A DNA stretch of 64,000 bases from an uncultured Clostridia bacterium (GTDB lineage: Bacteria > Bacillota > Clostridia > Oscillospirales > Acutalibacteraceae), in the NCBI GenBank assembly GCA_947595635.1, contig CANQEU010000002.1, positions 1 through 64,000 of the forward strand, in the 5' to 3' direction. This document shows positions 1 to 64,000 of this stretch, in pieces (within the stretch, counting starts at the first letter, position 1; each line of letters begins with the position of its first letter). The notes beneath the pieces are model-generated. The model was not told where the DNA came from, searched no databases, and saw only the letters and a list, made by a program, of their open reading frames with translations. Position numbers and translations under genes: made by a program.

Positions 1-22
1 AAGCAAAAGCTTGAAAATAAAT

Positions 23-138
23 ATTCCTTAAACGAGAATGATGAGGTGCAGGAGAAGCGAAGCTTCTCCTGCAAAAATTAAATCTTAAGCAGCAGTACCG
101 CTGCGCAGCAGCGCCTACTGCGGTTCAAGGCATACATA
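23..138. repeat. 116-bp intergenic repeat, copy 1
   Basis: This is the first of two copies of a 116-bp sequence that I find identical base for base; the second begins 299 bp further on. Each copy holds two palindromes. The first is an 11-bp perfect stem (GCAGGAGAAGC, loop GAA). The second is a GC-rich stem made of GCAGTA/TACTGC and CGCTGC/GCAGCG with a small internal mismatch. There is no ORF of note. It resembles a non-autonomous palindromic intergenic element, but I do not recognise a named family. Confidence 0.9.
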
Positions 139-167
139 GGATAAAAATTTTGTTTTGTATTCCTATG
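135..167. repeat. hairpin at the downstream edge of repeat copy 1
   Basis: CATAGGA (135-141) pairs with TCCTATG (161-167) across an AT-rich loop. The left arm lies partly inside the end of repeat copy 1. Copy 2 diverges right after CATACATA and lacks the right arm. This is a structural observation only; its function is unknown. Confidence 0.5.
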
Positions 168-225
168 ACCGCAGGCCGACCGTCTTGCGACGACCTGCCT
201 GCTACTTTAATATTATGTTATATTA

Positions 226-249
226 ACGGGGGAGCTGACGCTCCCCCGT
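226..249. repeat. 10-bp perfect hairpin between the repeat copies
   Basis: ACGGGGGAGC and GCTCCCCCGT form a perfect 10-bp stem around a TGAC loop. No T-tract follows on the plus strand, so it is not an obvious terminator. It is part of the palindrome-rich 1-440 region; nothing in this region codes for a recognisable protein. Confidence 0.6.
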
Positions 250-321
250 AAACCCCCATTTGCACGTTCAAAAAATTATTTTATAATCCGCTTTACGGGC
301 ATAAAAGCTTAATTAAGAAAA

Positions 322-437
322 ATTCCTTAAACGAGAATGATGAGGTGCAGGAGAAGCGAAGCTTCTCCTGCAAAAATTAAATCTTAAGCAGCAGTACCGC
401 TGCGCAGCAGCGCCTACTGCGGTTCAAGGCATACATA
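322..437. repeat. 116-bp intergenic repeat, copy 2
   Basis: This is identical over 116 bp to copy 1 and in the same orientation, with the same two palindromes. The flanks differ on both sides, so the shared unit has sharp ends (ATTCCTTAA at the left, CATACATA at the right). The copy ends just before the terminator of trkH. Perfect identity of non-coding DNA suggests recent duplication or insertion, or gene conversion between copies. Confidence 0.9.
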
Positions 438-458
438 TGCAAATAAATATTTTCAGAC

Positions 459-492
459 AAAAAGCCCTTTATGCAAAAGCACAGAGGGCTTT
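459..492 (-). terminator. intrinsic terminator of the trkA-trkH operon
   Basis: Read on the minus strand, AAAGCCCT and AGGGCTTT pair around a 16-nt loop and run straight into a T-rich tail (TTTTTG). It sits about 25 bp after the trkH stop. Confidence 0.8.
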
Positions 493-515
493 GATGTTAA
501 AATAATTATAATTAG

Positions 516-1964
516 TTACCCGTTCTTTTTCCATGCCGCAGGGAAGAACATAAGTATTAGCGGGAAAAGCTCAAGTCGTCCTGCGAGCATCGTAAACGAA
601 AGCATCAGCTTTGACAGCGGAGAAAACGCCGCATAGCTTCCGACTGGCCCTACCATTGAAAGTCCGGGTCCGGTATTGTTAAGAGTAGCCGCCGCGGCGG
701 TAAAGTTAGTTATGAAGTCAAAGTTGTCAAGGGATATAACAAGGAAGGTTGTGAAAAACAGCACAACGTAAATCGTAAAGAATATTGAAATGCTCCTTGT
801 TGTTTCGTGAGGAACCTTTTTGCCGTCCATCTTAACGGTGTGAACCGTTCGGGGATGAACGATAATCGCAAGCTCCTTTTTAATCTCCTTGAGCAAAATA
901 ATTATTCTTGAAATTTTAAATCCGCCGCCGGTGCTTCCCGCGCAGGCTCCGATAAATGTAATAATTACAATTATAGCCTTGCTGAATGCCGGCCATTGGT
1001 TTGCGTCGGTTATGCCGAAGCCGGTCGTCGTCAAAAGAGAGGTCACATAGAAAAAGCTCTGATGAGCGGAATCGTATGCCGACGGATAAAGACTGCTGAT
1101 ATTTATTGCAATAAGAACTGTTGCAACTACTATTATTCCGAGGTAGACCCAAATTTCGGTTATTTTAAAGGCCTGCTTGAATTTTCGCGTTATTATAAGC
1201 AGGTATGCCGAAAAGTTGATTCCGAACAAAAGCATAAAAACAGCGATTACGGTTTGCAGATAATAGCTGTCATATGCGGCAATTCCGGCGCTTCTGATTC
1301 CGAATCCGCCTGTTCCGGCGGTTGACATACTGACGTTAATAGCGTCAAATATAGGCATTCCGCCGCACATTAAAAGTATAAACTCAAGTGCGGTAAGGCC
1401 GAAATAAACAATATAAAGTATCGCCGCGTAGTCCCTTATTTTAGGAGTTACCTTGCCGAAAATCGGCCCGGGGCTTTCAGCCTTCATCAGATACATATTT
1501 TGCTGACCGCCGACCTTTGGTATAAGCGCAAGCAAAAACACAAGCACGCCCATACCGCCAAGCCAAATTGAAAGGCTTCTCCAGAAATTCATACAATTGC
1601 TCAGTTGTTCAACATTGGGAACAACTGAGGCGCCGGTCGTGGTGAAGCCGGATACCGTTTCAAACAATGCGTCCTCAAAATTCTTTATTTCACCGCTGAG
1701 GAAAAACGGCAGCGAACCGGCAAGCGAAAGCACAAGCCACGAAAGCGCCGTTGAAATAAAGCCCTCTTTTTGATACATCGTCATATTCTTTGGCCTTTTT
1801 CTTACAATCAAAAAGCCGATCGCCGCCAGTGCAAGCCCGACGGCAAGAAAATATATGCCGTTTTTTTCCGCATAAACGATTGAAACTATAAACGGAAGCT
1901 GCATGGCGGCTCCCTCTACAATTAATATCCAGCCGAGTATATACAGAACAATGCGTTTATTCAT
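516..1964 (-). CDS. trkH: Trk-type potassium uptake membrane subunit TrkH
   Basis: This is the ion-conducting integral membrane subunit of a Trk/Ktr-type K+ uptake system. The 482-residue protein is polytopic and shows the four pore-loop signatures expected of the family, seen as TTGAS, TGGFG, TTGFG and NTGPG; the glycine in each loop lines the selectivity filter. The length is normal for TrkH. The ATG is preceded by an AAAGGA ribosome binding site. It lies 29 bp downstream of trkA on the same strand, so the gating subunit and the channel are almost certainly co-transcribed, and a hairpin terminator follows. It could equally be named KtrB by function, but a two-RCK partner of TrkA size favours TrkH. 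Confidence 0.95.
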   Translation of the reverse strand: MNKRIVLYILGWILIVEGAAMQLPFIVSIVYAEKNGIYFLAVGLALAAIGFLIVRKRPKNMTMYQKEGFISTALSWLVLSLAGSLPFFLSGEIKNFEDALFETVSGFTTTGASVVPNVEQLSNCMNFWRSLSIWLGGMGVLVFLLALIPKVGGQQNMYLMKAESPGPIFGKVTPKIRDYAAILYIVYFGLTALEFILLMCGGMPIFDAINVSMSTAGTGGFGIRSAGIAAYDSYYLQTVIAVFMLLFGINFSAYLLIITRKFKQAFKITEIWVYLGIIVVATVLIAINISSLYPSAYDSAHQSFFYVTSLLTTTGFGITDANQWPAFSKAIIVIITFIGACAGSTGGGFKISRIIILLKEIKKELAIIVHPRTVHTVKMDGKKVPHETTRSISIFFTIYVVLFFTTFLVISLDNFDFITNFTAAAATLNNTGPGLSMVGPVGSYAAFSPLSKLMLSFTMLAGRLELFPLILMFFPAAWKKNG

Positions 1965-1993
1965 AAAAATTCTGTCCTTTGATGAATTAGCTT

Positions 1994-3352
1994 TTATTTA
2001 AGAATATCCTTGAGGTCGGATAATCCTCTGTGCTTCGTAACAACGATAACCGTGTCGTGCAGCTCTATGGTATCCGCGCCGGACGGACGGATGATTTTGC
2101 CGTTTCTGTTAATACAGGCTATCTGTAAATCGTCCTTAAGATTAAGATCCTTAAGCGGTATGCCCGTAACCTTGGACTCCTCGCGCACCCTGAATTCAAG
2201 AGCCTCGGCATCGTTGTGTCTTGATATATTATAAAGCGTTTCAACATTGCTGCCGACCGTGTTCTGCATTGAACGCACATATTCGGCAATAAGCTCGCCG
2301 GCAAGTCCCTTTGGATTGATTATTGAATCAAGCTGTAAGCCGTCTATTATTGAGCCAAACGAGGAGTTGTTTATCTTTGTGATTATTTTTGCGTCCGAGT
2401 TTTTCCGCAGATAAAGTGAAATAAGTATATTTTCCTCGTCGTTGTTCATAAGGGCGACTATTCCTGTAGCGTGCTGAACGCCCTCGGAATTAAGAAGGTT
2501 GAGATCCATACAGTTGCCGTTGATTATAACAGCGTCATGCAGTCTTTCGGCAAGCTCCTCGCAGCGCTCCTTGCTTTTTTCAATAATTTTAACATCAACG
2601 CCTGATTTTATCAAAAACGACGCAAGATAAAACGCCGTTTTGCTGCCGCCGAGTATTACAACACTGCGGCTGCGGCCGGACAATAGCCCAAGCTTTTTAA
2701 GAATTTTTGTAGCGTCTGCGGGCGAGGCGAGAAAAGAAATCCTGTCGTTCGGCAAAATAGTAAAATCACCGTTTGGAATAAAGGTTTCGTTTTCACGCTC
2801 GACCGTGCATATTCTTACCTTGCCCTTGAATAGCTCGGAGGTTGAGCTTACCTTTGCATTTGCCAGAAACGAATCCTCAGGAACTATGATTTTAATTATT
2901 TCTACAACGCCCTTTGCAAACGTATCTATCTCAATGGCTCCGGGGAATTTAAGAAGTCTGTCCATTTCTCTTGCGCACACAAGCTCCGGATTGATTGCAA
3001 GCGAAAGACCGAGAGTATCCTTTACCCTCGGCACGTCCTTGATGTATTCCGGATTGCGAACACGGGCTATCGTGTGCTTTGCGCCGCAGCTGCGCGCAAG
3101 CAGGCAGGCATAAAGGTTAAGCTCGTCGGAACCGGTAACGGCGATTATAAGGTCAGTGTTGTCAACCTCTGCCTCCTGTAGCGTTTCATATGTCGCTCCG
3201 TTTCCTGTAACTCCCATTAAATCAAGTGAGTTTGTAAGATTTGAAACGGCAGCTTCGTCGGTGTCGATTACAACAATCTCATGTCCCTCGCTGTTAAGCT
3301 CGGCGGCAATGGTTGAACCGACCTTGCCGCAGCCAATAATAATTATCTTCAC
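1994..3352 (-). CDS. trkA: Trk potassium transporter regulatory subunit TrkA
   Basis: This is the cytosolic nucleotide-binding regulator that gates the TrkH channel. The 452-residue protein is a tandem duplication. An RCK/TrkA-N Rossmann domain opens with IIGCGKVGSTIA at residues 3-14, followed by a TrkA-C domain at roughly 140-220. A second Rossmann unit begins near residue 230 and a second TrkA-C domain ends the protein. The second nucleotide loop is degenerate (LGGSKTA), so the two halves may bind ligands differently. The start is GTG, supported by AGGTGA six bases upstream. It is the first gene of the trkA-trkH operon. Confidence 0.95.
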   Translation of the reverse strand: MKIIIIGCGKVGSTIAAELNSEGHEIVVIDTDEAAVSNLTNSLDLMGVTGNGATYETLQEAEVDNTDLIIAVTGSDELNLYACLLARSCGAKHTIARVRNPEYIKDVPRVKDTLGLSLAINPELVCAREMDRLLKFPGAIEIDTFAKGVVEIIKIIVPEDSFLANAKVSSTSELFKGKVRICTVERENETFIPNGDFTILPNDRISFLASPADATKILKKLGLLSGRSRSVVILGGSKTAFYLASFLIKSGVDVKIIEKSKERCEELAERLHDAVIINGNCMDLNLLNSEGVQHATGIVALMNNDEENILISLYLRKNSDAKIITKINNSSFGSIIDGLQLDSIINPKGLAGELIAEYVRSMQNTVGSNVETLYNISRHNDAEALEFRVREESKVTGIPLKDLNLKDDLQIACINRNGKIIRPSGADTIELHDTVIVVTKHRGLSDLKDILK

Positions 3353-3504
3353 GTTTTATCACCTGAATGTCTTATGCTGATTGTGTATTTCAGTGAAATT
3401 TTTGTTTTAATATCCGCGCCGAAAATTGCTGATACTTCGACTGAATGAATTTTCAAAAACGGTTCTTTGCGCAATTAAGCGGCAGATATTTAATTTCCCA
3501 AACA

Positions 3505-3533
3505 ATGATACTATAAACCGAGCGTAAAATCAA
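3505..3533 (-). promoter_or_regulatory. sigma-A-type promoter for trkA-trkH
   Basis: On the minus strand, TTGATT (3533-3528) is followed by a 17-bp spacer and TATCAT (3510-3505). This leaves a leader of about 145 nt before the trkA GTG. I looked for the c-di-AMP (ydaO) riboswitch that often precedes K+ transport genes and did not recognise it. The rest of the 3353-3676 gap holds nothing else I can identify beyond a possible addB promoter. Confidence 0.55.
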
Positions 3534-3564
3534 TAAATTTTACAATATTAATCCAAATTTTACT

Positions 3565-3592
3565 TTGTCTGCGCTATTATTCATATTATACT
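3565..3592 (+). promoter_or_regulatory. possible promoter for addB-addA
   Basis: TTGTCT (3565-3570), a 16-bp spacer and TATACT (3587-3592) lie about 85 bp before the proposed addB start. The match is moderate and the region is AT-rich, so chance is possible. Confidence 0.4.
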
Positions 3593-3676
3593 TATTTATC
3601 TTGAACTGGAAATTTCTATATGGTAAAATTAAATAAATCGTATATAAAAAATCGGAAGAAGCTAAGGGTGGATAAA

Positions 3677-6600
3677 ATGCTAAAGCTCATTTACGGAAGA
3701 AGCGGTACAGGAAAAACCGAATATATTTTAGATTATCTATGCTCGCTTGCAAAATCGACGGACGAAAAGCTTTTGCTGCTTATACCTGAACAACACAGCT
3801 TTGCAAGCGAGAAAAAAATCCTTTATAAAATAGGGGAAGAGCTTTCACACAGGATAAGCGTATTAAGCTTCAAGCGAATGACGGACGCCGTTTTCAGACA
3901 GTGCGGAGGCTATCCCCAAAAGCCTGTGAACGACGGAATGAAAAATGTGTTTATGTCTCTTGCCCTGCGTGAATGCTGCGACGAGCTCAGGCTTTATAAA
4001 AATCAGGCAAACAGACCTGAGTTTATACCCGTAATTTTAAATACTGTAAATGAACTGAAAAGCTGTGCGCTGTCCGGCGACGACCTTCTTAAATGCGCGG
4101 CGGCGGCAGATAATAAAACGCTCAGCAGCAAGCTTTATGATGTTTCGATTATTTCCTCGGTATATAATGCGCTTTTAAATCAGGCTTATTCCGACCCTCT
4201 TGACGATTTGAGCATAATTTATAAAAGACTTCTCGAAAAAAATATTTTTAAGGATTATATAATAGCCCTTGACGGCTTCAGCGGCTTTACAAGACAGGAG
4301 ATGCTGATAATCGAGCTGTTAATGCGCGATGCTAATGAGCTTTTGCTTACTCTTTGCGGAAGCAAGAGCGATTTTCAAGACGGCAGCGAGGTGTTCAGGG
4401 TTACAAATGAAACAAGAAAAAGAATAATTGAAGCCGCGCATAAAAACTCTGTGCAAATCGCGGCGCCGCTTGAGCTTGAAAAAAGTATGAGGATAAAAAA
4501 TCCGGCGCTTGGTGTGCTTGAAAAAAACATATATTCCTACAAGCCTGTTACAGAGGCATGCGACTGCGGCGGAATAACAGTGTATCAGGGAGCAAGCGTA
4601 TATGACGAGTGCAATTATACCGCCTCTGAAATAAAAAGACTTGTTACGGAATGCGGTTATAAATATTCGGATATAGCCGTGATTTGCAGAAATCTCGCCC
4701 CGTACAGAGGCATACTTTCAAGGGCGCTTGACAAACACCGAATATCATATTTTATGGAGGAGCCTCAGCCTCTTGTGCAAAAGCCGATAATATCATATGT
4801 GCTATCCGTTCTTGATGTTATCAGCAGCGGCTTTTCATCTGAGTATATCTTTAAAATGCTAAAAACAGGTTATTCTCAGCTTGATGAAAACGAAATATTT
4901 GAGCTTGAAAATTATACTTATATCTGGAACATAAGCGGAGGGAAATGGCTGTCTGCGTTTACGCAAAATCCTGAGGGCTTTAAGGAGGGCTTCAGCGAGG
5001 AGGAAAGCTCAAGACTTAACAGGCTTGAGAGGTCGCGAATAAAAATAATTGAACCGCTTGTCAAATTCAGGGGCGGCATAAAGGATAAAAGCGGGGCTGA
5101 GATTACAAAGCAGCTTTATTTTCTTATTGAGAACGAGGGGCTGAGAGAAAAGCTCAGGGAAGAAGAAAAGGTGTATATTGCCGATAAAAATACCGCCATG
5201 CTTGAGGAGCTTGACAGAGTGTGGGACATACTTATCGAAAGCCTTGATATGATGTATTCGTCCCTTAAGGACATAAAGCCGGGTATCAAAGAATATGCCG
5301 ATTTGTTCAGGCTTTATCTCGGAGCCGAGGACATATCGTATATCCCAAGAAGCATCGACGAGGTGACAATCGGAACAGCCGACAGAATAAGAACCGACTC
5401 TCCGAAGGCCGTGTTCCTGCTCGGTTGTATTCAGGACGAATTCCCGAAAGCGCCGGTAGCCGCCGGCATATTCACGGATAACGAGAGGTGTGTTCTGCGT
5501 GAAGGCGGACTCGGACTGTATGAATCAATTGCACAGCTAAGCACAAATGAGCTTTTTTACGCTTATACGGCCGCTTGCGCTCCCGGCGAAAGATTATATG
5601 CAAGCTTCTACACTCAGTCGCTCGACGGCGAGGAGAGAGCGGCTTCGTCGATAATCCGTGAGATTGTCGGGATCTTCAAGCTTGCCGGAAGCGAACACTA
5701 TATTACCGAAAAGCACGACGGCAGATTTATAAGATGCGAGCAGGACGCGTTTGAGTTTTTGGCGTCGAATTTTTCAGATGATTCAACGCTTATAAGCTCG
5801 CTTAAAGAATATTTCGGAAAAACCGAAAGGGCGGCGGCTGTTCAAAAAATTGACGGGCTTTTAAAAGCCGCTCCGCTTGAAATAAACGACTCCGGCACCG
5901 CAAAGCGCCTTTTCGGCAATAAAAATATGAATCTGTCGGCGTCACAGATAGAAAAATATTATCTTTGCCCGTATAACTATTTCTGCACATACGGGCTCGG
6001 ACTAAAAGAGAGAAAAAGGGCGGAGATAAACGCGTCTGAGTACGGAACGATGATGCATTATATTCTTGAAAAGCTCTTGTCTGAATACACTGTCGCTCAG
6101 ATAAGCGAATTTATATCAAACGGGACGCTCAACGAAAAAATAAGCCTAATAATCGAAGATTATCTTCAAGACGTTCTCGGCGGAGCGGAAAACAAGACGA
6201 AAAGATTTTTATATTCGCTCGAAAGAATAAAGCAGGGCGCGTTGATACTTATCGCGCATATAATACAGGAGCTTAAAGCGTCGGAATTTGACCCCCTGCG
6301 CTGTGAGCTTAAAATTGACCTTGAGGAACGCGGAGGCGAGATAGAGCCTATAAGCATTGAGCTTAGCGACGGCACAAAAATCAGCGTCAGGGGCTTTGTT
6401 GACAGGGTTGATAAGCTTGAAAGGGACGGCAATTACTATATAAGGATAATCGACTATAAAACCGGCAGTAAAGAATTTAGGATAAACGATGTTGATTTTG
6501 GGCTTAATCTGCAAATGCTTTTATATCTTGACGCAATATCAAAAAACGGCGAAAAGACCTTCAGCAAAAAAATCAGTCCTGCCGGCGTTTTATATATGCC

Positions 6601-6988
6601 TGCTTCCCCAAGCCTTATTTCAAGGGACGAGGGAGAGGACAGCATTAACAAATCGTTTGCAATGAACGGCGTTGTAGTTAATGATTCTCCGGCGTTGAGT
6701 GAATATATAGACAGGGACGGCGAATATATAAGCTCTGCTTTTAAGATGAGCGAAAAAGAATTAAAGCTTTGCTTTGACAAGCTTGAAACTCTTATAATAC
6801 ATATGGCTAAAAATCTTATTCGGGGCAAAATAAACCCTCTGCCGGTAAAGCACAGCAAAACGGACGCGTGCAGATATTGCCCTTATTCAAGCTCATGCGG
6901 ATTTGACAATACAAAGCAGTCAAACAACCTCAGCGATAAAAAATATTCGCCTGTTTACGGCGAACCGGACGGGGAGGGAAACGTATGA
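3677..6988 (+). CDS. addB: ATP-dependent helicase/nuclease subunit B (AddB)
   Basis: This is the AddB subunit of the AddAB (RexAB-type) helicase-nuclease, which resects double-strand ends and recognises Chi-like sites for recombination. The proposed start is the internal ATG at 3677, preceded by AAGGGTGG, because the family begins directly with the P-loop (YGRSGTGKTEYI). The track ORF adds 19 non-family residues. Near residue 764 is a Cys (YYLCPYNYFC), and at the C-terminus is CRYCPYSSSCGF. Together these give the four cysteines that bind the AddB 4Fe-4S cluster. The nuclease motif IIDYKTG is near residue 924. The length, 1103 aa, is typical. Its stop overlaps the addA start by 4 bp, implying translational coupling. 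Confidence 0.93.
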   Translation: MLKLIYGRSGTGKTEYILDYLCSLAKSTDEKLLLLIPEQHSFASEKKILYKIGEELSHRISVLSFKRMTDAVFRQCGGYPQKPVNDGMKNVFMSLALRECCDELRLYKNQANRPEFIPVILNTVNELKSCALSGDDLLKCAAAADNKTLSSKLYDVSIISSVYNALLNQAYSDPLDDLSIIYKRLLEKNIFKDYIIALDGFSGFTRQEMLIIELLMRDANELLLTLCGSKSDFQDGSEVFRVTNETRKRIIEAAHKNSVQIAAPLELEKSMRIKNPALGVLEKNIYSYKPVTEACDCGGITVYQGASVYDECNYTASEIKRLVTECGYKYSDIAVICRNLAPYRGILSRALDKHRISYFMEEPQPLVQKPIISYVLSVLDVISSGFSSEYIFKMLKTGYSQLDENEIFELENYTYIWNISGGKWLSAFTQNPEGFKEGFSEEESSRLNRLERSRIKIIEPLVKFRGGIKDKSGAEITKQLYFLIENEGLREKLREEEKVYIADKNTAMLEELDRVWDILIESLDMMYSSLKDIKPGIKEYADLFRLYLGAEDISYIPRSIDEVTIGTADRIRTDSPKAVFLLGCIQDEFPKAPVAAGIFTDNERCVLREGGLGLYESIAQLSTNELFYAYTAACAPGERLYASFYTQSLDGEERAASSIIREIVGIFKLAGSEHYITEKHDGRFIRCEQDAFEFLASNFSDDSTLISSLKEYFGKTERAAAVQKIDGLLKAAPLEINDSGTAKRLFGNKNMNLSASQIEKYYLCPYNYFCTYGLGLKERKRAEINASEYGTMMHYILEKLLSEYTVAQISEFISNGTLNEKISLIIEDYLQDVLGGAENKTKRFLYSLERIKQGALILIAHIIQELKASEFDPLRCELKIDLEERGGEIEPISIELSDGTKISVRGFVDRVDKLERDGNYYIRIIDYKTGSKEFRINDVDFGLNLQMLLYLDAISKNGEKTFSKKISPAGVLYMPASPSLISRDEGEDSINKSFAMNGVVVNDSPALSEYIDRDGEYISSAFKMSEKELKLCFDKLETLIIHMAKNLIRGKINPLPVKHSKTDACRYCPYSSSCGFDNTKQSNNLSDKKYSPVYGEPDGEGNV

Positions 6989-9900
6989 AAAGAAATTGGA
7001 CTCCGGCGCAGACGGACGCTATAAACGCGCAGGGAGGAGCCGTAATAGTCTCTGCCGCGGCAGGCTCGGGCAAAACCGCAGTGCTTGTTGAGCGTGTTTT
7101 AAGCAGGATAACCAATCCGGCGAGCAGGGTGGATATAGACAAGCTTTTAGTAGTCACATATACAAATGCAGCTGCGGCTGAAATGAAGGAGAGAATTTCG
7201 GCAGGACTTGAAAGACTGTCAAAGGAATTTCCGCAGGACAGCTACTACCGCCGACAGCTGATGCTACTGCCAAGCGCCAATATAAGCACTATCCACAGCT
7301 TTTGCGGAAATGTCATTAAAGAGAATTTTTACCTCCTCGGCGACGTGCCGTCCGATTACAAAATTGCCGACGAGAGCAGACTCTCGATAATCAGGGACAG
7401 GGCGGCTGAAAATATAATAGAAGAAATTTACTCGTCGGACGACGAAGGGTACCGGTATATGGCGGATTGCTTCAGCACCGCCAAGGGAGAGTATAATTTA
7501 AAATCGACGATACTTGATATTTACAACTTTTTATGCTCGCAGCCGTTCCCCGAAAAATGGATGGACGATGTTGAAAGGGCGTATTGCTGCGACAGCGCGT
7601 CCGAAAGCATATGGGGCAGAGCGATACTTGAGGAGGCTGCTCTTGCCGCCGACTTTTTTACAAGAAAGACAGATGAATGTATTGCCCTTTTTAATTCAAA
7701 GCCGGAATTGGGAAAAGCCTTTGGCGAAAAAATAAGCGGTTCATATAAAAGCCTTGTCGATAAATTCTCGTCGCTTGTAAGCGCCGGAGATTGGAACGGA
7801 CTTTATGAATTTGCGCATACTCAGCACAGCTTTGAAAGGCTCAGCGCCGCAAAGGGATATTCTGACGACCCGGTAAAAGTAAGAATATCAAATATTCTGA
7901 AAATGATAAAAAAAGAAATTACGGATTCAATCCCAAAACTGTTTATATACGATGATGAAGAATATTTAAACAGCACAAAAATAGCCCGTCCGGCAATAAA
8001 GGCTCTGTTTAAGGCAGTCAGACTTTTCTCGGAGGAATACAGCCGCTTAAAGCTTGAAGAGAGCTATGCCGATTTTTCCGACCTTGAGCGCTGGACTCTG
8101 CGTCTTTTGTATAAAGACGGCAGCCGTACTCCGCTTGCGATAAAGCTTTCTGAGAAATTCTGCGAGGTTATGGTTGATGAATATCAGGACGCGAACGAGC
8201 TTCAGGATACTATATTTAACTGCCTAAGCGATAACGGAAAAAAGCTTTTTGTCGTCGGAGATGTAAAGCAGAGTATTTACAGATTCAGACAGGCAAACCC
8301 TGAGCTGTTTTTAAAAAGAAAGAACAGCTACGCCCCATATGACAGAAAAATTGACAACTATCCCGCGAAAATTATGCTTGATAAAAATTTCAGAAGCCGC
8401 AGCGGAATTACAGCGGCGGTAAACTTTATTTTTTCAAAGCTTATGTCGCCGCAGGCGGGCGATATGTATTATAAAAGCGAGGATATGCTTGTTGCCGCCG
8501 CAGATTACAGTGAGGACGATAAGCCTGATACATCGCTTGACATAATCTTTGCGCCGATAAGTATGAATATCGCCTCTCATATTGCCGAGGCGAGGCTTAT
8601 AGCAAAGAGAATATCGGAGCTTAAAAGCAGTCTTATGATTGAGGAAAACGGCGTAAAAAGACCGGCGAGGTACGGCGATTTTGCAATACTTCTAAGAAAC
8701 GGCACAAATGCGCTTGAATATATGAATGTGCTTAAAAACAGCGGAATACCGGCAAGGTGCTCGGCAGGCGACAATTTTTTAAAGACTAATGAAATATTAA
8801 TAATGATTTCGCTGCTTCAGGTTATCAATAATCCGCTTCTTGATATACCTTTGCTCAATGTTATGACGAGCCCGATATTCGCATTTACTCCGACAGAGCT
8901 TGCCAAAATAAGAATAGAAAGAAAAAAAGAGCCGCTTTATGCGTCTGTCAAACGCTGTGCCGACAGCGGCGACAGTCATTGCGGAAATTTATGCGATTTA
9001 CTTTCGTATTTCAGAATGACCGCAAGCTCCGTTTCTCTTTCGGAGCTTATAAGCGATATTTTTGACAAGACCTCTTACCCTGAGATTATATCAGCAACCG
9101 ACGGCGGAGACATCAAGCTTAACAATCTGCGCTTGTTCTACAAAAAGAGCATTGAATATTCAGACAGCGGCGGGTGCCTTTCATCATATGTGCGTTATCT
9201 TGACAAGCTGTGTGAGCAGGACGCTAAAATAAAGACCTCGCAAATCAACGCCGAGTCAAGCAAGGTCGAAATTATGACAATACACAGGTCAAAGGGGCTT
9301 GAATTTCCGGTTTGCTTTGTCGCCGGTATTTCTTCACCTAATCAAAATGACGCCGAGCAGCTTGTTATACATCCAAAGCTTGGTGTGGGCGCGGCAATAA
9401 ACGTGATAACGGGGCCATACAAAATAGAGTCGCTGCAAAAGCAGGCAATAAAAATGAAGCAGTCGATAGACGAGGTTTCCGAGGAATTAAGAGTTTTGTA
9501 TGTTGCGCTTACAAGGGCAAAAGAAAAGCTGTTTATGGTCGTTTCAACAAAATCGGGAAAGCCTGGCGAAATGACAGCGCAGCTTGCCTCTCGGCTTGAG
9601 ATTAAAAACGAGAGCATTCATCCTTATGTTGTAAGAAGTCTATCCTCAAACGCACAGCGGCTTATAGCCTGCGCAATTCTCTACGGCAGAAGCAAAGAGC
9701 TGCTTGAATATATAGACGTGCCGACTAAGCCCTTTATAGGAAATGCGGAGGATTACTGGAACGTGAGCCTGCATATGGCAAACGAGCTTTTGCCCGTTGA
9801 CATCGACAGTGAAACGAGAGAGAGCAGAGAGTACGATATTACTGCCCGGGAGATTGAGCGCAGGCTTGCGCTTGAATATAAAAACGGCAGTCTTGCGAAC

Positions 9901-10503
9901 ATGCCTGTAAAGGTGTCTGTGTCTGAGCTCGCGCACGAGGAGCTTGGCAGAAGCTTTTCGTTTTCAAGCCGTCCCGCGTTCTTGTCTAAGGATAATTTGA
10001 CAGGCGCGCAGCGCGGTACAGCCGTTCACACGCTTATGCAGTTTGCCGACTATGCTCGGTTTATAGATACTCCGCAGCAAGAGCTTGACCGACTGGTCAG
10101 AGAGAGGTATATTTCACCTCAACAGGCTGCTGCAATAGACGTAAATATGATACTCAACTGCCTTAACACGCCGATAATGCAAAGCTATATCAATTCGGAA
10201 AAAAGCTACCGTGAATATCGCTTTGCCGTAAAAATAAAGGCAAAGGATGTCTTCGACAGCCTTCCGGCGGATACAACGGAGGATATTGTGCTACAGGGAG
10301 CAGTAGATTGCGCCTTTGTAGAGAACGGTGAAATAATAATAGTTGACTATAAGACAGATAAGGTGCGCTCAATGCAGGAGCTTAAGGACAGATACAGCGA
10401 ACAGCTTAGGCTGTATAGCTTTGCTATGCAGCTTTCAACAGGTATGAAGGTAAGGGAAAGAGTGATATATTCATTTGCCCTTAACGATACTATAACTGTG
10501 TAA
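6985..10503 (+). CDS. addA: ATP-dependent helicase/nuclease subunit A (AddA)
   Basis: This is a UvrD-type superfamily 1A helicase fused to a RecB-type nuclease, and it works with AddB in double-strand break processing. Visible elements are the Walker A motif (AAAGSGKTAVL, about residue 23), the helicase motif II (VDEYQDANELQ, about 395), motif VI (LYVALTRAKEKL, about 838) and the C-terminal nuclease motif IIIVDYKTDK (about 1118). At 1172 aa it has the usual AddA length. The gene begins inside the addB stop (ATGA). The order addB-addA is the common Firmicute arrangement. Confidence 0.95.
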   Translation: MKRNWTPAQTDAINAQGGAVIVSAAAGSGKTAVLVERVLSRITNPASRVDIDKLLVVTYTNAAAAEMKERISAGLERLSKEFPQDSYYRRQLMLLPSANISTIHSFCGNVIKENFYLLGDVPSDYKIADESRLSIIRDRAAENIIEEIYSSDDEGYRYMADCFSTAKGEYNLKSTILDIYNFLCSQPFPEKWMDDVERAYCCDSASESIWGRAILEEAALAADFFTRKTDECIALFNSKPELGKAFGEKISGSYKSLVDKFSSLVSAGDWNGLYEFAHTQHSFERLSAAKGYSDDPVKVRISNILKMIKKEITDSIPKLFIYDDEEYLNSTKIARPAIKALFKAVRLFSEEYSRLKLEESYADFSDLERWTLRLLYKDGSRTPLAIKLSEKFCEVMVDEYQDANELQDTIFNCLSDNGKKLFVVGDVKQSIYRFRQANPELFLKRKNSYAPYDRKIDNYPAKIMLDKNFRSRSGITAAVNFIFSKLMSPQAGDMYYKSEDMLVAAADYSEDDKPDTSLDIIFAPISMNIASHIAEARLIAKRISELKSSLMIEENGVKRPARYGDFAILLRNGTNALEYMNVLKNSGIPARCSAGDNFLKTNEILIMISLLQVINNPLLDIPLLNVMTSPIFAFTPTELAKIRIERKKEPLYASVKRCADSGDSHCGNLCDLLSYFRMTASSVSLSELISDIFDKTSYPEIISATDGGDIKLNNLRLFYKKSIEYSDSGGCLSSYVRYLDKLCEQDAKIKTSQINAESSKVEIMTIHRSKGLEFPVCFVAGISSPNQNDAEQLVIHPKLGVGAAINVITGPYKIESLQKQAIKMKQSIDEVSEELRVLYVALTRAKEKLFMVVSTKSGKPGEMTAQLASRLEIKNESIHPYVVRSLSSNAQRLIACAILYGRSKELLEYIDVPTKPFIGNAEDYWNVSLHMANELLPVDIDSETRESREYDITAREIERRLALEYKNGSLANMPVKVSVSELAHEELGRSFSFSSRPAFLSKDNLTGAQRGTAVHTLMQFADYARFIDTPQQELDRLVRERYISPQQAAAIDVNMILNCLNTPIMQSYINSEKSYREYRFAVKIKAKDVFDSLPADTTEDIVLQGAVDCAFVENGEIIIVDYKTDKVRSMQELKDRYSEQLRLYSFAMQLSTGMKVRERVIYSFALNDTITV

Positions 10504-10530
10504 ATTAAATGCGAAAGCGAGTGGTTATAA

Positions 10531-12219
10531 GTGACAGCGGAAATTAAAAAAGAGATTATTAACGCTGCTTCGGGCAAAATCGAGGCTGATACCGTGTTTA
10601 AAAACGTGAGGTATCTTGACGTTTTTACGAACAAATTTAAAATCGGTAATATAGCGGTATCAGGCGGATATTTTATCGGACAGGGTGATTACAGCGCAAA
10701 GGAGGAGTTTGACTGCACAGGTATGGCAATGGTTCCGGGGTTTATTGACGGCCATATCCACCTTGAAAGCTCAATAATCTCGCCGCAGAGCTTTGCTAAG
10801 ATAGCCTCTCGGCACGGAACGTCTGCGGTCGTTGCCGATCCGCACGAAATAACGAATGTTCTCGGCTGTGACGGCTTTGATTATATGCTTAAAGCAACGC
10901 GGAATTTGCCTATAGACGTGTTCTTTTGTGTGCCGTCTTGCGTCCCTGCAAGTCCGTTTGATGAAAACGGCGCAAAAATAACCAGCCGTGAGGTAGATAA
11001 ATATATCGGCGATGAGCGTATATTGGGTCTTGCCGAGATGATGAATTTTCCGGCGACGATTTCGGCGGACGATGAAATAATACGGATGATCTTATCAGCC
11101 GAAAACGTGAAAAAAGCGGTGGACGGCCATGCCCCGTCGCTTAGAGGAAAGGCGCTCAACGCCTATGCCGCGGCAGGGATAAAATCAGACCACGAATGCA
11201 CAACGCTAAGCGAGGCGCTCGAAAAGCTTTCCTGCGGTCAGTATATTATGATAAGACAGGGAACGGCAGGAAGAAATCTTGAAGCCTTGCTGCCTCTTTT
11301 AAAAGATGCCTCTTATTCAAGATGCTTTTTTGTTACAGACGATAAGTCGGCTGAGGAGCTTATGGAAAACGGGCATATGGATAATATTATAAGACTTGCC
11401 GTCGCAGGCGGAGTAAGACCGGAAATAGCGTTTAGGGCGGCTTCATTCAATGCCGCGGAATATTTCGGTATGAAAAACAAGGGCGCAATTGCTCCCGGTT
11501 ATATAGCCGATTTTGTTTTGCTGAGCGATATTGACAGCGTTAAAATTGAAGCTGTATATAAGCACGGCAGGAATATTGAGCAAGACTTTAAGGAGTGCGG
11601 CATAAAAATTGAGCCTGAGCTTACGGCAAAGGTCACAAGCACCATGCACGCCGAGAAAATCACGGCTGACAGCATTAAGCTTAAACGCAATAATGAGAAA
11701 ATAATAGGAGTGATCGGCGGCGAAATTATAACGTCTGACGAGGGCGAGGGCAGCAAGATTGATACCGACAACGATATTCTTAAGCTGTGCGTTGTTGAAC
11801 GCCATAAAAACACGGGTCATATCGGCGTTTGTCTGATAAAGGGCTACGGGCTTAAAAGAGGAGCGGTTGCAACAAGTATTGCCCACGATTCGCACAATAT
11901 TATTGCCGTCGGCGCAAGCGACGGGGATATTGTTGCGGCAGTAAACGAAATTATAGATATGCAGGGCGGTATGGCGGTTGCTGAGAATGGAAGGATCAGC
12001 GACAGTCTAAGGCTTAATATTGCCGGATTAATGACGGACGAACCGGCGGAGCTTGTCGCAGATAAAATAACGCGTTTAAAAAATGCGGCTTATGACTTGG
12101 GCGTTTACAGGAATGTAGACCCGTTTATGACCCTATCCTTCATCAGCCTGCCTGTTATACCTAAGCTAAAGCTTACAAGCCTCGGCGTAGTCGATGTTGA
12201 CAAATTCAAGCTGATATAA
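10531..12219 (+). CDS. ade: adenine deaminase
   Basis: This amidohydrolase converts adenine to hypoxanthine and ammonia in purine salvage. The metal-binding HxH appears as GHIHLESS near residue 73. The C-terminal region is rich in features of the Ade family (HDSHNIIAVG near residue 453). The 562-aa length fits AdeC/Ade proteins and not the shorter adenosine-deaminase-like enzymes. The start is GTG at 10531 with a weak purine-rich upstream sequence. It follows addA by 27 bp and may be read through from it, although the functions are unrelated. A strong hairpin follows the gene. Confidence 0.93.
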   Translation: MTAEIKKEIINAASGKIEADTVFKNVRYLDVFTNKFKIGNIAVSGGYFIGQGDYSAKEEFDCTGMAMVPGFIDGHIHLESSIISPQSFAKIASRHGTSAVVADPHEITNVLGCDGFDYMLKATRNLPIDVFFCVPSCVPASPFDENGAKITSREVDKYIGDERILGLAEMMNFPATISADDEIIRMILSAENVKKAVDGHAPSLRGKALNAYAAAGIKSDHECTTLSEALEKLSCGQYIMIRQGTAGRNLEALLPLLKDASYSRCFFVTDDKSAEELMENGHMDNIIRLAVAGGVRPEIAFRAASFNAAEYFGMKNKGAIAPGYIADFVLLSDIDSVKIEAVYKHGRNIEQDFKECGIKIEPELTAKVTSTMHAEKITADSIKLKRNNEKIIGVIGGEIITSDEGEGSKIDTDNDILKLCVVERHKNTGHIGVCLIKGYGLKRGAVATSIAHDSHNIIAVGASDGDIVAAVNEIIDMQGGMAVAENGRISDSLRLNIAGLMTDEPAELVADKITRLKNAAYDLGVYRNVDPFMTLSFISLPVIPKLKLTSLGVVDVDKFKLI

Positions 12220-12277
12220 GATAAAATAAAGATGTAATGAGCTTTTGGATAAACCTTTTTTGACAAGGCTCTCGACT

Positions 12278-12315
12278 AAAGCAGCGTTGCCGGCACAAGT
12301 CGGCAACGCTGCTTT
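12278..12315 (+). terminator. hairpin terminator after adenine deaminase
   Basis: AAAGCAGCGTTGCCG and CGGCAACGCTGCTTT form a perfect 15-bp stem with an 8-nt loop. The downstream tract is only TTTGCTATATAATT, so the U-run is weak. The stem is strong enough that I still read it as the end of the addB-addA-ade unit. The rest of the 12220-12577 gap holds only the promoter listed next. Confidence 0.7.
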
Positions 12316-12527
12316 GCTATATAATTAAGGCAAAAAGGGGAGTGAAAAAGAACACCTTGAAAGGAAATACAGCAGCGCAAATGGGAAGGAATTTGCGGAT
12401 TGAGTACGGCAGAGCCGTTGAGTGCAGTATGCAGGCAGTGAAATATCCCTGCCGACGATCTTTATTTTTTAACATTTTTTACAGTAAAATTTTTGTGATT
12501 TTGACGATTTTATTCATTTCATAAAAA

Positions 12528-12536
12528 TGGTATAAT
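12528..12536 (+). promoter_or_regulatory. extended -10 promoter for the dockerin/PepSY gene
   Basis: TGGTATAAT (12528-12536) is a full extended -10 element about 40 bp before the start codon. No good -35 lies at 16-18 bp; TTGACG at 12501 is too far upstream. The ribosome binding site AAGGAGG follows at about 12565. Confidence 0.5.
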
Positions 12537-12577
12537 TATCTTGGTTAATTATAGATTAAAAAATAAGGAGGATTATT

Positions 12578-14425
12578 ATGAAAAAAAGAAATTTCTTGAA
12601 AAAACCGACTGCTTTTTTACTCATTGCACTTATGACGGCGCTCTGTGTGCCATCGGCCTTTGCCGCGCAGCCAAACTCCGCAGCCTCCGAAATAAGGCTA
12701 GGTGACGTTAATTTTGACGGCAATATTAATATATCCGACGCAATATTGGTACAAAAACAAGCTCTGAACATAAAAGGACTTAGAAGCGACGCTGTACCGT
12801 TTTCCGATGTCGACAAAAACGGAGATACCACGGTGGTTGACGCGATTAAGGTGCAAAAGCACGCCTTGAGCATTTTAAAAATCGAAGACGACGTTACAAG
12901 ACACTCTTATTTTGACACAAGCGGACAGATTGTCAGCTACAACGACAGTGCCGAGGTCGATCCGAACAGCAACGGCTATATCGGCGGCAAGAGGGCAAAG
13001 GCTATCGCCTATGAACATGCCGGCGTTACCGAGGACGGCGTAAGACGGCTTGAAATTGAGGTCGACCGCAGAAAAGGAGTTGTTGTCTATGAGGTCGAAT
13101 TTGTAATCGACGGCTATGAGTATGAATACGAAATAGATGTAACAAGCGGTGCAATCGTCCATTCATACAAGGAGCTTGACGACGATTTCCACTTTGACGG
13201 CGACATTGATCCGAGCAACAAGGCATATATCGGCGCACAGAAGGCAAAGGAGATTGCCTATGAACATGCCGGAGTTTCCGTTGACAGCCTTAAAAAGCTT
13301 GAAATAGAGCTGAACCGCAAAAGAGGAGTAGTCGTTTATGAAATAGAATTCGAGTCGGGCGGCTATGAATATGACTATGACATAAACGCGGAGACGGGAG
13401 AAATAGTTACCTCTTATAAGGAGCGCGACAACGATTTTACGGCAGATCCCGGCGTTGTGAATCCAGACAGCGGAAATTATATAGGCGAAAACAGGGCAAA
13501 GGAGATAGCTCTCGGTCATGCCGGACTTAGCGCGGAGAATGTAATAGAGCTTGAAACAGAGCTTGACCGAATAGGCGGAGTTGTTGTATATGAGGTTGAA
13601 TTCAAGTCCGGCGGATATGACTACGATTATTATATAAACGCCGAAAGCGGCGAGATAATAAGCTCGTATAAGGAGCATGACGATTACCGCAAGGACACCG
13701 ATGCTGCGCCTCCGAGCGGCAGTGACTATATCGGAGAGGAAAAAGCAAAGGAGATAGCCCTGAGCCACGCGGGACTGAGCGCGGATAAGGTGAGCGCGCT
13801 TGAAATAGAGCTTGACAGCAAAAGAGGCGTGGTTGTCTATGAGATAGAATTTAAATACGGCGGCTGCGAGTACAACTATGATATAAACGCGGCAAGCGGC
13901 GAGATAGTAAGCTCTTATAAGGAGCTCGACGATCACCAAGACCCAATCATCGACCCTGATAATAATGTCTATATCGGAGAGCAAAAGGCAAAGGAGATAG
14001 CCTTTGCACATGCGGAGGTTTCAGCCGACAGCGTGAGAATGGTTGAAATAGAGCTGGACGTTAAAAGAGGAGTCGTTGTATACGAGATAGAGTTTAAATC
14101 GGGCGGCTTTGAGTATGACTATGATATAAACGCATTTAACGGAGAAGTCATAAGCTCTTATAAGGAGCTGGGAGATTACCGCGACGACACAAACAAATTT
14201 GACCCCGACAGTCAAGATTATATAGGTGAGCAGAGCGCAAAGAGTATAGCCTTGAACCATGCCGGAGTTTCGGAGGGCAGCGTAAGGGAATTTAAGATAG
14301 AGCTTGACCGTGAAAAGGGAAAGGTTTTATATGAAATAGAATTCAAATCCGGCGGCTTTGAGTATGAATACGAGATCGACGCCTATACCGGAGATATCAT
14401 CAAGCACGAAAAGGAAAGAGATTGA
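12578..14425 (+). CDS. secreted dockerin protein with six PepSY-like repeats
   Basis: I do not recognise a named gene. Residues 1-30 form a signal peptide with a lysine-rich start, a hydrophobic core and a probable AFA|A cleavage site. Residues about 41-101 form a type I dockerin with two calcium-loop helices (DVNFDGNINISD and DVDKNGDTTVVD), each followed by an (V)QK.AL helix. Six copies of an approximately 82-residue unit follow, starting near residues 134, 216, 301, 384, 464 and 547. Each copy has YIG...AK.IA..HAG, then a GVVVYE(I/V)EF strand and a YEYDI.A..GEI..SYKE end, as in PepSY domains. There is no sortase signal or C-terminal membrane helix. The likely role is an exported protein held by a cohesin; PepSY domains are linked to protease regulation, but the actual function here is unknown. 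The gene stands alone between terminators. Confidence 0.85.
   Translation: MKKRNFLKKPTAFLLIALMTALCVPSAFAAQPNSAASEIRLGDVNFDGNINISDAILVQKQALNIKGLRSDAVPFSDVDKNGDTTVVDAIKVQKHALSILKIEDDVTRHSYFDTSGQIVSYNDSAEVDPNSNGYIGGKRAKAIAYEHAGVTEDGVRRLEIEVDRRKGVVVYEVEFVIDGYEYEYEIDVTSGAIVHSYKELDDDFHFDGDIDPSNKAYIGAQKAKEIAYEHAGVSVDSLKKLEIELNRKRGVVVYEIEFESGGYEYDYDINAETGEIVTSYKERDNDFTADPGVVNPDSGNYIGENRAKEIALGHAGLSAENVIELETELDRIGGVVVYEVEFKSGGYDYDYYINAESGEIISSYKEHDDYRKDTDAAPPSGSDYIGEEKAKEIALSHAGLSADKVSALEIELDSKRGVVVYEIEFKYGGCEYNYDINAASGEIVSSYKELDDHQDPIIDPDNNVYIGEQKAKEIAFAHAEVSADSVRMVEIELDVKRGVVVYEIEFKSGGFEYDYDINAFNGEVISSYKELGDYRDDTNKFDPDSQDYIGEQSAKSIALNHAGVSEGSVREFKIELDREKGKVLYEIEFKSGGFEYEYEIDAYTGDIIKHEKERD
12976..14415 (+). 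repeat. tandem coding repeats (six units of about 250 bp)
   Basis: The PepSY-like units of the secreted protein are visible at DNA level as recurring blocks such as GCAAAGGAGATAG and GTTGT(C/A)TATGAG, with a period of roughly 240-255 bp. The units have diverged in sequence, unlike the perfect repeats at 23-437, so the array is older. Confidence 0.8.
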
Positions 14426-14509
14426 TTTTAAATCGGCTACGGTCGATTAAACACTATGGTGCATTTGCGATTGTGTTATAAACATTGACTTAATCGCCTG
14501 CAAAAATAT

Positions 14510-14546
14510 AAAACCCGAAATCAGGTAATACCGGATTTCGGGTTTT
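14510..14546. terminator. bidirectional terminator between convergent genes
   Basis: AAAACCCGAAATC and GATTTCGGGTTTT form a perfect 13-bp stem, with a further GGT/ACC pairing in the loop. It has T-runs on both strands and lies between the dockerin gene (plus) and the FkbM-type gene (minus), so it can end both transcripts. Confidence 0.9.
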
Positions 14547-14624
14547 CTGCGCTCCGGGACTTGCTCTTTGCAAACAAGTCCTTTTGTAATTGTAATATTT
14601 AAATCGTTGATTAATTTGCTTTCT

Positions 14625-15680
14625 TTATATGCAGTATAAATTAGTGTCCCATGCCGGAACGGCAGGATGATGGCGTATAAAAAATTTGTACTCCGGCTGA
14701 ATGCTTTTAATTTTAAGCGGAATTGAGAATATATCCTCGCCCCTGTGATACAGCGCTATATTAAGCTTCGGCTTTTGCGACCTAAGCGTGTTTATAGCGC
14801 CGTCAATAGCCTGCTGCTCGCACCCCTCAACGTCTGCCTTTATATATGAGAAATTGTATCCTTCGCCTATGCTGTCTACCCTTACGGCGGATATCCTTAC
14901 GCCTTTGTCGGATACGCACGAAGCCCTGCCGCCGTTTTTCTCAAGCGTTATATCGCGGTCGTCGCTCCACACAGCGGCGTTTATCGTTCGGCAATTATTC
15001 ATTCCGGCGCAGTGCTCGCAAAGCTTCTTATATGTTTTTGGGTCAGGCTCAAGCGCGGTTATTTGCCTGTAATCTTTCGTAAAGCTAATAAACTCGTCAA
15101 TCGTATCTCCTCTGTATGCCCCAAGGTCAAGATAGCTTTCATTATCGGAAAGCTTCAATATATTATTATAAGCCTCGCTTTTGTCGCTTTCACAGCCAAA
15201 AAGATATTCAAGCTTGCCGCTGTATTGGAATTTAATAATATCCTTATATATACTTCGTGATTTTTCCTCGTTAAACAGCTCGAGAGCGCTTAAAATATTT
15301 TGCTCGTTTTTTTCAATAAATTCGCCGTCAAATATATTGCCGCCGAATACGGGCACAGTCGGAGCAAGCACCTCGTGCCTTTGAGCGACAGACCTTATCG
15401 CCTCGATAACCTCGCTTCTTTGCGAGCCGAAAGCGACAAGTATGATAAAATCCCCGTACTCCGCTTCAATATCGGAAAGCCTTTTTACGGTTTTTCCGTG
15501 AAAGCTTTGTCCTCTTACAAAGCCGTCGCTTGCGAAAAAATCCGCGGCATTAACACCGTCCTGTTCAAGACGGCTGATAATAGCGTCGGCGCCGTTGCCG
15601 GTGCCGTATATAACAATTGGACGGGAGGCGGATTTTAAATATTCCCAAAGCGATATTTCATTTTTAAGAAATTCAAGCAT
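14625..15680 (-). CDS. FkbM-family methyltransferase with an N-terminal Rossmann-like domain
   Basis: This is a SAM-dependent methyltransferase of the FkbM family; the substrate is unknown. The C-terminal half (about 180-351) carries the SAM motif YLDLGAYRGDTI, then ALEPDP, and the family's late signature (IKADVEGCEQQAIDGA). Residues about 21-110 look like a separate nucleotide-binding fold (IVIYGTGNGADAI). This N-terminal domain also occurs in sugar- or polysaccharide-related FkbM proteins. It starts 4 bp after the rlmA-like gene, so the two are co-transcribed. No other glycan genes are nearby, so O-methylation of a surface glycan is only a guess. Confidence 0.8.
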   Translation of the reverse strand: MLEFLKNEISLWEYLKSASRPIVIYGTGNGADAIISRLEQDGVNAADFFASDGFVRGQSFHGKTVKRLSDIEAEYGDFIILVAFGSQRSEVIEAIRSVAQRHEVLAPTVPVFGGNIFDGEFIEKNEQNILSALELFNEEKSRSIYKDIIKFQYSGKLEYLFGCESDKSEAYNNILKLSDNESYLDLGAYRGDTIDEFISFTKDYRQITALEPDPKTYKKLCEHCAGMNNCRTINAAVWSDDRDITLEKNGGRASCVSDKGVRISAVRVDSIGEGYNFSYIKADVEGCEQQAIDGAINTLRSQKPKLNIALYHRGEDIFSIPLKIKSIQPEYKFFIRHHPAVPAWDTNLYCI

Positions 15681-15684
15681 AATT

Positions 15685-16500
15685 TCATACCCTTTTGTAA
15701 ATTAAGAGCGAAAACTCAATTTGCGTCAGCAGACTGTCGAGGCTCTCAAGCTTTTTCTGGTCTGTTGACGATGTTTTGTAATAATAAGGCGTCATCTTAA
15801 AAAGATTTTCAATATCCGACCTGTTGTCTATTTCAAGCTCATATTTTATCTCTATATTTTCGCACAGCTCAAATCCGTCAAGACGGGTGGTGACGGCTTC
15901 GTTTTTATAAGGCGTTTCATATATCCTCTGCTTTAAGCCGTACAGGTGATCTTCAAGCGGCACGGCCCTGAAAAGAAAGCCGCCTTGCTTGATTATCCTT
16001 TTGTACTCGTCGCCGGCAAGCGGCGAGAATATGTTAAGAACGGCGTCGGCACTGCCGCTGTGAAACGGCAGAGAATATGCGCTGCCCACGGCAAGGCTGA
16101 TTTCCTTGCCGCGCCTTGAAGCGCATATCAAAGCGTCCTTTGAAATATCAACGCCGAAAATTTTAAATCCCTTGTCCATGCAATCATCAAGCAAGCCGCT
16201 GCTGTAATAGCAGTCGCCGCATCCGGCGTCGACAATACAGGAGCCGTCTTTAAGATATTTTCGGCAGCTATAGCAAATTTTTTCAAGCAGGGGCTTATAA
16301 TAGCCCTTGTTCAAAAAGTCAAACCTCGCCCTTATCATCATTTTGTCGTCGCCGTGACGTTTAAGCCCCGACTGCTGACTTTGAAGCAGATTGATATATC
16401 CCTGCCTTGCAATGTCATATGAATGTCCCTTGTCGCACTTGTATGAGGAATCGCGTTCAAACAAAAAGCCGCCGCACACGGGACAGGTGAAATTAAGCAT
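15685..16500 (-). CDS. rlmA: 23S rRNA (guanine-N1)-methyltransferase, RlmA family
   Basis: This is predicted to methylate N1 of a guanine in helix 35 of 23S rRNA (G745 or G748 type). The N-terminal zinc-binding region is clear: CPVCGG at residues 6-11 with a later CDKGH. The family segment SYDIARQGYINLL follows. A class I SAM domain has VDAGCGDCYY near residue 96. The 271-aa length fits the RlmA/TlrB family, and which of the two guanines it modifies cannot be told from sequence. The ATG at 16500 has AGGAAAGG upstream. Confidence 0.87.
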   Translation of the reverse strand: MLNFTCPVCGGFLFERDSSYKCDKGHSYDIARQGYINLLQSQQSGLKRHGDDKMMIRARFDFLNKGYYKPLLEKICYSCRKYLKDGSCIVDAGCGDCYYSSGLLDDCMDKGFKIFGVDISKDALICASRRGKEISLAVGSAYSLPFHSGSADAVLNIFSPLAGDEYKRIIKQGGFLFRAVPLEDHLYGLKQRIYETPYKNEAVTTRLDGFELCENIEIKYELEIDNRSDIENLFKMTPYYYKTSSTDQKKLESLDSLLTQIEFSLLIYKRV

Positions 16501-16532
16501 AAGCTCATACCTTTCCTAAACGATACAGCAGT

Positions 16533-16561
16533 ATTTTATCACAATTGAAAAATACATACAA
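16533..16561 (-). promoter_or_regulatory. promoter for the rlmA-fkbM pair
   Basis: On the minus strand, TTGTAT (16561-16556), a 17-bp spacer and TAAAAT (16538-16533) are followed by the rlmA start about 33 bp on. A TG pair one base before the -10 makes it an extended -10 element. This suggests rlmA-fkbM can be transcribed independently of the upstream ATPase. Confidence 0.55.
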
Positions 16562-16587
16562 GCTTGCGTTTGTGTGCGGCGATGCTA

Positions 16588-19209
16588 TTATTTTTTGATT
16601 AGGTCTCTTATAACCTTATACGCCTGTATAAGCACGGTAGGTATGACCGCGAACAGTGCGACAAAGCCGATGTTTTCAAGGCTTAGCGGCTGAACCGTAA
16701 ATATTGGCTGTAATACGGGAACAAATAAGACGAGCGATAAAAACAGCACTCCAAGGGCAAAGGCGCCGAGACTCCACAGATTAGACGAAATACCGAGCCT
16801 GAAAATTGACTTGCTGCCCCTGCAATTAAATCCGTGGAAAAGACGGGCAAGTGTAAGGGTAGCAAACGCCATTGTCATGGCTGTCGCGTTTGCGATGCTC
16901 TTTACGGGCGACGACAAAAGACCGATATGATAAGCGCACATAGTGCAAATTCCTATTAAAGCGCCGAGAACGAACAGGTCTATGACAAACGGTTTGTTAA
17001 GAATGCCCTCCTTGGGGTCTCTCGGCTTTTGGTCAAGAAGTCCCTTTTCGGCAGGCTCCATTCCGATAGCTATGGCAGGCAGCGAATCGGTTAAAAGATT
17101 TATAAACAGGAGGTGCGTCGGCGCAAAGGGGATAGGCAGCGCGAAAAGCGAGGTGTATAAAACCGAGAGTATCGCGGCCATATTGCCGGAAAGCAAAAAT
17201 CTGATTGAATTTTTTATATTCCTGTAAACATTTCTTCCGTTTGTAACGGCTTTTATTATTGTCGCAAAGTTGTCGTCGGACAGTATCATCGACGCGGCGT
17301 CTTTTGAAACCTCCGTGCCGGTTATTCCCATTGCGACGCCTATGTCGGCTTTTTTTAGCGCAGGCGCGTCATTTACGCCGTCGCCTGTCATGGCAACTAT
17401 ATTTCCCTTGTTCTGCCATGCGTTTACTATCCTTATTTTATTTTCCGGCGAAACACGGGCATAAACGGATATACGCTCGATTTTATCGTTAAGCTCATCC
17501 TCGCTCATTTCGTCAAGCTCAGAGCCGGTAACGGCTATGTCGCCGTCGTCGAATATTCCGATTTGCCTTGCAATAGCCGTTGCGGTTATTTTATGGTCGC
17601 CTGTTATCATAACAGGCTTAATGCCGGCTCTTTTTGCGTCTGCGACTGCCTGCATTGATTCCTCTCTCGGCGGATCTATCATTGATATAAGACCGATAAA
17701 CGTGTAGCCGTTTTCGCTTTCGAGCGTCAGGCTGAAATCATCCGATACCTCTTTATATGCAAACGCCAAAACCCGAAGCCCGTTGTTTGAAAACTCAAAA
17801 TTTTGCTTTGCTATCATTTCCTTGTCGGCAGGAGTTATCTCTCTTGTTCCGCCTGATGTTCTTATATGCGTCGTGCGCTCAAGCAGCACGTCGAGAGCGC
17901 CCTTTGTCAAAACGGTCGGGACGCCGTGAAGACGGTATTTTGTGCTCATAAGCTTTCTGTCGGAATCAAACGGTATTTCCTCAAGCCTTTCAAGAGCTTC
18001 GCGCACAAAGCTGTAGTCAAGCGAAATTTTATCCGCCATTTCAAGCAGGCAAAATTCTGTCGGGTCGCCAATTCCCGACCCGTCCACGATTGACGAATCG
18101 TTTGATAAAATTGCGTCATACAGCAAATATCTGTGCAGTTGATTTTTAATATCAATTTCCTCAGGAGAAATCACCTTGTTGTCGATAAAAATCTTTTGAA
18201 CCGTCATCTTGTTTTGCGTAAGCGTGCCGGTCTTGTCGGAGCATATTACGGATACGCAGCCGAGGCTCTCAACCGCCTTAAGATCCTTGATTATTGCCTG
18301 CTCTTTTGCCATTTTCTGCGTGCCCATAGCCTGAACTATAGTTACTATCGAGCTAAGCGCCTCAGGTATTGCCGCAACCGCAAGCGCGACCGCAAACAGA
18401 AGCGAATTCAATATGTCACCTGTTTGCCAGTAGGTAAGACCGAGAACTATTGCGGATATTACCATTATAATTATCGCAAGCCGGCTGCTGAATTTGTCAA
18501 GACTGATTTGCAGGGGCGTTTTCTTCTCCTTTGTTGCGTTCATAAGACCTGCGATTTTTCCTATTTCAGTTCCCATACCGGTCTCGGTCACCGCAACAAG
18601 CGCTCTGCCGTATGTTACAAGACTGCCTGAAAATACCATATTTTCCCTGTCGGCAAGCGGCGTTTCCTGTAAAATATCCTCGTCCGATTTATCTACGTTG
18701 TTTGATTCTCCCGTAAGAGAGCTTTCGTTTACCTGAAGCGAATAGTTGTTTATTATTCTGCCGTCCGCTGCAACGAGGTCGCCTGCTTCAAGCACAAGAA
18801 TATCTCCGGGGACTACCTGCTTTGACGGAATTTCTATTTTTATTTCGTCTCTTATTACTCTCGCGTTGGGCGACGACAGGCTTTTGAGGCTCTCAAGAGA
18901 TTTCTGCGCCTTTTCGTGCTGAACCGTTCCGAGTATTGCGTTTAAAACGATAACTGCGATAATTACAAGAGTGCTCTCCAAATCTCCGGTTATGGCTGAG
19001 ATAACGGCGGCGATGATCAGTATTATAACAAGCAAATCGAGAAATTGCTCAAAAAACACCCTGAGCATACCCTTTTTCTTGCCCTCAAGAAGCGCGTTTT
19101 CGCCCTTCTCCTCCAAAATTTGTTTCGCCCTTTCGCTTGAAAGTCCGTCCCTATCGGTTTTTAAAAGTCCAAGGATCTCGTCCTTAGGAATTAAATACCA
19201 TGGTTTCAT
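16588..19209 (-). CDS. P-type cation-exporting ATPase, probably Mn2+/Ca2+
   Basis: This is a P2-type (SERCA-like) cation ATPase in the cytoplasmic membrane. I place the start at the internal ATG (MKPWYLIPKDE), which has AAGGGGGC upstream, giving 873 aa. An N-terminal cation-ATPase domain comes first. Then come TGES (about 166), the ion-site helix IPEAL (about 281), the phosphorylation motif SDKTGTLTQ (about 324), GDGVNDAP (about 608) and a C-terminal block of about six membrane helices. The P2A type moves Ca2+ or Mn2+. The upstream yybP-ykoY-type riboswitch argues for manganese efflux, as in the YoaB/MgtA-type pumps of lactic bacteria. It is transcribed alone or with rlmA-fkbM. Confidence 0.88.
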   Translation of the reverse strand: MKPWYLIPKDEILGLLKTDRDGLSSERAKQILEEKGENALLEGKKKGMLRVFFEQFLDLLVIILIIAAVISAITGDLESTLVIIAVIVLNAILGTVQHEKAQKSLESLKSLSSPNARVIRDEIKIEIPSKQVVPGDILVLEAGDLVAADGRIINNYSLQVNESSLTGESNNVDKSDEDILQETPLADRENMVFSGSLVTYGRALVAVTETGMGTEIGKIAGLMNATKEKKTPLQISLDKFSSRLAIIIMVISAIVLGLTYWQTGDILNSLLFAVALAVAAIPEALSSIVTIVQAMGTQKMAKEQAIIKDLKAVESLGCVSVICSDKTGTLTQNKMTVQKIFIDNKVISPEEIDIKNQLHRYLLYDAILSNDSSIVDGSGIGDPTEFCLLEMADKISLDYSFVREALERLEEIPFDSDRKLMSTKYRLHGVPTVLTKGALDVLLERTTHIRTSGGTREITPADKEMIAKQNFEFSNNGLRVLAFAYKEVSDDFSLTLESENGYTFIGLISMIDPPREESMQAVADAKRAGIKPVMITGDHKITATAIARQIGIFDDGDIAVTGSELDEMSEDELNDKIERISVYARVSPENKIRIVNAWQNKGNIVAMTGDGVNDAPALKKADIGVAMGITGTEVSKDAASMILSDDNFATIIKAVTNGRNVYRNIKNSIRFLLSGNMAAILSVLYTSLFALPIPFAPTHLLFINLLTDSLPAIAIGMEPAEKGLLDQKPRDPKEGILNKPFVIDLFVLGALIGICTMCAYHIGLLSSPVKSIANATAMTMAFATLTLARLFHGFNCRGSKSIFRLGISSNLWSLGAFALGVLFLSLVLFVPVLQPIFTVQPLSLENIGFVALFAVIPTVLIQAYKVIRDLIKK

Positions 19210-19256
19210 AATTTGCCCCCTTATAATTAATATATACAAAAGGAAGTTTTTTAAGC

Positions 19257-19310
19257 AAAAAGAAAAACCTTTACCACAAAAGGCGACATAAAACCTTGTT
19301 GTGATAAAAG
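19257..19310 (-). terminator. riboswitch expression platform: intrinsic terminator
   Basis: On the minus strand, CTTTTATCACAACAAGG pairs with CCTTTTGTGGTAAAGG (one bulge, a few G-U pairs) and is followed by TTTTTCTTTTT. The 5' arm begins with CTTTTAT, which is also the 3' strand of the aptamer's P1 stem, so forming the aptamer and forming the terminator are mutually exclusive. This predicts ligand-on control. Confidence 0.8.
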
Positions 19311-19396
19311 TCTTGCCATTTAAAATATGAGCGAACTGCTTGCGCGGTCGTACTGACGCAGCATATTACAGGTAACTGCCGGCTACTCCCTTTTAT
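19304..19396 (-). promoter_or_regulatory. yybP-ykoY (Mn2+) riboswitch aptamer
   Basis: Reading the minus strand, the leader shows the two hallmark strands of the yybP-ykoY family. They are AAAAGGGAGTAGC near the 5' end and TGGCAAGAC near the 3' end. They are closed by a P1 stem of ATAAAAG with CTTTTAT. The middle forms a long helix (ATATG/CATAT and CTGC/GCAG). This family binds Mn2+ and controls Mn exporters, TerC proteins and P-type ATPases. The gene directly downstream is a P-type ATPase, which fits. Confidence 0.82.
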
Positions 19397-19415
19397 GTAT
19401 TAATATTATATGTTA

Positions 19416-19444
19416 ATTATAAGTCCGTTTCCTTTATATGTCAA
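19416..19444 (-). promoter_or_regulatory. perfect-consensus sigma-A promoter for the P-type ATPase
   Basis: On the minus strand, TTGACA (19444-19439), exactly 17 bp, and TATAAT (19421-19416) match the full consensus. Transcription would begin about 12 nt before the aptamer. A strong constitutive promoter plus a conditional terminator is a typical riboswitch arrangement. Confidence 0.8.
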
Positions 19445-19490
19445 CGATTTTTAACAAAGAGTAAAAATTTTATTTTCAATATTCTAATTC

Positions 19491-19519
19491 TTGCCCGCGT
19501 GTTAAGTATGTGGTATAAT
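19491..19519 (+). promoter_or_regulatory. extended -10 promoter for ruvCAB
   Basis: TTGCCC (19491-19496), a 17-bp spacer and TATAAT (19514-19519), with TG one base before the -10, lie about 44 bp before the ruvC start. It is divergent from the ATPase promoter, with 46 bp between the two -35 elements. Confidence 0.7.
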
Positions 19520-19562
19520 CATATGATAGAATTATGCAATTATGTTATGCGGGAGGATGAGC

Positions 19563-20078
19563 TTGTTGGTCGTTTTGGGAATTGATCCCGGATATGCCAT
19601 AGTAGGCTGGGGCGTAATAAGCTTCAACGGAGTTAATTATGCGCCGTTGGGCTTCGGTGCTGTAACAACCGAACAGAACACGGACTTTAATCTGCGCCTT
19701 GAGCGTATATATGACGAGGTGGATTTGATAATAAAAAAGTCAAAGCCCGACGCAATGGCGATAGAAAGGCTGTATTTTCAAAATAATCAGAAAACGGCAA
19801 TAAACGTCGCGCAGGCAAGAGGAGTAATAATTCTTGCATCTCAGAAAAACAATGTTCCTGTTTTTGAATACACGCCTCTACAGGTGAAAATGGCAATAAC
19901 AGGCTACGGCCGTGCTAAAAAGCCGCAGATAATGGAGATGACCAGAAGACTGCTAAAGCTGCCGGTTGTGCCTGAGCCGGACGATACGGCGGACGCTCTC
20001 GCTATGGCAATAACGCATACGCAGGCTGCCGGTACAAATCTTAAAGCTATGATTTTCAGAAAAGGATATACAAAATGA
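19563..20078 (+). CDS. ruvC: Holliday junction endonuclease RuvC
   Basis: This nuclease resolves Holliday junctions made during recombination, working with RuvAB. The protein opens with the family motif VVLGIDPGYAIVGWG, which supplies the first catalytic Asp. AIERLYFQNN holds a catalytic Glu, and the DDTADALAMA region near the end holds the last acidic residues. I prefer a TTG start at 19563: the GGGAGG site then sits 6 bp upstream. With the ATG at 19557 it would abut the codon, and the track start at 19542 lies before the site. The length is 171 aa. The last codons overlap ruvA (ATGA). Confidence 0.93.
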   Translation: MLVVLGIDPGYAIVGWGVISFNGVNYAPLGFGAVTTEQNTDFNLRLERIYDEVDLIIKKSKPDAMAIERLYFQNNQKTAINVAQARGVIILASQKNNVPVFEYTPLQVKMAITGYGRAKKPQIMEMTRRLLKLPVVPEPDDTADALAMAITHTQAAGTNLKAMIFRKGYTK

Positions 20079-20680
20079 TTTACAGTATAAGAGGAACGCT
20101 TACCCATACAGAGCCGGGCTTTGTCGTTATAGAGTGCGGAGGAATAGGCTATAAATGCTCAACAACAATGAATACAAGAAGGTCGCTTCCAAGGCTTAAC
20201 GATGAGGCTATGCTATATACCCATATGTCGGTCAGAGAGGACGCGGTTGAGCTTTTCGGCTTTTCAACAACAGCGGAGCTCTCCTGCTTTCGGCTTCTTA
20301 CAAGCGTAAGCAAGGTCGGCCCTAAAGCGGCTTTGTCAATTCTTTCCGAGCTTTCGCCGGAGCAGCTTGCCGTGTGTATCGCAACGTCTGACAGCAAGGC
20401 GATAACAAGGGCGAACGGCGTAGGCTTGAAGCTTGCGCAAAGAATAATTCTTGAGCTTAAGGATAAGCTCAAGCTGTTTGAAGAAAGCGATATAAGCGTA
20501 GATTGGTCGTCAGATGAAGTCAATCCTTCGGACGAGGGAAATATACAAAAAGCTGTAGAGGCGCTTGCGGTGCTCGGATATGACAGCGGCGAGGTGCTGC
20601 CCATACTTTCAAGGCTTGATTCGTCCCAAAGCGTGGAGGAGCTCATATCGGCTGTATTAAGAGAAATGGCAGCCCGCTGA
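20075..20680 (+). CDS. ruvA: Holliday junction branch migration protein RuvA
   Basis: This is the junction-binding subunit of the RuvAB branch-migration motor. The 201-aa protein has the N-terminal OB fold (MIYSIRGTL), helix-hairpin-helix motifs ([16 protein letters not shown] and [16 protein letters not shown]) and a C-terminal RuvB-binding three-helix domain that ends in a typical short helix. It overlaps ruvC by 4 bp and is followed after 16 bp by ruvB. Confidence 0.96.
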
Positions 20681-20696
20681 AACGGAGGAAATACAA

Positions 20697-21752
20697 ATGG
20701 AAATGGATTATGAAAACAGAATATTAAGTCCTTCTGAAATTCCATGCGATATATCGGATAACGATAATCCGCTCAGACCGCAGCGGCTTGAGGATTATAT
20801 CGGGCAGGAAAAGGTAAAGGAGAATCTTGCAGTATTTATTCAGGCGGCGCTGCAAAGAGGAGAAACTCTTGACCATGTTCTGCTTTACGGCCCTCCGGGC
20901 TTGGGCAAGACGACTCTTGCCGGAATTATAGCAAACGAGCTTGGAACAAATCTGAGAATAACGTCCGGGCCTGCAATAGAAAAGCCCGGCGATTTAGCAG
21001 CGCTGCTTACGAGCCTTAACGAGGGCGACGTGCTTTTTATAGATGAAATACACCGCCTATCCCGTTCCGTTGAGGAGATACTTTATCCGTCTATGGAGGA
21101 TTTTGCAATAGACATCGTAACCGGCAAGGGACAAATGGCTGCGTCTTATCATCTTCCGCTGCAAAAATTTACCCTTGTAGGCGCGACTACAAGGGCAGGA
21201 CAGCTGACTGCTCCGCTTCGCGACCGATTCGGCGTAATTCTGCGTTTAGAGCTTTACACGACTGATGAGCTTGCAAGCATTGTAAAAAGAAGCGCTGGAA
21301 TACTGAATATGCCGATTGACAGCGACGGGGCGGCTGAGATAGCCTCTCGCTCAAGGGGAACGCCGAGAATCGCAAACCGCCTGTTAAAAAGAGTAAGGGA
21401 TTTTGCGCAGGTGATAAGCGGAGGAATGATAAACGGTGAGTCGGCAAAAATTGCGCTTGATAAGCTTGAAATAGACAGCCTCGGCCTTGACGCTAACGAC
21501 AGAAGAATGCTTGAGGCTATGATAAAATATTATAAGGGCGGCCCTGTAGGGCTTGAAACGCTTGCGGCGGCAATTGGCGAAGAGGCTGTGACAATTGAGG
21601 ACGTATATGAGCCGTATCTGATGCAGATAGGCTTTTTAAACAGAACTCCGAGGGGAAGATGTATTACAAGCGCGGCGTGCAGGCACCTTGGATATGACTT
21701 TGAGGGAACCGCCGTTGTTTCCCAGCCGACCTTATTTGACCAGGACGGCTGA
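20697..21752 (+). CDS. ruvB: Holliday junction branch migration helicase RuvB
   Basis: This AAA+ motor drives branch migration on RuvA-bound junctions. The family opening [19 protein letters not shown] is present. The Walker A motif is [11 protein letters not shown] and Walker B is FIDEIHRLS. Sensor 1 lies in [10 protein letters not shown], and the C-terminal winged helix contains [10 protein letters not shown]. The length, 351 aa, is normal. GGAGG lies 8 bp before the ATG at 20697; the in-frame ATG at 20703 is less well spaced. Confidence 0.97.
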
Positions 21753-21805
21753 GCAACAAGCTGAAATTAAGCTTAAAAACACATTTTTATATATAGGAGG
21801 AAAAT

Positions 21806-23155
21806 ATGGGAAGATTATTCGGCACAGACGGTGCAAGGGGTGTTGCCAATACGGAGCTTACCCCGGAATTGGCTATGAATATCGGCAGAGCCGCCGCAAT
21901 GGTGCTTGTAAGCGGTGAGAACACCCACCCTAAAATTTTAATAGGCAAGGACACAAGATTAAGCTCCGATATGCTTGAGGGCGCGCTTACGGCAGGCCTT
22001 TGTTCTGTTGGAGCAAACGTGATAAAGCTTGGCGTAGTCCCAACGCCTGCGGTAGCATATCTTCTCGGCAAATACAATGCCGACGCGGGAATTATGATTT
22101 CTGCTTCACATAATCCGTTTGAATTTAACGGTATTAAGATTTTTAATAAGGACGGCTTTAAGCTGCCCGATGAGCTTGAGGAGAGGATAGAGTCAATTGT
22201 TCTTGACGGCTCGCAGCCGTATCCCGAATATTCAAAGGAAAAGCTCGGATATGTGATGCTTGCAGACAAGGCTGCCGACGATTACATAAACCATATAATA
22301 GAAACCGTCGATTTCAGGCTCGACGGTATGAATATAGCGCTTGACTGCTCAAACGGCTCAGCCTCAAGAACAGCCGAAAAGCTCTTTTCCGCACTCGGCG
22401 CAAGATGCCATATGCTAAGCGATAAGCCCGACGGTATAAATATAAACGACAACTGCGGCTCAACTCATATGGATAATATCAGAAGCTATGTTAAAAAGAA
22501 CGGGCTTGACGCCGGAATGGCGTTTGACGGCGACGCCGACAGGTGCCTTGCCGTAGATGAAAACGGAAATACGGTCGACGGCGATTTCATCATAGCCATG
22601 TGCGCGCGCGATTTAAAGTCGAGAGGCAAGCTTAAAAACAATGCCGTTGTCGGCACAATACTGACAAATATGGGCTTTAATATTTTCTGCGGCAAAGAGG
22701 GCATAGATTTTATCTCGACAAAGGTCGGAGACAGATATGTTCTTGAGTCAATGCGTGAAAACGGATACAATCTCGGCGGCGAGCAGTCGGGACATGTAAT
22801 ATTCCTTGACTACTGCACCACAGGAGACGGTCAGTTGACCGCGGCGCAGCTATTGAGTATGATGAACAGGCGAAGGGAAAAGCTTTCGGATATGGCTAAG
22901 CTTATGACAAGAATGCCTCAGGTTATGATAAACGTGACCGTGGACAACGACGCGAAAAGGCTTCTTGACTCCGACAGCGAAATTTTAAATTCAATAGATT
23001 CTGCTCGGCGCCGTCTTGGTGACAGCGGCAGAATACTTGTTCGTGCCTCCGGCACTGAGCCGCTCATTCGTGTAATGGCTGAGGGCTCGGAGCTTAATGA
23101 GATAAAGGAAATTGCTGAAGCTGTAGCGGCGGTAATTGAGAACAGACTGTCATAA
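21806..23155 (+). CDS. glmM: phosphoglucosamine mutase
   Basis: This enzyme converts glucosamine-6-phosphate to glucosamine-1-phosphate for UDP-GlcNAc and peptidoglycan synthesis. The protein opens with GRLFGTDGARGVAN. The phosphoserine loop is MISASHNPFEFNG near residue 100, the metal loop is FDGDADRCLAVD, the sugar loop is GGEQSGH, and the phosphate-binding loop near the C-terminus is RASGTEPLIRV. The length, 449 aa, is typical. GGAGG precedes the ATG. It continues the ruvCAB transcription unit with a 53-bp gap. Confidence 0.96.
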   Translation: MGRLFGTDGARGVANTELTPELAMNIGRAAAMVLVSGENTHPKILIGKDTRLSSDMLEGALTAGLCSVGANVIKLGVVPTPAVAYLLGKYNADAGIMISASHNPFEFNGIKIFNKDGFKLPDELEERIESIVLDGSQPYPEYSKEKLGYVMLADKAADDYINHIIETVDFRLDGMNIALDCSNGSASRTAEKLFSALGARCHMLSDKPDGININDNCGSTHMDNIRSYVKKNGLDAGMAFDGDADRCLAVDENGNTVDGDFIIAMCARDLKSRGKLKNNAVVGTILTNMGFNIFCGKEGIDFISTKVGDRYVLESMRENGYNLGGEQSGHVIFLDYCTTGDGQLTAAQLLSMMNRRREKLSDMAKLMTRMPQVMINVTVDNDAKRLLDSDSEILNSIDSARRRLGDSGRILVRASGTEPLIRVMAEGSELNEIKEIAEAVAAVIENRLS

Positions 23156-23170
23156 TCGGAGGATTTTGTT

Positions 23171-24031
23171 ATGCGCTTTGCAAGCTTTGGCGATTACGAG
23201 CTTATAGACGCTTCTGAGGGCGAAAGGCTTGAACGCTGGAAAGATATAATTCTTATAAGACCTGACCCACAGGTAATTTGGAGCACACAAAAAGCAAATC
23301 CGCTTTGGGACGATGCTCACGCACGCTACCGCCGCAGCTCAAGCGGAGGCGGGGCATGGCAGATGTATAAGCCTATCCCGGAGGTGTGGACGATAGAATA
23401 CAACTCCTTGCGCTTTAAAATAAAGCCGATGGGCTTTAAGCATACAGGAGTTTTTCCCGAACAAGCAGTCAACTGGGATTTTGTTGAAAAGAAGATAAAA
23501 GCCTGCGGCAGACAGCTTAATGTTCTAAACCTCTTTGCTTACACCGGCGCGGCTACGCTTGCCTGCGCAAAGGCAGGCGCAAAGGTCTGCCACGTTGACG
23601 CTTCAAAGGGAATGGTTCAGTGGGCAAAGGAAAACGCCGCCGCGTCGGGACTTTCCGACAGACCGGTCAGATGGTTGGTAGACGACTGTATAAAATTTGT
23701 GCAGCGTGAGATACGCCGTGGAAATAAATATGACGCGATAATTATGGACCCTCCGTCATACGGCAGAGGCCCAGGCGGCGAGGTGTGGAAGCTTGAGGAG
23801 CAGATTTATTCTCTTGTAAGCCTTTGTTCGGGACTTTTAAGCGATAAGCCGGAATTTTTTATAATCAATTCATACACCGCCGGACTTTCGCCGTCTGTAA
23901 TGGAGTATTTGCTTGGAGTGCTGATAGGAAAAAAATTCGGCGGCAAGATAAGCTCGGACGAAATCGGGCTCAGGGTCACTGAAACAGGACTGATTTTGCC
24001 TTGCGGCTCCACCGCAATTTGGGAATCTTAA
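23171..24031 (+). CDS. class I SAM-dependent RNA methyltransferase (RlmI/RlmK-like)
   Basis: This is predicted to methylate rRNA. The 286-residue protein has the SAM-binding strand LNLFAYTGAATLACAKAG near residue 117 and the catalytic-site motif MDPPSYGRGPGG near residue 193. Both are typical of the RlmI/YccW group of 23S rRNA m5C methyltransferases. It lacks the N-terminal PUA domain of full-length RlmI (about 396 aa), so the exact target is uncertain. It follows glmM by 15 bp with a good GGAGG site, and ecfA1 begins 9 bp after it. Confidence 0.82.
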   Translation: MRFASFGDYELIDASEGERLERWKDIILIRPDPQVIWSTQKANPLWDDAHARYRRSSSGGGAWQMYKPIPEVWTIEYNSLRFKIKPMGFKHTGVFPEQAVNWDFVEKKIKACGRQLNVLNLFAYTGAATLACAKAGAKVCHVDASKGMVQWAKENAAASGLSDRPVRWLVDDCIKFVQREIRRGNKYDAIIMDPPSYGRGPGGEVWKLEEQIYSLVSLCSGLLSDKPEFFIINSYTAGLSPSVMEYLLGVLIGKKFGGKISSDEIGLRVTETGLILPCGSTAIWES

Positions 24032-24040
24032 GGGGAAAAT

Positions 24041-24901
24041 ATGGAAGATTTTATAAATATAGAGAATGTTTCGTTCAGCTATTCTGCGGACGATGAGAAT
24101 ATCGCCGCGCCGGAGTATGTTCTGAAGGATATTTCTATGAAAATTAAAAAAGGCGAGTTTGTTGCTCTGCTTGGGCATAACGGCTGCGGCAAATCAACTC
24201 TTGCAAGGCTGTTAAACGCAATGAGCCTGCCAAATAAAGGAAAAATATATATAAACGGCGTCGATACCTCGCAGACCTCGTCCGTGTTCGACATAAGAAA
24301 AACCGTAGGGCTTGTTTTACAAAATCCCGATAATCAGCTTGTCGCAAGCATTGTTGAGGAGGATGTTGCGTTCGGCCCCGAAAATCTCGGAATTGAGCCG
24401 TCAGAAATACGAAAAAGAGTAGACGACGCCTTAAAGGCTGTTGATATGTACGACTATAGAGCGCACGCGCCGTTTAAGCTTTCCGGCGGTCAAAAGCAAA
24501 GGGTTGCAATCGCGGGTATAATTGCGATGCAGCCGCAATGCCTTGTGCTTGACGAGCCAACGGCTATGCTTGACCCGAAGGGCAGAGACGAGGTAATGAG
24601 CACCGTTAAAAAGCTTAACAGGGAAAACGGAATTACTATAGTTTTAATAACTCACTATATGGACGAGGCTGTTCAGGCGGACAGGGTTATCGTAATGGAC
24701 GACGGCAAGGTGCTTATCAGCGGCAGACCGAGAGAGGTTTTTTCCCAGGTTGAGCTGCTGAAGCGGCACAGACTTGACGTGCCGCAGGCTACCGAGCTTA
24801 TGTATCGTCTAAAGGGCAGAGGCTTCTCCTGCGACGAAATGCCGCTTAACTCCGATGAATGTATAAGGCAGCTTGAAAAGATGCTTAAACGGAATAACTG
24901 A
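24041..24901 (+). CDS. ecfA1: ECF transporter ATPase EcfA1
   Basis: This is one of two ATP-binding subunits of the shared energy-coupling factor module that powers vitamin uptake with interchangeable S components. It has Walker A (LLGHNGCGKSTLARLLN, about residue 46), the Q-loop LQNPDNQLVA, the signature LSGGQKQRVAIA and Walker B CLVLDEPTAMLD. The NPDNQ Q-loop form is characteristic of EcfA1. The length is 286 aa. It lies 12 bp before ecfA2. Confidence 0.94.
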   Translation: MEDFINIENVSFSYSADDENIAAPEYVLKDISMKIKKGEFVALLGHNGCGKSTLARLLNAMSLPNKGKIYINGVDTSQTSSVFDIRKTVGLVLQNPDNQLVASIVEEDVAFGPENLGIEPSEIRKRVDDALKAVDMYDYRAHAPFKLSGGQKQRVAIAGIIAMQPQCLVLDEPTAMLDPKGRDEVMSTVKKLNRENGITIVLITHYMDEAVQADRVIVMDDGKVLISGRPREVFSQVELLKRHRLDVPQATELMYRLKGRGFSCDEMPLNSDECIRQLEKMLKRNN

Positions 24902-24913
24902 CAGGGGATAAAT

Positions 24914-25780
24914 ATGAATATTATTGAAACAGAAGACCTTTCGTTTGTTTACGGTCAGGGTACTCCCTTTGAAAAGAAGGCGAACGACAGGCTTAATATA
25001 CAAATAAAAGAGGGCGAATTTGTCGGGATAATCGGTCATACCGGCTCAGGAAAATCCACCCTGGTACAGATGCTCAACGGCCTTATAAAGCCTACAAGCG
25101 GCGTTGTAAGGCTATGCGGAAAGGATATATGGGAAGCCCCAAAGGAAATAAGAAGCATACGCTTTAAGGTGGGACTTGTTTTCCAATACCCCGAATACCA
25201 GCTTTTTGAAGAAACGGTTGAGAAGGATATTGCGTACGGTCCGGGCAATATGGGACTTGACGAGGAGGAGATAAGGCGCAGAGTTCTCTCCGCCGCGAGC
25301 TTTGCCGGATTAAGGCAGGAGCTTCTTAATAAATCCCCGTTTGATTTGTCGGGCGGAGAAAAGCGCCGTGCCGCTATAGCCGGCGTAATAGCTATGGACC
25401 CTGACGTTCTTATTCTTGACGAGCCTACTGCCGGACTCGATCCTGCCGGCAGGGATGTTTTGCTTGCCCAAATAAGCCAGTATCACAAAAAAAGAAAAAA
25501 CACCGTTTTGCTCGTGTCTCACAGTATGGAGGACATAGCAAGAACAGCCGACCGCATTCTTGTAATGAACAAGGGCAGGGCGGCGATGCTTGACGATAGA
25601 AAAAACGTTTTTTCACGAGGTGACGAGCTTGAAAAAATGGGGCTAAGAGTGCCGCAGATAACAAGGATTATGTCTCAGCTTAAAAAAATGGGCTATAACG
25701 TGCCGTCGGGTGTGCTCACCGTTGAACAGGCGGCAAACGAGCTTCACAGTCTGCTCGGCAAAGGAATATTTGATGAATAA
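24914..25780 (+). CDS. ecfA2: ECF transporter ATPase EcfA2
   Basis: This is the second ATPase of the ECF module, forming a heterodimer with EcfA1. Walker A is IIGHTGSGKSTLVQ, the Q-loop is FQYPEYQLFE (the usual EcfA2 form), the signature is LSGGEKRRAAIAG, and Walker B is LILDEPTAGLD. The length is 288 aa. AGGGGAT precedes the ATG. Confidence 0.95.
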   Translation: MNIIETEDLSFVYGQGTPFEKKANDRLNIQIKEGEFVGIIGHTGSGKSTLVQMLNGLIKPTSGVVRLCGKDIWEAPKEIRSIRFKVGLVFQYPEYQLFEETVEKDIAYGPGNMGLDEEEIRRRVLSAASFAGLRQELLNKSPFDLSGGEKRRAAIAGVIAMDPDVLILDEPTAGLDPAGRDVLLAQISQYHKKRKNTVLLVSHSMEDIARTADRILVMNKGRAAMLDDRKNVFSRGDELEKMGLRVPQITRIMSQLKKMGYNVPSGVLTVEQAANELHSLLGKGIFDE

Positions 25781-25794
25781 TAAGGGATGATATT

Positions 25795-26610
25795 TTGCTT
25801 AAGGATATAACATTTGGGCAGTTTTTGCCCGGGGCGTCCTCTCTGCACAGGCTTGATCCGCGTGCAAAAATACTTTTTTTAATTGCCGTAATAGTTTTCA
25901 TTTTCATAACAGGGAATTATTTTGCGCTTGCGCTTGTCGCCGCTTTTATAATCGCTTTGATGTTTGCGAGTAAAATCCCGTTAAAAATGTATCTCAAAAG
26001 TATGAAAATGATTTTATTCATAGTTTTGTTCACAGGTATTATAAATCTGTTTTACGGCAAGGGCGATCCGCTTGTTCAGATTGGATTTCTCAAAATAACC
26101 GAAGCCGGAATAAATAACGCCATATTTGTCGCGCTTAGAATAGCGCTGCTGATAATTGCAAGCTCAATGCTCACCTTCACCACCTCTCCAACCGATTTGA
26201 CCGACGCAATAGAGCGGCTTTTAAAGCCGCTTGGCGTTTTTCATATTAAGATACACGAGATAGCAATGATGATGACAATAGCGCTGCGCTTTGTTCCGAC
26301 GCTTCTTGAGGAAACGGACAAGATTATGTCTGCGCAGAAGGCGCGCGGAGCCGACCTTGACAGCGGCAATCTTATAAAGCGGGTAAAGGCGCTTATTCCC
26401 GTGCTTATACCGCTTTTCGTTTCCGCGTTTAAAAGAGCGGAGGATCTTGCCACCGCGATGGAGTGCCGTTGCTATCAGGGCGGCAGCGGCAGAACCAGAA
26501 TGAAAAGGCTGCGTTTTGGCAAGATAGATTTTTACGGACTTTTAATTTCTATAGCCGTGCTTGGCGGAGTAATATTATGCAACATATTTTTACCGGCGGT
26601 AGTCAGATGA
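25795..26610 (+). CDS. ecfT: ECF transporter transmembrane subunit EcfT
   Basis: This is the membrane scaffold that couples the EcfA ATPases to substrate-binding S components. It begins with the family segment DITFGQFLPGASSLHRLDPRAK. Several hydrophobic helices follow. In the cytoplasmic coupling region are two Ala-Arg-Gly/Ala-rich motifs, seen as QKARGAD and the later MECRCYQGG. The length is 271 aa. The start is TTG, with AAGGGATG upstream. The stop overlaps the truA ATG (ATGA). No S component is encoded nearby, so this is a group II (shared) ECF module. Confidence 0.94.
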   Translation: MLKDITFGQFLPGASSLHRLDPRAKILFLIAVIVFIFITGNYFALALVAAFIIALMFASKIPLKMYLKSMKMILFIVLFTGIINLFYGKGDPLVQIGFLKITEAGINNAIFVALRIALLIIASSMLTFTTSPTDLTDAIERLLKPLGVFHIKIHEIAMMMTIALRFVPTLLEETDKIMSAQKARGADLDSGNLIKRVKALIPVLIPLFVSAFKRAEDLATAMECRCYQGGSGRTRMKRLRFGKIDFYGLLISIAVLGGVILCNIFLPAVVR

Positions 26611-27344
26611 GAAACATACTTTTGACTATAGCCTATGACGGACATAATTATCACGGATGGCAGATTCAGAATAATGCTTTAAGCGTTCAGCAGGTGTTTC
26701 AGCAGGCGCTTGAAAAAATAATCGGAGACAGTTATAATGTCAAGGGTTGCAGCAGAACGGATTCGGGCGTTCACGCCAATATGTACTGCATAAACGTTCT
26801 TACGGAGCACACAATACCGCCCGAAAGATTAAAGTGTGCGCTTAACCGATTTCTCCCGAAGGATATTGCTGTTTTATCGGGAAAGGAAGCGCCGATGGAT
26901 TTTCATGCGCGCTACTCGTGCAAAAGCAAAGAGTATGTATATAAAATATGGAACAGTTCAGAGCGCAACCCGTTTTTGAACAATTACGCCCTGCATTACA
27001 GATATAAGCTTGACGAGAATATGCTCAACCGTGCCGCGCAGGCGTTTGTGGGAACGCACGACTTCACCTCCTTTTGCACTCTTGACAAGCGCGAGAAAGG
27101 CGATTTCACACGCACGGTAAAGAGCTTTTCGGTTAAAAGAAACGGAAATATGGTTGAATTTAATGTCGAGGCGGACGGCTTTCTTTACAATATGGTAAGG
27201 ATTATGGTCGGCACTCTTTTAAGAGTGGCGCAGGGGAAAATCAGCGAGGACGAGCTGCCGGATATAATCAGGGCCAAAAACAGGAGCCTTGCGGGGCCTA
27301 CCGCGCCGCCGCACGGATTATATCTTAACAGAGTAGTTTACTAA
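26607..27344 (+). CDS. truA: tRNA pseudouridine(38-40) synthase TruA
   Basis: This enzyme makes pseudouridine at positions 38-40 of tRNA anticodon stems. I start it at the internal ATG (MRNILLTIAYDG), where it overlaps the ecfT stop by 4 bp. The track ORF adds 48 residues that belong to the ecfT frame region. The catalytic Asp is in CSRTDSGVHA near residue 53. FLYNMVRIMVGTL near residue 195 is also typical. The length is 245 aa. The ecfA1-ecfA2-ecfT-truA order is the classic Firmicute one, but here rplM and rpsI do not follow. Confidence 0.95.
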   Translation: MRNILLTIAYDGHNYHGWQIQNNALSVQQVFQQALEKIIGDSYNVKGCSRTDSGVHANMYCINVLTEHTIPPERLKCALNRFLPKDIAVLSGKEAPMDFHARYSCKSKEYVYKIWNSSERNPFLNNYALHYRYKLDENMLNRAAQAFVGTHDFTSFCTLDKREKGDFTRTVKSFSVKRNGNMVEFNVEADGFLYNMVRIMVGTLLRVAQGKISEDELPDIIRAKNRSLAGPTAPPHGLYLNRVVY

Positions 27345-27354
27345 GGAGTTTTAT

Positions 27355-28638
27355 ATGTCAAGGGATAAAAAGGAAAACAGCGAAAAAAAGGAAAACAAAG
27401 AGAATAAGCGCCGATACAAAAAAGGCGGAAAAACAGCAAGTGAAGCCGAGCGTGATTATGAATTTATGCATTATATCGAGGACAGCGGCAATACCGAGGC
27501 GGTGCCGAGGGACGTTATATCCTCAAAGACAAAGACGGTCGTAGTGATATTGCTGCTTTGTCTTGTCTCGGTAATAATAGCAACGGGCTGGAATTATCTT
27601 GCGCCGGATAAGATAATAGAAAATATACAAACCGGCCTGTCGAACAATGGCGGCGAAAGCTACCCCACATTTATTTCGGGGACTAAGATAAGCGACGCAA
27701 ACTTTCAATATGCAAATAATTATCTTACATACATCAGCGATACCTCGCTTGTCTGCCTTAATAAATCGGCTGCAAAAATTGTGGACAGACCTATAAGCTT
27801 TTCACAGCCGGCTATGAAGATTGCCGGCGACAATATTCTTACATACAGCATTAACGGCGTCGGCTATCAAATTGACAAAGCAAGCGACACAAGGATAAAA
27901 AACGAGCTTGAGAACCCTATAATTCAGGGCGATGTTTCGTCAAACGGCAATTATGCCTTTTTGACCGATACAGACGGCTATCTTTCTAAGCTTGTCGCCT
28001 TTGACAGCTCTGACCGTCAGATATTCAGCTACTCGTTTGCCGATTATTACGCAACCTCCGTTGCCCTTAACAACGGCGGCAATCTTGCCGCGGTGTCCAC
28101 TGTGACGACCGAAAACGGGAATTTTAAAACCGTTATATATGTTCTCGATTTTTCTAAGGAAGAGCCGGTTGCCATGCTTGAAGAGGCGAACACTCTTGTT
28201 TATTCCTGCGAATTTATGGATAACGGTGCCATAGCCGTTATATGCGACAATCAGGCGCTGATGATAAAATCAAATTATACCGACATAGACAGATATGACT
28301 ATGAGGGATTATCGCTTACCGCCTTTTCTTATGACGAGAGCTCCGGCGCGGTAATATCGCTTTCTCCGTCAAGCGACGGCGGAAACTGTCATATAGCATA
28401 TCTCAACAAGAACGGCTCTCTTGATAAAATAGTCGATACTGAATACAGAATTTCCTCAATTGATATATACGGGGGCAAAATCGCCGCCCTGTGCGACGGC
28501 TTTACCGCCTTTTACAAAACAAGTGGCGAGGAAGCCGGAACAGCGGATTCGGGACTTGATGCGCAGTCTATAACGATGCACAGCGAAAACAGCGTTTATG
28601 TACTTGGTATGACTGAGATACGCGACGTTACGGTTTGA
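27355..28638 (+). CDS. DUF5711-like membrane-anchored beta-propeller protein
   Basis: This resembles the DUF5711 family of clostridial proteins, whose function is unknown. A highly charged, lysine- and glutamate-rich cytoplasmic tail of about 60 residues (KENSEKKENKENK and similar) is followed by one membrane helix (VVVILLLCLVSVIIATGW, about 62-79). The extracellular part of about 340 residues repeats short strands with Asp/Asn-Gly turns (ILTYSINGVGY, YAFLTDTDGY), as in beta-propeller domains. No catalytic motif is visible. The gene follows truA by 10 bp. Confidence 0.7.
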   Translation: MSRDKKENSEKKENKENKRRYKKGGKTASEAERDYEFMHYIEDSGNTEAVPRDVISSKTKTVVVILLLCLVSVIIATGWNYLAPDKIIENIQTGLSNNGGESYPTFISGTKISDANFQYANNYLTYISDTSLVCLNKSAAKIVDRPISFSQPAMKIAGDNILTYSINGVGYQIDKASDTRIKNELENPIIQGDVSSNGNYAFLTDTDGYLSKLVAFDSSDRQIFSYSFADYYATSVALNNGGNLAAVSTVTTENGNFKTVIYVLDFSKEEPVAMLEEANTLVYSCEFMDNGAIAVICDNQALMIKSNYTDIDRYDYEGLSLTAFSYDESSGAVISLSPSSDGGNCHIAYLNKNGSLDKIVDTEYRISSIDIYGGKIAALCDGFTAFYKTSGEEAGTADSGLDAQSITMHSENSVYVLGMTEIRDVTV

Positions 28639-28695
28639 GGTTTTATATAATTTTCGTATCTGAGCAGAAAATATTTAAAGGCAAAGGGTGAATAT

Positions 28696-29172
28696 ATGAA
28701 AGCAATATTTGCAAAAAGATCTTCTAAAGTTTTTTTGGCGCTGTCGTTTATTTCGGCTGCCGTGTTTATAGGCAATTCGCTGACAAACGGCGAGCTGTCG
28801 ACAAACGAAAGCGGATTTATAGTCCAATTTCTTGCAAATCACTTTTTTAAAAATCTGAGCGGCGGCGATTATATCGTTTTAAGCATTGTCGTAAGAAAGC
28901 TCGCTCATTTTTTCGAGTTTGCCGTGTTTTTCGCCTTTTTTAATTCCTTTATGATTTCATTCACCGGCTATAAAAACAAAGCGCTTATATTTTTTACGAT
29001 CTTTATCGGCGTTTTCGCTCCGCTTATTGACGAAACGGTGCAGTATTTATCTCCGGGCAGAACTTCTATGGTTTATGATATATGGGTCGATTTTGCCGGA
29101 TGTCTGTTCGGTATGCTCGTTTCAACGGTAATATATCGCATAGTAAGGAGAAAAAGGGCAGTCGAAGGTTGA
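28696..29172 (+). CDS. VanZ-like membrane protein
   Basis: This is a small polytopic membrane protein of the VanZ family; members influence teicoplanin resistance in some enterococci, but most have no known role. The 158-aa protein has about four hydrophobic helices. The family motif RKLAHFFEFAVFF is near residue 68, and an acidic, polar segment PLIDETVQYLSPGRTSMVYD precedes the last helix. The ATG follows AAAGGGTG. There are no vancomycin-resistance genes nearby, so it is probably not a resistance gene here. Confidence 0.85.
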   Translation: MKAIFAKRSSKVFLALSFISAAVFIGNSLTNGELSTNESGFIVQFLANHFFKNLSGGDYIVLSIVVRKLAHFFEFAVFFAFFNSFMISFTGYKNKALIFFTIFIGVFAPLIDETVQYLSPGRTSMVYDIWVDFAGCLFGMLVSTVIYRIVRRKRAVEG

Positions 29173-29197
29173 AAATTTATGCGCTATAATGTATAAT
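29169..29197 (+). promoter_or_regulatory. promoter for the MATE transporter gene
   Basis: TTGAAA (29169-29174), a 17-bp spacer and TATAAT (29192-29197) match the consensus at 11 of 12 positions. The -35 overlaps the end of the VanZ gene. Transcription would begin near 29204, leaving a leader of about 90 nt before the MATE start. Confidence 0.65.
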
Positions 29198-29236
29198 ACG
29201 AGCATGGTAAGCTGTTTAAAGTTAATCTGAAATTTT

Positions 29237-29276
29237 ATTGGCGGAGATAGCTTCGCCAATAATTTATGTTTTTTTG
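29237..29276 (+). terminator. terminator-like hairpin in the MATE leader
   Basis: ATTGGCGGAG (29237-29246) and CTTCGCCAAT (29251-29260) form a 10-bp stem with one G-U pair and an ATAG loop, followed by AATTTATGTTTTTTTG. It lies downstream of a good promoter and upstream of the MATE gene. It may therefore end VanZ transcription or act as an attenuator for MATE. Confidence 0.65.
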
Positions 29277-29293
29277 TGTTAAGAGGGGATAGG

Positions 29294-30655
29294 ATGAATA
29301 GAATCGAGCAGAACAAAATGGGATATGCCCCAATGTTCAGGCTTATAATGACAATGGCTTTGCCTGCAATGTTTTCAATGGTCATACAGGCGCTTTACAA
29401 TGTTGTTGACAGTATGTTTGTCGCAATGGTGAGCGAAAAGGCGCTCAGCGCGGTGTCGCTCGCTTTCCCAATGCAGATGTTTCTTGTGTCTGTGGCTGTC
29501 GGCACGGGCGTCGGATTAAACAGCCTTGTGTCCAGAAAGCTTGGCGAGGGCGATATAAGCACGGCAAACAGCGCGGCAACGCACGGACTGTTTCTTGGGG
29601 TTTGTTCGTGGATAGTTTTCGCCGTGCTCGGATTTACCGTTTCAACGCCGTTCTTTTCAATGTATTCAGACGATCCGCAGCTTATTCAAATGGGCGTTGA
29701 TTACCTGAGCTGTGTTTTTATTTTTTCTTTCGGCACACTCATTGAGATTAATCTTGAAAAGACGCTTCAGGCTACGGGAAATATGATTCAGCCTATGATT
29801 TTTATGCTAATAGGAGCGGTCACAAATATTATCCTTGACCCGTGCCTTATATTCGGCTTTTGGATATTCCCAAGGCTCGGAGTCCTCGGCGCGGCTGTGG
29901 CAACCGTCACGGGTCAGATATTGTCTATGATTTATGCCCTTATAATAATGCTTGCGAAAAAGCATCAGATAAAAATAAAAATCAGGGGCTTCCGTCCGAG
30001 ACTGAGTATAATTAAAAATATTTACACAGTCGGAATACCCTCCGCTGTTATGCAGTCCATAAGTTCTGTTATGCTGCTTTTTATGAATCAGATCCTTGTT
30101 CGCTTTTCAACGGACGCGGTTTCCGTTCTCGGCGTTTATTACAAGCTGCAATCCTTCGTCTTTATGCCTGTTTTCGGATTAAATCAGGGCGTTATGCCGA
30201 TTATGGGCTACAACTACGGAGCACGCAACAAAAAAAGGCTATTGCTTGCGCTTAAATACGGATGTTTGATAGCACTTTGCATTATGGCGCTCGGCACCGT
30301 TATATTTTGGGTGTTTCCGGAGCAGCTTTTGTCAATCTTTTCTCCGTCGAAGTCTATGCTTGAAATCGGCGTGCCTGCGCTCAGGAGCATAAGCCTGTGC
30401 TTTATTCCGGCAACAGTAAGCGTAATGTTTACAACACTGTTTCAGGCTGTCGGCAAGGGCGTAAGAAGCTTGTTTTTGTCCGCTTTGCGTCAGCTTGTCG
30501 TTATATTGCCGGTCGCGTATGTTTTCTCTTTCTACAGCCTTGATCTTGTATGGTATTCTTTCCCGATTGCCGAGGCTGCTGCGCTTGTAACCGCGCTGCT
30601 TTTATACAGAAATTTGTTGAAAAACGACTTTAAAAGGCTTGACGATCCAAAATGA
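29294..30655 (+). CDS. MATE-family multidrug efflux transporter
   Basis: This is a cation-coupled multidrug exporter with about twelve membrane helices. The sequence has the family pattern near the start (LIMTMALPAMFSMVIQALYNVVD). The second half begins near residue 230 with VGIPSAVMQSISS, and GLNQGVMPIMGYNYGA near residue 295 is typical. The proposed start is the ATG at 29294 after AGAGGGGAT, giving 453 aa; the track start (GTG) lies in the hairpin's U-tract. The substrate cannot be told from sequence. Confidence 0.92.
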   Translation: MNRIEQNKMGYAPMFRLIMTMALPAMFSMVIQALYNVVDSMFVAMVSEKALSAVSLAFPMQMFLVSVAVGTGVGLNSLVSRKLGEGDISTANSAATHGLFLGVCSWIVFAVLGFTVSTPFFSMYSDDPQLIQMGVDYLSCVFIFSFGTLIEINLEKTLQATGNMIQPMIFMLIGAVTNIILDPCLIFGFWIFPRLGVLGAAVATVTGQILSMIYALIIMLAKKHQIKIKIRGFRPRLSIIKNIYTVGIPSAVMQSISSVMLLFMNQILVRFSTDAVSVLGVYYKLQSFVFMPVFGLNQGVMPIMGYNYGARNKKRLLLALKYGCLIALCIMALGTVIFWVFPEQLLSIFSPSKSMLEIGVPALRSISLCFIPATVSVMFTTLFQAVGKGVRSLFLSALRQLVVILPVAYVFSFYSLDLVWYSFPIAEAAALVTALLLYRNLLKNDFKRLDDPK

Positions 30656-30714
30656 TATGAATTTTTTTAGTTGCTGCCACATATAGATATACAAAAAATT
30701 AGGGAAGTGGCGCA

Positions 30715-31065
30715 ATGAATAATTTTGAACCGGATCAAAAGGAATTTGAGGACGAATGGCAGTCGATAGCCCCGTATGAGGCGGCTCCCGTCAAGCTTGA
30801 CGATGTGTCCGACGATGAAAATTATGTCGATATGCAGCCGGAGCAGAGCGAAAAGAGGGAAAAAAGACGGCTCACCGGCTCGCAGAGAATAATTAAATAT
30901 CAGCTAATAATCTGTGCGCTCGCCGTTATTTTAATTACCGCTCTCAAGTTTACAAACAGCGGACTGTTTCACACGGTGAGAGATTGGTACTGCCGGCAGC
31001 TTAATTCCGAGCTTGTGATAACTGATTTTTTTGATTTTCATTCGGGAGAAAATAATGAGAATTAA
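30715..31065 (+). CDS. small single-pass membrane protein next to the M50 protease
   Basis: I do not recognise this 116-aa protein. The first 60 residues are acidic and probably cytoplasmic (DDVSDDENYVDMQPEQSEKR). One membrane helix follows (LIICALAVILITALKF, about 64-79), then a short outside segment (TVRDWYCRQLNSEL). Its 3' end overlaps the protease gene by 11 bp. In other clostridia the gene at this place is spoIVFA, the partner of SpoIVFB. This protein has the same topology but lacks SpoIVFA's C-terminal LytM-like domain. A partner role is plausible but unproven. Confidence 0.6.
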   Translation: MNNFEPDQKEFEDEWQSIAPYEAAPVKLDDVSDDENYVDMQPEQSEKREKRRLTGSQRIIKYQLIICALAVILITALKFTNSGLFHTVRDWYCRQLNSELVITDFFDFHSGENNEN

Positions 31066-31675
31066 TTTAAGGGGGATAAGCTTTGATATAAGCTTTCCAC
31101 TGATTGCTGCGCTCAGCGTCGTCCTTATCGCCGATAAAAGTCTTACAGCCTTTTGCGCGGTTATAAACGCCGTGCTGCACGAGCTTGGACACATTATTAC
31201 TCTTTATAAATTCGGCTGTACGGTTAAGACCGTCAAGCTTAGTCTGTTCGACATCAACATAAAAAAGAATTACTGTCCTCTTTCGTTAAACAGAGAAATT
31301 GCCGTTGCGCTGTCCGGCGCGGCGGCAAATATTTTATGCTTCGCGCTTTTTGGAATTATTCATTTTTTTATATCCGCCGAGCTGTTAAGACTGCTTTCCG
31401 TCTCGGCGCTTGTCCTTGCCTGCTTTAATCTTTTGCCGGTGGAATCCCTCGACGGAGGACGCGCACTGAGCTTTTTAATGATGAAAAGGATTAGCCCTGA
31501 CCTTATATCTAAAATATTGACCGTTGTTTCGGCGCTGATTTTGCTTCCGATGACGGCTTTGGGTCTGATTTTGCTTTTAAAATCAAAATATAATTTTACT
31601 TTATTATTTACAAGCTGCTATCTGACAGGTATTATATTATTAAAGAAAAAGAGTGATTACGATATACTAAGATAA
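31055..31675 (+). CDS. M50-family (site-2-type) membrane metalloprotease, SpoIVFB-like
   Basis: This is an intramembrane zinc protease of the S2P family. HELGH (zinc ligands and catalytic Glu) is in the second hydrophobic segment near residue 43. The third zinc ligand lies in NLLPVESLDGGRA near residue 136. The length, 206 aa, with the start at the internal ATG (MRINLRG), fits SpoIVFB-like enzymes without PDZ or CBS domains. Position before TIGR03960 matches spoIVFB in other clostridia, so a role in activating the mother-cell sigma factor is possible if the organism makes spores. A general S2P role remains possible. Confidence 0.78.
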   Translation: MRINLRGISFDISFPLIAALSVVLIADKSLTAFCAVINAVLHELGHIITLYKFGCTVKTVKLSLFDINIKKNYCPLSLNREIAVALSGAAANILCFALFGIIHFFISAELLRLLSVSALVLACFNLLPVESLDGGRALSFLMMKRISPDLISKILTVVSALILLPMTALGLILLLKSKYNFTLLFTSCYLTGIILLKKKSDYDILR

Positions 31676-31693
31676 GTGAATGGATGTGAAGCA

Positions 31694-33550
31694 ATGATAA
31701 GCAAAGAGGTAGAAAAAATTTTGCTTAATGTTCAAAAGCCGGGAAGATACACCGGAGGTGAGCTTAACAGCGTTATAAAGGATAAGGAAAGCGTGGACGT
31801 TCGCTTTGCCTTTTGCTTTCCCGACGTGTATGAGGTCGGTATGTCTCATCTCGGTATGAAAATATTATATAGCCAGTTTAACGAGCGTGATGACATATGG
31901 TGTGAAAGAGTTTTTGCCCCGTGGGTCGATATGGAGGAACAGATGACAAAGCATGGCATTCCTCTTTATGCTCTCGAAAGCGGCGACAGCCTTGATAAAT
32001 TTGATTTTATCGGCTTTACTCTGCAATACGAGCTGTCGTTTACAAATATACTCTATATGCTAAGGCTTGGAAATATACCGCTTCTTTCAAGCGAAAGAAC
32101 GCAGCTTTTTAACATAGTTGTCGCCGGCGGGCCCTGCGCCTGCAATCCCGAACCGCTCGCAGACTTTGTCGATTTGTTTTTTATCGGCGAGGGCGAGGAG
32201 GTAGACCTTGAATTAATAGACCTTTACAAGCAGTGCAAAAGCAATAACGAAAGCAAGCAGGAATTTTTGATAAAGGCCGCACAGATAGAGGGGGTATATG
32301 TACCGTCGCTTTACACGCCGGAATATAACAGTGACGGAACGCTAAAATCATTTGCTTCAAGCCACGGCGCGCCTGAGAAGGTCAACAAGAGAATAATTAA
32401 GAACCTTGATTCGCTCTATTATCCGCAAAGCTTTGTAGTGCCGTCAATAGAAATAGTACACGACAGAGCAATGGCGGAGATTTTCAGAGGCTGCATAAGA
32501 GGCTGCCGCTTCTGTCAGGCAGGATTTTTATATCGGCCGGTGCGTGAAAAATCGCCGGAGGTAATAGACAGACAGTGCCGCCTGCTATGTGAAGGTACAG
32601 GCTATGACGAGGTTTCGCTTTCATCTTTGAGCTCAAGCGACTACACAAAAATAGTGCCTCTGCTTACAAAAATGAACGAATGGACCGAAAAGGAAAATGT
32701 GAGCATATCCTTGCCGTCGCTCAGAGTTGACGGCTTTTCAGACGATATTCTCTCAAAGCTGAAAACCGTGAGAAAAAGCGGACTGACATTTGCGCCGGAG
32801 GCAGGCACGCAAAGGCTGAGGGATGCTATAAATAAGAACGTCACCGAGCAGGAACTTATGGAAACCTGCTCAACCGCGTTTGACGGCGGTTGGACAACCG
32901 TAAAGCTTTACTTTATGATTGGCTTGCCGACCGAAACGTTCGACGACGTGGCAGGCATAGCCCGTCTTGGCCAGCAGGTTGTAAACGCGTATTACAGCGC
33001 TGAAAACCGCCCAAAGGGCAAGAGCGTAAGAGTAACGCTGAGCACCGCAAGCTTTGTGCCTAAGCCGTTTACTCCGTTTCAGTGGTTTGCGCAGGATACG
33101 ATAGAAACGCTAAAGGAAAAGCAGATGCACCTTAAGGATTCAATTACAACAAAAAAAATAAATTACAATTATCACGACTCTTCAACAAGCTTTATAGAGG
33201 CGGTGTTTGCACGGGGCGACAGACGTCTTTGCAAGGCTTTGTTAAAAGCAAATGAAAGGGGAATGAAATTTGACGGCTGGAGCGACTTTTTCAGCCTTGA
33301 CAAATGGCTTGAGGTCTTTGACGAGTGCGGCATAGACCCTGCGTTTTACGCAAACAGACAGAGGAGTTTCGATGAGCTTCTGCCGTGGGATCACATAGAC
33401 TACGGCATAAAAAAATTATTCCTCATAGAGGAATGCAAAAAAGCTTATAACAGCGAAACAACCCCGAACTGCCGCCAAAATTGCTCCGGCTGCGGCGCCG
33501 CTCGATGGAAGGAGGGCGTATGCTTTGAAAAACGTAAGGATATGGTTTAA
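31694..33550 (+). CDS. TIGR03960-type B12-binding radical SAM protein
   Basis: This is a radical SAM enzyme of unknown reaction with an N-terminal cobalamin-binding domain. The radical SAM cluster motif is CIRGCRFCQAG, near residue 269. The N-terminal half shows a B12-binding-like fold (FCFPDVYEVGMSHLGMKIL). A C-terminal cysteine cluster (CRQNCSGCGA) is near residue 600. The GTG at 31676 is a possible alternative start, but the ATG at 31694 fits the family better; ribosome binding sites are weak at both. The gene overlaps the next one by 26 bp, and the pair TIGR03960/TIGR03936 is found together in most Firmicutes. Confidence 0.87.
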   Translation: MISKEVEKILLNVQKPGRYTGGELNSVIKDKESVDVRFAFCFPDVYEVGMSHLGMKILYSQFNERDDIWCERVFAPWVDMEEQMTKHGIPLYALESGDSLDKFDFIGFTLQYELSFTNILYMLRLGNIPLLSSERTQLFNIVVAGGPCACNPEPLADFVDLFFIGEGEEVDLELIDLYKQCKSNNESKQEFLIKAAQIEGVYVPSLYTPEYNSDGTLKSFASSHGAPEKVNKRIIKNLDSLYYPQSFVVPSIEIVHDRAMAEIFRGCIRGCRFCQAGFLYRPVREKSPEVIDRQCRLLCEGTGYDEVSLSSLSSSDYTKIVPLLTKMNEWTEKENVSISLPSLRVDGFSDDILSKLKTVRKSGLTFAPEAGTQRLRDAINKNVTEQELMETCSTAFDGGWTTVKLYFMIGLPTETFDDVAGIARLGQQVVNAYYSAENRPKGKSVRVTLSTASFVPKPFTPFQWFAQDTIETLKEKQMHLKDSITTKKINYNYHDSSTSFIEAVFARGDRRLCKALLKANERGMKFDGWSDFFSLDKWLEVFDECGIDPAFYANRQRSFDELLPWDHIDYGIKKLFLIEECKKAYNSETTPNCRQNCSGCGAARWKEGVCFEKRKDMV

Positions 33551-34184
33551 AAAGGAGGGGCTTTCAAGGTTTATTTCACACCTTGATTTAAATAAGGTTA
33601 TGACCCTTGCGATAAACAGAAGTAAAATACCAATTTGGCATACCGAGGGCTTCAACCCCCATCCGTTTATAACCTTTGCGCTTCCGCTTTCGCTTGGCTT
33701 TTGCGGCGAGTGCGAAACTATGGACATAAGGCTGACGGACGAAGGCTTTGATATTTCGCTTATACCAGCGCTGTTAAACAAAAGCCTGCCGGACGGTATA
33801 AGGGCATATAAGGCTGCCGAGCCGAAGATGAAGCCTGCCCAAATAGCAAGGGCGAGATATGAAATAATAATAAGCAGCGATGATAAAAGCGCCGATGAAA
33901 TACAAAAGGAAATTTCCGATTTGCTCTCAATGAATGAGATTATTACTCAAAAAAAGACGAAGAAGGGCGTTAAGGAAATAGATTTAAGACCGTATCTTGA
34001 GGATTACGATTTAAAAGCCGACGGCGAGCAGGCAGTTCTTACAATGACCCTGCCGGCAGGAAGCAGTGAAAACATAAATCCGATTTTGTATTTAAATTCC
34101 CTAAAGGAAAAAACCGGCGGCGAATATTTTTATGTCTGCACAAGAAACGAGATAACGGACATAAACGGCAGCGCCTTTGAGTAG
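33525..34184 (+). CDS. TIGR03936 radical SAM-associated protein (DUF2344)
   Basis: This protein nearly always sits beside or fused to TIGR03960 and is assumed to help it act, perhaps on RNA or tRNA; the function is not established. The family pattern appears at the start (VRIWFKKEGLSRFISHLDLNKV). GFNPHPFITFALPLSLG near residue 44 is typical. The start is TTG at 33525, 8 bp after GGAGGG; the ATG five bases earlier runs straight into a stop. The length is 219 aa. It ends the operon before a convergent gene. Confidence 0.86.
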   Translation: MKNVRIWFKKEGLSRFISHLDLNKVMTLAINRSKIPIWHTEGFNPHPFITFALPLSLGFCGECETMDIRLTDEGFDISLIPALLNKSLPDGIRAYKAAEPKMKPAQIARARYEIIISSDDKSADEIQKEISDLLSMNEIITQKKTKKGVKEIDLRPYLEDYDLKADGEQAVLTMTLPAGSSENINPILYLNSLKEKTGGEYFYVCTRNEITDINGSAFE

Positions 34185-34270
34185 CTGAAGCGACCGCGCC
34201 GACCTTAATTATAATCTGCGCCGAAAAATCAATGTGCAAATCCTTATACTATGATTTAAAAATAAAAAAC

Positions 34271-34310
34271 AGCCGGTTCGACTTGGCGTCAAAGCCAAAG
34301 CCGACCGGCT
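34271..34310. terminator. bidirectional terminator between TIGR03936 and the ABC transporter
   Basis: AGCCGGT (34271-34277) and ACCGGCT (34304-34310) form the base, with additional CTTGGC/GCCAAG pairing inside. The minus-strand tail is GTTTTTTATTTTT and the plus-strand tail is CTTTTAAT, so it serves best for the minus-strand gene. Confidence 0.78.
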
Positions 34311-34334
34311 CTTTTAATAAATTAATATTAGATA

Positions 34335-36698
34335 TTATTCGCTCCTGAGCGCCTCGACAGGATCCTTCTTTGAGGCTATCCTTGCAGGAATCAGTCCGCC
34401 GAGCAGAGTAAGCGCTACGCTGACGACAACAAGAAGCAGTGCATGCAGCGGATTAAGCTGAGCCACATTCGGAAGCTCGGTCATATCTTCGAGTATTGAG
34501 TTTATGGGCAAGCAGAGAAGATATGCAACCGCTATACCCAAAAGACCTGAAAACGCTCCGATAATAAATGTTTCAGCGTTAAATACTCTTGATATATCCT
34601 TCTTTCTTGCTCCGAGCGCTCTCAGCACGCCTATCTCCTTTGTGCGCTCCAAAACAGAAATATAAGTGATAATGGCAATCATTATAAGCGAAACTATAAG
34701 CGATATTCCGGCAAAGGCGATAAGCACAAGGGTGATAGCGTCCATAATGCTTGAGGTCATACTCGTCATTGTGTCGGCAAGGTCTGTATATGTTACTATC
34801 TCATCGTCGCTTTTTCCTGAGTTGTACTTGTCAAGATATTCAATGACGGATTCCTTGTTGTCAAATGTTTTCGGGTAAATATACAGCATCATAGGCTGCG
34901 ACTTTGCGCCGAGATATGAAAGAAGCTGTTCCTTTGAGTCCTTGTCAAGCTGTTCGCTTGTCATAACATTGTTATTGCTCTTTTTCTGAGCCTTTACTAT
35001 GTCAGAATCCTTGTTAAGCTCAATTACCCTGTCAACAAGCGAATCGTTGTATGCTATGCCGGACGCGAGCATACCGATTTTTGTATCCTCCTTCACACGA
35101 ACAACGCCGCATATTTTAAGAGTAATATTGTCCTTTTCGTCATACATTTTTTTATAATCGGTTTTCGGCATAAATAAACCTACGGGAGTTTTCTCATAAT
35201 ACAGGTCGTTAGGCACAAGCTTAAGCTCCGTTCCCACAATATCCTTGAATTTTATTTTTTTAACGTCGTCGGTGTCGAAGCCGAGCATTGACATAACCGC
35301 CGAGTCAACACGGTTTCTGTTGTCTACGACCAAAACGAGCTCAAGCTCGTTTTTTGGATATGAGCCGGCAAGCACATCGTAATTTTTTTCAAGGTACGGC
35401 GTTGAGTTTTTGTCAAGGTTATTCGGATACGTTGTAAGGCCAACCGAGCTCATACTCGTCATATTTCCCATTTTCTGCGGGTCGTTCGCTCCCGACATAC
35501 CAACTGTGAATGAAACCGGCTTTGCCTTGCCGTCGACCTTTCTTAAAAGGTTCATTCCGGTTATTTTTGTGTATCCTATGCTTGAGCAGATATTCGGGTC
35601 AATATCCTTAATATAATCAAGATAATCGTCCGTCAGATTATTTTGGTGCAGAGTTGTTTCCTCCTCTGCGGAATAGAGCAGAACAGAATCCGTGTCGGCA
35701 AATTTCTTTTTGTCGGAAAATCTCTCCTGCATTTTTTCGCTCATTTCCGCCATTTGTTCTGCGTCCATATTCATCGACTGACGCGAAACTATAATCGGAA
35801 ATTCAGAAAGAGCGTCGTTTTGAAATTTTATTATCTGCTCCTGAAAGCCGCTTGAAAGGCTTAAAATAAGGGCTATGCCTATAATTCCTATGCTTGAGGC
35901 AAAAGCGCTTAGAATTGTCCTGCCCTTTTTTGTGGAAATATTTTTTCCCGAGAGCTTAAGCGCCGTTAAAAAGCTCATACTCGTCTTTTTAAGCGCATAG
36001 CTTTCGCTCTCGGCTGTATCGTCATAGGGGTTGCTGTCGTCTGTTATTTTCCCGTCCTTGAATTTTACTATCCTGTCGGCGTACTCCTGCGCAAGCTCCG
36101 GATTATGCGTGACCATAATAACAAGCTTATCCTTGGCGATTTCCCTGATAAGCTCCATTATCTGTCTGCTTGTTGTCGAGTCAAGCGCGCCGGTAGGCTC
36201 GTCCGCGAGTATTATGTCCGGGTCGTTTGCAAGTGCTCTTGCAATGGCGACCCTCTGCATCTGACCGCCCGATAGCTGGTTAGGCTTTTTGTGCATATGA
36301 TCCTTAAGACCTACGCGCTCCAAAACCTCTTTGGCTTTTTCCCGCCTTTTGTGACGGGACACTCCGCTGAGCGTCATACCGATTTCAACATTGTCTATTA
36401 TGTTAAGATGATTTATCAGATTATAGCTTTGAAAGATAAAGCCGACGCTGTTGTTCCTGTATGCGTCCCAGTCCTTGCTTTTAAAGGTTTTTGACGATGT
36501 GCCGTTTATAATCAGGTCGCCGCTGTCGTATTTGTCAAGACCGCCGATTATATTAAGACATGTCGTTTTTCCCGAGCCGCTCTGCCCAAGTATCGCGACA
36601 AACTCGCTTTTGCGAAAGCTAAGCGATATATCGTCGAGCGCAACCTGAGTGAAATCTCCTGTTTTATAGCTTTTTCTAATGTTTTTAAGCTGCAGCAT
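34335..36698 (-). CDS. MacB-type ABC transporter, ATPase fused to permease
   Basis: This is a single-chain ABC transporter of the MacB/LolD type. Residues 1-230 form the ATPase, with Walker A (LGQSGSGKTTCLNI, about 35), the signature LSGGQMQRVAIA (about 138) and Walker B ILADEPTGALD. A membrane helix follows near residue 265, then a large extracellular domain of about 370 residues. Three C-terminal helices of the FtsX/MacB permease come last, with a cytoplasmic RALGARKKDISRVF motif between them. MacB proteins mechanically drive export of peptides, toxins or lipoproteins without moving them through a pore. The substrate here is unknown. The start is the internal ATG after AAAGGGGAT. Confidence 0.88.
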   Translation of the reverse strand: MLQLKNIRKSYKTGDFTQVALDDISLSFRKSEFVAILGQSGSGKTTCLNIIGGLDKYDSGDLIINGTSSKTFKSKDWDAYRNNSVGFIFQSYNLINHLNIIDNVEIGMTLSGVSRHKRREKAKEVLERVGLKDHMHKKPNQLSGGQMQRVAIARALANDPDIILADEPTGALDSTTSRQIMELIREIAKDKLVIMVTHNPELAQEYADRIVKFKDGKITDDSNPYDDTAESESYALKKTSMSFLTALKLSGKNISTKKGRTILSAFASSIGIIGIALILSLSSGFQEQIIKFQNDALSEFPIIVSRQSMNMDAEQMAEMSEKMQERFSDKKKFADTDSVLLYSAEEETTLHQNNLTDDYLDYIKDIDPNICSSIGYTKITGMNLLRKVDGKAKPVSFTVGMSGANDPQKMGNMTSMSSVGLTTYPNNLDKNSTPYLEKNYDVLAGSYPKNELELVLVVDNRNRVDSAVMSMLGFDTDDVKKIKFKDIVGTELKLVPNDLYYEKTPVGLFMPKTDYKKMYDEKDNITLKICGVVRVKEDTKIGMLASGIAYNDSLVDRVIELNKDSDIVKAQKKSNNNVMTSEQLDKDSKEQLLSYLGAKSQPMMLYIYPKTFDNKESVIEYLDKYNSGKSDDEIVTYTDLADTMTSMTSSIMDAITLVLIAFAGISLIVSLIMIAIITYISVLERTKEIGVLRALGARKKDISRVFNAETFIIGAFSGLLGIAVAYLLCLPINSILEDMTELPNVAQLNPLHALLLVVVSVALTLLGGLIPARIASKKDPVEALRSE

Positions 36699-36755
36699 AT
36701 TATATCCCCTTTTAAATAACAATAACGCGGAGTTTAGCCCTGTGAAATGTAAATA

Positions 36756-36784
36756 ATTATATTCTTTCTCAAATTTTCTGTCAA
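36756..36784 (-). promoter_or_regulatory. perfect-consensus promoter for the MacB-type transporter
   Basis: On the minus strand, TTGACA (36784-36779), 17 bp and TATAAT (36761-36756) match the sigma-A consensus exactly. The leader to the start codon is about 50 nt, with no riboswitch that I recognise. Confidence 0.75.
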
Positions 36785-36857
36785 GGAAAAAAGAGGTTCG
36801 TAAAAATAAATTTACATATTGGTAATATAATAACGATTTTCTCTGTAGTCAAAGCAC

Positions 36858-36886
36858 TTGAAGAATAAGGCTTTTTGTGTTATTAT
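36858..36886 (+). promoter_or_regulatory. promoter for the miaB-mutSL block
   Basis: TTGAAG (36858-36863), a 17-bp spacer and TATTAT (36881-36886), with TG one base before the -10 element, lie about 36 bp before the proposed miaB start. Confidence 0.6.
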
Positions 36887-36921
36887 ATTTTGTAAGTTTA
36901 ATAGAATGGAGTACAAGCGAC

Positions 36922-38331
36922 TTGAGCGAAATAAATACTTTTGCACAGCAGCAAAATGAATATATAGAGCTTGTTGCGGAAATTATGCAGATAAGGGCGA
37001 GGGGAGAGAAACCGCTTGCCTGCGTGCGTACATACGGATGTCAGCAGAATGTAGCCGACAGCGAGACTATAAAGGGAATGCTTGCTATGATGGGCTATGA
37101 TTTTACAGAAAATCCGGAGGACGCGGATTTTATCCTGTTTAATACCTGCGCCGTAAGAGAACACGCGGAGGACAGGGTGTTTGGCAATGTCGGCGCAATA
37201 AAGAGCATAAAGAAAAAGCATCCTTCAACATTGATAGCCCTTTGCGGATGTATGATGGAGCAGGAGCATATTGTCAACAGAATATACGAAAGCTTCCCAT
37301 TTGTGGGGCTTGTTTTCGGAACCCACTGTCTGCACGAATTCCCAAAGCTTTTGTATAAGAGCCTGACAGGCGGAAAGCGGCAATTCTTAAGAGGTAACGA
37401 CGATTTGCTTGTTCACGAGGGACTGCCAAAGCGCCGTGACGGCGCTTTTAAGGGGTGGCTGCCGATAATGTATGGCTGCGATAATTTCTGCTCCTACTGC
37501 ATAGTGCCGTATGTCAGGGGGCGTGAGCGCAGCCGCAGCAGCAGCGCAATACTTGAAGAGGCGCGGCAGCTTATAAATGGCGGCTACAAGGATATAACGC
37601 TTCTCGGTCAGAACGTAAATTCCTATGGCAAGGGGCTTGAGGAGGATATAAGCTTTTCCGAGCTTTTAAGAAAAATTGATTCAATAGACGGCGATTATAC
37701 CCTCAGATTTATGACCTCGCACCCAAAGGACTGCACGCATGAGCTTATAGATACAATAGCGGCCGGACGTCATATATCAACGCATTTGCACCTGCCGTTT
37801 CAGTCGGGAAGCGACAGGATATTAAAGCTTATGAACAGGAAATATACGCGTGAGAAATACCTTGAAACAGTAAATTACGCAAAGAAAAAAATCCCCGAAA
37901 TTTCTCTGACAAGCGATATTATAGTGGGATTTCCCGGCGAAACCGAGGAGGACTTTAAGCAGACTTTGTCGCTTGTTGAAGAGGTCGGCTTCACTTCGCT
38001 TTTCACCTTTATATATTCAAAGCGTGTCGGTACGCCTGCCGCAGTGATGGATGACCCTACAAGCGATGAGGAAAAGTCCGAGCGCTTTCAGCGGCTTATA
38101 AAGCTTCAGGAAAAAATAGCGGCAAAAAGATGCGCCTCAATGGTCGGCACCGTTCAAAGAGTTTTGTTTGAAGAAAAAGCAAAAAAGGACGGCATAATAA
38201 ACGCAAGAACCTCCGGCAATATTGTAGTTGAGGTCGAGGCTGACCAAAGCGTTATCGGAAGCTTCGGCGAGGTAAAAATAACCGACTCCGGCAACTGGAT
38301 ATTAAAGGGCAGATTAAATAATAATAATTAA
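36922..38331 (+). CDS. miaB: tRNA-2-methylthio-N6-dimethylallyladenosine synthase MiaB
   Basis: This radical SAM methylthiotransferase adds the 2-methylthio group to i6A37 in tRNA. The N-terminal UPF0004 domain holds cysteines for the auxiliary cluster (YGCQQN, FNTCAVRE and ALCGCM). The radical SAM motif is GCDNFCSYCIVP near residue 180, and a TRAM domain ends the protein. I prefer a TTG start at 36922, with GGAG 10 bp upstream, because the track start at 36877 lies on the -10 promoter element. The substrate of MiaB is made by miaA, which lies further along the same block. Confidence 0.92.
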   Translation: MSEINTFAQQQNEYIELVAEIMQIRARGEKPLACVRTYGCQQNVADSETIKGMLAMMGYDFTENPEDADFILFNTCAVREHAEDRVFGNVGAIKSIKKKHPSTLIALCGCMMEQEHIVNRIYESFPFVGLVFGTHCLHEFPKLLYKSLTGGKRQFLRGNDDLLVHEGLPKRRDGAFKGWLPIMYGCDNFCSYCIVPYVRGRERSRSSSAILEEARQLINGGYKDITLLGQNVNSYGKGLEEDISFSELLRKIDSIDGDYTLRFMTSHPKDCTHELIDTIAAGRHISTHLHLPFQSGSDRILKLMNRKYTREKYLETVNYAKKKIPEISLTSDIIVGFPGETEEDFKQTLSLVEEVGFTSLFTFIYSKRVGTPAAVMDDPTSDEEKSERFQRLIKLQEKIAAKRCASMVGTVQRVLFEEKAKKDGIINARTSGNIVVEVEADQSVIGSFGEVKITDSGNWILKGRLNNNN

Positions 38332-38356
38332 TAAAATAAAAAAGGGAGAGAGAAAA

Positions 38357-38761
38357 ATGGATATAATCAAAATGGCAAGAGAGATAGGAAAGGCAATTCA
38401 GCAGGAGGACGCATATGTAAAGCTGCAAATTGCTCAGCAAAACAGCGACAACGATAAGGAGCTTCAGAATTTAATAGGCGAATTTAATTTAAAAAGGATT
38501 GCCATAAACAACGAGGCGCAAAAAAGCGACAGGGACGACGACAAGCTTCAGCAGCTTAATGCCGAAATGCGCAAGGTTTACGCCGATATTATGAAAAACG
38601 AAAATATGACCGCATATAACGAGGCTAAGCAACAGCTTGATTCGGTACTGCAAAGGGTGCTTGCAATAATAAGCCAGTCGGCAAACGGAGAGGACCCCGA
38701 AACGACGGACTATTCTCCAAGCTGCACAGGAAGCTGCTCAAGCTGCGGCGGCTGTCACTGA
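38357..38761 (+). CDS. YlbF/YmcA-family protein with a cysteine-rich C-terminus (RicA-like)
   Basis: This is a 134-aa, highly helical protein of the YlbF/YmcA family. Its C-terminus, CTGSCSSCGGCH, has four cysteines and a histidine, as expected for an iron-sulfur or metal ligand set. In Bacillus subtilis ymcA (ricA) lies in the same place between miaB and mutS, and the RicA-RicF-RicT complex carries Fe-S clusters and affects RNA processing and development. By synteny and motif it is a RicA-like protein, but partners are not in the window. It follows miaB by 25 bp. Confidence 0.82.
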   Translation: MDIIKMAREIGKAIQQEDAYVKLQIAQQNSDNDKELQNLIGEFNLKRIAINNEAQKSDRDDDKLQQLNAEMRKVYADIMKNENMTAYNEAKQQLDSVLQRVLAIISQSANGEDPETTDYSPSCTGSCSSCGGCH

Positions 38762-38801
38762 TAATGGGTGTTAAGATTTTATTTTAAAGAGGTAAGGATA
38801 A

Positions 38802-41423
38802 ATGGCTGAGCTTTCTCCTATGATGAAGCAATACCTGAAAATTAAAGAGGAAAACAAGGATTGTATTATCTTTTTTCGTCTTGGCGATTTTTACGAGATG
38901 TTTTTTGACGATGCAAAACTTGCGTCAAAGGAGCTGGAGCTTACCCTTACCGGGCGCGACTGCGGTCAGGAGGAGCGCGCGCCTATGTGCGGCGTTCCGT
39001 ACCACAGCTGCGAGGGATATATTGCAAGACTTGTCGCAAAGGGATATAAGGTTGCCATATGTGAGCAAATGGAGGATCCGGCGCTTGCAAAGGGACTTGT
39101 TGAACGTGACATTGTAAGAATAATAACTCCCGGCACCGTAATGGAAAGCAGTATGCTCGACGAAGCAAGAAACAACTATATAGCCTGCTGCTATGCCGAG
39201 GGCGAAACAATAGGCTTGTGCTTTGCCGACATTTCGACCGGCGAGCTGCACTGCACCCAAATTTCAGGCAGCGGCTGCTTTGACTCTCTTAAAAACGAGC
39301 TTTTCAGATTTTCTCCCAGAGAATTGCTTATTGGCGGAGACGTATTGAATTTTAAGGAGCTTCCCTCGCTTATAAGGGATAAGCTTTCAGCCGGCGTTGA
39401 AATGCTTGAGGATGAAAGGTTTGATTACAACTCTTCGCTTGAGGCAGTAAAGGCTCAATTCAGCCGTGAGCAGGCAGACAGCCTTGTTGAGAGGAATTAC
39501 AAAACCGTTATTTCTTCGCTCGGCGCGCTTATAGGATATTTGCGCATGACCCAAAAGAGCGGCCTTGAGCGGATGAATCAGCTTGATTTATATTTTGAAA
39601 ACCAATATATGAATCTCGATTTTAATACAAGGCGCAACCTTGAATTGCTTGAAACTATGCGCAGCCGAGGCAAAAAAGGCTCGCTTTTGTGGGTGCTTGA
39701 CAAAACAAAAACGGCTATGGGAAAAAGGCTTATAAGGTCTTGGATAGAGCAGCCGCTTGTAAGCTGCGCCGCTATAGTCAAACGTCAAAACGCAGTGGAC
39801 GAGCTTTACCGTGAAACCGTAACGCGCCTTGAGCTTGAAAACGCTCTTTCCGGAATGTACGACATAGAGCGGCTGATGACAAGAATTGTTTACGGCAGCG
39901 CAAACGGCAGGGAGCTTAGAAATCTTTCGGCGGCGCTTGAAAAGCTGCCTGAGATAAAGTCCGTTTTAAAGGATGTAAAATCGCCTCTATTATGCGAGCT
40001 GCTTAATAATATAGACACTCTTGAAGACATAGTCTCGCTTATCAACAGTGCCATTGTGGAGGATCCGCCGTTTTCGGTAAGAGAGGGCGGAATAATCAAG
40101 GAGGGCTATAACGAAGAGCTTGATTCGGTAAGAGGTGATATGAACAACACCTCGGCAATACTTGCTAAGCTTGAGGCAAGGGAAAAGGAAAAAACAAATA
40201 TTCCAAAGCTCAAGGTCGGCTACAACAGGGTGTTCGGATATTATCTTGAGGTTTCAAATTCATATAAAAGCCTTGTGCCGGATGAATATATAAGAAAACA
40301 AACTCTTACTAACTGCGAAAGATACATAACAGAGGAGCTTAAGGAGCTTGAGGGAAGAATAATAGGCGCAAAGGAGCGTTCGCAGGGACTTGAATATAAG
40401 ATTTTTGAAGAGGTAAGGTCAAGCACCGCCTCTAATCTCGAACGCATACAGCGCACAGCTTCGTCAATTTCCACTCTTGACGTTATATCTTCCCTTGCTT
40501 CGGTGGCGTCCGATAACCGCTACTGCAAGCCGAATATTTCTTTAAGCGGCGGCATTCGGCTTAAGGAAAGCAGACATCCCGTTGTTGAACAGCTTTTACT
40601 CGGCGCGCCGTTTGTTCCTAACGACGCATTGCTCGACAGCGGCGAAAACACCGTCGCGATTATAACAGGGCCGAATATGGCAGGAAAATCAACGTATATG
40701 CGTCAGGTAGCTTTGATCGTGCTTATGGCGCAGATTGGTTCTTTTGTTCCGGCAAGCAGTGCGGATATTGAAATATGCGACAGCATATTCACAAGGGTCG
40801 GCGCGTCCGACGACCTTGCTTCGGGTCAGTCTACATTTATGGTCGAAATGAGCGAGGTTGCGGCAATCGTTAAAAACGCTACCTCAAAAAGCCTGCTTAT
40901 ACTTGATGAAATAGGCAGAGGAACATCTACGTTCGACGGTATGAGCATCGCAAGGGCTGTGCTTGAATATGTAGCCGATAAGAAAAAGCTCGGCGCAAAG
41001 ACTCTGTTTGCAACGCATTATCACGAATTAAGCGTTATGGAGGACGTGCTTGACGGCGTAAAGAATTATAATATTGCCGTAAAAAAACGAGGCGACGACA
41101 TAACGTTTTTAAGAAGGATAGTGCCGGGCGGAGCCGATGACAGCTACGGAATAGAGGTAGCAAAGCTTGCCGGCGTGCCGGATTGGATAATAAGGCGCGC
41201 AAAGCAAATATTAAAGGAGCTTGAAGGCGCGTCGCACGACTCCGAGCCGGCTGCAAAGCGCAGAGCCGACACGGATGAAAGGGCCGATAATACAAATCAA
41301 CTGTCCCTTTTCGGCGCTGGAAATCCGCAGATAGAAGAAAAGCTTAAATCAATTGATATAAACACCTTAACTCCTATTGAGTCTATGAACATATTGTTTG
41401 AACTGATTAAAATGTGCAATTAA
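38802..41423 (+). CDS. mutS: DNA mismatch repair protein MutS
   Basis: This protein recognises base mismatches and small loops and recruits MutL. The mismatch-binding motif FRLGDFYEMFFDDA (about residue 27) contains the Phe-x-Glu that inserts at the mismatch. Walker A is GPNMAGKSTYM near residue 624, and Walker B (LILDEIGRGTSTFDG) follows. The length, 873 aa, is typical. The ATG is preceded by AGAGGTAAGG. mutL begins 15 bp after the stop. Confidence 0.97.
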   Translation: MAELSPMMKQYLKIKEENKDCIIFFRLGDFYEMFFDDAKLASKELELTLTGRDCGQEERAPMCGVPYHSCEGYIARLVAKGYKVAICEQMEDPALAKGLVERDIVRIITPGTVMESSMLDEARNNYIACCYAEGETIGLCFADISTGELHCTQISGSGCFDSLKNELFRFSPRELLIGGDVLNFKELPSLIRDKLSAGVEMLEDERFDYNSSLEAVKAQFSREQADSLVERNYKTVISSLGALIGYLRMTQKSGLERMNQLDLYFENQYMNLDFNTRRNLELLETMRSRGKKGSLLWVLDKTKTAMGKRLIRSWIEQPLVSCAAIVKRQNAVDELYRETVTRLELENALSGMYDIERLMTRIVYGSANGRELRNLSAALEKLPEIKSVLKDVKSPLLCELLNNIDTLEDIVSLINSAIVEDPPFSVREGGIIKEGYNEELDSVRGDMNNTSAILAKLEAREKEKTNIPKLKVGYNRVFGYYLEVSNSYKSLVPDEYIRKQTLTNCERYITEELKELEGRIIGAKERSQGLEYKIFEEVRSSTASNLERIQRTASSISTLDVISSLASVASDNRYCKPNISLSGGIRLKESRHPVVEQLLLGAPFVPNDALLDSGENTVAIITGPNMAGKSTYMRQVALIVLMAQIGSFVPASSADIEICDSIFTRVGASDDLASGQSTFMVEMSEVAAIVKNATSKSLLILDEIGRGTSTFDGMSIARAVLEYVADKKKLGAKTLFATHYHELSVMEDVLDGVKNYNIAVKKRGDDITFLRRIVPGGADDSYGIEVAKLAGVPDWIIRRAKQILKELEGASHDSEPAAKRRADTDERADNTNQLSLFGAGNPQIEEKLKSIDINTLTPIESMNILFELIKMCN

Positions 41424-41438
41424 CGGAGGTGAGCCTGT

Positions 41439-43478
41439 ATGGGCAGGATTAACGTGCTTGACAAACACACGGCAGAGCTTATTGCCGCCGGTGAGGTCGT
41501 TGAAAGACCGGCGTCCGTAATAAAGGAGCTTGTTGAAAATTCCATTGACGCAGGCTCTAAATCCATAACGGTAGAAATAATGCGAGGCGGAGTTTCATAT
41601 ATCCGCGTCACTGACGACGGCTGCGGAATTATGAGGGAGGACATAAAAAAGGCATTTATCCGACATGCTACGAGCAAGCTCTCAAAAGAGGAGGATCTCG
41701 GTTCAATATCAACTCTCGGCTTCAGGGGAGAGGCTCTTGCCTCCGTAAGCGCGGTTGCAAGGGTAGAGCTTATGACTCTGAGCGACAACGAGGAGCTCGG
41801 CAGCAGATATGTTATACACGGCGGAGAAGAGGTAATGCTTGAAAGCGCGGGATGCCCGAAGGGAACAACAATAATCGTAAGGGATATTTTTTATAACGTG
41901 CCTGCAAGAATGAAGTTTCTGAAAAAGGATACTTCCGAGGGCAACGCGGTAACTGCCGTTATAGACAAAATTGCGCTTTCACATCCTGAAATAGCCTTTA
42001 CCTATATCAAGGACGGCAGGCAGGCGCTTAAAACCTCCGGCGACGGAAAGCTTTTGTCTGCGATTTATTCGGTATACGGCAGAGATTTTGCAAAAGGGCT
42101 TATTCCTGTTGACTATTCTTTAAACGGAGTAAAGGTAAGCGGATATGTCTCGCTGCCGTACAACGCAAGAGCAAACAGAAATATGCAGAATTTTTTTATA
42201 AACAATCGCTATGTAAGATGCCGCACCGCAATGGTGGCGCTTGAGGAGGCGTGCAAGGGAGCCGTTATGGTCGGGAAATTTCCTGCCTGCGTTTTGCATA
42301 TCGCCCTTTCCTTTGCAGGAGTAGACGTAAATGTTCATCCGGCAAAGACGGAGATAAGATTTATAAACGAAAGACCTGTTTTTGAGGCGGTCTATCACGG
42401 CGTTAAGTCAGCGATTTTTAACAATCACAGGGAAAAAGAAGCTATAATATCTCAAAAGAGCGAAAATAACAATGCTTATGCGGCGGCAGGTACTAAAAAT
42501 CCGTTCACCTTTGACAGCGCAAGGCTTGCTCGAATGAAAAACGAATACGAGCAGAAAAAGCAAGTCAAGGACTCCGAAAAAAGCGGCGTCGGCGAGCCGT
42601 TTGTATATATGTCCAATAAAAGCGAACCGCTGCAAAACGTAAGATTTTGCGACAGCTCAAAGGATAAAGAGCAGATAAAATCGTATCTTGAAATGCTTGA
42701 TAAAAGCGTTGATTTTACCGTACCGACGGAGGAAAATGCGCAATCGGAGGAATTAAAAACGCCTGTTGTTGAAAATGAAAACGCGTCATTGACGCACAGC
42801 GGAGAAAACGTGATTACTAATAATGACGGCGATAATACGGATAAATCAACGCAGGAAGCTGAGCAGGACGCAATTCTGCGCAATAATCCTATAACACAGA
42901 TAACAATGCCTTCGCTTAAATACATAGGAGAAGCGTTTAATACATATATAATCGCCCAAAGGGGCGACAGCGAGCTGCTTTTTATCGACAAGCACGCGGC
43001 GCATGAGCGAATTATTTATGAGCGCTTAAAGGCTGAAAAGGGCAGGGCATATTCTCAAACACTGCTTGAGCCGGAGGCGGTTCTTTTAAGCGCCGGCGAA
43101 TATGACGCTGTGCTTGACAATCTGAGCGCCTTTTCCGACCTTGGCTTTGATATTGAGGACTTCGGCTCTTCAACCGTGCTTGTAAGAGCGTATCCGCAAT
43201 ATTTAAGAATTGACGATATTAAATCGACAGTCGAGGAAATGGCAGGCTATCTGCTTGAAAACAAAAAGCAAATCCAAAGCGAAAAAATGGACTGGGTATA
43301 TCATAACGCCGCTTGCAGAGCCGCAATAAAGGGCGGTAACCTTAATTCGCCGCAGGAGCTTGAGGAGCTTTTAAGAATAATACAGTCCGATGAAAGAATA
43401 AGATATTGTCCCCACGGGCGGCCTGTAAGCACGGCCATTAAAAAAAGTGAATTTGAAAAAATGTTTGGCAGGGTGTAA
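41439..43478 (+). CDS. mutL: DNA mismatch repair protein MutL with endonuclease motif
   Basis: This ATPase links MutS to downstream repair. The GHKL ATPase motifs are ELVENSIDAGS (about 30) and FRGEALASV (about 95). The C-terminal domain holds DKHAAHERIIYE near residue 514, a form of the DQHA(x)2E(x)4E endonuclease motif, along with ACRAAIKGG and CPHGRPVS. So this MutL is expected to nick DNA, as in organisms that lack MutH. The linker of about 150 residues is rich in charged and Asn residues. The length is 679 aa, and GGAGGTGA precedes the ATG. Confidence 0.96.
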   Translation: MGRINVLDKHTAELIAAGEVVERPASVIKELVENSIDAGSKSITVEIMRGGVSYIRVTDDGCGIMREDIKKAFIRHATSKLSKEEDLGSISTLGFRGEALASVSAVARVELMTLSDNEELGSRYVIHGGEEVMLESAGCPKGTTIIVRDIFYNVPARMKFLKKDTSEGNAVTAVIDKIALSHPEIAFTYIKDGRQALKTSGDGKLLSAIYSVYGRDFAKGLIPVDYSLNGVKVSGYVSLPYNARANRNMQNFFINNRYVRCRTAMVALEEACKGAVMVGKFPACVLHIALSFAGVDVNVHPAKTEIRFINERPVFEAVYHGVKSAIFNNHREKEAIISQKSENNNAYAAAGTKNPFTFDSARLARMKNEYEQKKQVKDSEKSGVGEPFVYMSNKSEPLQNVRFCDSSKDKEQIKSYLEMLDKSVDFTVPTEENAQSEELKTPVVENENASLTHSGENVITNNDGDNTDKSTQEAEQDAILRNNPITQITMPSLKYIGEAFNTYIIAQRGDSELLFIDKHAAHERIIYERLKAEKGRAYSQTLLEPEAVLLSAGEYDAVLDNLSAFSDLGFDIEDFGSSTVLVRAYPQYLRIDDIKSTVEEMAGYLLENKKQIQSEKMDWVYHNAACRAAIKGGNLNSPQELEELLRIIQSDERIRYCPHGRPVSTAIKKSEFEKMFGRV

Positions 43479-43484
43479 TATATA

Positions 43485-44450
43485 TTGGAAAGCTTAAATA
43501 AAATACCGGTAATTGCGGTGTTGGGGCCTACTGCTTCGGGGAAAACCCGTCTTGCAGTGGAGATTGCGTTAAAATACGGCGGCGAGATAGTTTCTGCCGA
43601 TTCAATGCAGATATATAAATATATGGACATAGCCACGGCAAAACCGACCGCCGAAGAAAAGCGCGGTATACCTCATCATCTTATAGATTTTCTTCCGCCC
43701 GACAAGCCGTTTTCCGTCGCTGATTATGTTGACCTTGCAAGGGAGAAAATACTTGATATTTACTCAAGAGGCAAAACCCCGATAATTGCGGGCGGCACAG
43801 GACTTTATGCTTCGTCATTGCTAAGCAATATTGTTTTTACTCCGTCCGGCTCCGATGAAGTGCTGAGGTCATCGCTTGAAAGGCTTGCGAAGGAGCAGGG
43901 CGTTGAACGGCTTTTGCAAATCCTTTCGGAATTTGACCCCGAAAGCGCCGAAAGGCTCGGCAGTCAGAAAAACACAAAGAGAATTATAAGGGCGATTGAG
44001 ATTTACAAGACGACGGGAAAAACAATGACCGAAAGCATTTCAAACTCGCGTCCCTCGGAGCCGCCTTATAACGCGGTTAAAATCGGTCTTACCGCCGAAC
44101 AGCGCAGCTTTTTGTATAACAGGATAAATAAAAGAGTTGACATAATGCTAAGCTCAGGGCTTATTGAGGAAACAAAGCGCATAATGTCATTAAACCTCGG
44201 GAAAACCGCGAAAATGGCGATAGGCTATAAGGAGCTTATTCCCTACATAAACGGCGAGGTTTCATATGAATATGCCGTTGAAGAGCTTAAAAAGGAAACG
44301 CGCAGGTATGCAAAGCGACAGCTGACATGGTTTGGGCGGGATAAAGAGATAAGCTGGCTTTATATAGATAAAGCAAATGAAAACGAGATAATCGACGCCG
44401 CGTGTAAAATTATTGACAACAAAGGCGTATTAAACAGACAGACAGGGTGA
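43485..44450 (+). CDS. miaA: tRNA dimethylallyltransferase MiaA
   Basis: This enzyme transfers a dimethylallyl group to A37 of tRNAs reading UNN codons, giving i6A37, the substrate of MiaB. The P-loop is VLGPTASGKTRLA near residue 11, and SADSMQIYK and GGTGLYASSL are typical. RYAKRQLTWFGRD is near the C-terminus. The 321-aa protein begins with a TTG codon 6 bp after the mutL stop. Both enzymes of the ms2i6A pathway are therefore in one block. Confidence 0.95.
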   Translation: MESLNKIPVIAVLGPTASGKTRLAVEIALKYGGEIVSADSMQIYKYMDIATAKPTAEEKRGIPHHLIDFLPPDKPFSVADYVDLAREKILDIYSRGKTPIIAGGTGLYASSLLSNIVFTPSGSDEVLRSSLERLAKEQGVERLLQILSEFDPESAERLGSQKNTKRIIRAIEIYKTTGKTMTESISNSRPSEPPYNAVKIGLTAEQRSFLYNRINKRVDIMLSSGLIEETKRIMSLNLGKTAKMAIGYKELIPYINGEVSYEYAVEELKKETRRYAKRQLTWFGRDKEISWLYIDKANENEIIDAACKIIDNKGVLNRQTG

Positions 44451-44457
44451 AAATATT

Positions 44458-45759
44458 TTGGAAAAAAAACTGATAAAAAAGGTATGTATATTTTTACTGT
44501 GCTTTTTTATTTTACTTTATATAATCTACTTGCTGTACGGGGCAAATTTTTCCGTAGTAAAAACAGAAACGGCGTCTCTTGCAAATGTTGCCGATTCAAT
44601 TTATACAAACGGCTACATAGTAAGAAACGAAACGCTTATTAAAAACGATGTCAACGGCGTAGTGGCATATGAATACGACGGAAACAGAAAGGTGTCCAAG
44701 GGCGGCGTTATCGCAAAGGTTTACGCCAGCGAGCAGGACGCAAGCAATCACAAGCAAATGAAGCAGCTTCAGGAGCAGATAGACATTTTTGAAAAGCTCA
44801 ACCGCTCCGCAAAGCGAGAAACTACAGGTCTTGACAGCGTGCGAAACAGCATCAGAGACAATATAATCAGCGTCAATAAAAATATTATTGGCGGCAATTT
44901 GGCTGAGCTTGTCGATAATGAGGACGATTTGCTTTTTGCTCTTAACGAGAGCAAGCTCATAATCGGAGAGGTTAAGGATTATTCATCCAAGGTATCTCAG
45001 CTTCAAAAGGAATATAACGACCTCAAGGGCGTTACCGGCGAGGCTATAGCCGAAATAAAATCGCCCGTATCCGGCTATTTTACAACGTCAACGGACGGAT
45101 ATGAAAAGAAGAACGATTATAAAAACGCCGTAAAAATGTCTTATTCACAGGTAAATAAGGCGCTTGAATATAAGCCGGACAAGGTTGCGGATAATGTAAT
45201 AGGCAAGGTCATCAGCGACTTAAACTGGTATATGGTCTGCCCGATAGAATCAAAGCTTACCCTTGCGATAAACCGAAACATAAACTCGTCTTATATAAAA
45301 GTAAATATGCCGTATGCGGCCGCGCAGAGCCTGCCGGTTGATATAATGGCTCTTAATCAAAAAACAAAGACCGACAACGGCGCTTTAGTGCTTCGCTGTA
45401 ATTATATGAGCCCTGTTTTGTCATCGTTAAGGCAGGAGGAGCTTCAAATTGACATTCAAAGATTTGAAGGTCTGAGAATAAGCAAATCGGCTCTGCACGA
45501 GGATTATGTAACGGCGACAGTAACCGATAAAAACGGAAAAGAAAAGGAAGAAACAAAAAAGGTTTTGGGCGTTTATGTTGTAAGCGGAAGCGTCCTTGAA
45601 TTTAAAGAGATTGCAATAGAATACTCCGGCGATGACTATATTATATGCAAGCAAACGCCTGAGGAGGACGAGCTTTTCAGCGGAAGAACTGTTGAGCTTT
45701 ATGACAGAGTGGTAACGGAAGGAAGCGATTTGTATGACGGAAAAAGTGTTAGAGTGTGA
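44458..45759 (+). CDS. HlyD-like membrane-anchored protein in the sepF/divIVA cluster
   Basis: This protein resembles HlyD-family adaptor proteins. It has one N-terminal membrane helix (VCIFLLCFFILLYIIYLLYG, about 7-26), a biotinyl-lipoyl-like strand pair (GVVAYEYDGNRKVSKGGVIAKV near residue 65), a helical coiled-coil region (about 95-190) and a beta-rich C-terminal part. The start is TTG. There is no partner ABC transporter. It is the gene just before yggS-sepF-ylmH-divIVA in many clostridia, so a role in division or envelope work is likely, but not proven. Confidence 0.75.
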   Translation: MEKKLIKKVCIFLLCFFILLYIIYLLYGANFSVVKTETASLANVADSIYTNGYIVRNETLIKNDVNGVVAYEYDGNRKVSKGGVIAKVYASEQDASNHKQMKQLQEQIDIFEKLNRSAKRETTGLDSVRNSIRDNIISVNKNIIGGNLAELVDNEDDLLFALNESKLIIGEVKDYSSKVSQLQKEYNDLKGVTGEAIAEIKSPVSGYFTTSTDGYEKKNDYKNAVKMSYSQVNKALEYKPDKVADNVIGKVISDLNWYMVCPIESKLTLAINRNINSSYIKVNMPYAAAQSLPVDIMALNQKTKTDNGALVLRCNYMSPVLSSLRQEELQIDIQRFEGLRISKSALHEDYVTATVTDKNGKEKEETKKVLGVYVVSGSVLEFKEIAIEYSGDDYIICKQTPEEDELFSGRTVELYDRVVTEGSDLYDGKSVRV

Positions 45760-46468
45760 TGAAGGCAGGCTTAAGGATATTGAGTATAATTACTCAAAAA
45801 TCGAAGAAAATATATCAAATGCCGCAATAAAGGCAGGAAAAGCAAGAGAGGATATAACCTTTCTTGCGGCGACAAAAACAGTAGAGCCTGTTTATATTAA
45901 CCACGCGATATCCTGCGGATTGAAATATATAGGTGAAAACCGTGTTCAGGAGCTTTTGGCAAAATATGATTATTACGACCTTAAAAGCTCGCAGCTTCAT
46001 TTTATAGGTCATTTGCAAAGCAATAAGATACGCCAGATAGTCGGCAAGGTAAGCCTTATTCAATCTGTTGACAGCATTAAGCTTGCAAAGGAAATATCGC
46101 GCCAAAGCCAAATGAAAAATATAAGCACGGATATTTTGATTGAGGTGAATATAGGGGGCGAGGAGAGCAAATCCGGCGTATCAGCGGAAAAGCTTGAGGC
46201 GCTGCTTGAAGAAATTTCCGTTCTTGATAATATTTCAGTGAAAGGTTTGATGACAATTCCGCCTATTTGTGATAAAAAATCGGATATTTGTAACTATTTT
46301 TCAAGAATGAGAAAACTATTTGTTGACATTAGCGGCAAAAAAATGGATAATGTTAATATGGAGTTTTTGTCAATGGGTATGTCCTCCGATTATACGGAGG
46401 CAATTTTGGAAGGCGCCAATATGGTAAGGATCGGCTCAGCCTTGTTCGGGCCGAGAATATATAAGTAA
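45734..46468 (+). CDS. pyridoxal phosphate homeostasis protein YggS/YlmE
   Basis: This PLP-binding protein of the YggS/PLPBP family keeps free PLP in balance and has no known catalysis. The PLP lysine is in LAATKTVEPVYI near residue 47. IGENRVQELLAK and LHFIGHLQSNKI follow, and MSSDYTEAILEGANMVRIGS near the end binds the phosphate. The length is 244 aa. It starts 26 bp before the end of the HlyD-like gene. In Firmicutes it sits in the division cluster just before sepF. Confidence 0.94.
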   Translation: MTEKVLECDEGRLKDIEYNYSKIEENISNAAIKAGKAREDITFLAATKTVEPVYINHAISCGLKYIGENRVQELLAKYDYYDLKSSQLHFIGHLQSNKIRQIVGKVSLIQSVDSIKLAKEISRQSQMKNISTDILIEVNIGGEESKSGVSAEKLEALLEEISVLDNISVKGLMTIPPICDKKSDICNYFSRMRKLFVDISGKKMDNVNMEFLSMGMSSDYTEAILEGANMVRIGSALFGPRIYK

Positions 46469-46483
46469 CGGAGGAAGAGTAAA

Positions 46484-46981
46484 ATGGCAGGCTTGGTAGA
46501 TAAATTTAAGCGTATGTGGGATGTTCCCGAGGACGATTATAACGATTATGATGACGACGATTACAATTCGTCGTATGAGGACGACGACAGCGACAGCTAC
46601 ACGTCCTCCCGCGGCAGCTCATATTCATCATCGGCATATCAGAACTTTGCTCCTGACCCGGAGGAAAGAAAAAATAAGGTTGTAAATATAAGCGCAACCG
46701 CAAAGCTTCAGGTCGTTTTGTTTAAGCCTGAAACATTCGGTTCTGAAACTAAGTCTATTGCGGACGAGCTTATAAAATCTCATACAGTCGTTTTAAATCT
46801 TGAAAACACTAACCGCGACGAGTCAAGAAGAATACTTGATTTCTTAAGCGGATGCGCATATGCAAACAACGGCTCAGTAAGAAGAATTGCAACAAGCACA
46901 TTCCTTATTATACCGAATAATGTCGATCTCACCGGCGACGATCTTCTTGACGAGCTTGAAAACAGCGGACTTTATTTTTAA
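46484..46981 (+). CDS. sepF: cell division protein SepF
   Basis: This is a membrane-bound FtsZ partner that tethers the Z-ring in Gram-positive bacteria. The N-terminal amphipathic helix (MAGLVDKFKRMWDVPED) would bind the membrane. A very acidic and serine-rich linker (about 18-55) follows. The C-terminal SepF domain includes VVLNLENTNRDESRRILDFL. The length is 165 aa. Its stop codon shares one base with the next start (TAATG). Confidence 0.94.
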   Translation: MAGLVDKFKRMWDVPEDDYNDYDDDDYNSSYEDDDSDSYTSSRGSSYSSSAYQNFAPDPEERKNKVVNISATAKLQVVLFKPETFGSETKSIADELIKSHTVVLNLENTNRDESRRILDFLSGCAYANNGSVRRIATSTFLIIPNNVDLTGDDLLDELENSGLYF

Positions 46982-47727
46982 TGGACGGTTCAGACAGCAT
47001 AGCTGTTCAAATTAACGATGCGCTTCGCCTTTGCAGACTTAGAGAAAAGCCTGTTTTTGTCGGCTTTTTAAACGAAGAAGAAATTGCGGCGGCGCTTGAC
47101 ATAATAAAGCGAAACGAGTTTTCGGATTATATGCTCTGGGGCGGCAGAAGCGACAGCGAGCGCTCTGTGATAGGGCTGTTTCCGAATGGCATAGAGCCCT
47201 CAGCCGACTGCTTTCCCATAAAAACGCTCAGGCTTTCATATTCGTCAAGATTTAATCCCGGACACAGAGATTTCCTCGGCTCGCTTATGGCTCTCGGAAT
47301 AAAGCGTTCGTGCGTTGGAGATATATTAACCGGCAGCGGAGAAGCTTTTGTTTTTGTGAAAGCCGAAATTTCCGATTATATTGCCGCTCAGCTTAACAGA
47401 ATAGGGAAAATCGGCGTAAAGGTCAGCTGCGGCGAGCTGCCCGACGACCTTATAACCGATGACTCGACACTGTTAAATTTAACGGTATCTTCTCTCAGAC
47501 TTGACAATGTTGTGTCTGAAGTATTAAACTTAAGCAGAGATAAGGGAGCAAGGGCTGTAAAATCCGGGCTTGTTTCCGTAAATCATACGGTAAAGCTTTC
47601 TCCGTCCTTTAATCTTAAAGAGAACGACAGCGTTGTTTTCAGAGGCAAGGGTAAATTTGTTTTGCTAGAGCTTGCCGGCGAAAGCAAAAAGGGCAGAAAA
47701 AGAATTATTATAAAAAAATTCAGATAG
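46981..47727 (+). CDS. YlmH-type S4-domain RNA-binding protein
   Basis: This 248-aa protein is the S4-domain protein found between sepF and divIVA in Firmicutes. The C-terminal S4 RNA-binding motif is LRLDNVVSEVLNLSRDKGARAVKSG, and the N-terminal part has the YlmH-type pattern (PVFVGFLNEEEIAAAL). Members have been tied to ribosome rescue and stalled-peptide handling. The exact role here is inferred from family only. Confidence 0.86.
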   Translation: MDGSDSIAVQINDALRLCRLREKPVFVGFLNEEEIAAALDIIKRNEFSDYMLWGGRSDSERSVIGLFPNGIEPSADCFPIKTLRLSYSSRFNPGHRDFLGSLMALGIKRSCVGDILTGSGEAFVFVKAEISDYIAAQLNRIGKIGVKVSCGELPDDLITDDSTLLNLTVSSLRLDNVVSEVLNLSRDKGARAVKSGLVSVNHTVKLSPSFNLKENDSVVFRGKGKFVLLELAGESKKGRKRIIIKKFR

Positions 47728-47738
47728 GAGAGATACTA

Positions 47739-48425
47739 ATGCTTACAATTGATGAAGTTAAGAATATCAGCTTCAGAAAGGCGAATCTCGGCGGCTACCG
47801 CCCGGAGGACGTTGAAAACTTTATTGACGAGGTAGTGGCTACCTTGGAGCAAAACAAGAAGGATAAGGTGGAGCTTGTTAAAAAGCTTGACATTCTTGCA
47901 AAGAGAATTGAAGAATACCGCAAGGATGAAGAGAACGTAAGAGGTGCTCTGATAAACGCTCAAAAGGTAATGGACGCCGCCAAAAAGGACGCGGACATTA
48001 AGGCTGAGGAAATAATTAACAACGCAAAGCTTCAGGCACAGGATATAATAGTACAGGCTAATTCCTCTGTAGTCGAGCAGAAAAACAGCTATCTTAAGCT
48101 TCAGGCGGACGCCGTGGTTTTAAGGGAGCAGCTTCTTGAGATTTATAAAAACCATATAGGACTTATAGAGGGACTTCCGTCAGTCGACGATATGAGCAAT
48201 AAAAAGGCGGAGCTTGACAAGCAGTTCCCGACTACGGAAAACGCGGCGTATAATCCTGTAGCACAGGCTGAAATTAAAAAAACAGTCGACGAGGTTACAA
48301 AAGAGACAGCGCCTCAGGATAAGGACGTTGTTGACATTACATCCGAATTTTCAACCGACGCGGTGCAAAAGGCGGCTGAAGAGGCTGTAAGCGCGGCAGG
48401 AGCGGAAGCTGAGGATAAGGAATAA
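47739..48425 (+). CDS. divIVA: DivIVA-domain cell division/polarity protein
   Basis: This coiled-coil protein senses curved membranes and places division or polar machinery. The N-terminal lipid-binding motif is present (LTIDEVKNISFRKANLGGYRPEDVENF), including the Phe and Arg typical of the membrane-binding loop. Long heptad-containing helices cover about 30-165. The C-terminal 60 residues are low-complexity and acidic/alanine-rich. The length is 228 aa. It ends the sepF-ylmH-divIVA set and is followed by a terminator. Confidence 0.92.
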   Translation: MLTIDEVKNISFRKANLGGYRPEDVENFIDEVVATLEQNKKDKVELVKKLDILAKRIEEYRKDEENVRGALINAQKVMDAAKKDADIKAEEIINNAKLQAQDIIVQANSSVVEQKNSYLKLQADAVVLREQLLEIYKNHIGLIEGLPSVDDMSNKKAELDKQFPTTENAAYNPVAQAEIKKTVDEVTKETAPQDKDVVDITSEFSTDAVQKAAEEAVSAAGAEAEDKE

Positions 48426-48446
48426 TTACATACTTTTAAAGTATAA

Positions 48447-48479
48447 AAGCGGCGTGTCGTCCGATGCGCCGCTTGTTTT
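48447..48479 (+). terminator. terminator after divIVA
   Basis: AAGCGGCG (48447-48454) pairs with CGCCGCTT (48467-48474), followed by GTTTTG. It separates the division cluster from lspA. A second short palindrome (ACTTTTAAAGT) lies just upstream. Confidence 0.7.
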
Positions 48480-48548
48480 GCATATTGGCAGGATTTGCGC
48501 GCTCTCCCTTAAACAAGACTGCCAACAAGTTTTATTTTGGGGTGTTTT

Positions 48549-49043
48549 ATGAAAAAGCTTATAACCTTTATAATTGCCGCCGCGGTTATTGTTGTTGACC
48601 AGGTGTTAAAGCTTACGGCGATAGCCCTTCTTAAGCCTGTCAAAACGGTAACGCTTATTGATAATTTGTTAAGCCTTACCTATGTTGAAAACAGGGGTAT
48701 GGCGTTTGGACTGCTTGCTAACCAACGATGGATATTTATTGCCCTGACAACAATTGTTATACTTGCGCTTTTAATAGCCGTTGTAAGATTAAATAAACTT
48801 CATTTTACATTTTATATTTCCGCCGCTCTGCTTATAGGCGGAGGAATAGGAAATATGATAGACAGGATATTATACGGCTTTGTTGTTGACTATATACAGC
48901 TTTCGTTCTTTCCGCCGGTCTGCAATTTTGCTGATTACTGCGTAACGGCAGGCGTTATAATTTTTCTCGTCTATCTGTTCTTTTTTTCTGATTTTCTGAA
49001 AAGTGGCGAAAAGAAAAAGGTTGAACCCGATGACAGATTATGA
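48549..49043 (+). CDS. lspA: lipoprotein signal peptidase (signal peptidase II)
   Basis: This membrane aspartyl protease removes the signal peptides of prolipoproteins. Four helices are visible. The conserved motifs are VDQVLKL near residue 16, VENRGMAFGLL and GGGIGNMIDRILYGFVVDYI, which holds a catalytic Asp. The second catalytic Asp is in CNFADYCVTAG. I start it at the ATG at 48549 (MKKLITF), not the track GTG, giving 164 aa. Its end overlaps the next gene by 14 bp. Confidence 0.95.
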   Translation: MKKLITFIIAAAVIVVDQVLKLTAIALLKPVKTVTLIDNLLSLTYVENRGMAFGLLANQRWIFIALTTIVILALLIAVVRLNKLHFTFYISAALLIGGGIGNMIDRILYGFVVDYIQLSFFPPVCNFADYCVTAGVIIFLVYLFFFSDFLKSGEKKKVEPDDRL

Positions 49044-49956
49044 ATTTTTGATTGATAAAGAAAGCGCCGGAAGCAGGCTTGATAAATTTTTGTCGGAAAA
49101 CATCGCAGAGCAGACCCGCTCGTTTCTCGCGCGCCTTACCGAATCAGGCGGCGTTTTGATTAACGGAGAGCAGGAAAGCAAGAATTACAAACTGAAAACG
49201 GGCGATGAAATAACGGTGCGGATACCGGAGCCTGTAAGCATTTCGGCTCAGCCGGAAAATATACCTCTTGATATAATTTATGAGGACAGCGACCTTCTTG
49301 TTGTAAATAAAAGTCAGGGTATGGTAGTGCATCCGGCTCCGGGCAATTACAGCGGCACGCTTGTAAACGCGCTGCTCTACCACTGCAAGGACTCGCTTTC
49401 GGGAATTAACGGCGAGCTAAGACCCGGGATAGTTCACAGGATAGACAAAGACACAAGCGGTCTTTTGATAGTAGCCAAAAACGATACTTCCCACCGCCTG
49501 CTTGCTCAGCAGATTAAGGAGCATTCCTTTACAAGAGAATATCAGACCGTGGTATGCGGCGCCGTAAGCGAAGCTTCAACTGTAAACGCGCCGATAGGCA
49601 GGCATAACACGGACAGAAAGCGTATGACCGTTACAGATAAAAATTCAAGACCGGCAATTACGCATTATTTTGTAAAAAAGCAATATTTAGGATATACACA
49701 CCTTGTTTGCCGCCTTGAAACCGGGCGAACGCATCAGATAAGGGTGCATATGTCGTATATAGGTCATCCCGTTGCCGGTGACCCCGTGTACGGAGGCGTG
49801 AGAAGGGACAACGAAAAATATTTAAACGGGCAGTGCCTTCATGCTTGGAAAATAGGCTTTATTCACCCGATCGGCGGAAAATATCTTGAATTTACATCCG
49901 AATTGCCGCCGTATTTTTCCAATTTTATTTCATATCTTGAAAAAAAGGAAAAATAA
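49030..49956 (+). CDS. RluD-family 23S rRNA pseudouridine synthase
   Basis: This enzyme makes pseudouridine in 23S rRNA. An N-terminal S4 domain (RLDKFLSENIAEQTRSF) is followed by the catalytic domain. The catalytic Asp is in GIVHRIDKDTSGLLIVAK, and RLETGRTHQIRVHM is the second core motif. The start is the internal ATG (MTDYEFL), giving 308 aa. The lspA-rluD pairing is standard for Firmicutes; which uridines it modifies (RluD-type sites are likely) is not certain. Confidence 0.92.
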   Translation: MTDYEFLIDKESAGSRLDKFLSENIAEQTRSFLARLTESGGVLINGEQESKNYKLKTGDEITVRIPEPVSISAQPENIPLDIIYEDSDLLVVNKSQGMVVHPAPGNYSGTLVNALLYHCKDSLSGINGELRPGIVHRIDKDTSGLLIVAKNDTSHRLLAQQIKEHSFTREYQTVVCGAVSEASTVNAPIGRHNTDRKRMTVTDKNSRPAITHYFVKKQYLGYTHLVCRLETGRTHQIRVHMSYIGHPVAGDPVYGGVRRDNEKYLNGQCLHAWKIGFIHPIGGKYLEFTSELPPYFSNFISYLEKKEK

Positions 49957-49959
49957 TGC

Positions 49960-49988
49960 TTGATTTAAATTTGCCAATATGATATAAT
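49960..49988 (+). promoter_or_regulatory. promoter for rplS
   Basis: TTGATT (49960-49965), a 17-bp spacer and TATAAT (49983-49988), with TG one base before the -10, give a strong extended promoter. It lies 3 bp past the rluD-type gene's stop and leaves a leader of roughly 115 nt before rplS. Confidence 0.75.
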
Positions 49989-49994
49989 GTTAAA

Positions 49995-50112
49995 GCATTT
50001 GAAATCCGTTACCTGCTTAACGGGATTCAACAGCCCGATTTTATATCGAGATATTGAAACGGACAGTCCTCTGCATATGCAAGAATGTCTTAAAAACAGG
50101 AGGAAAAATATT
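49995..50112 (+). promoter_or_regulatory. structured leader of rplS (possible L19 leader)
   Basis: The leader contains a stem of AATCCGTT with AACGGGATT (one bulge) at about 50007-50031 and a few shorter palindromes further on (CGAT/ATCG, GGACAGTCC, GCATATGC). The rplS mRNA of low-GC Gram-positives has a known L19-binding leader element, and this could be its counterpart. I could not match a consensus by eye, so the identification is tentative. The track ORF that spans it is just an upstream extension of rplS. Confidence 0.4.
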
Positions 50113-50460
50113 ATGTCAGAAGCTCTTAAGAAAATCGCAGCGGATTCACTCAAGTCTGAGCTGCCTCAGTTCGGAATCGGCGACACCGTAAAGGTAAGCG
50201 TTAATATCCGTGAGGGCGAAAGAGAAAGAATCCAGATGTTTGAGGGAACAGTAATCGCCAAGAAGGGAAGCGGCATTTCCGAAACCTTTACTGTAAGACG
50301 CGTTTCATACGGCGTCGGCGTTGAAAGAGTATTCCCGGTTCACTCACCGAACGTAAAGGATGTTCAGGTTGTAAGATACGGTAAGGTTCGCAGAAGCAAG
50401 CTTTACTATCTTCGTGACAGAGTGGGCAAGGCTGCCAAGGTTAAAGAGCAAATACGCTGA
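50113..50460 (+). CDS. rplS: 50S ribosomal protein L19
   Basis: L19 sits at the 30S-50S interface. The protein is 115 aa when started at the ATG at 50113 (MSEALKKI), which has AGGAGG 9 bp upstream; the track start at 49987 lies inside the -10 element and cannot be used. The sequence has the family core [27 protein letters not shown] and the C-terminal [19 protein letters not shown] pattern. Confidence 0.97.
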
Positions 50461-50469
50461 TAGCGTGTT

Positions 50470-50492
50470 AAGGGACAATATGTCCCTTTTTT
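50470..50492 (+). terminator. terminator after rplS
   Basis: AAGGGACA and TGTCCCTT form a perfect 8-bp stem with an ATA loop, followed by a run of T residues. It begins 10 bp after the rplS stop. Confidence 0.85.
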
Positions 50493-50500
50493 GCTATAAT
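50472..50500 (+). promoter_or_regulatory. promoter for lepB overlapping the rplS terminator
   Basis: TATAAT (50495-50500) has TG one base upstream (TGCTATAAT), making it an extended -10. GGGACA at 50472, 17 bp before, is a poor -35. The element sits within and just after the terminator's U-tract. Confidence 0.55.
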
Positions 50501-50537
50501 TAATGTATTACAGCTATTAGCTGCGGAGGTGAAAAAT

Positions 50538-51173
50538 ATGGCAAATGATTTGGAATTTTTCAATAAGGATGAAGCAGTCGGCGGCGAAAACAAGCCCTCC
50601 GCTCCGGAGCCTGACACGGAAGAGGATGCTGATAATAAAGAGGGACTCCTCTCAAGCGCCTTTGATTTGATACAGTCAATAGCCGCTCCGATGCTGATAG
50701 TAGTGCTGCTGCTTACATTTGCCTTTCGTATAGTTAATGTTGACGGTACGTCGATGCTTAATACTCTGCACGACCAGGACAAGGTGTTTGTTACAAACTT
50801 TCTGTATCAGCCGCAGGACGGCGATATTGTTGTAATCAGTCACGGTCAGGAGTTTGCTACTCCGATAATAAAAAGAGTAATTGCCACGGCAGGACAGTCG
50901 GTGAGGATAGATTATGAGAAAAATCAGCTTATAGTTGACGGAATCATAATCGACGAGCCGTATATAAACGAGGCAATGCTGTATATACCAAGTGAATATG
51001 ACCAGCAAATACCTGAGGTCATACCTGAGGGAAAGGTTTTTGTAATGGGCGATAACAGAAATCACTCCCTTGACAGCCGCTCAAAGAGAGTCGGCTTGAT
51101 AAACGAAACGGATATAATAGGAAAAGCGCAGTTCATCATTTTCCCGTTTAACCGTTTTGGAAATTTATATTGA
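50538..51173 (+). CDS. lepB: type I signal peptidase
   Basis: This membrane serine protease removes signal peptides from exported proteins. An acidic N-terminal region of about 40 residues is followed by a membrane helix (SIAAPMLIVVLLLTFAF). The catalytic Ser is in VDGTSMLNTL near residue 76, the catalytic Lys is in IIKRVIATAGQ and the family box MGDNRNHSLDSR follows. The start is the ATG after GGAGGTG, giving 211 aa. The gene order rplS-lepB-rbgA-rnhB-yraN is the classical Firmicute arrangement. Confidence 0.95.
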   Translation: MANDLEFFNKDEAVGGENKPSAPEPDTEEDADNKEGLLSSAFDLIQSIAAPMLIVVLLLTFAFRIVNVDGTSMLNTLHDQDKVFVTNFLYQPQDGDIVVISHGQEFATPIIKRVIATAGQSVRIDYEKNQLIVDGIIIDEPYINEAMLYIPSEYDQQIPEVIPEGKVFVMGDNRNHSLDSRSKRVGLINETDIIGKAQFIIFPFNRFGNLY

Positions 51174-51179
51174 TGCTTT

Positions 51180-51210
51180 GGGCGTACACATTGTACGCCC
51201 TGATTTTTTG
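51180..51210 (+). terminator. hairpin between lepB and rbgA
   Basis: GGGCGTACA and TGTACGCCC form a 9-bp stem with a CAT loop, followed by TGATTTTTTGG. The rbgA ribosome binding site (GGAGG) starts in its tail, so partial read-through is likely. Confidence 0.8.
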
Positions 51211-51221
51211 GAGGATATAAT

Positions 51222-52094
51222 ATGGCGGATAAACAAAACATACAATGGTTTCCGGGTCATATGACAAAGGCAATCAGAAGAATAAAGGAAAGCCTTAGAA
51301 TGGTTGATGCCGTTGCTGAGATTTTAGACGCGAGGATACCGTACAGCAGCCGAAATCCTGATATAGACAGGCTGATAAAAAACAAGCCGAGGCTTGTGCT
51401 GCTCAATAAAAGCGATATGGCAAATCCCAACGTAACGTCAAGGTGGGTCAGATTTTTTGACAAAAGCGGTATAAAGGCAATACCTATCGACTGCAAAAGC
51501 GGCAAAGGCGTCAAGCTTGTTATGCCTGCCGTCAGGGAATTGATGCAGGCGCAAATTGAAAAATGGAATCAAAGCGGAATGACAGGCAGAAGCATCAGGA
51601 TAATGGTCGTGGGAATACCAAACGTCGGGAAATCGTCTTTAATAAACAAGCTCGCCGGCAAAACGAGAGCAAGGGCGGAGGATAAGCCGGGAATAACAAG
51701 GGGCAATCAGTGGTACACCATAGACGGAAATATAGAGCTTCTTGATACGCCCGGCGTGCTTTGGCCTAAATTCGACGACAAAGAGGTTGGCGAAAAGCTC
51801 GCCTTTACCGGCGCGGTAAAGGATCAGGTCGTAGACATAGAGCTGCTTGCCGTAAGGCTGCTTGAGGTGTTTACACGCTGCCCGAACACTTTGTTTGCCG
51901 AAAGATTCAAGTTAAAGGACGAAAAACTTGAGGATTACACGCCGTATGAGCTTTTGGAGCTTATCGGAAGAAAAAGAGGTATGCTTATTTCAGGCGGTGA
52001 GGTGGACTTAGAGCGTGCCGCAAATGTCCTGTTGGATGAATACAGGGGCGGAAAGCTCGGCAGGGTAAGCCTTGAGCTTCCGGAAGAGGTGTAA
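51222..52094 (+). CDS. rbgA: ribosome biogenesis GTPase RbgA (YlqF)
   Basis: This circularly permuted GTPase is needed for late steps of 50S assembly. The G4 motif (LLNKSDM, about residue 62) precedes G1 (VGIPNVGKSSLINKL, about 130) and G3 (DTPGVLWP), as expected for the YlqF family. The N-terminal NIQWFPGHMTKA is a family signature. The length is 290 aa, and rnhB follows after 3 bp. Confidence 0.96.
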   Translation: MADKQNIQWFPGHMTKAIRRIKESLRMVDAVAEILDARIPYSSRNPDIDRLIKNKPRLVLLNKSDMANPNVTSRWVRFFDKSGIKAIPIDCKSGKGVKLVMPAVRELMQAQIEKWNQSGMTGRSIRIMVVGIPNVGKSSLINKLAGKTRARAEDKPGITRGNQWYTIDGNIELLDTPGVLWPKFDDKEVGEKLAFTGAVKDQVVDIELLAVRLLEVFTRCPNTLFAERFKLKDEKLEDYTPYELLELIGRKRGMLISGGEVDLERAANVLLDEYRGGKLGRVSLELPEEV

Positions 52095-52097
52095 ATT

Positions 52098-52715
52098 ATG
52101 GATTGGTTGGAATACGAAAACAATGCTGCGGCAGGCGGCTTTAAATTTATCTGCGGCGCTGACGAGGCAGGCAGGGGGCCGCTTGCGGGCCCTGTTTGCG
52201 CTGCCGCTGTGATTCTGCCTGAAAACACTGTAATTGACGGCGTGAACGACTCAAAAAAGCTATCCGAAAAGAAAAGGGAGGAGCTTTTTGACGTTATAAA
52301 GGAAACGGCGCTGTCCTATTGCGTTGCGTGGTCAAGCGTTGAGGAAATAGAAAATATCAACATTCTGAATGCGGCAATGCTTGCAATGAAGCGTGCGGTA
52401 GAGGGACTGAAAATAAGCGCGGATTATGCGCTAATAGACGGCAACAGACTGCCTGAGCTGAATATTCCCGCGCTTGCCGTTATAAAGGGTGACTCGCTTT
52501 CAATGTCGATAGCGTCAGCGTCTATTCTCGCAAAGGTGAGCCGAGACAGGCTCATGCGCGAATACGATAAAAAATATCCGCAGTACGGCTTTGCCGTCCA
52601 CAAGGGCTACGGAACAAAGCTTCACAAAGAGGCGCTTTTAAAATACGGGCCGTGTGAGATACACAGACCTTCGTTTCTTAAAAAAATACTCGGTGACAAT
52701 AATGAAGAAGGATAA
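52098..52715 (+). CDS. rnhB: ribonuclease HII
   Basis: This enzyme cuts the RNA strand of RNA-DNA hybrids and at single ribonucleotides in DNA. The catalytic Asp-Glu are in CGADEAGRGPLAGPV near residue 22. ALIDGNRLP supplies another carboxylate, and GDSLSMSIASASILAKVSRDR is typical. The length is 205 aa. yraN begins inside its last 14 bp. Confidence 0.96.
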   Translation: MDWLEYENNAAAGGFKFICGADEAGRGPLAGPVCAAAVILPENTVIDGVNDSKKLSEKKREELFDVIKETALSYCVAWSSVEEIENINILNAAMLAMKRAVEGLKISADYALIDGNRLPELNIPALAVIKGDSLSMSIASASILAKVSRDRLMREYDKKYPQYGFAVHKGYGTKLHKEALLKYGPCEIHRPSFLKKILGDNNEEG

Positions 52716-53088
52716 TTATGAAATCGGACGCTTAGGCGAACAAAGAGCCGAGCGGTATCTCATAAAAAACGGTTATGAAATCCTCTGCAAAAATTTTCGC
52801 ATTAGGGGCGGAGAGATAGACATAATAGCGAAGAAGAAAAATATAATAGCATTTGTAGAAGTAAAAACAAGAAAGACAGGCTCGCTTGTAAAGCCGGTTG
52901 AGGCTGTAGACAAAGCGAAAATCAAAAGAATTACAGAAACTGCCGCGAAGTATATGATTGAAAACGGGATAAAGCTCCAGCCGAGGTTCGATATATGCGA
53001 GGCTGCTCTTTATCCGAACGGCGACATAAGGGTGACAAACTACATTAAAAATGCTTTTATTTCGGAGGATGAGTATGCGCTATTTTGA
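52702..53088 (+). CDS. YraN/UPF0102 family endonuclease-like protein
   Basis: This is a small protein of the YraN family with a restriction-endonuclease-like fold; the cellular role is unknown. The core motif is GGEIDIIAKKKNIIAFVEVKTR near residue 37, which holds the carboxylates and lysine of the PD-(D/E)xK site. The start is the internal ATG at 52702 (MKKDNYEIGRLGE), giving 128 aa. It overlaps rnhB and the next gene by 14 bp each. Confidence 0.9.
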   Translation: MKKDNYEIGRLGEQRAERYLIKNGYEILCKNFRIRGGEIDIIAKKKNIIAFVEVKTRKTGSLVKPVEAVDKAKIKRITETAAKYMIENGIKLQPRFDICEAALYPNGDIRVTNYIKNAFISEDEYALF

Positions 53089-53983
53089 TTTGCACTGTGA
53101 CACGCTGTATCGGGCATTAAATGAAAAGGGCTCGCTCAATAATAATGAGTTTGAGGTCTTTTTAAGCGCCAATGATAAATTTAAATCATGGGCGCAGTGC
53201 TTTGCAATTTGGCTTCCCGACAGCCTGTCTGTAAATAAGGCGCGCAGTATGTTTTTTAAGGCCGCGTCTGAATTATCTGAGGAAGCCGCAGAAAACGGCT
53301 TTCAGCTTTATAGGGGCGGTTCTTTCGGCAAAAGCACCGCTGTATTCACGGTTGAAAACGGCAAGCTTATCGGAAACGACCTTGATATGATAAAACGCCT
53401 TGCCGAGTATGGGGTGAAAATGCTCACGCTGACGTGGAACGGCGATAATACTATAGCCTGCGGCGCTTTGACAGAGAACGACAAGGGAATTTCAGATTTC
53501 GGCACAATGGCCGTAAGAGAGCTTGAGAAGCAAAAAATAATAATCGACGCGTCGCATTTAAGCGATAAGTCATTTTACGGGCTTGCCCGAATATCGAAAA
53601 AACCGTTTGTCGCCTCTCATTCCAACTCACGGGCAGTGTGCGATAACCGAAGAAATCTTACAGACGGACAGTTTGCGCTGATAAGGGACAGGGGAGGCAT
53701 AGTCGGTCTTAATTTTCACAGATTTTTTCTTAATAAAGACGGCAACGCCTCCATAAAGGATGTCGCCGCTCACCTTGAGCATTTTCTGTCGCTCGGCGGA
53801 GAAAATACGGTTGCAATCGGAAGTGATTTTGACGGAAGCGACATTCCCTGTGATATAAAAAATATTCTTGGAATAGAGAGAATTTATGAATATTTACTTC
53901 GGCTTAACTACAGCGAAGAGCTGCTTGATAAGCTCTTTTGGACTAATGCCGCCAATTTCTTTGAAACCTTTGACAATCGGTAA
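53075..53983 (+). CDS. membrane dipeptidase (peptidase family M19)
   Basis: This zinc dipeptidase of the renal dipeptidase family hydrolyses dipeptides, often with D-amino acids. The zinc motif FDLHCDTLYRAL is at the start. SHSNSRAVCDNRRNL near residue 185 and IGSDFDGSDIP near residue 248 are the other family blocks. The start is the ATG at 53075, with GGAGG 6 bp before, giving 302 aa. It lies at the end of the rplS-rnhB-yraN unit. Confidence 0.92.
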   Translation: MRYFDLHCDTLYRALNEKGSLNNNEFEVFLSANDKFKSWAQCFAIWLPDSLSVNKARSMFFKAASELSEEAAENGFQLYRGGSFGKSTAVFTVENGKLIGNDLDMIKRLAEYGVKMLTLTWNGDNTIACGALTENDKGISDFGTMAVRELEKQKIIIDASHLSDKSFYGLARISKKPFVASHSNSRAVCDNRRNLTDGQFALIRDRGGIVGLNFHRFFLNKDGNASIKDVAAHLEHFLSLGGENTVAIGSDFDGSDIPCDIKNILGIERIYEYLLRLNYSEELLDKLFWTNAANFFETFDNR

Positions 53984-53998
53984 CTTTTGTTATAGAAT
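53970..53998 (+). promoter_or_regulatory. promoter for thrC
   Basis: TTGACA (53970-53975), a 17-bp spacer and TAGAAT (53993-53998) match the consensus at 11 of 12 positions. The -35 element is inside the last codons of the dipeptidase gene. The leader of about 45 nt has no T-box features. Confidence 0.65.
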
Positions 53999-54049
53999 AT
54001 AGTGTAACTTGCCGTAAAATCACGGTTTTATGTGAAAGGATGATTACTG

Positions 54050-55558
54050 ATGATGTATAACAGCACGACCGATAAGAGTGTGTCTGTTTCTGCCGCGCAG
54101 GCAATAGCACAGGGAATTTCCTCTGACGGAGGTCTTTTTGTCCCCTGCGAAATACCAAGCTATTCGCTCGATGATATTAAGGAGCTTGCAAGCCTTGATT
54201 ACTGCGGAAGAGCAAAGAAGATACTCGCGGATTATCTTGACGACTTCACGCAGTCCGAAATAGACGAATGCGTTGCCAAGGCGTACACCGCGGAAAAATT
54301 CGGCGGCTCCAACCCTGCTCCGGTGGTGTTTTGTGAAAACGGCGGAGTGAATATGAATATACTTGAGCTATGGCACGGGCCCACCTGTGCGTTCAAGGAT
54401 ATGGCGCTTCAGATTTTGCCTCATCTTCTCACAAAATCCCTAAAGAAAACCTCAAACGGCAAAAAAGCCGTAATTCTTGTTGCAACCTCCGGCGATACCG
54501 GCAAGGCTGCGCTTGAGGGCTTTAAGGACGTTGACGGCACACAGATAATCGTGTTTTACCCTGTTGACGGCGTAAGTCCGATGCAAAAGCACCAAATGAA
54601 CACACAGCTTGGCGGCAATGTTAATGTTTGCGCTATCAAGGGCAATTTTGACGACGCCCAAACAGGCGTTAAGGAGATATTCACAACAGATTATATAATA
54701 GATAAGCTAAAGAGCGGCAATATGCTCTTTTCAAGCGCGAATTCAATAAACTGGGGCAGACTTTTGCCGCAGATAGTTTATTATTTCTCCGCATATTGCG
54801 ACATTGCAAACAGCGGCAGAATAAAGCTTGGCGAGCAGGTGAATGTCTGCGTTCCGACAGGTAATTTCGGTAATATACTCGCTTCCTACTATGCAATGAA
54901 AATGGGTCTGCCTGTTAAAAAGTTTATCTGCGCTTCAAATTCCAACAACGTGCTTACGGATTTTATCAACACAGGAGTTTATGATAAAAACAGAAGCTTT
55001 TATACAACTGTTTCTCCGTCTATGGACATTCTTGTTTCAAGCAATCTTGAAAGACTGCTGTATCATCTTTCCGATAACGACGATAAAGCCGTGAGCGAGT
55101 GGATGACAGCGCTTAAATCGGGAGGCAGATATGAAGTCGGAGACGAAGTGAAAAACAGAGTTTCAAAGCTTTTCTTCGGCGGCTTCTGCAATGACGGCGA
55201 AACTAAGAAAACAATAAATAATATGTTTTCGGAGTCGTCATATCTTTGCGACACGCATACAGCCGTTGCTGTCAATGTATATCAAAACTATGTTAAAAGC
55301 ACAGGCGACAATACTGAAACGATTGTCGTTTCAACAGCAAGCCCTTATAAATTCTCACGCTCGGTGCTTGAAGCCGTATGCGAAGGCGAGGCGCTTCCTG
55401 AAAATGAATTTGATATGGTTGAACAGCTTAATAAGGTCACCTCACGTCCTGTTCCGGCTCCGCTTGCCGCGCTGAAGGACAGGCAGGTTCGCTTTAACAA
55501 TGTTATAGCGGCAAATGAAATGCCCGAATACGTTTTAAAATCACTTGGTATAAACTGA
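54050..55558 (+). CDS. thrC: threonine synthase
   Basis: This PLP enzyme converts O-phosphohomoserine to threonine. The PLP lysine is in LWHGPTCAFKDMALQ near residue 112. The glycine-rich phosphate loop is VCVPTGNFGNIL near residue 266. The 502-aa length and the N-terminal extension (STTDKSVSVSAAQAIAQGISSDGGLFVP) place it in the longer enterobacterial/fungal-type class. Either of two adjacent ATG codons could start it. No other threonine gene is nearby. Confidence 0.95.
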   Translation: MMYNSTTDKSVSVSAAQAIAQGISSDGGLFVPCEIPSYSLDDIKELASLDYCGRAKKILADYLDDFTQSEIDECVAKAYTAEKFGGSNPAPVVFCENGGVNMNILELWHGPTCAFKDMALQILPHLLTKSLKKTSNGKKAVILVATSGDTGKAALEGFKDVDGTQIIVFYPVDGVSPMQKHQMNTQLGGNVNVCAIKGNFDDAQTGVKEIFTTDYIIDKLKSGNMLFSSANSINWGRLLPQIVYYFSAYCDIANSGRIKLGEQVNVCVPTGNFGNILASYYAMKMGLPVKKFICASNSNNVLTDFINTGVYDKNRSFYTTVSPSMDILVSSNLERLLYHLSDNDDKAVSEWMTALKSGGRYEVGDEVKNRVSKLFFGGFCNDGETKKTINNMFSESSYLCDTHTAVAVNVYQNYVKSTGDNTETIVVSTASPYKFSRSVLEAVCEGEALPENEFDMVEQLNKVTSRPVPAPLAALKDRQVRFNNVIAANEMPEYVLKSLGIN

Positions 55559-56247
55559 TGTCCCTTTTTGCAATTGCAGACCTTCACCTTTCACTCGGAG
55601 CCGATAAGCCGATGGACATATTCAGCGGCTGGAACAACTATGTCAGCCGAATTGAAGAAAATTGGAGAAGGCTTGTCAGTGACGACGACTCGGTGGTGAT
55701 AGGCGGGGATATATCCTGGGCTATGAAGCTTGATGATTCATATGAGGATTTGAGCTTCATTGATTCCTTGCCCGGCAAAAAGATACTCGTAAAGGGCAAT
55801 CACGATTACTGGTGGCAGACCATGAGAAAAATGGAAGATTTCGTTCAAAAAAACGGCTTTTCAACGATATCCTTTTTATTCAACAATGCTTACGAATGCG
55901 GCGAATATTCAATTTGCGGCACAAGAGGCTGGTTTTTTGACGCCGAGGAGCAGGACGATAAAAAAATACTTAACCGTGAGGCAGGGCGACTGAAAGCCTC
56001 AATAGAAGCGGCGCTAAAATTCGGCAAGCAGCCCGTTGCGTTTCTTCATTATCCGCCTGTTTTTCAGGGCAGGGAATGCGAGGAAATTTTCGACGTTCTG
56101 CTTGAGTATGACATAAAAAAATGCTGCTATGGCCATTTGCACGGAAAAAGCGCGTTCAGATACGCCGTGACAGGCGACTACCGCGGAGTTGATTTGCAGC
56201 TTATTTCCTGTGATTATCTTGATTTTATTCCAAGGCTTGTAAGATAA
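55558..56247 (+). CDS. calcineurin-like metallophosphoesterase
   Basis: This phosphoesterase has all the metal-binding blocks: IADLHLS near residue 6, GGDISWAM near residue 49, KGNHDYWW near residue 80, HYPPV near residue 161 and GHLHG near residue 185. The substrate is unknown. The 229-aa protein starts on the last base of the thrC stop, so it is translationally coupled to thrC. Confidence 0.86.
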   Translation: MSLFAIADLHLSLGADKPMDIFSGWNNYVSRIEENWRRLVSDDDSVVIGGDISWAMKLDDSYEDLSFIDSLPGKKILVKGNHDYWWQTMRKMEDFVQKNGFSTISFLFNNAYECGEYSICGTRGWFFDAEEQDDKKILNREAGRLKASIEAALKFGKQPVAFLHYPPVFQGRECEEIFDVLLEYDIKKCCYGHLHGKSAFRYAVTGDYRGVDLQLISCDYLDFIPRLVR

Positions 56248-56298
56248 AAAGTTTATAAAATATTTACATAAAAAGGTATGGTAAAAATTTACCGTCTG

Positions 56299-56307
56299 TG
56301 TTACAAT
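56299..56307 (+). promoter_or_regulatory. extended -10 promoter for tig
   Basis: TGTTACAAT is an extended -10 element about 35 bp before the tig ATG. There is no convincing -35 element. Confidence 0.4.
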
Positions 56308-56341
56308 ATAAAATACACTGTTATTATGGAGGAATTATAAA

Positions 56342-57622
56342 ATGAGTTTAAAATCGACGAGAGAGGTTGAAATAAACCGTCATGAGCTTGAGGTAGAGGT
56401 TGACGGCGAGGCGTTTCAAAATGCAATAAATAATGTATTCCGCAGAAAGGGCAAAAATATAAATGTTCCGGGCTTCCGCAAGGGCAAGGCGCCGAGATCT
56501 ATAGTAGAAAAATTATACGGCAAAGAGATTTTTTATGAAGACGCGATGCAGGAGCTTTATCCTGAGGCTCTTTCAGAGGCTGCCAAGGAAGCCGGAATTA
56601 TCATTATAAACGATAAAATTGATTTGGACGTTACCGAGGTTGGCGACAACGGCTTTACATTTAAGGCTGTTGTTACCGTTAAGCCGACAATTGATATAAA
56701 CAATTATTTTGGCATAGAGGTAAAGGCTAAGTCAACAGAGGTTACAGATGAAATCATCGACAAGGAGATAGAAGCTGTAAGAGAGCGCAACAGCCGTTTG
56801 GTAACGGTTGAGGACAGAGCGGCTCAGGACGGAGATATTGCCGTTATAGACTTCGAGGGCTTTGTTGACGGCGTTGCGTTTGAGGGGGGAAAGGCGGAAA
56901 GCTATAACCTTAAAATTGGCAGCGGCAGCTTTATCCCCGGATTTGAGGAGCAGATAATCGGTCACAGCACTAACGACGAATTTACAATTAACGTAACCTT
57001 CCCGGAGGAATATCAGGTTGATGAGCTTAAGGGCAAGGACGCTGAATTTAAAATTGTTTTGCATGAAATAAAAGAAAGACAGCTTCCTGATTTTGACGAG
57101 GATTTTGTCAAGGACGTAAGCGAGAAGGAAACTATAGAGGAGTACAAGGAGGAGCTCAAAAGCGAGCTTGCCGAAAGACTTAAAACCGAATCTGAGAACG
57201 ATGTTGAAAATCAGCTTAGCGATAAGCTTATCGAGCTTATAGAGGGTGAAATTCCGCAGGCTATGTATAAAAACGAAGCCGACGAAATGCTCAGAGAGTT
57301 CGATATGCGTCTGCGTCAGCAGGGTATGGATATAAATACATATATGCAGTACACAGGTATGAACGTTGAATCGCTCACCGAAAGCTATATGCCGCAGGCT
57401 GAAAAGAGAATCAAGCTTCGCCTTGCGCTCGAAAAAATCGTTGAAAAGGAATCTGTAACCGTATCCGACGAGGATATTGAAAACGAATATTCAAGACTTG
57501 CGGATTTATACAAGATGGAAGTTGACAAGGTTAAAGATGTTATTGCTTCCGATAATCTTTCGCAGGATCTTGCGGTTGAAAAGGCAATGCAGCTTGTAAA
57601 GGATAACGCGAAAATTTCTTAA
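56342..57622 (+). CDS. tig: trigger factor
   Basis: This ribosome-bound chaperone meets nascent chains at the exit tunnel. The N-terminal ribosome-binding signature is PGFRKGKAPRSIVEK near residue 40. The central peptidyl-prolyl isomerase domain (about 150-245) begins near DRAAQDGDIAVIDFEGFVDG. A helical C-terminal domain completes the protein. The length is 426 aa, and GGAGG precedes the ATG. In many clostridia tig precedes clpP-clpX-lon, as here. Confidence 0.96.
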   Translation: MSLKSTREVEINRHELEVEVDGEAFQNAINNVFRRKGKNINVPGFRKGKAPRSIVEKLYGKEIFYEDAMQELYPEALSEAAKEAGIIIINDKIDLDVTEVGDNGFTFKAVVTVKPTIDINNYFGIEVKAKSTEVTDEIIDKEIEAVRERNSRLVTVEDRAAQDGDIAVIDFEGFVDGVAFEGGKAESYNLKIGSGSFIPGFEEQIIGHSTNDEFTINVTFPEEYQVDELKGKDAEFKIVLHEIKERQLPDFDEDFVKDVSEKETIEEYKEELKSELAERLKTESENDVENQLSDKLIELIEGEIPQAMYKNEADEMLREFDMRLRQQGMDINTYMQYTGMNVESLTESYMPQAEKRIKLRLALEKIVEKESVTVSDEDIENEYSRLADLYKMEVDKVKDVIASDNLSQDLAVEKAMQLVKDNAKIS

Positions 57623-57693
57623 CCCGGTGAATAAACGGCATATTTTTTGACTATCCTTTACTGAACATATTTTTATAAAGAGGATTGATTATT

Positions 57694-58275
57694 ATGAGTT
57701 TAGTACCTTATGTTGTAGAACAGGACGGAAGAGGAGAGCGTTCCTATGATATTTTTTCCCGCCTTTTAAAGGACAGGATCGTTATGCTTAACGACGAGGT
57801 GAACAGCGCTACCGCAAGCCTTGTTGTTGCTCAGCTTTTATTCCTTGAAGGTCAGGATCCGTCAAAGGATATTTCGCTTTATATAAACAGCCCCGGCGGC
57901 AGTGTTACCGACGGACTTGCAATTTTTGACACAATGAATTATATTAAGTGTGACGTATCTACTATTTGTATGGGAATGGCTGCGAGCATGGGTGCTTTTC
58001 TTCTTGCGGCAGGCGCAAAAGGAAAAAGACTTGCGCTGCCTAACGCGGATATTATGATACATCAGCCGAGCGGAGGCGCAAAGGGTCAGGCGACCGATAT
58101 TATGATACACGCCGACCATATTCAGCAGACGAAGAAAAAGCTTAACACGATTCTTTCCGAAAAGACAGGTCAGCCGTATGACGTAATCGCGAGAGATACT
58201 GAGAGAGACAACTTTATGACTGCTCAGCAGGCTCTTGAATACGGCTTGATAGACAAGGTTATTGAAAGCAGATAA
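57694..58275 (+). CDS. clpP: ATP-dependent Clp protease proteolytic subunit
   Basis: This serine protease forms the two-ring chamber that works with ClpX. The catalytic Ser is in [14 protein letters not shown] near residue 96, and the His is in MIHQPSGG near residue 121. [19 protein letters not shown] is the oxyanion region. The start is the internal ATG ([10 protein letters not shown]), giving 193 aa. The leader has only weak promoter-like sequences. Confidence 0.97.
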
Positions 58276-58309
58276 AGAAGTGTAATTAAGGATAGGAGCT
58301 TAATTTCAA

Positions 58310-59629
58310 ATGGCAAACAAAGATGACTCAAGCAGAGACAGAAATATTCACTGCTCTTTTTGCGGAAAGCCACAGGAGCTTGCCGGAAGATTGATTGCGG
58401 GCAACGGCGTATATATTTGTGACGAATGTATAGAGCTTTGCAACAGCATCCTGCAGGATGAGCTATCTGCGAAAAAGAACAAAAAGAAAAATAAAAATCT
58501 TGATTTTGAGAACCTGCTCAAGCCTGAGGAAATAAAAGCAAAGCTTGACGAATATGTCATAGGTCAGGATAAAGCAAAGGTTACGCTGAGCGTAGCCGTG
58601 TATAATCACTACAAAAGGATAACTCATTCCGATGAGGATTCCGATTTTGTCAAGAGCAACGTGCTTATGCTCGGCCCTACCGGCACGGGCAAAACCTATT
58701 TGGCTCAAACGCTTGCAAAGGTTCTTGAGGTTCCGTTTGCAATTGCCGACGCCACAACGCTTACTCAGGCGGGATATGTCGGAGAAGATGTTGAAAATAT
58801 TCTTTTAAGGCTCATTCAGGCTGCGGATATGGATGTTGAAAGAGCCGAAAAGGGCATAATCTATATTGATGAAATCGACAAGATCTCACGCAAGTCCGAA
58901 AACCCGTCTATAACGCGTGACGTCAGCGGAGAGGGCGTTCAGCAGGCTCTGCTTAAAATCCTTGAAGGCACTGTTTCCAACGTGCCGCCGCAGGGCGGAA
59001 GAAAGCATCCGCAGCAGGAATTTCTGCAAATCAACACAAAAAATATTTTGTTTATTTGCGGCGGAGCTTTTGACGGAATGGAAAAGGTTGTCGAAAAGAG
59101 AACCGGCGGTTCAAGCCTCGGCTTTGGAGCACAAGTAATGACCAAGAGCGAGCTTAACGAAACCCAATGGATGAGCGAGGTTATTTCACACGACCTTGTA
59201 AAATTCGGGCTTATTCCTGAGCTTGTCGGCAGGCTTCCTGTCATAACGGCTCTCGACGGTCTTGACAAGGCTGCTCTCGTCAGGATTTTAACAGAACCTA
59301 AAAACGCGCTTGTTAAGCAATATCAGCAGCTTTTTGCGCTTGATGACGTTCTTCTTGTTTTTGAGGACGCTTCGCTTGAGGCAATTGCCGATAAAGCGAT
59401 AGCTGAAAAAACGGGAGCAAGAGGATTGCGTTCTATTCTTGAGAATATTCTTAGGGATTTGATGTTCAAGGTTCCCTCGGATTCTACAATTGAAAAGGTT
59501 ATCATTTCTGCCGAAACGGTTCATAATCCGGAAAATGTAACGATTATTCATAATCAGCTTAAGGCGCCAATAGCCATGAACATTAACGAGAATGAAACCA
59601 AAAAGCCAAGGAAAACCAACGCATCTTAA
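58310..59629 (+). CDS. clpX: ATP-dependent Clp protease ATP-binding subunit ClpX
   Basis: This AAA+ unfoldase feeds substrates to ClpP. The N-terminal zinc-binding domain is present ([10 protein letters not shown] and CDECIELC). Walker A is [13 protein letters not shown] near residue 124, Walker B is [10 protein letters not shown] and the IGF-type ClpP-binding loop appears as LGFGAQ near residue 265. The length is 439 aa, with a charged C-terminal tail. It follows clpP by 34 bp and ends at a terminator. Confidence 0.97.
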
Positions 59630-59654
59630 ATTTCTTATATTTGATTTTTAATGT

Positions 59655-59689
59655 GAGCTGTAACTTATTCCGAGGTTACAGCTCTTTTT
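59655..59689 (+). terminator. terminator after clpX
   Basis: GAGCTGTAAC and GTTACAGCTC form a perfect 10-bp stem with a 10-nt loop, then TTTTT. No clear promoter follows before lon, so either lon relies on read-through or its promoter is atypical. Confidence 0.88.
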
Positions 59690-59709
59690 AACAGCAGGAG
59701 GTATGATAT

Positions 59710-62154
59710 ATGAGCTTGAATAAAACCGAACAAAAAAATCTGACTCTGCCAATGCTTCCGCTTCGAGGTTTAGTTCTTTTTCCGAATATGAAGCTTCATT
59801 TTGATATAGGAAGAAAAAAATCCGCAAGAGCGGTTGAGGCTGCAATGAAAAGCTCCCAGATTATCTTCATTGCAACACAGAAAAACATAAATAATATTGA
59901 TCCGGGGCGCAAGGATATATATTCGGTCGGCGTAGTTGCAAAGGTTATTCAAATAATAAAACAGCCCGATAATGTAATAAGAGTTGCGGTAGAGGGAATT
60001 TACAGGGCTTCCATCAACGATGTTTACGATTCTTCCTCATACCTGACCGCCGACGTAACACAGCTTCCTTACAATCCGAAAAAGGCTACGACGACCTACG
60101 ACATAGCCATGCTTAGAAGCGCAAAGGATATTTTTGAAAGGTATCTTAACCTTATCCCAAGAGCGCCTGCCGATTTGATATTCAAAATGAATAATATCAA
60201 CTCGACAGAGGAGCTTTCAAGCTTCATTTCCGCAAATTGCAGTTTGTCGTATGTAAAGAAGCAGGAAATACTTGAAACCGACGACCCCACCATGCGATTG
60301 GAGCTTTTGATAGATTATCTTACTCAGGAGGTTTATATTCTGAGCGTTGAGGAGGATATTGCTCGCAAGGCAAAAAGCAGAATAGACGAATCGCAGCGTG
60401 AGTATTTCCTTAGAGAACAGATGAAGGTTATAGAGTCCGAAATCGGCGTTGAGGACGAGGAGTATGCGGAGATAGACGAGCTCAGAGAGCGCATTGTTCA
60501 GCTTGGGCTTCCTCAGGAATGCGAAGCACCCCTGCTCAAGGAATGCGACAGGCTTGAAAGAATGCCTTTTGCCTCGCAGGAAGCAGTTGTAATGCGCACA
60601 TATATTGAAACCTGCGTCGAATTGCCGTGGAATAACAGTAGCGAGGAGAAAATTGAAATCTCTCAGGCTCGTGAGGAGCTTGATAAAAATCACTTCGGAC
60701 TCAAAAAGGTAAAGGAAAATATACTTGAAAACCTTGCTGTGCGCAAGCTTTCGCCTGATGTTAAGGGACAAATATTATGTCTTGTCGGCCCTCCGGGAGT
60801 CGGAAAAACCTCAATAGCTCAGTCGGTTGCGGCGGCAATAGGCAGAAAATGCCAAAGAATAGCGCTGGGCGGCGTAAGAGATGAGGCTGAAATAAGAGGC
60901 CACAGAAGAACATACATCGCTTCAATGCCCGGAAGAATAATAAACGCGATAAAGCTGTCGGGCGTTAATAATCCCGTGCTTATTCTTGACGAGATAGACA
61001 AGCTCGGCAACGACTTCAGAGGCGACCCTACCTCGGCTCTGCTCGAGGTACTTGACAGCGAGCAGAACAAGAAATTTTACGACCATTACATAGATATTCC
61101 GTTTGACCTGAGCAAGGTTATGTTTATAACCACGGCAAACGACCCGTCGATGATACCGCCGCCGCTCAAGGACAGAATGGATGTAATATACCTTGACAGC
61201 TATACAAGAGAGGAAAAATTCCACATAGCAAAGGAACATCTTATTCCAAAGCAGATGAAAAACTGCAAAATCACAAAAAGAATGTTCAAAATAAGCGACG
61301 AGGCGATTTACGCGCTGATAGACGGCTACACAAGAGAGGCCGGAGTAAGAGAGCTTGAAAGAAAAATAGTAGAGCTTTTGCGCAAGGCTGCGATAATGTT
61401 TGTCGAGGGCAAGGCCAAATCTCTGACCGTAAACGACAAAAGACTTGAATCGCTTATCGGGCCTGTAAAGTACAAGACCGAGAGGGCAAAGAAAAAGTCT
61501 GAAATCGGCGTTGCAACAGGTCTTGCGTGGACGTCTGTGGGCGGTGAAACGCTGCCGATAGAGGTTGCGGTCATCAACGGCTCCGGCAAAATTGAGCTGA
61601 CAGGCTCACTCGGCGACGTTATGCAAGAATCTGCCAAGGCAGCAGTAACTTGCATAAGGACAATGACCGATTACCTTAATATAGAAAAGGATTTTTACAA
61701 AAAATACGACATCCACATTCATGCGCCGGAGGGAGCTGTTCCAAAGGACGGGCCGTCTGCCGGCATTACAATGGCTACAGCGGTTGCCTCGGCGCTTACA
61801 AAAAGACCCGTAAGACCGAATATAGCCATGACAGGCGAGATTACCCTAAGAGGCAGAGTGCTGCCGATAGGCGGATTAAAGGAAAAATCAATGGCTGCGT
61901 ACCGTTACGGAGTTGATACGGTAATATATCCGGAGGATAACACCTCTGATATTTCCGAAATCGACGACGCAGTAAAGAGATCTATAAACTTTGTGCCTGT
62001 CGAAACAATAACTCAGGTGCTCGGTCTTGCTCTTGAAAAGACCAAGACGGAAAAAATAAAGACTGAAAAAACCAAGACTGAAAAATCCAAGCTTGAAAAA
62101 ACCAAGCCTTCAAAAAAGCTTAAGCCGTCCGACGTCAGGAGGGAGTCGCTGTGA
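59710..62154 (+). CDS. lon: ATP-dependent protease Lon with a lysine-rich C-terminal tail
   Basis: Lon degrades misfolded and regulatory proteins. The N-terminal LON domain opens with [15 protein letters not shown]. The AAA+ domain has [12 protein letters not shown] near residue 361 and LILDEIDKL near residue 421. The protease domain has the catalytic Ser in [11 protein letters not shown] near residue 685 and the Lys in [11 protein letters not shown] near residue 728. The length is 814 aa. The last 40 residues form a repetitive Lys/Thr/Glu tail ([18 protein letters not shown]) that is not part of the normal domain. GGAGG lies 8 bp before the ATG. Confidence 0.96.
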
Positions 62155-62750
62155 ATATAAACAACTGCGCTTTTGAGGCGTCATACGGCACAGCCGCTCA
62201 GCTTCCGCCGTCAAAGCTGCCTGAGATTATTTTTTCGGGACGCTCAAATGTGGGTAAGTCCTCTTTAATAAATAAGCTTTTAAACAGGAAGGCTTTGGCT
62301 AAGGTAAGCGCGACGCCCGGAAAAACCGCGACGATAAACTTTTTTGACGTTGACAAAAGGGCAAAGTTTGTAGACCTTCCCGGATACGGCTACGCCAAGG
62401 TTTCCAAATCGGAGAAAAACCGCTGGGCTGACCTTGTTGAGGGATATTTTGCAGGCGACAGGAATTTTTGCGTTGTTGTCCAGATAATAGATATGCGCCA
62501 TAAGCCGACCACCGACGACCTCGGTATGCTCGACTTTTTGCTGCACAACAAGCTGCCGTTTATTGTCGTGCTGACAAAAAATGATAAGCTTAACAAATCT
62601 CAGCAGGAAAAGCAGCTTGAATATTTTAGCGAGCTTTTCGCAAAATACAACAATGCGGCATTCTTTCCGTTTTCTGCCCTTAAGGGCGACGGCAGGGACG
62701 AAATTCTTGAGTATATCAGTAAGGCGGTTGACGATTTCAGCAATTCTTAA
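62151..62750 (+). CDS. engB: ribosome biogenesis GTP-binding protein EngB (YsxC)
   Basis: This is a small essential GTPase for 50S ribosome assembly. G1 is FSGRSNVGKSSLINKLL near residue 26, G3 is DLPGYGYAKVS and G4 is LTKNDKL. The length is 199 aa. It begins with GTG that overlaps the lon stop by 4 bp (GTGA), and the lon-engB pair is conserved in Firmicutes. Confidence 0.96.
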   Translation: MNINNCAFEASYGTAAQLPPSKLPEIIFSGRSNVGKSSLINKLLNRKALAKVSATPGKTATINFFDVDKRAKFVDLPGYGYAKVSKSEKNRWADLVEGYFAGDRNFCVVVQIIDMRHKPTTDDLGMLDFLLHNKLPFIVVLTKNDKLNKSQQEKQLEYFSELFAKYNNAAFFPFSALKGDGRDEILEYISKAVDDFSNS

Positions 62751-62794
62751 TTTGCTTTTATAATTACAAATTATTTAATGGGGAGATAAGGGTA

Positions 62795-64000
62795 ATGTTT
62801 GTGAACGACTGTTTGAACGTTAATGAAAAGGGACATCTGACAATTGGCGGATGCGACACAGTAGAGCTTGCCGAAAAATACGGCACGCCTGCTTATGTGC
62901 TTGATGAAAATGTAATCAGAAACACCTGCAAATCATATGTAAATTCTTTTAAAAAGTATTACAACGGAAACGGACTTCCTCTTTATGCGAGCAAGGCGCT
63001 TAGCTGTAAGGCTCTTTGCGAAATAGCAAATCAGGAGGGAATGGGTCTTGACGTTGTATCGGGCGGAGAGCTTTACACAGCGGTTAAAGCAGGCTTCCCC
63101 GTTGAAAAAATACATTTTCACGGCAACAATAAAACATATGACGAGCTTTGCTTGGCGGTTGACAGCGGCATTGGCAAAATCGTTGTAGATAACCTCACAG
63201 AGCTTGAAACCCTTGATAAAATATGCGCCGACAAAAATAAGGTACAAAAAATATCAATGAGGATCAAGCCCGGCGTTGACGCGCATACGCATAATTTCAT
63301 AAGAACAGGGCAGATTGATTCAAAATTTGGCTTTGCGCTTGAAACAGGCGAGGCGCTCAGCGCGGTTAAAGAGGCTATCGAGCTTAAAAATATAGAGCTT
63401 ACGGAGCTTCACTGCCATATAGGCTCTCAGATATTCGATATTGACCCCTTTGTAACGGCGGCTGAGATAATGATGGACTTCATTGGCACAATAAAGAGGG
63501 AAACCTCTCACACCGTTACTGAGCTCAACCTCGGCGGAGGATTCGGTATCAAATATACCGACGGCGATAATCCGGAAAAGTACGACAGCTATATGAACGC
63601 GGTGTCCGACGCGGTTCATAAAAAGGCTGAGGAGCACGGACTGCCAATTCCTTTTGTTTACATTGAGCCGGGACGTTCAATCGTAGGCGAGGCAGGCGTC
63701 ACGCTCTATACCGTCGGCGCGGTAAAGACAATTCCAAACATAAGGACATATGTCTCAATAGACGGAGGTATGTGCGATAATATAAGATATGCGCTTTATG
63801 GCTCCGAATACACGGTAGTGACCGCGAACAAGGCGGACAAGCCTGCCGATACTGTTGTGACCGTTGCCGGAAAGTGCTGTGAAAGCGGAGATTTAATTCA
63901 GGAAAATACGTCTATCGCAAAAGCCGAGCCGGGCGACGTTTTGGCTGTTCTTTCCACAGGCGCGTACAACTATTCCATGGCGTCAAATTACAATAGGATA
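62795..64000 (+). CDS. lysA: diaminopimelate decarboxylase (3' end beyond window)
   Basis: This PLP enzyme makes L-lysine from meso-diaminopimelate. The PLP lysine is in LYASKALSCKALC near residue 66. HCHIGSQIF near residue 207, LNLGGGFGIKYTDG near residue 245 and PGRSIVGEAG near residue 291 are family motifs. The ORF track misses it because it has no stop before the window edge; 402 codons are visible. The ATG at 62795 is preceded by GGGGAGAT; GTG at 62801 is an alternative. No lysine riboswitch was seen upstream. Confidence 0.95.
   Translation, partial: MFVNDCLNVNEKGHLTIGGCDTVELAEKYGTPAYVLDENVIRNTCKSYVNSFKKYYNGNGLPLYASKALSCKALCEIANQEGMGLDVVSGGELYTAVKAGFPVEKIHFHGNNKTYDELCLAVDSGIGKIVVDNLTELETLDKICADKNKVQKISMRIKPGVDAHTHNFIRTGQIDSKFGFALETGEALSAVKEAIELKNIELTELHCHIGSQIFDIDPFVTAAEIMMDFIGTIKRETSHTVTELNLGGGFGIKYTDGDNPEKYDSYMNAVSDAVHKKAEEHGLPIPFVYIEPGRSIVGEAGVTLYTVGAVKTIPNIRTYVSIDGGMCDNIRYALYGSEYTVVTANKADKPADTVVTVAGKCCESGDLIQENTSIAKAEPGDVLAVLSTGAYNYSMASNYNRI

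Follow-up and report, generated by a model that had tools for sequence, protein, structure and literature searches.

This locus raises two questions: what kind of element is represented by a palindrome-rich sequence that occurs twice, without a single difference, at the left edge of the analysed stretch of DNA, and why the two copies are identical. The stretch (64,000 bp, hereafter the window) is G000:C2:1-64000, where G000 is the window's own genome (1.97 Mb, 72 contigs; an uncultured gut bacterium of the Clostridia, related to rabbit-gut MAGs), and the window starts at the first base of contig C2. Comparison of the window with itself placed the copies at 23-138 and 322-437 on the forward strand, in direct orientation and 299 bp apart from start to start, with identity over 116 bp that breaks off at bases 22/321 and 139/438. 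The preliminary description of this DNA had reported these copies, their spacing and their unlike flanks correctly. It had also given each copy a perfect 11-bp hairpin; a perfect hairpin (hairpin 1, TGCAGGAGAAGC-GAA-GCTTCTCCTGCA) is indeed present at 47-73, by palindrome search and folding, and at 346-372, by palindrome search, with arms of 12 bp and a loop of three bases. The second hairpin it had described (hairpin 2, GCAGTA..CGCTGC-GCA-GCAGCG..TACTGC) lies at 92-121, from the fold, and at 391-420, from the 299-bp offset, and the stem at 226-249 is perfect over 10 bp. The spacer module between the copies (139-321, forward strand), which holds this stem and a hairpin at 171-202, is also repeated at dozens of loci. 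As single-stranded DNA the 116-bp unit folds well beyond its shuffles (z = -5.0), and the spacer at 139-260 gave z = -6.0.

From base 1 onwards the window runs into repeat modules known at other loci, and we annotate 1-458 (forward strand) as the right portion of a composite MITE, whose left part is unseen because contig C2 begins there. The right end (438-458, forward strand) is a degenerate terminal inverted repeat, the reverse complement of which begins TGTCTGAAAATATTTATTTG; it was placed as the consensus right end, with a weak sequence match. Next to it, at 461-492 on the reverse strand, lies the presumed terminator hairpin of trkH, probably the insertion target and the right-hand copy of a target duplication, assigned from its fold and from a placement like that at nine other loci; a terminator scan made no call for this hairpin. 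The gene trkH (K+ uptake; 516-1964, reverse strand) has its 3' end toward the element and is followed by trkA (1994-3352), the pair being recognised by a PF02386 and PF02254 search. The window element thus offers a degenerate right end only, with the left end beyond the contig edge and no visible target duplication.

Dispersed copies and anatomy of the element

A 421-bp query found about 57 BLAST places in G000, and the hairpin core pattern gave 71 matches against one for a reversed control, so the window repeat is not a product of chance; the genome holds dozens of scattered copies, not merely two. Many G000 contigs end in copies of the element, which evidently breaks MAG assemblies. Among 40 relatives searched, diverged copies were found in the congeners G002 and G005; the 116-bp unit was not seen in the other three of the five congeners (G001, G003, G004) at the search sensitivity used, nor was the repeat seen in the remaining relatives, save for one 24-base match in G007. 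Across 84,980 GTDB species, in a scan that possibly left out the window's own genome, the exact palindrome pattern was confined to three MAG assemblies of Clostridia from the rabbit gut (Lapin series), and a pattern scan of IMG/VR did not find it.

An alignment of 53 copies and a reading of whole intergenic regions indicate that what moves is not the 116-bp unit by itself but a longer element, about 315 bp in length, of which this unit forms the right-hand part. The cleanest copy (L101, in G000:C1) measures 315 bp and reads GAGTTTGTCGATAAACC ... GACAG. The terminal inverted repeats are imperfect (left GAGTTTGTCGATAAACCtaTTTTTT; right, as reverse complement, CAGcCTGTCrAAAAAGCGgTTTTg), and the left end is well conserved between copies. 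At many loci the structure is a larger mosaic, A units alternating with a B module and the period lying near 300 bp. Truncation and nesting affect many elements, and the 116-bp unit also occurs inverted. Hairpin 1 has one 25-base core in 45 of 62 copies, and its arms are perfectly complementary in 53 of the 62. No reading frame is conserved in the 53-copy alignment, where the length of an A-run differs among copies; a peptide encoded by unit A was considered and rejected, since these length changes break the frame. The family is thus short, non-coding and present in many dispersed copies, and it has terminal inverted repeats, imperfect in general (GAGTTTGTCGATAAACC / CAGcCTGTCrAAAAAGCG) and degenerate in the window copy, as in a MITE.

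Several interiors may share these ends. At two loci (L126 in G002:C24, and L063) the left-end motif at a terminator hairpin is the same, but the repeat behind it is another one (AAAATAAAGTTTTCGCCCGCCTTTTTC..AAAAGGCGGC..). Upstream of a DnaJ-like gene, an orthologous insertion in two species (L127 in G002:C42 and L130 in G005:C8) has similar ends (TGTCGGTAAAC...TTCGACAGCCTG) around a different, GC-rich interior and seems to be another element sharing the inverted repeats. A short element at the upstream edge of the ortholog of the L033 gene (L198, G005:C11; ends CAGCTTGTCGCTAAAAC...TTTTTCGACAAATC) adjoins a terminator and is possibly a minimal MITE.

Insertion into terminator hairpins

The elements are located in intrinsic-terminator hairpins at gene 3' ends. 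Nine of 36 testable loci have a direct duplication of the entire terminator hairpin, with one copy at each end of the element, against 0.06 expected from mismatched pairs (sequence present in at least three loci masked; score of at least 14; loci with both flanks), and the duplicated sequence is a hairpin at all nine; the remaining 27 loci have no detectable duplication. L044, with a direct hairpin copy at each end (AGGCTTTCGCACAAAATGTGCGAAAGCCC), exemplifies the arrangement, and the duplications at L044, L047 and L014 are still perfect. Of 18 left ends, 14 lie directly at the 3' foot of a hairpin, compared with 3.0% of random positions. The length of the duplication (19-36 bp) tracks that of the hairpin (r = 0.94, 20 cases), a correlation that is descriptive, since a duplicated hairpin was what qualified a case for inclusion; this tracking suggests structure-directed insertion. 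With most DDE transposases the target duplication has a constant length. In these cases it varies with the hairpin that received the insertion, and this suggests that the shape of the DNA is what is recognised.

Between secG and prfB, where G000 carries an element (L041), the orthologous sites of G002 and G003 are ordinary terminator hairpins without the unit. Most orthologous regions are too diverged for a base-exact empty site, and few flanking genes were common to G000 and the congener loci compared. The hairpins flanking L041 (GGACACGG-TTTT-CCGTGTCC and GGACACGG-GAAAA-CCGTGTCC) look like inverted rather than direct copies. At the site orthologous to L044, two congeners (L170 in G002:C13 and L171 in G005:C11) have another insert, roughly 90-100 bp long, with a different terminator hairpin (AAACGGACCGCCG..CGATCCGTTT) directly repeated on its two sides. 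The preliminary description had proposed, among other readings, a mobile palindromic, MITE-like element, a reading that gains from the scattered copies, inverted repeats, target duplications and an orthologous site lacking the unit, although the 116 bp it had taken as the unit are not what moves.

IS1182 transposons and the proposed mechanism

We consider it very probable that the repeat family consists of non-autonomous MITEs moved in trans by a DDE transposase of the IS1182 family, through insertions that duplicate terminators. No IS1182 transposase was found in G000 by PF05598, PF13751 and protein searches, and the partner is therefore inferred from shared ends and a shared target. A profile search found DDE_Tnp_1_6 in 17 of 150 genomes of the bacterial family. 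Genome G122 has eight IS copies encoding a 474-aa transposase that NCBIfam NF033551 assigns to IS1182 (400 bits against a cut-off of 270). Transposases of the presumed partner type scored 396-400 bits with this model and contain PF05598 (DUF772) and PF13751. The G122 IS begins CAGCCTGTCGAAAAAG, and the same exact 16-mer, common to IS1182 transposons of this bacterial family, is contained in the right ends of two MITEs (L050, L051); resemblance to the IS1182 end is weaker for the left inverted repeat than for the right one. Five of six inspected G122 copies are flanked by a directly duplicated whole terminator hairpin, the sixth having different end hairpins, and an element in G125 (L141) with the variant end CAGTCTGTCGAAAAAG is flanked by a duplicated terminator hairpin too. 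The partner-type IS ends thus display the palindromic target described for some IS1182 members.

The same ends recur more widely. The sequence CAGYCTGTCGAAAAAG, which covers the 16-mer and its T variant, is present in 38 of 295 genomes across the order. Outside G000 and G122, 29 ends of this type were examined, and 22 of them abut a hairpin, as against about 3% (3.2%) of random positions. For five such ends the hairpin duplicate is 206-359 bp away, too close for an intervening transposase gene, so these appear to be other small elements. IS1182 copies with a matching end are found in other genera of the same family; G000 has none, and the congener G002 has remnants, namely transposase fragments with 65-69% identity. 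Because no IS1182 transposase is detectable in G000 and G002 holds fragments only, the element family looks old, or currently without an engine of its own in G000, though some duplications are still perfect. The broken transposase pieces of G002 lie at L079 and L203 (G002:C138 and C28), and that in C138 adjoins an IS200-like Y1 gene.

We further think it somewhat more probable than its opposite that an IS1182-type transposase reads extruded stem-loops whatever their sequence, cutting at the feet and copying the complete terminator, and that large and small elements of this kind have spread through an order of Clostridia. In the mechanism we propose, the transposase would recognise the extruded stem-loop (cruciform), the 3' ends of the element would be joined at the 5' foot of the hairpin on each strand, and gap repair would then duplicate the stem-loop. 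With the stem-loop duplicated, both flanking genes would keep a terminator, making the insertion cheap for the host. Mobilisation in trans by IS1182, recognition of the cruciform and low host cost are all inferred. If the proposal holds, the hairpin and not the enzyme sets the length of the duplication and each flanking gene retains its own terminator, which suggests how such elements could do almost no harm, since a terminator that they enter would afterwards stand on either side of them.

Targeting of hairpins by IS1182 elements is already known from IS1272 and ISCbo5. In Staphylococcus, IS1272 and TnSha1 (IS1182 family) insert into terminator stem-loops, mostly just downstream of genes (PMC5678879, PMC4923244), and the likeness lies in this entry without primary-sequence specificity; IS1272, however, deletes or replaces the hairpin without target duplication, whereas the present elements duplicate it whole and are non-autonomous. 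Duplication of a whole stem-loop was drawn for IS1272 as a hypothetical outcome (PMC5678879, Fig 13, pathway b), and in our data this pathway appears in nature, at numerous loci and across several families of bacteria. For ISCbo5 (IS1182 family, Clostridium), all insertion sites but one are gene-end hairpins thought to be transcription stops; ISCbo5 is an autonomous IS, for which we met no statement of a hairpin duplication and no MITE derivative (PMC3098183). The BOX, RUP and SPRITE repeats of Streptococcus pneumoniae are likewise short, structured and modular intergenic repeats that cluster and nest, but in different hosts, and we met no mention of gene-terminator duplication for them (PMC10969869). 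Among the openly available papers searched, we met none on a non-autonomous family with terminator duplication. Our verdict is that these MITEs form a new family, unusual in that the target duplication matches the structure entered, and built on a known kind of transposase.

The mosaic palindrome arrays at gene 3' ends also resemble BIMEs, such mosaic arrays being typical of REP/BIME sequences with RAYT transposases. Spread of REP/BIME-like units by a RAYT (Y1, IS200/IS605-type) transposase is nevertheless very unlikely here, even with two Y1 transposase matches in G000, one of them linked to a truncated repeat copy. Y1 elements do not duplicate their target, but the hairpins here are duplicated, and the inverted-repeat ends together with the long duplications speak for an IS1182-type DDE enzyme. 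Moreover, Y1 genes occur in G003 and G004, which lack the repeat, and were not found in repeat-bearing G005; the Y1 copy is bounded by ends of its own, and G002 contains it too, with 97% identity, as an ordinary IS200-like element. Membership of the REP/RAYT class, with a single-copy Y1 transposase flanked by repeats and no target duplication, was considered and rejected. The truncated copy (L042:2178-2305 at the end of G000:C57, L061:1-77 at the start of C28) ends just past hairpin 1 and enters the IS200-like Y1 element; the 77 bases that C57 and C28 have in common suggest an IS200-like insertion beside the hairpin.

Structured RNA, assembly and the identity of the window copies

The stable hairpins might instead reflect a functional non-coding RNA or 3'-UTR regulatory element under selection, an alternative that the preliminary description had mentioned. 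The position of most copies near gene 3' ends would suit this reading, as would paired changes in the inner stem of hairpin 2 in other copies (CGCTGC/GCAGCG to CACTGC/GCAGTG). Yet no Rfam family reached the gathering threshold anywhere in the window, and none was convincing at E up to 5; copies are truncated, nested and inverted, and were not found in three of five congeners. RNAalifold covariation was near zero in a weak run on 59 copies, and template switching can also yield perfect arms, so that we regard selection for an RNA as slightly more improbable still than spread by RAYT.

Least credible of all is that the doubling in the window arose by misassembly at a contig end, since, although the window begins at such an end and several other contigs end in this repeat, the two copies differ in their flanks and arrays of two or three copies with a similar period lie well inside other contigs (L014, L020, L023, L031).

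Returning to non-autonomous MITEs, the identity of the two window copies had been taken earlier as a sign of recent movement or active maintenance. Copies of unit length at other loci reach at most about 94% identity to the window unit, and variants common to both window copies (GTACCGC, CGCCTACTG) were unseen elsewhere in the alignment. The simplest account of the identity, and most likely the correct one, is therefore local duplication in tandem, or gene conversion, rather than two separate insertions. After insertion, the internal A-B modules would multiply in tandem, at a period of about 300 bp and with local homogenisation, which would leave two identical copies such as those in the window.
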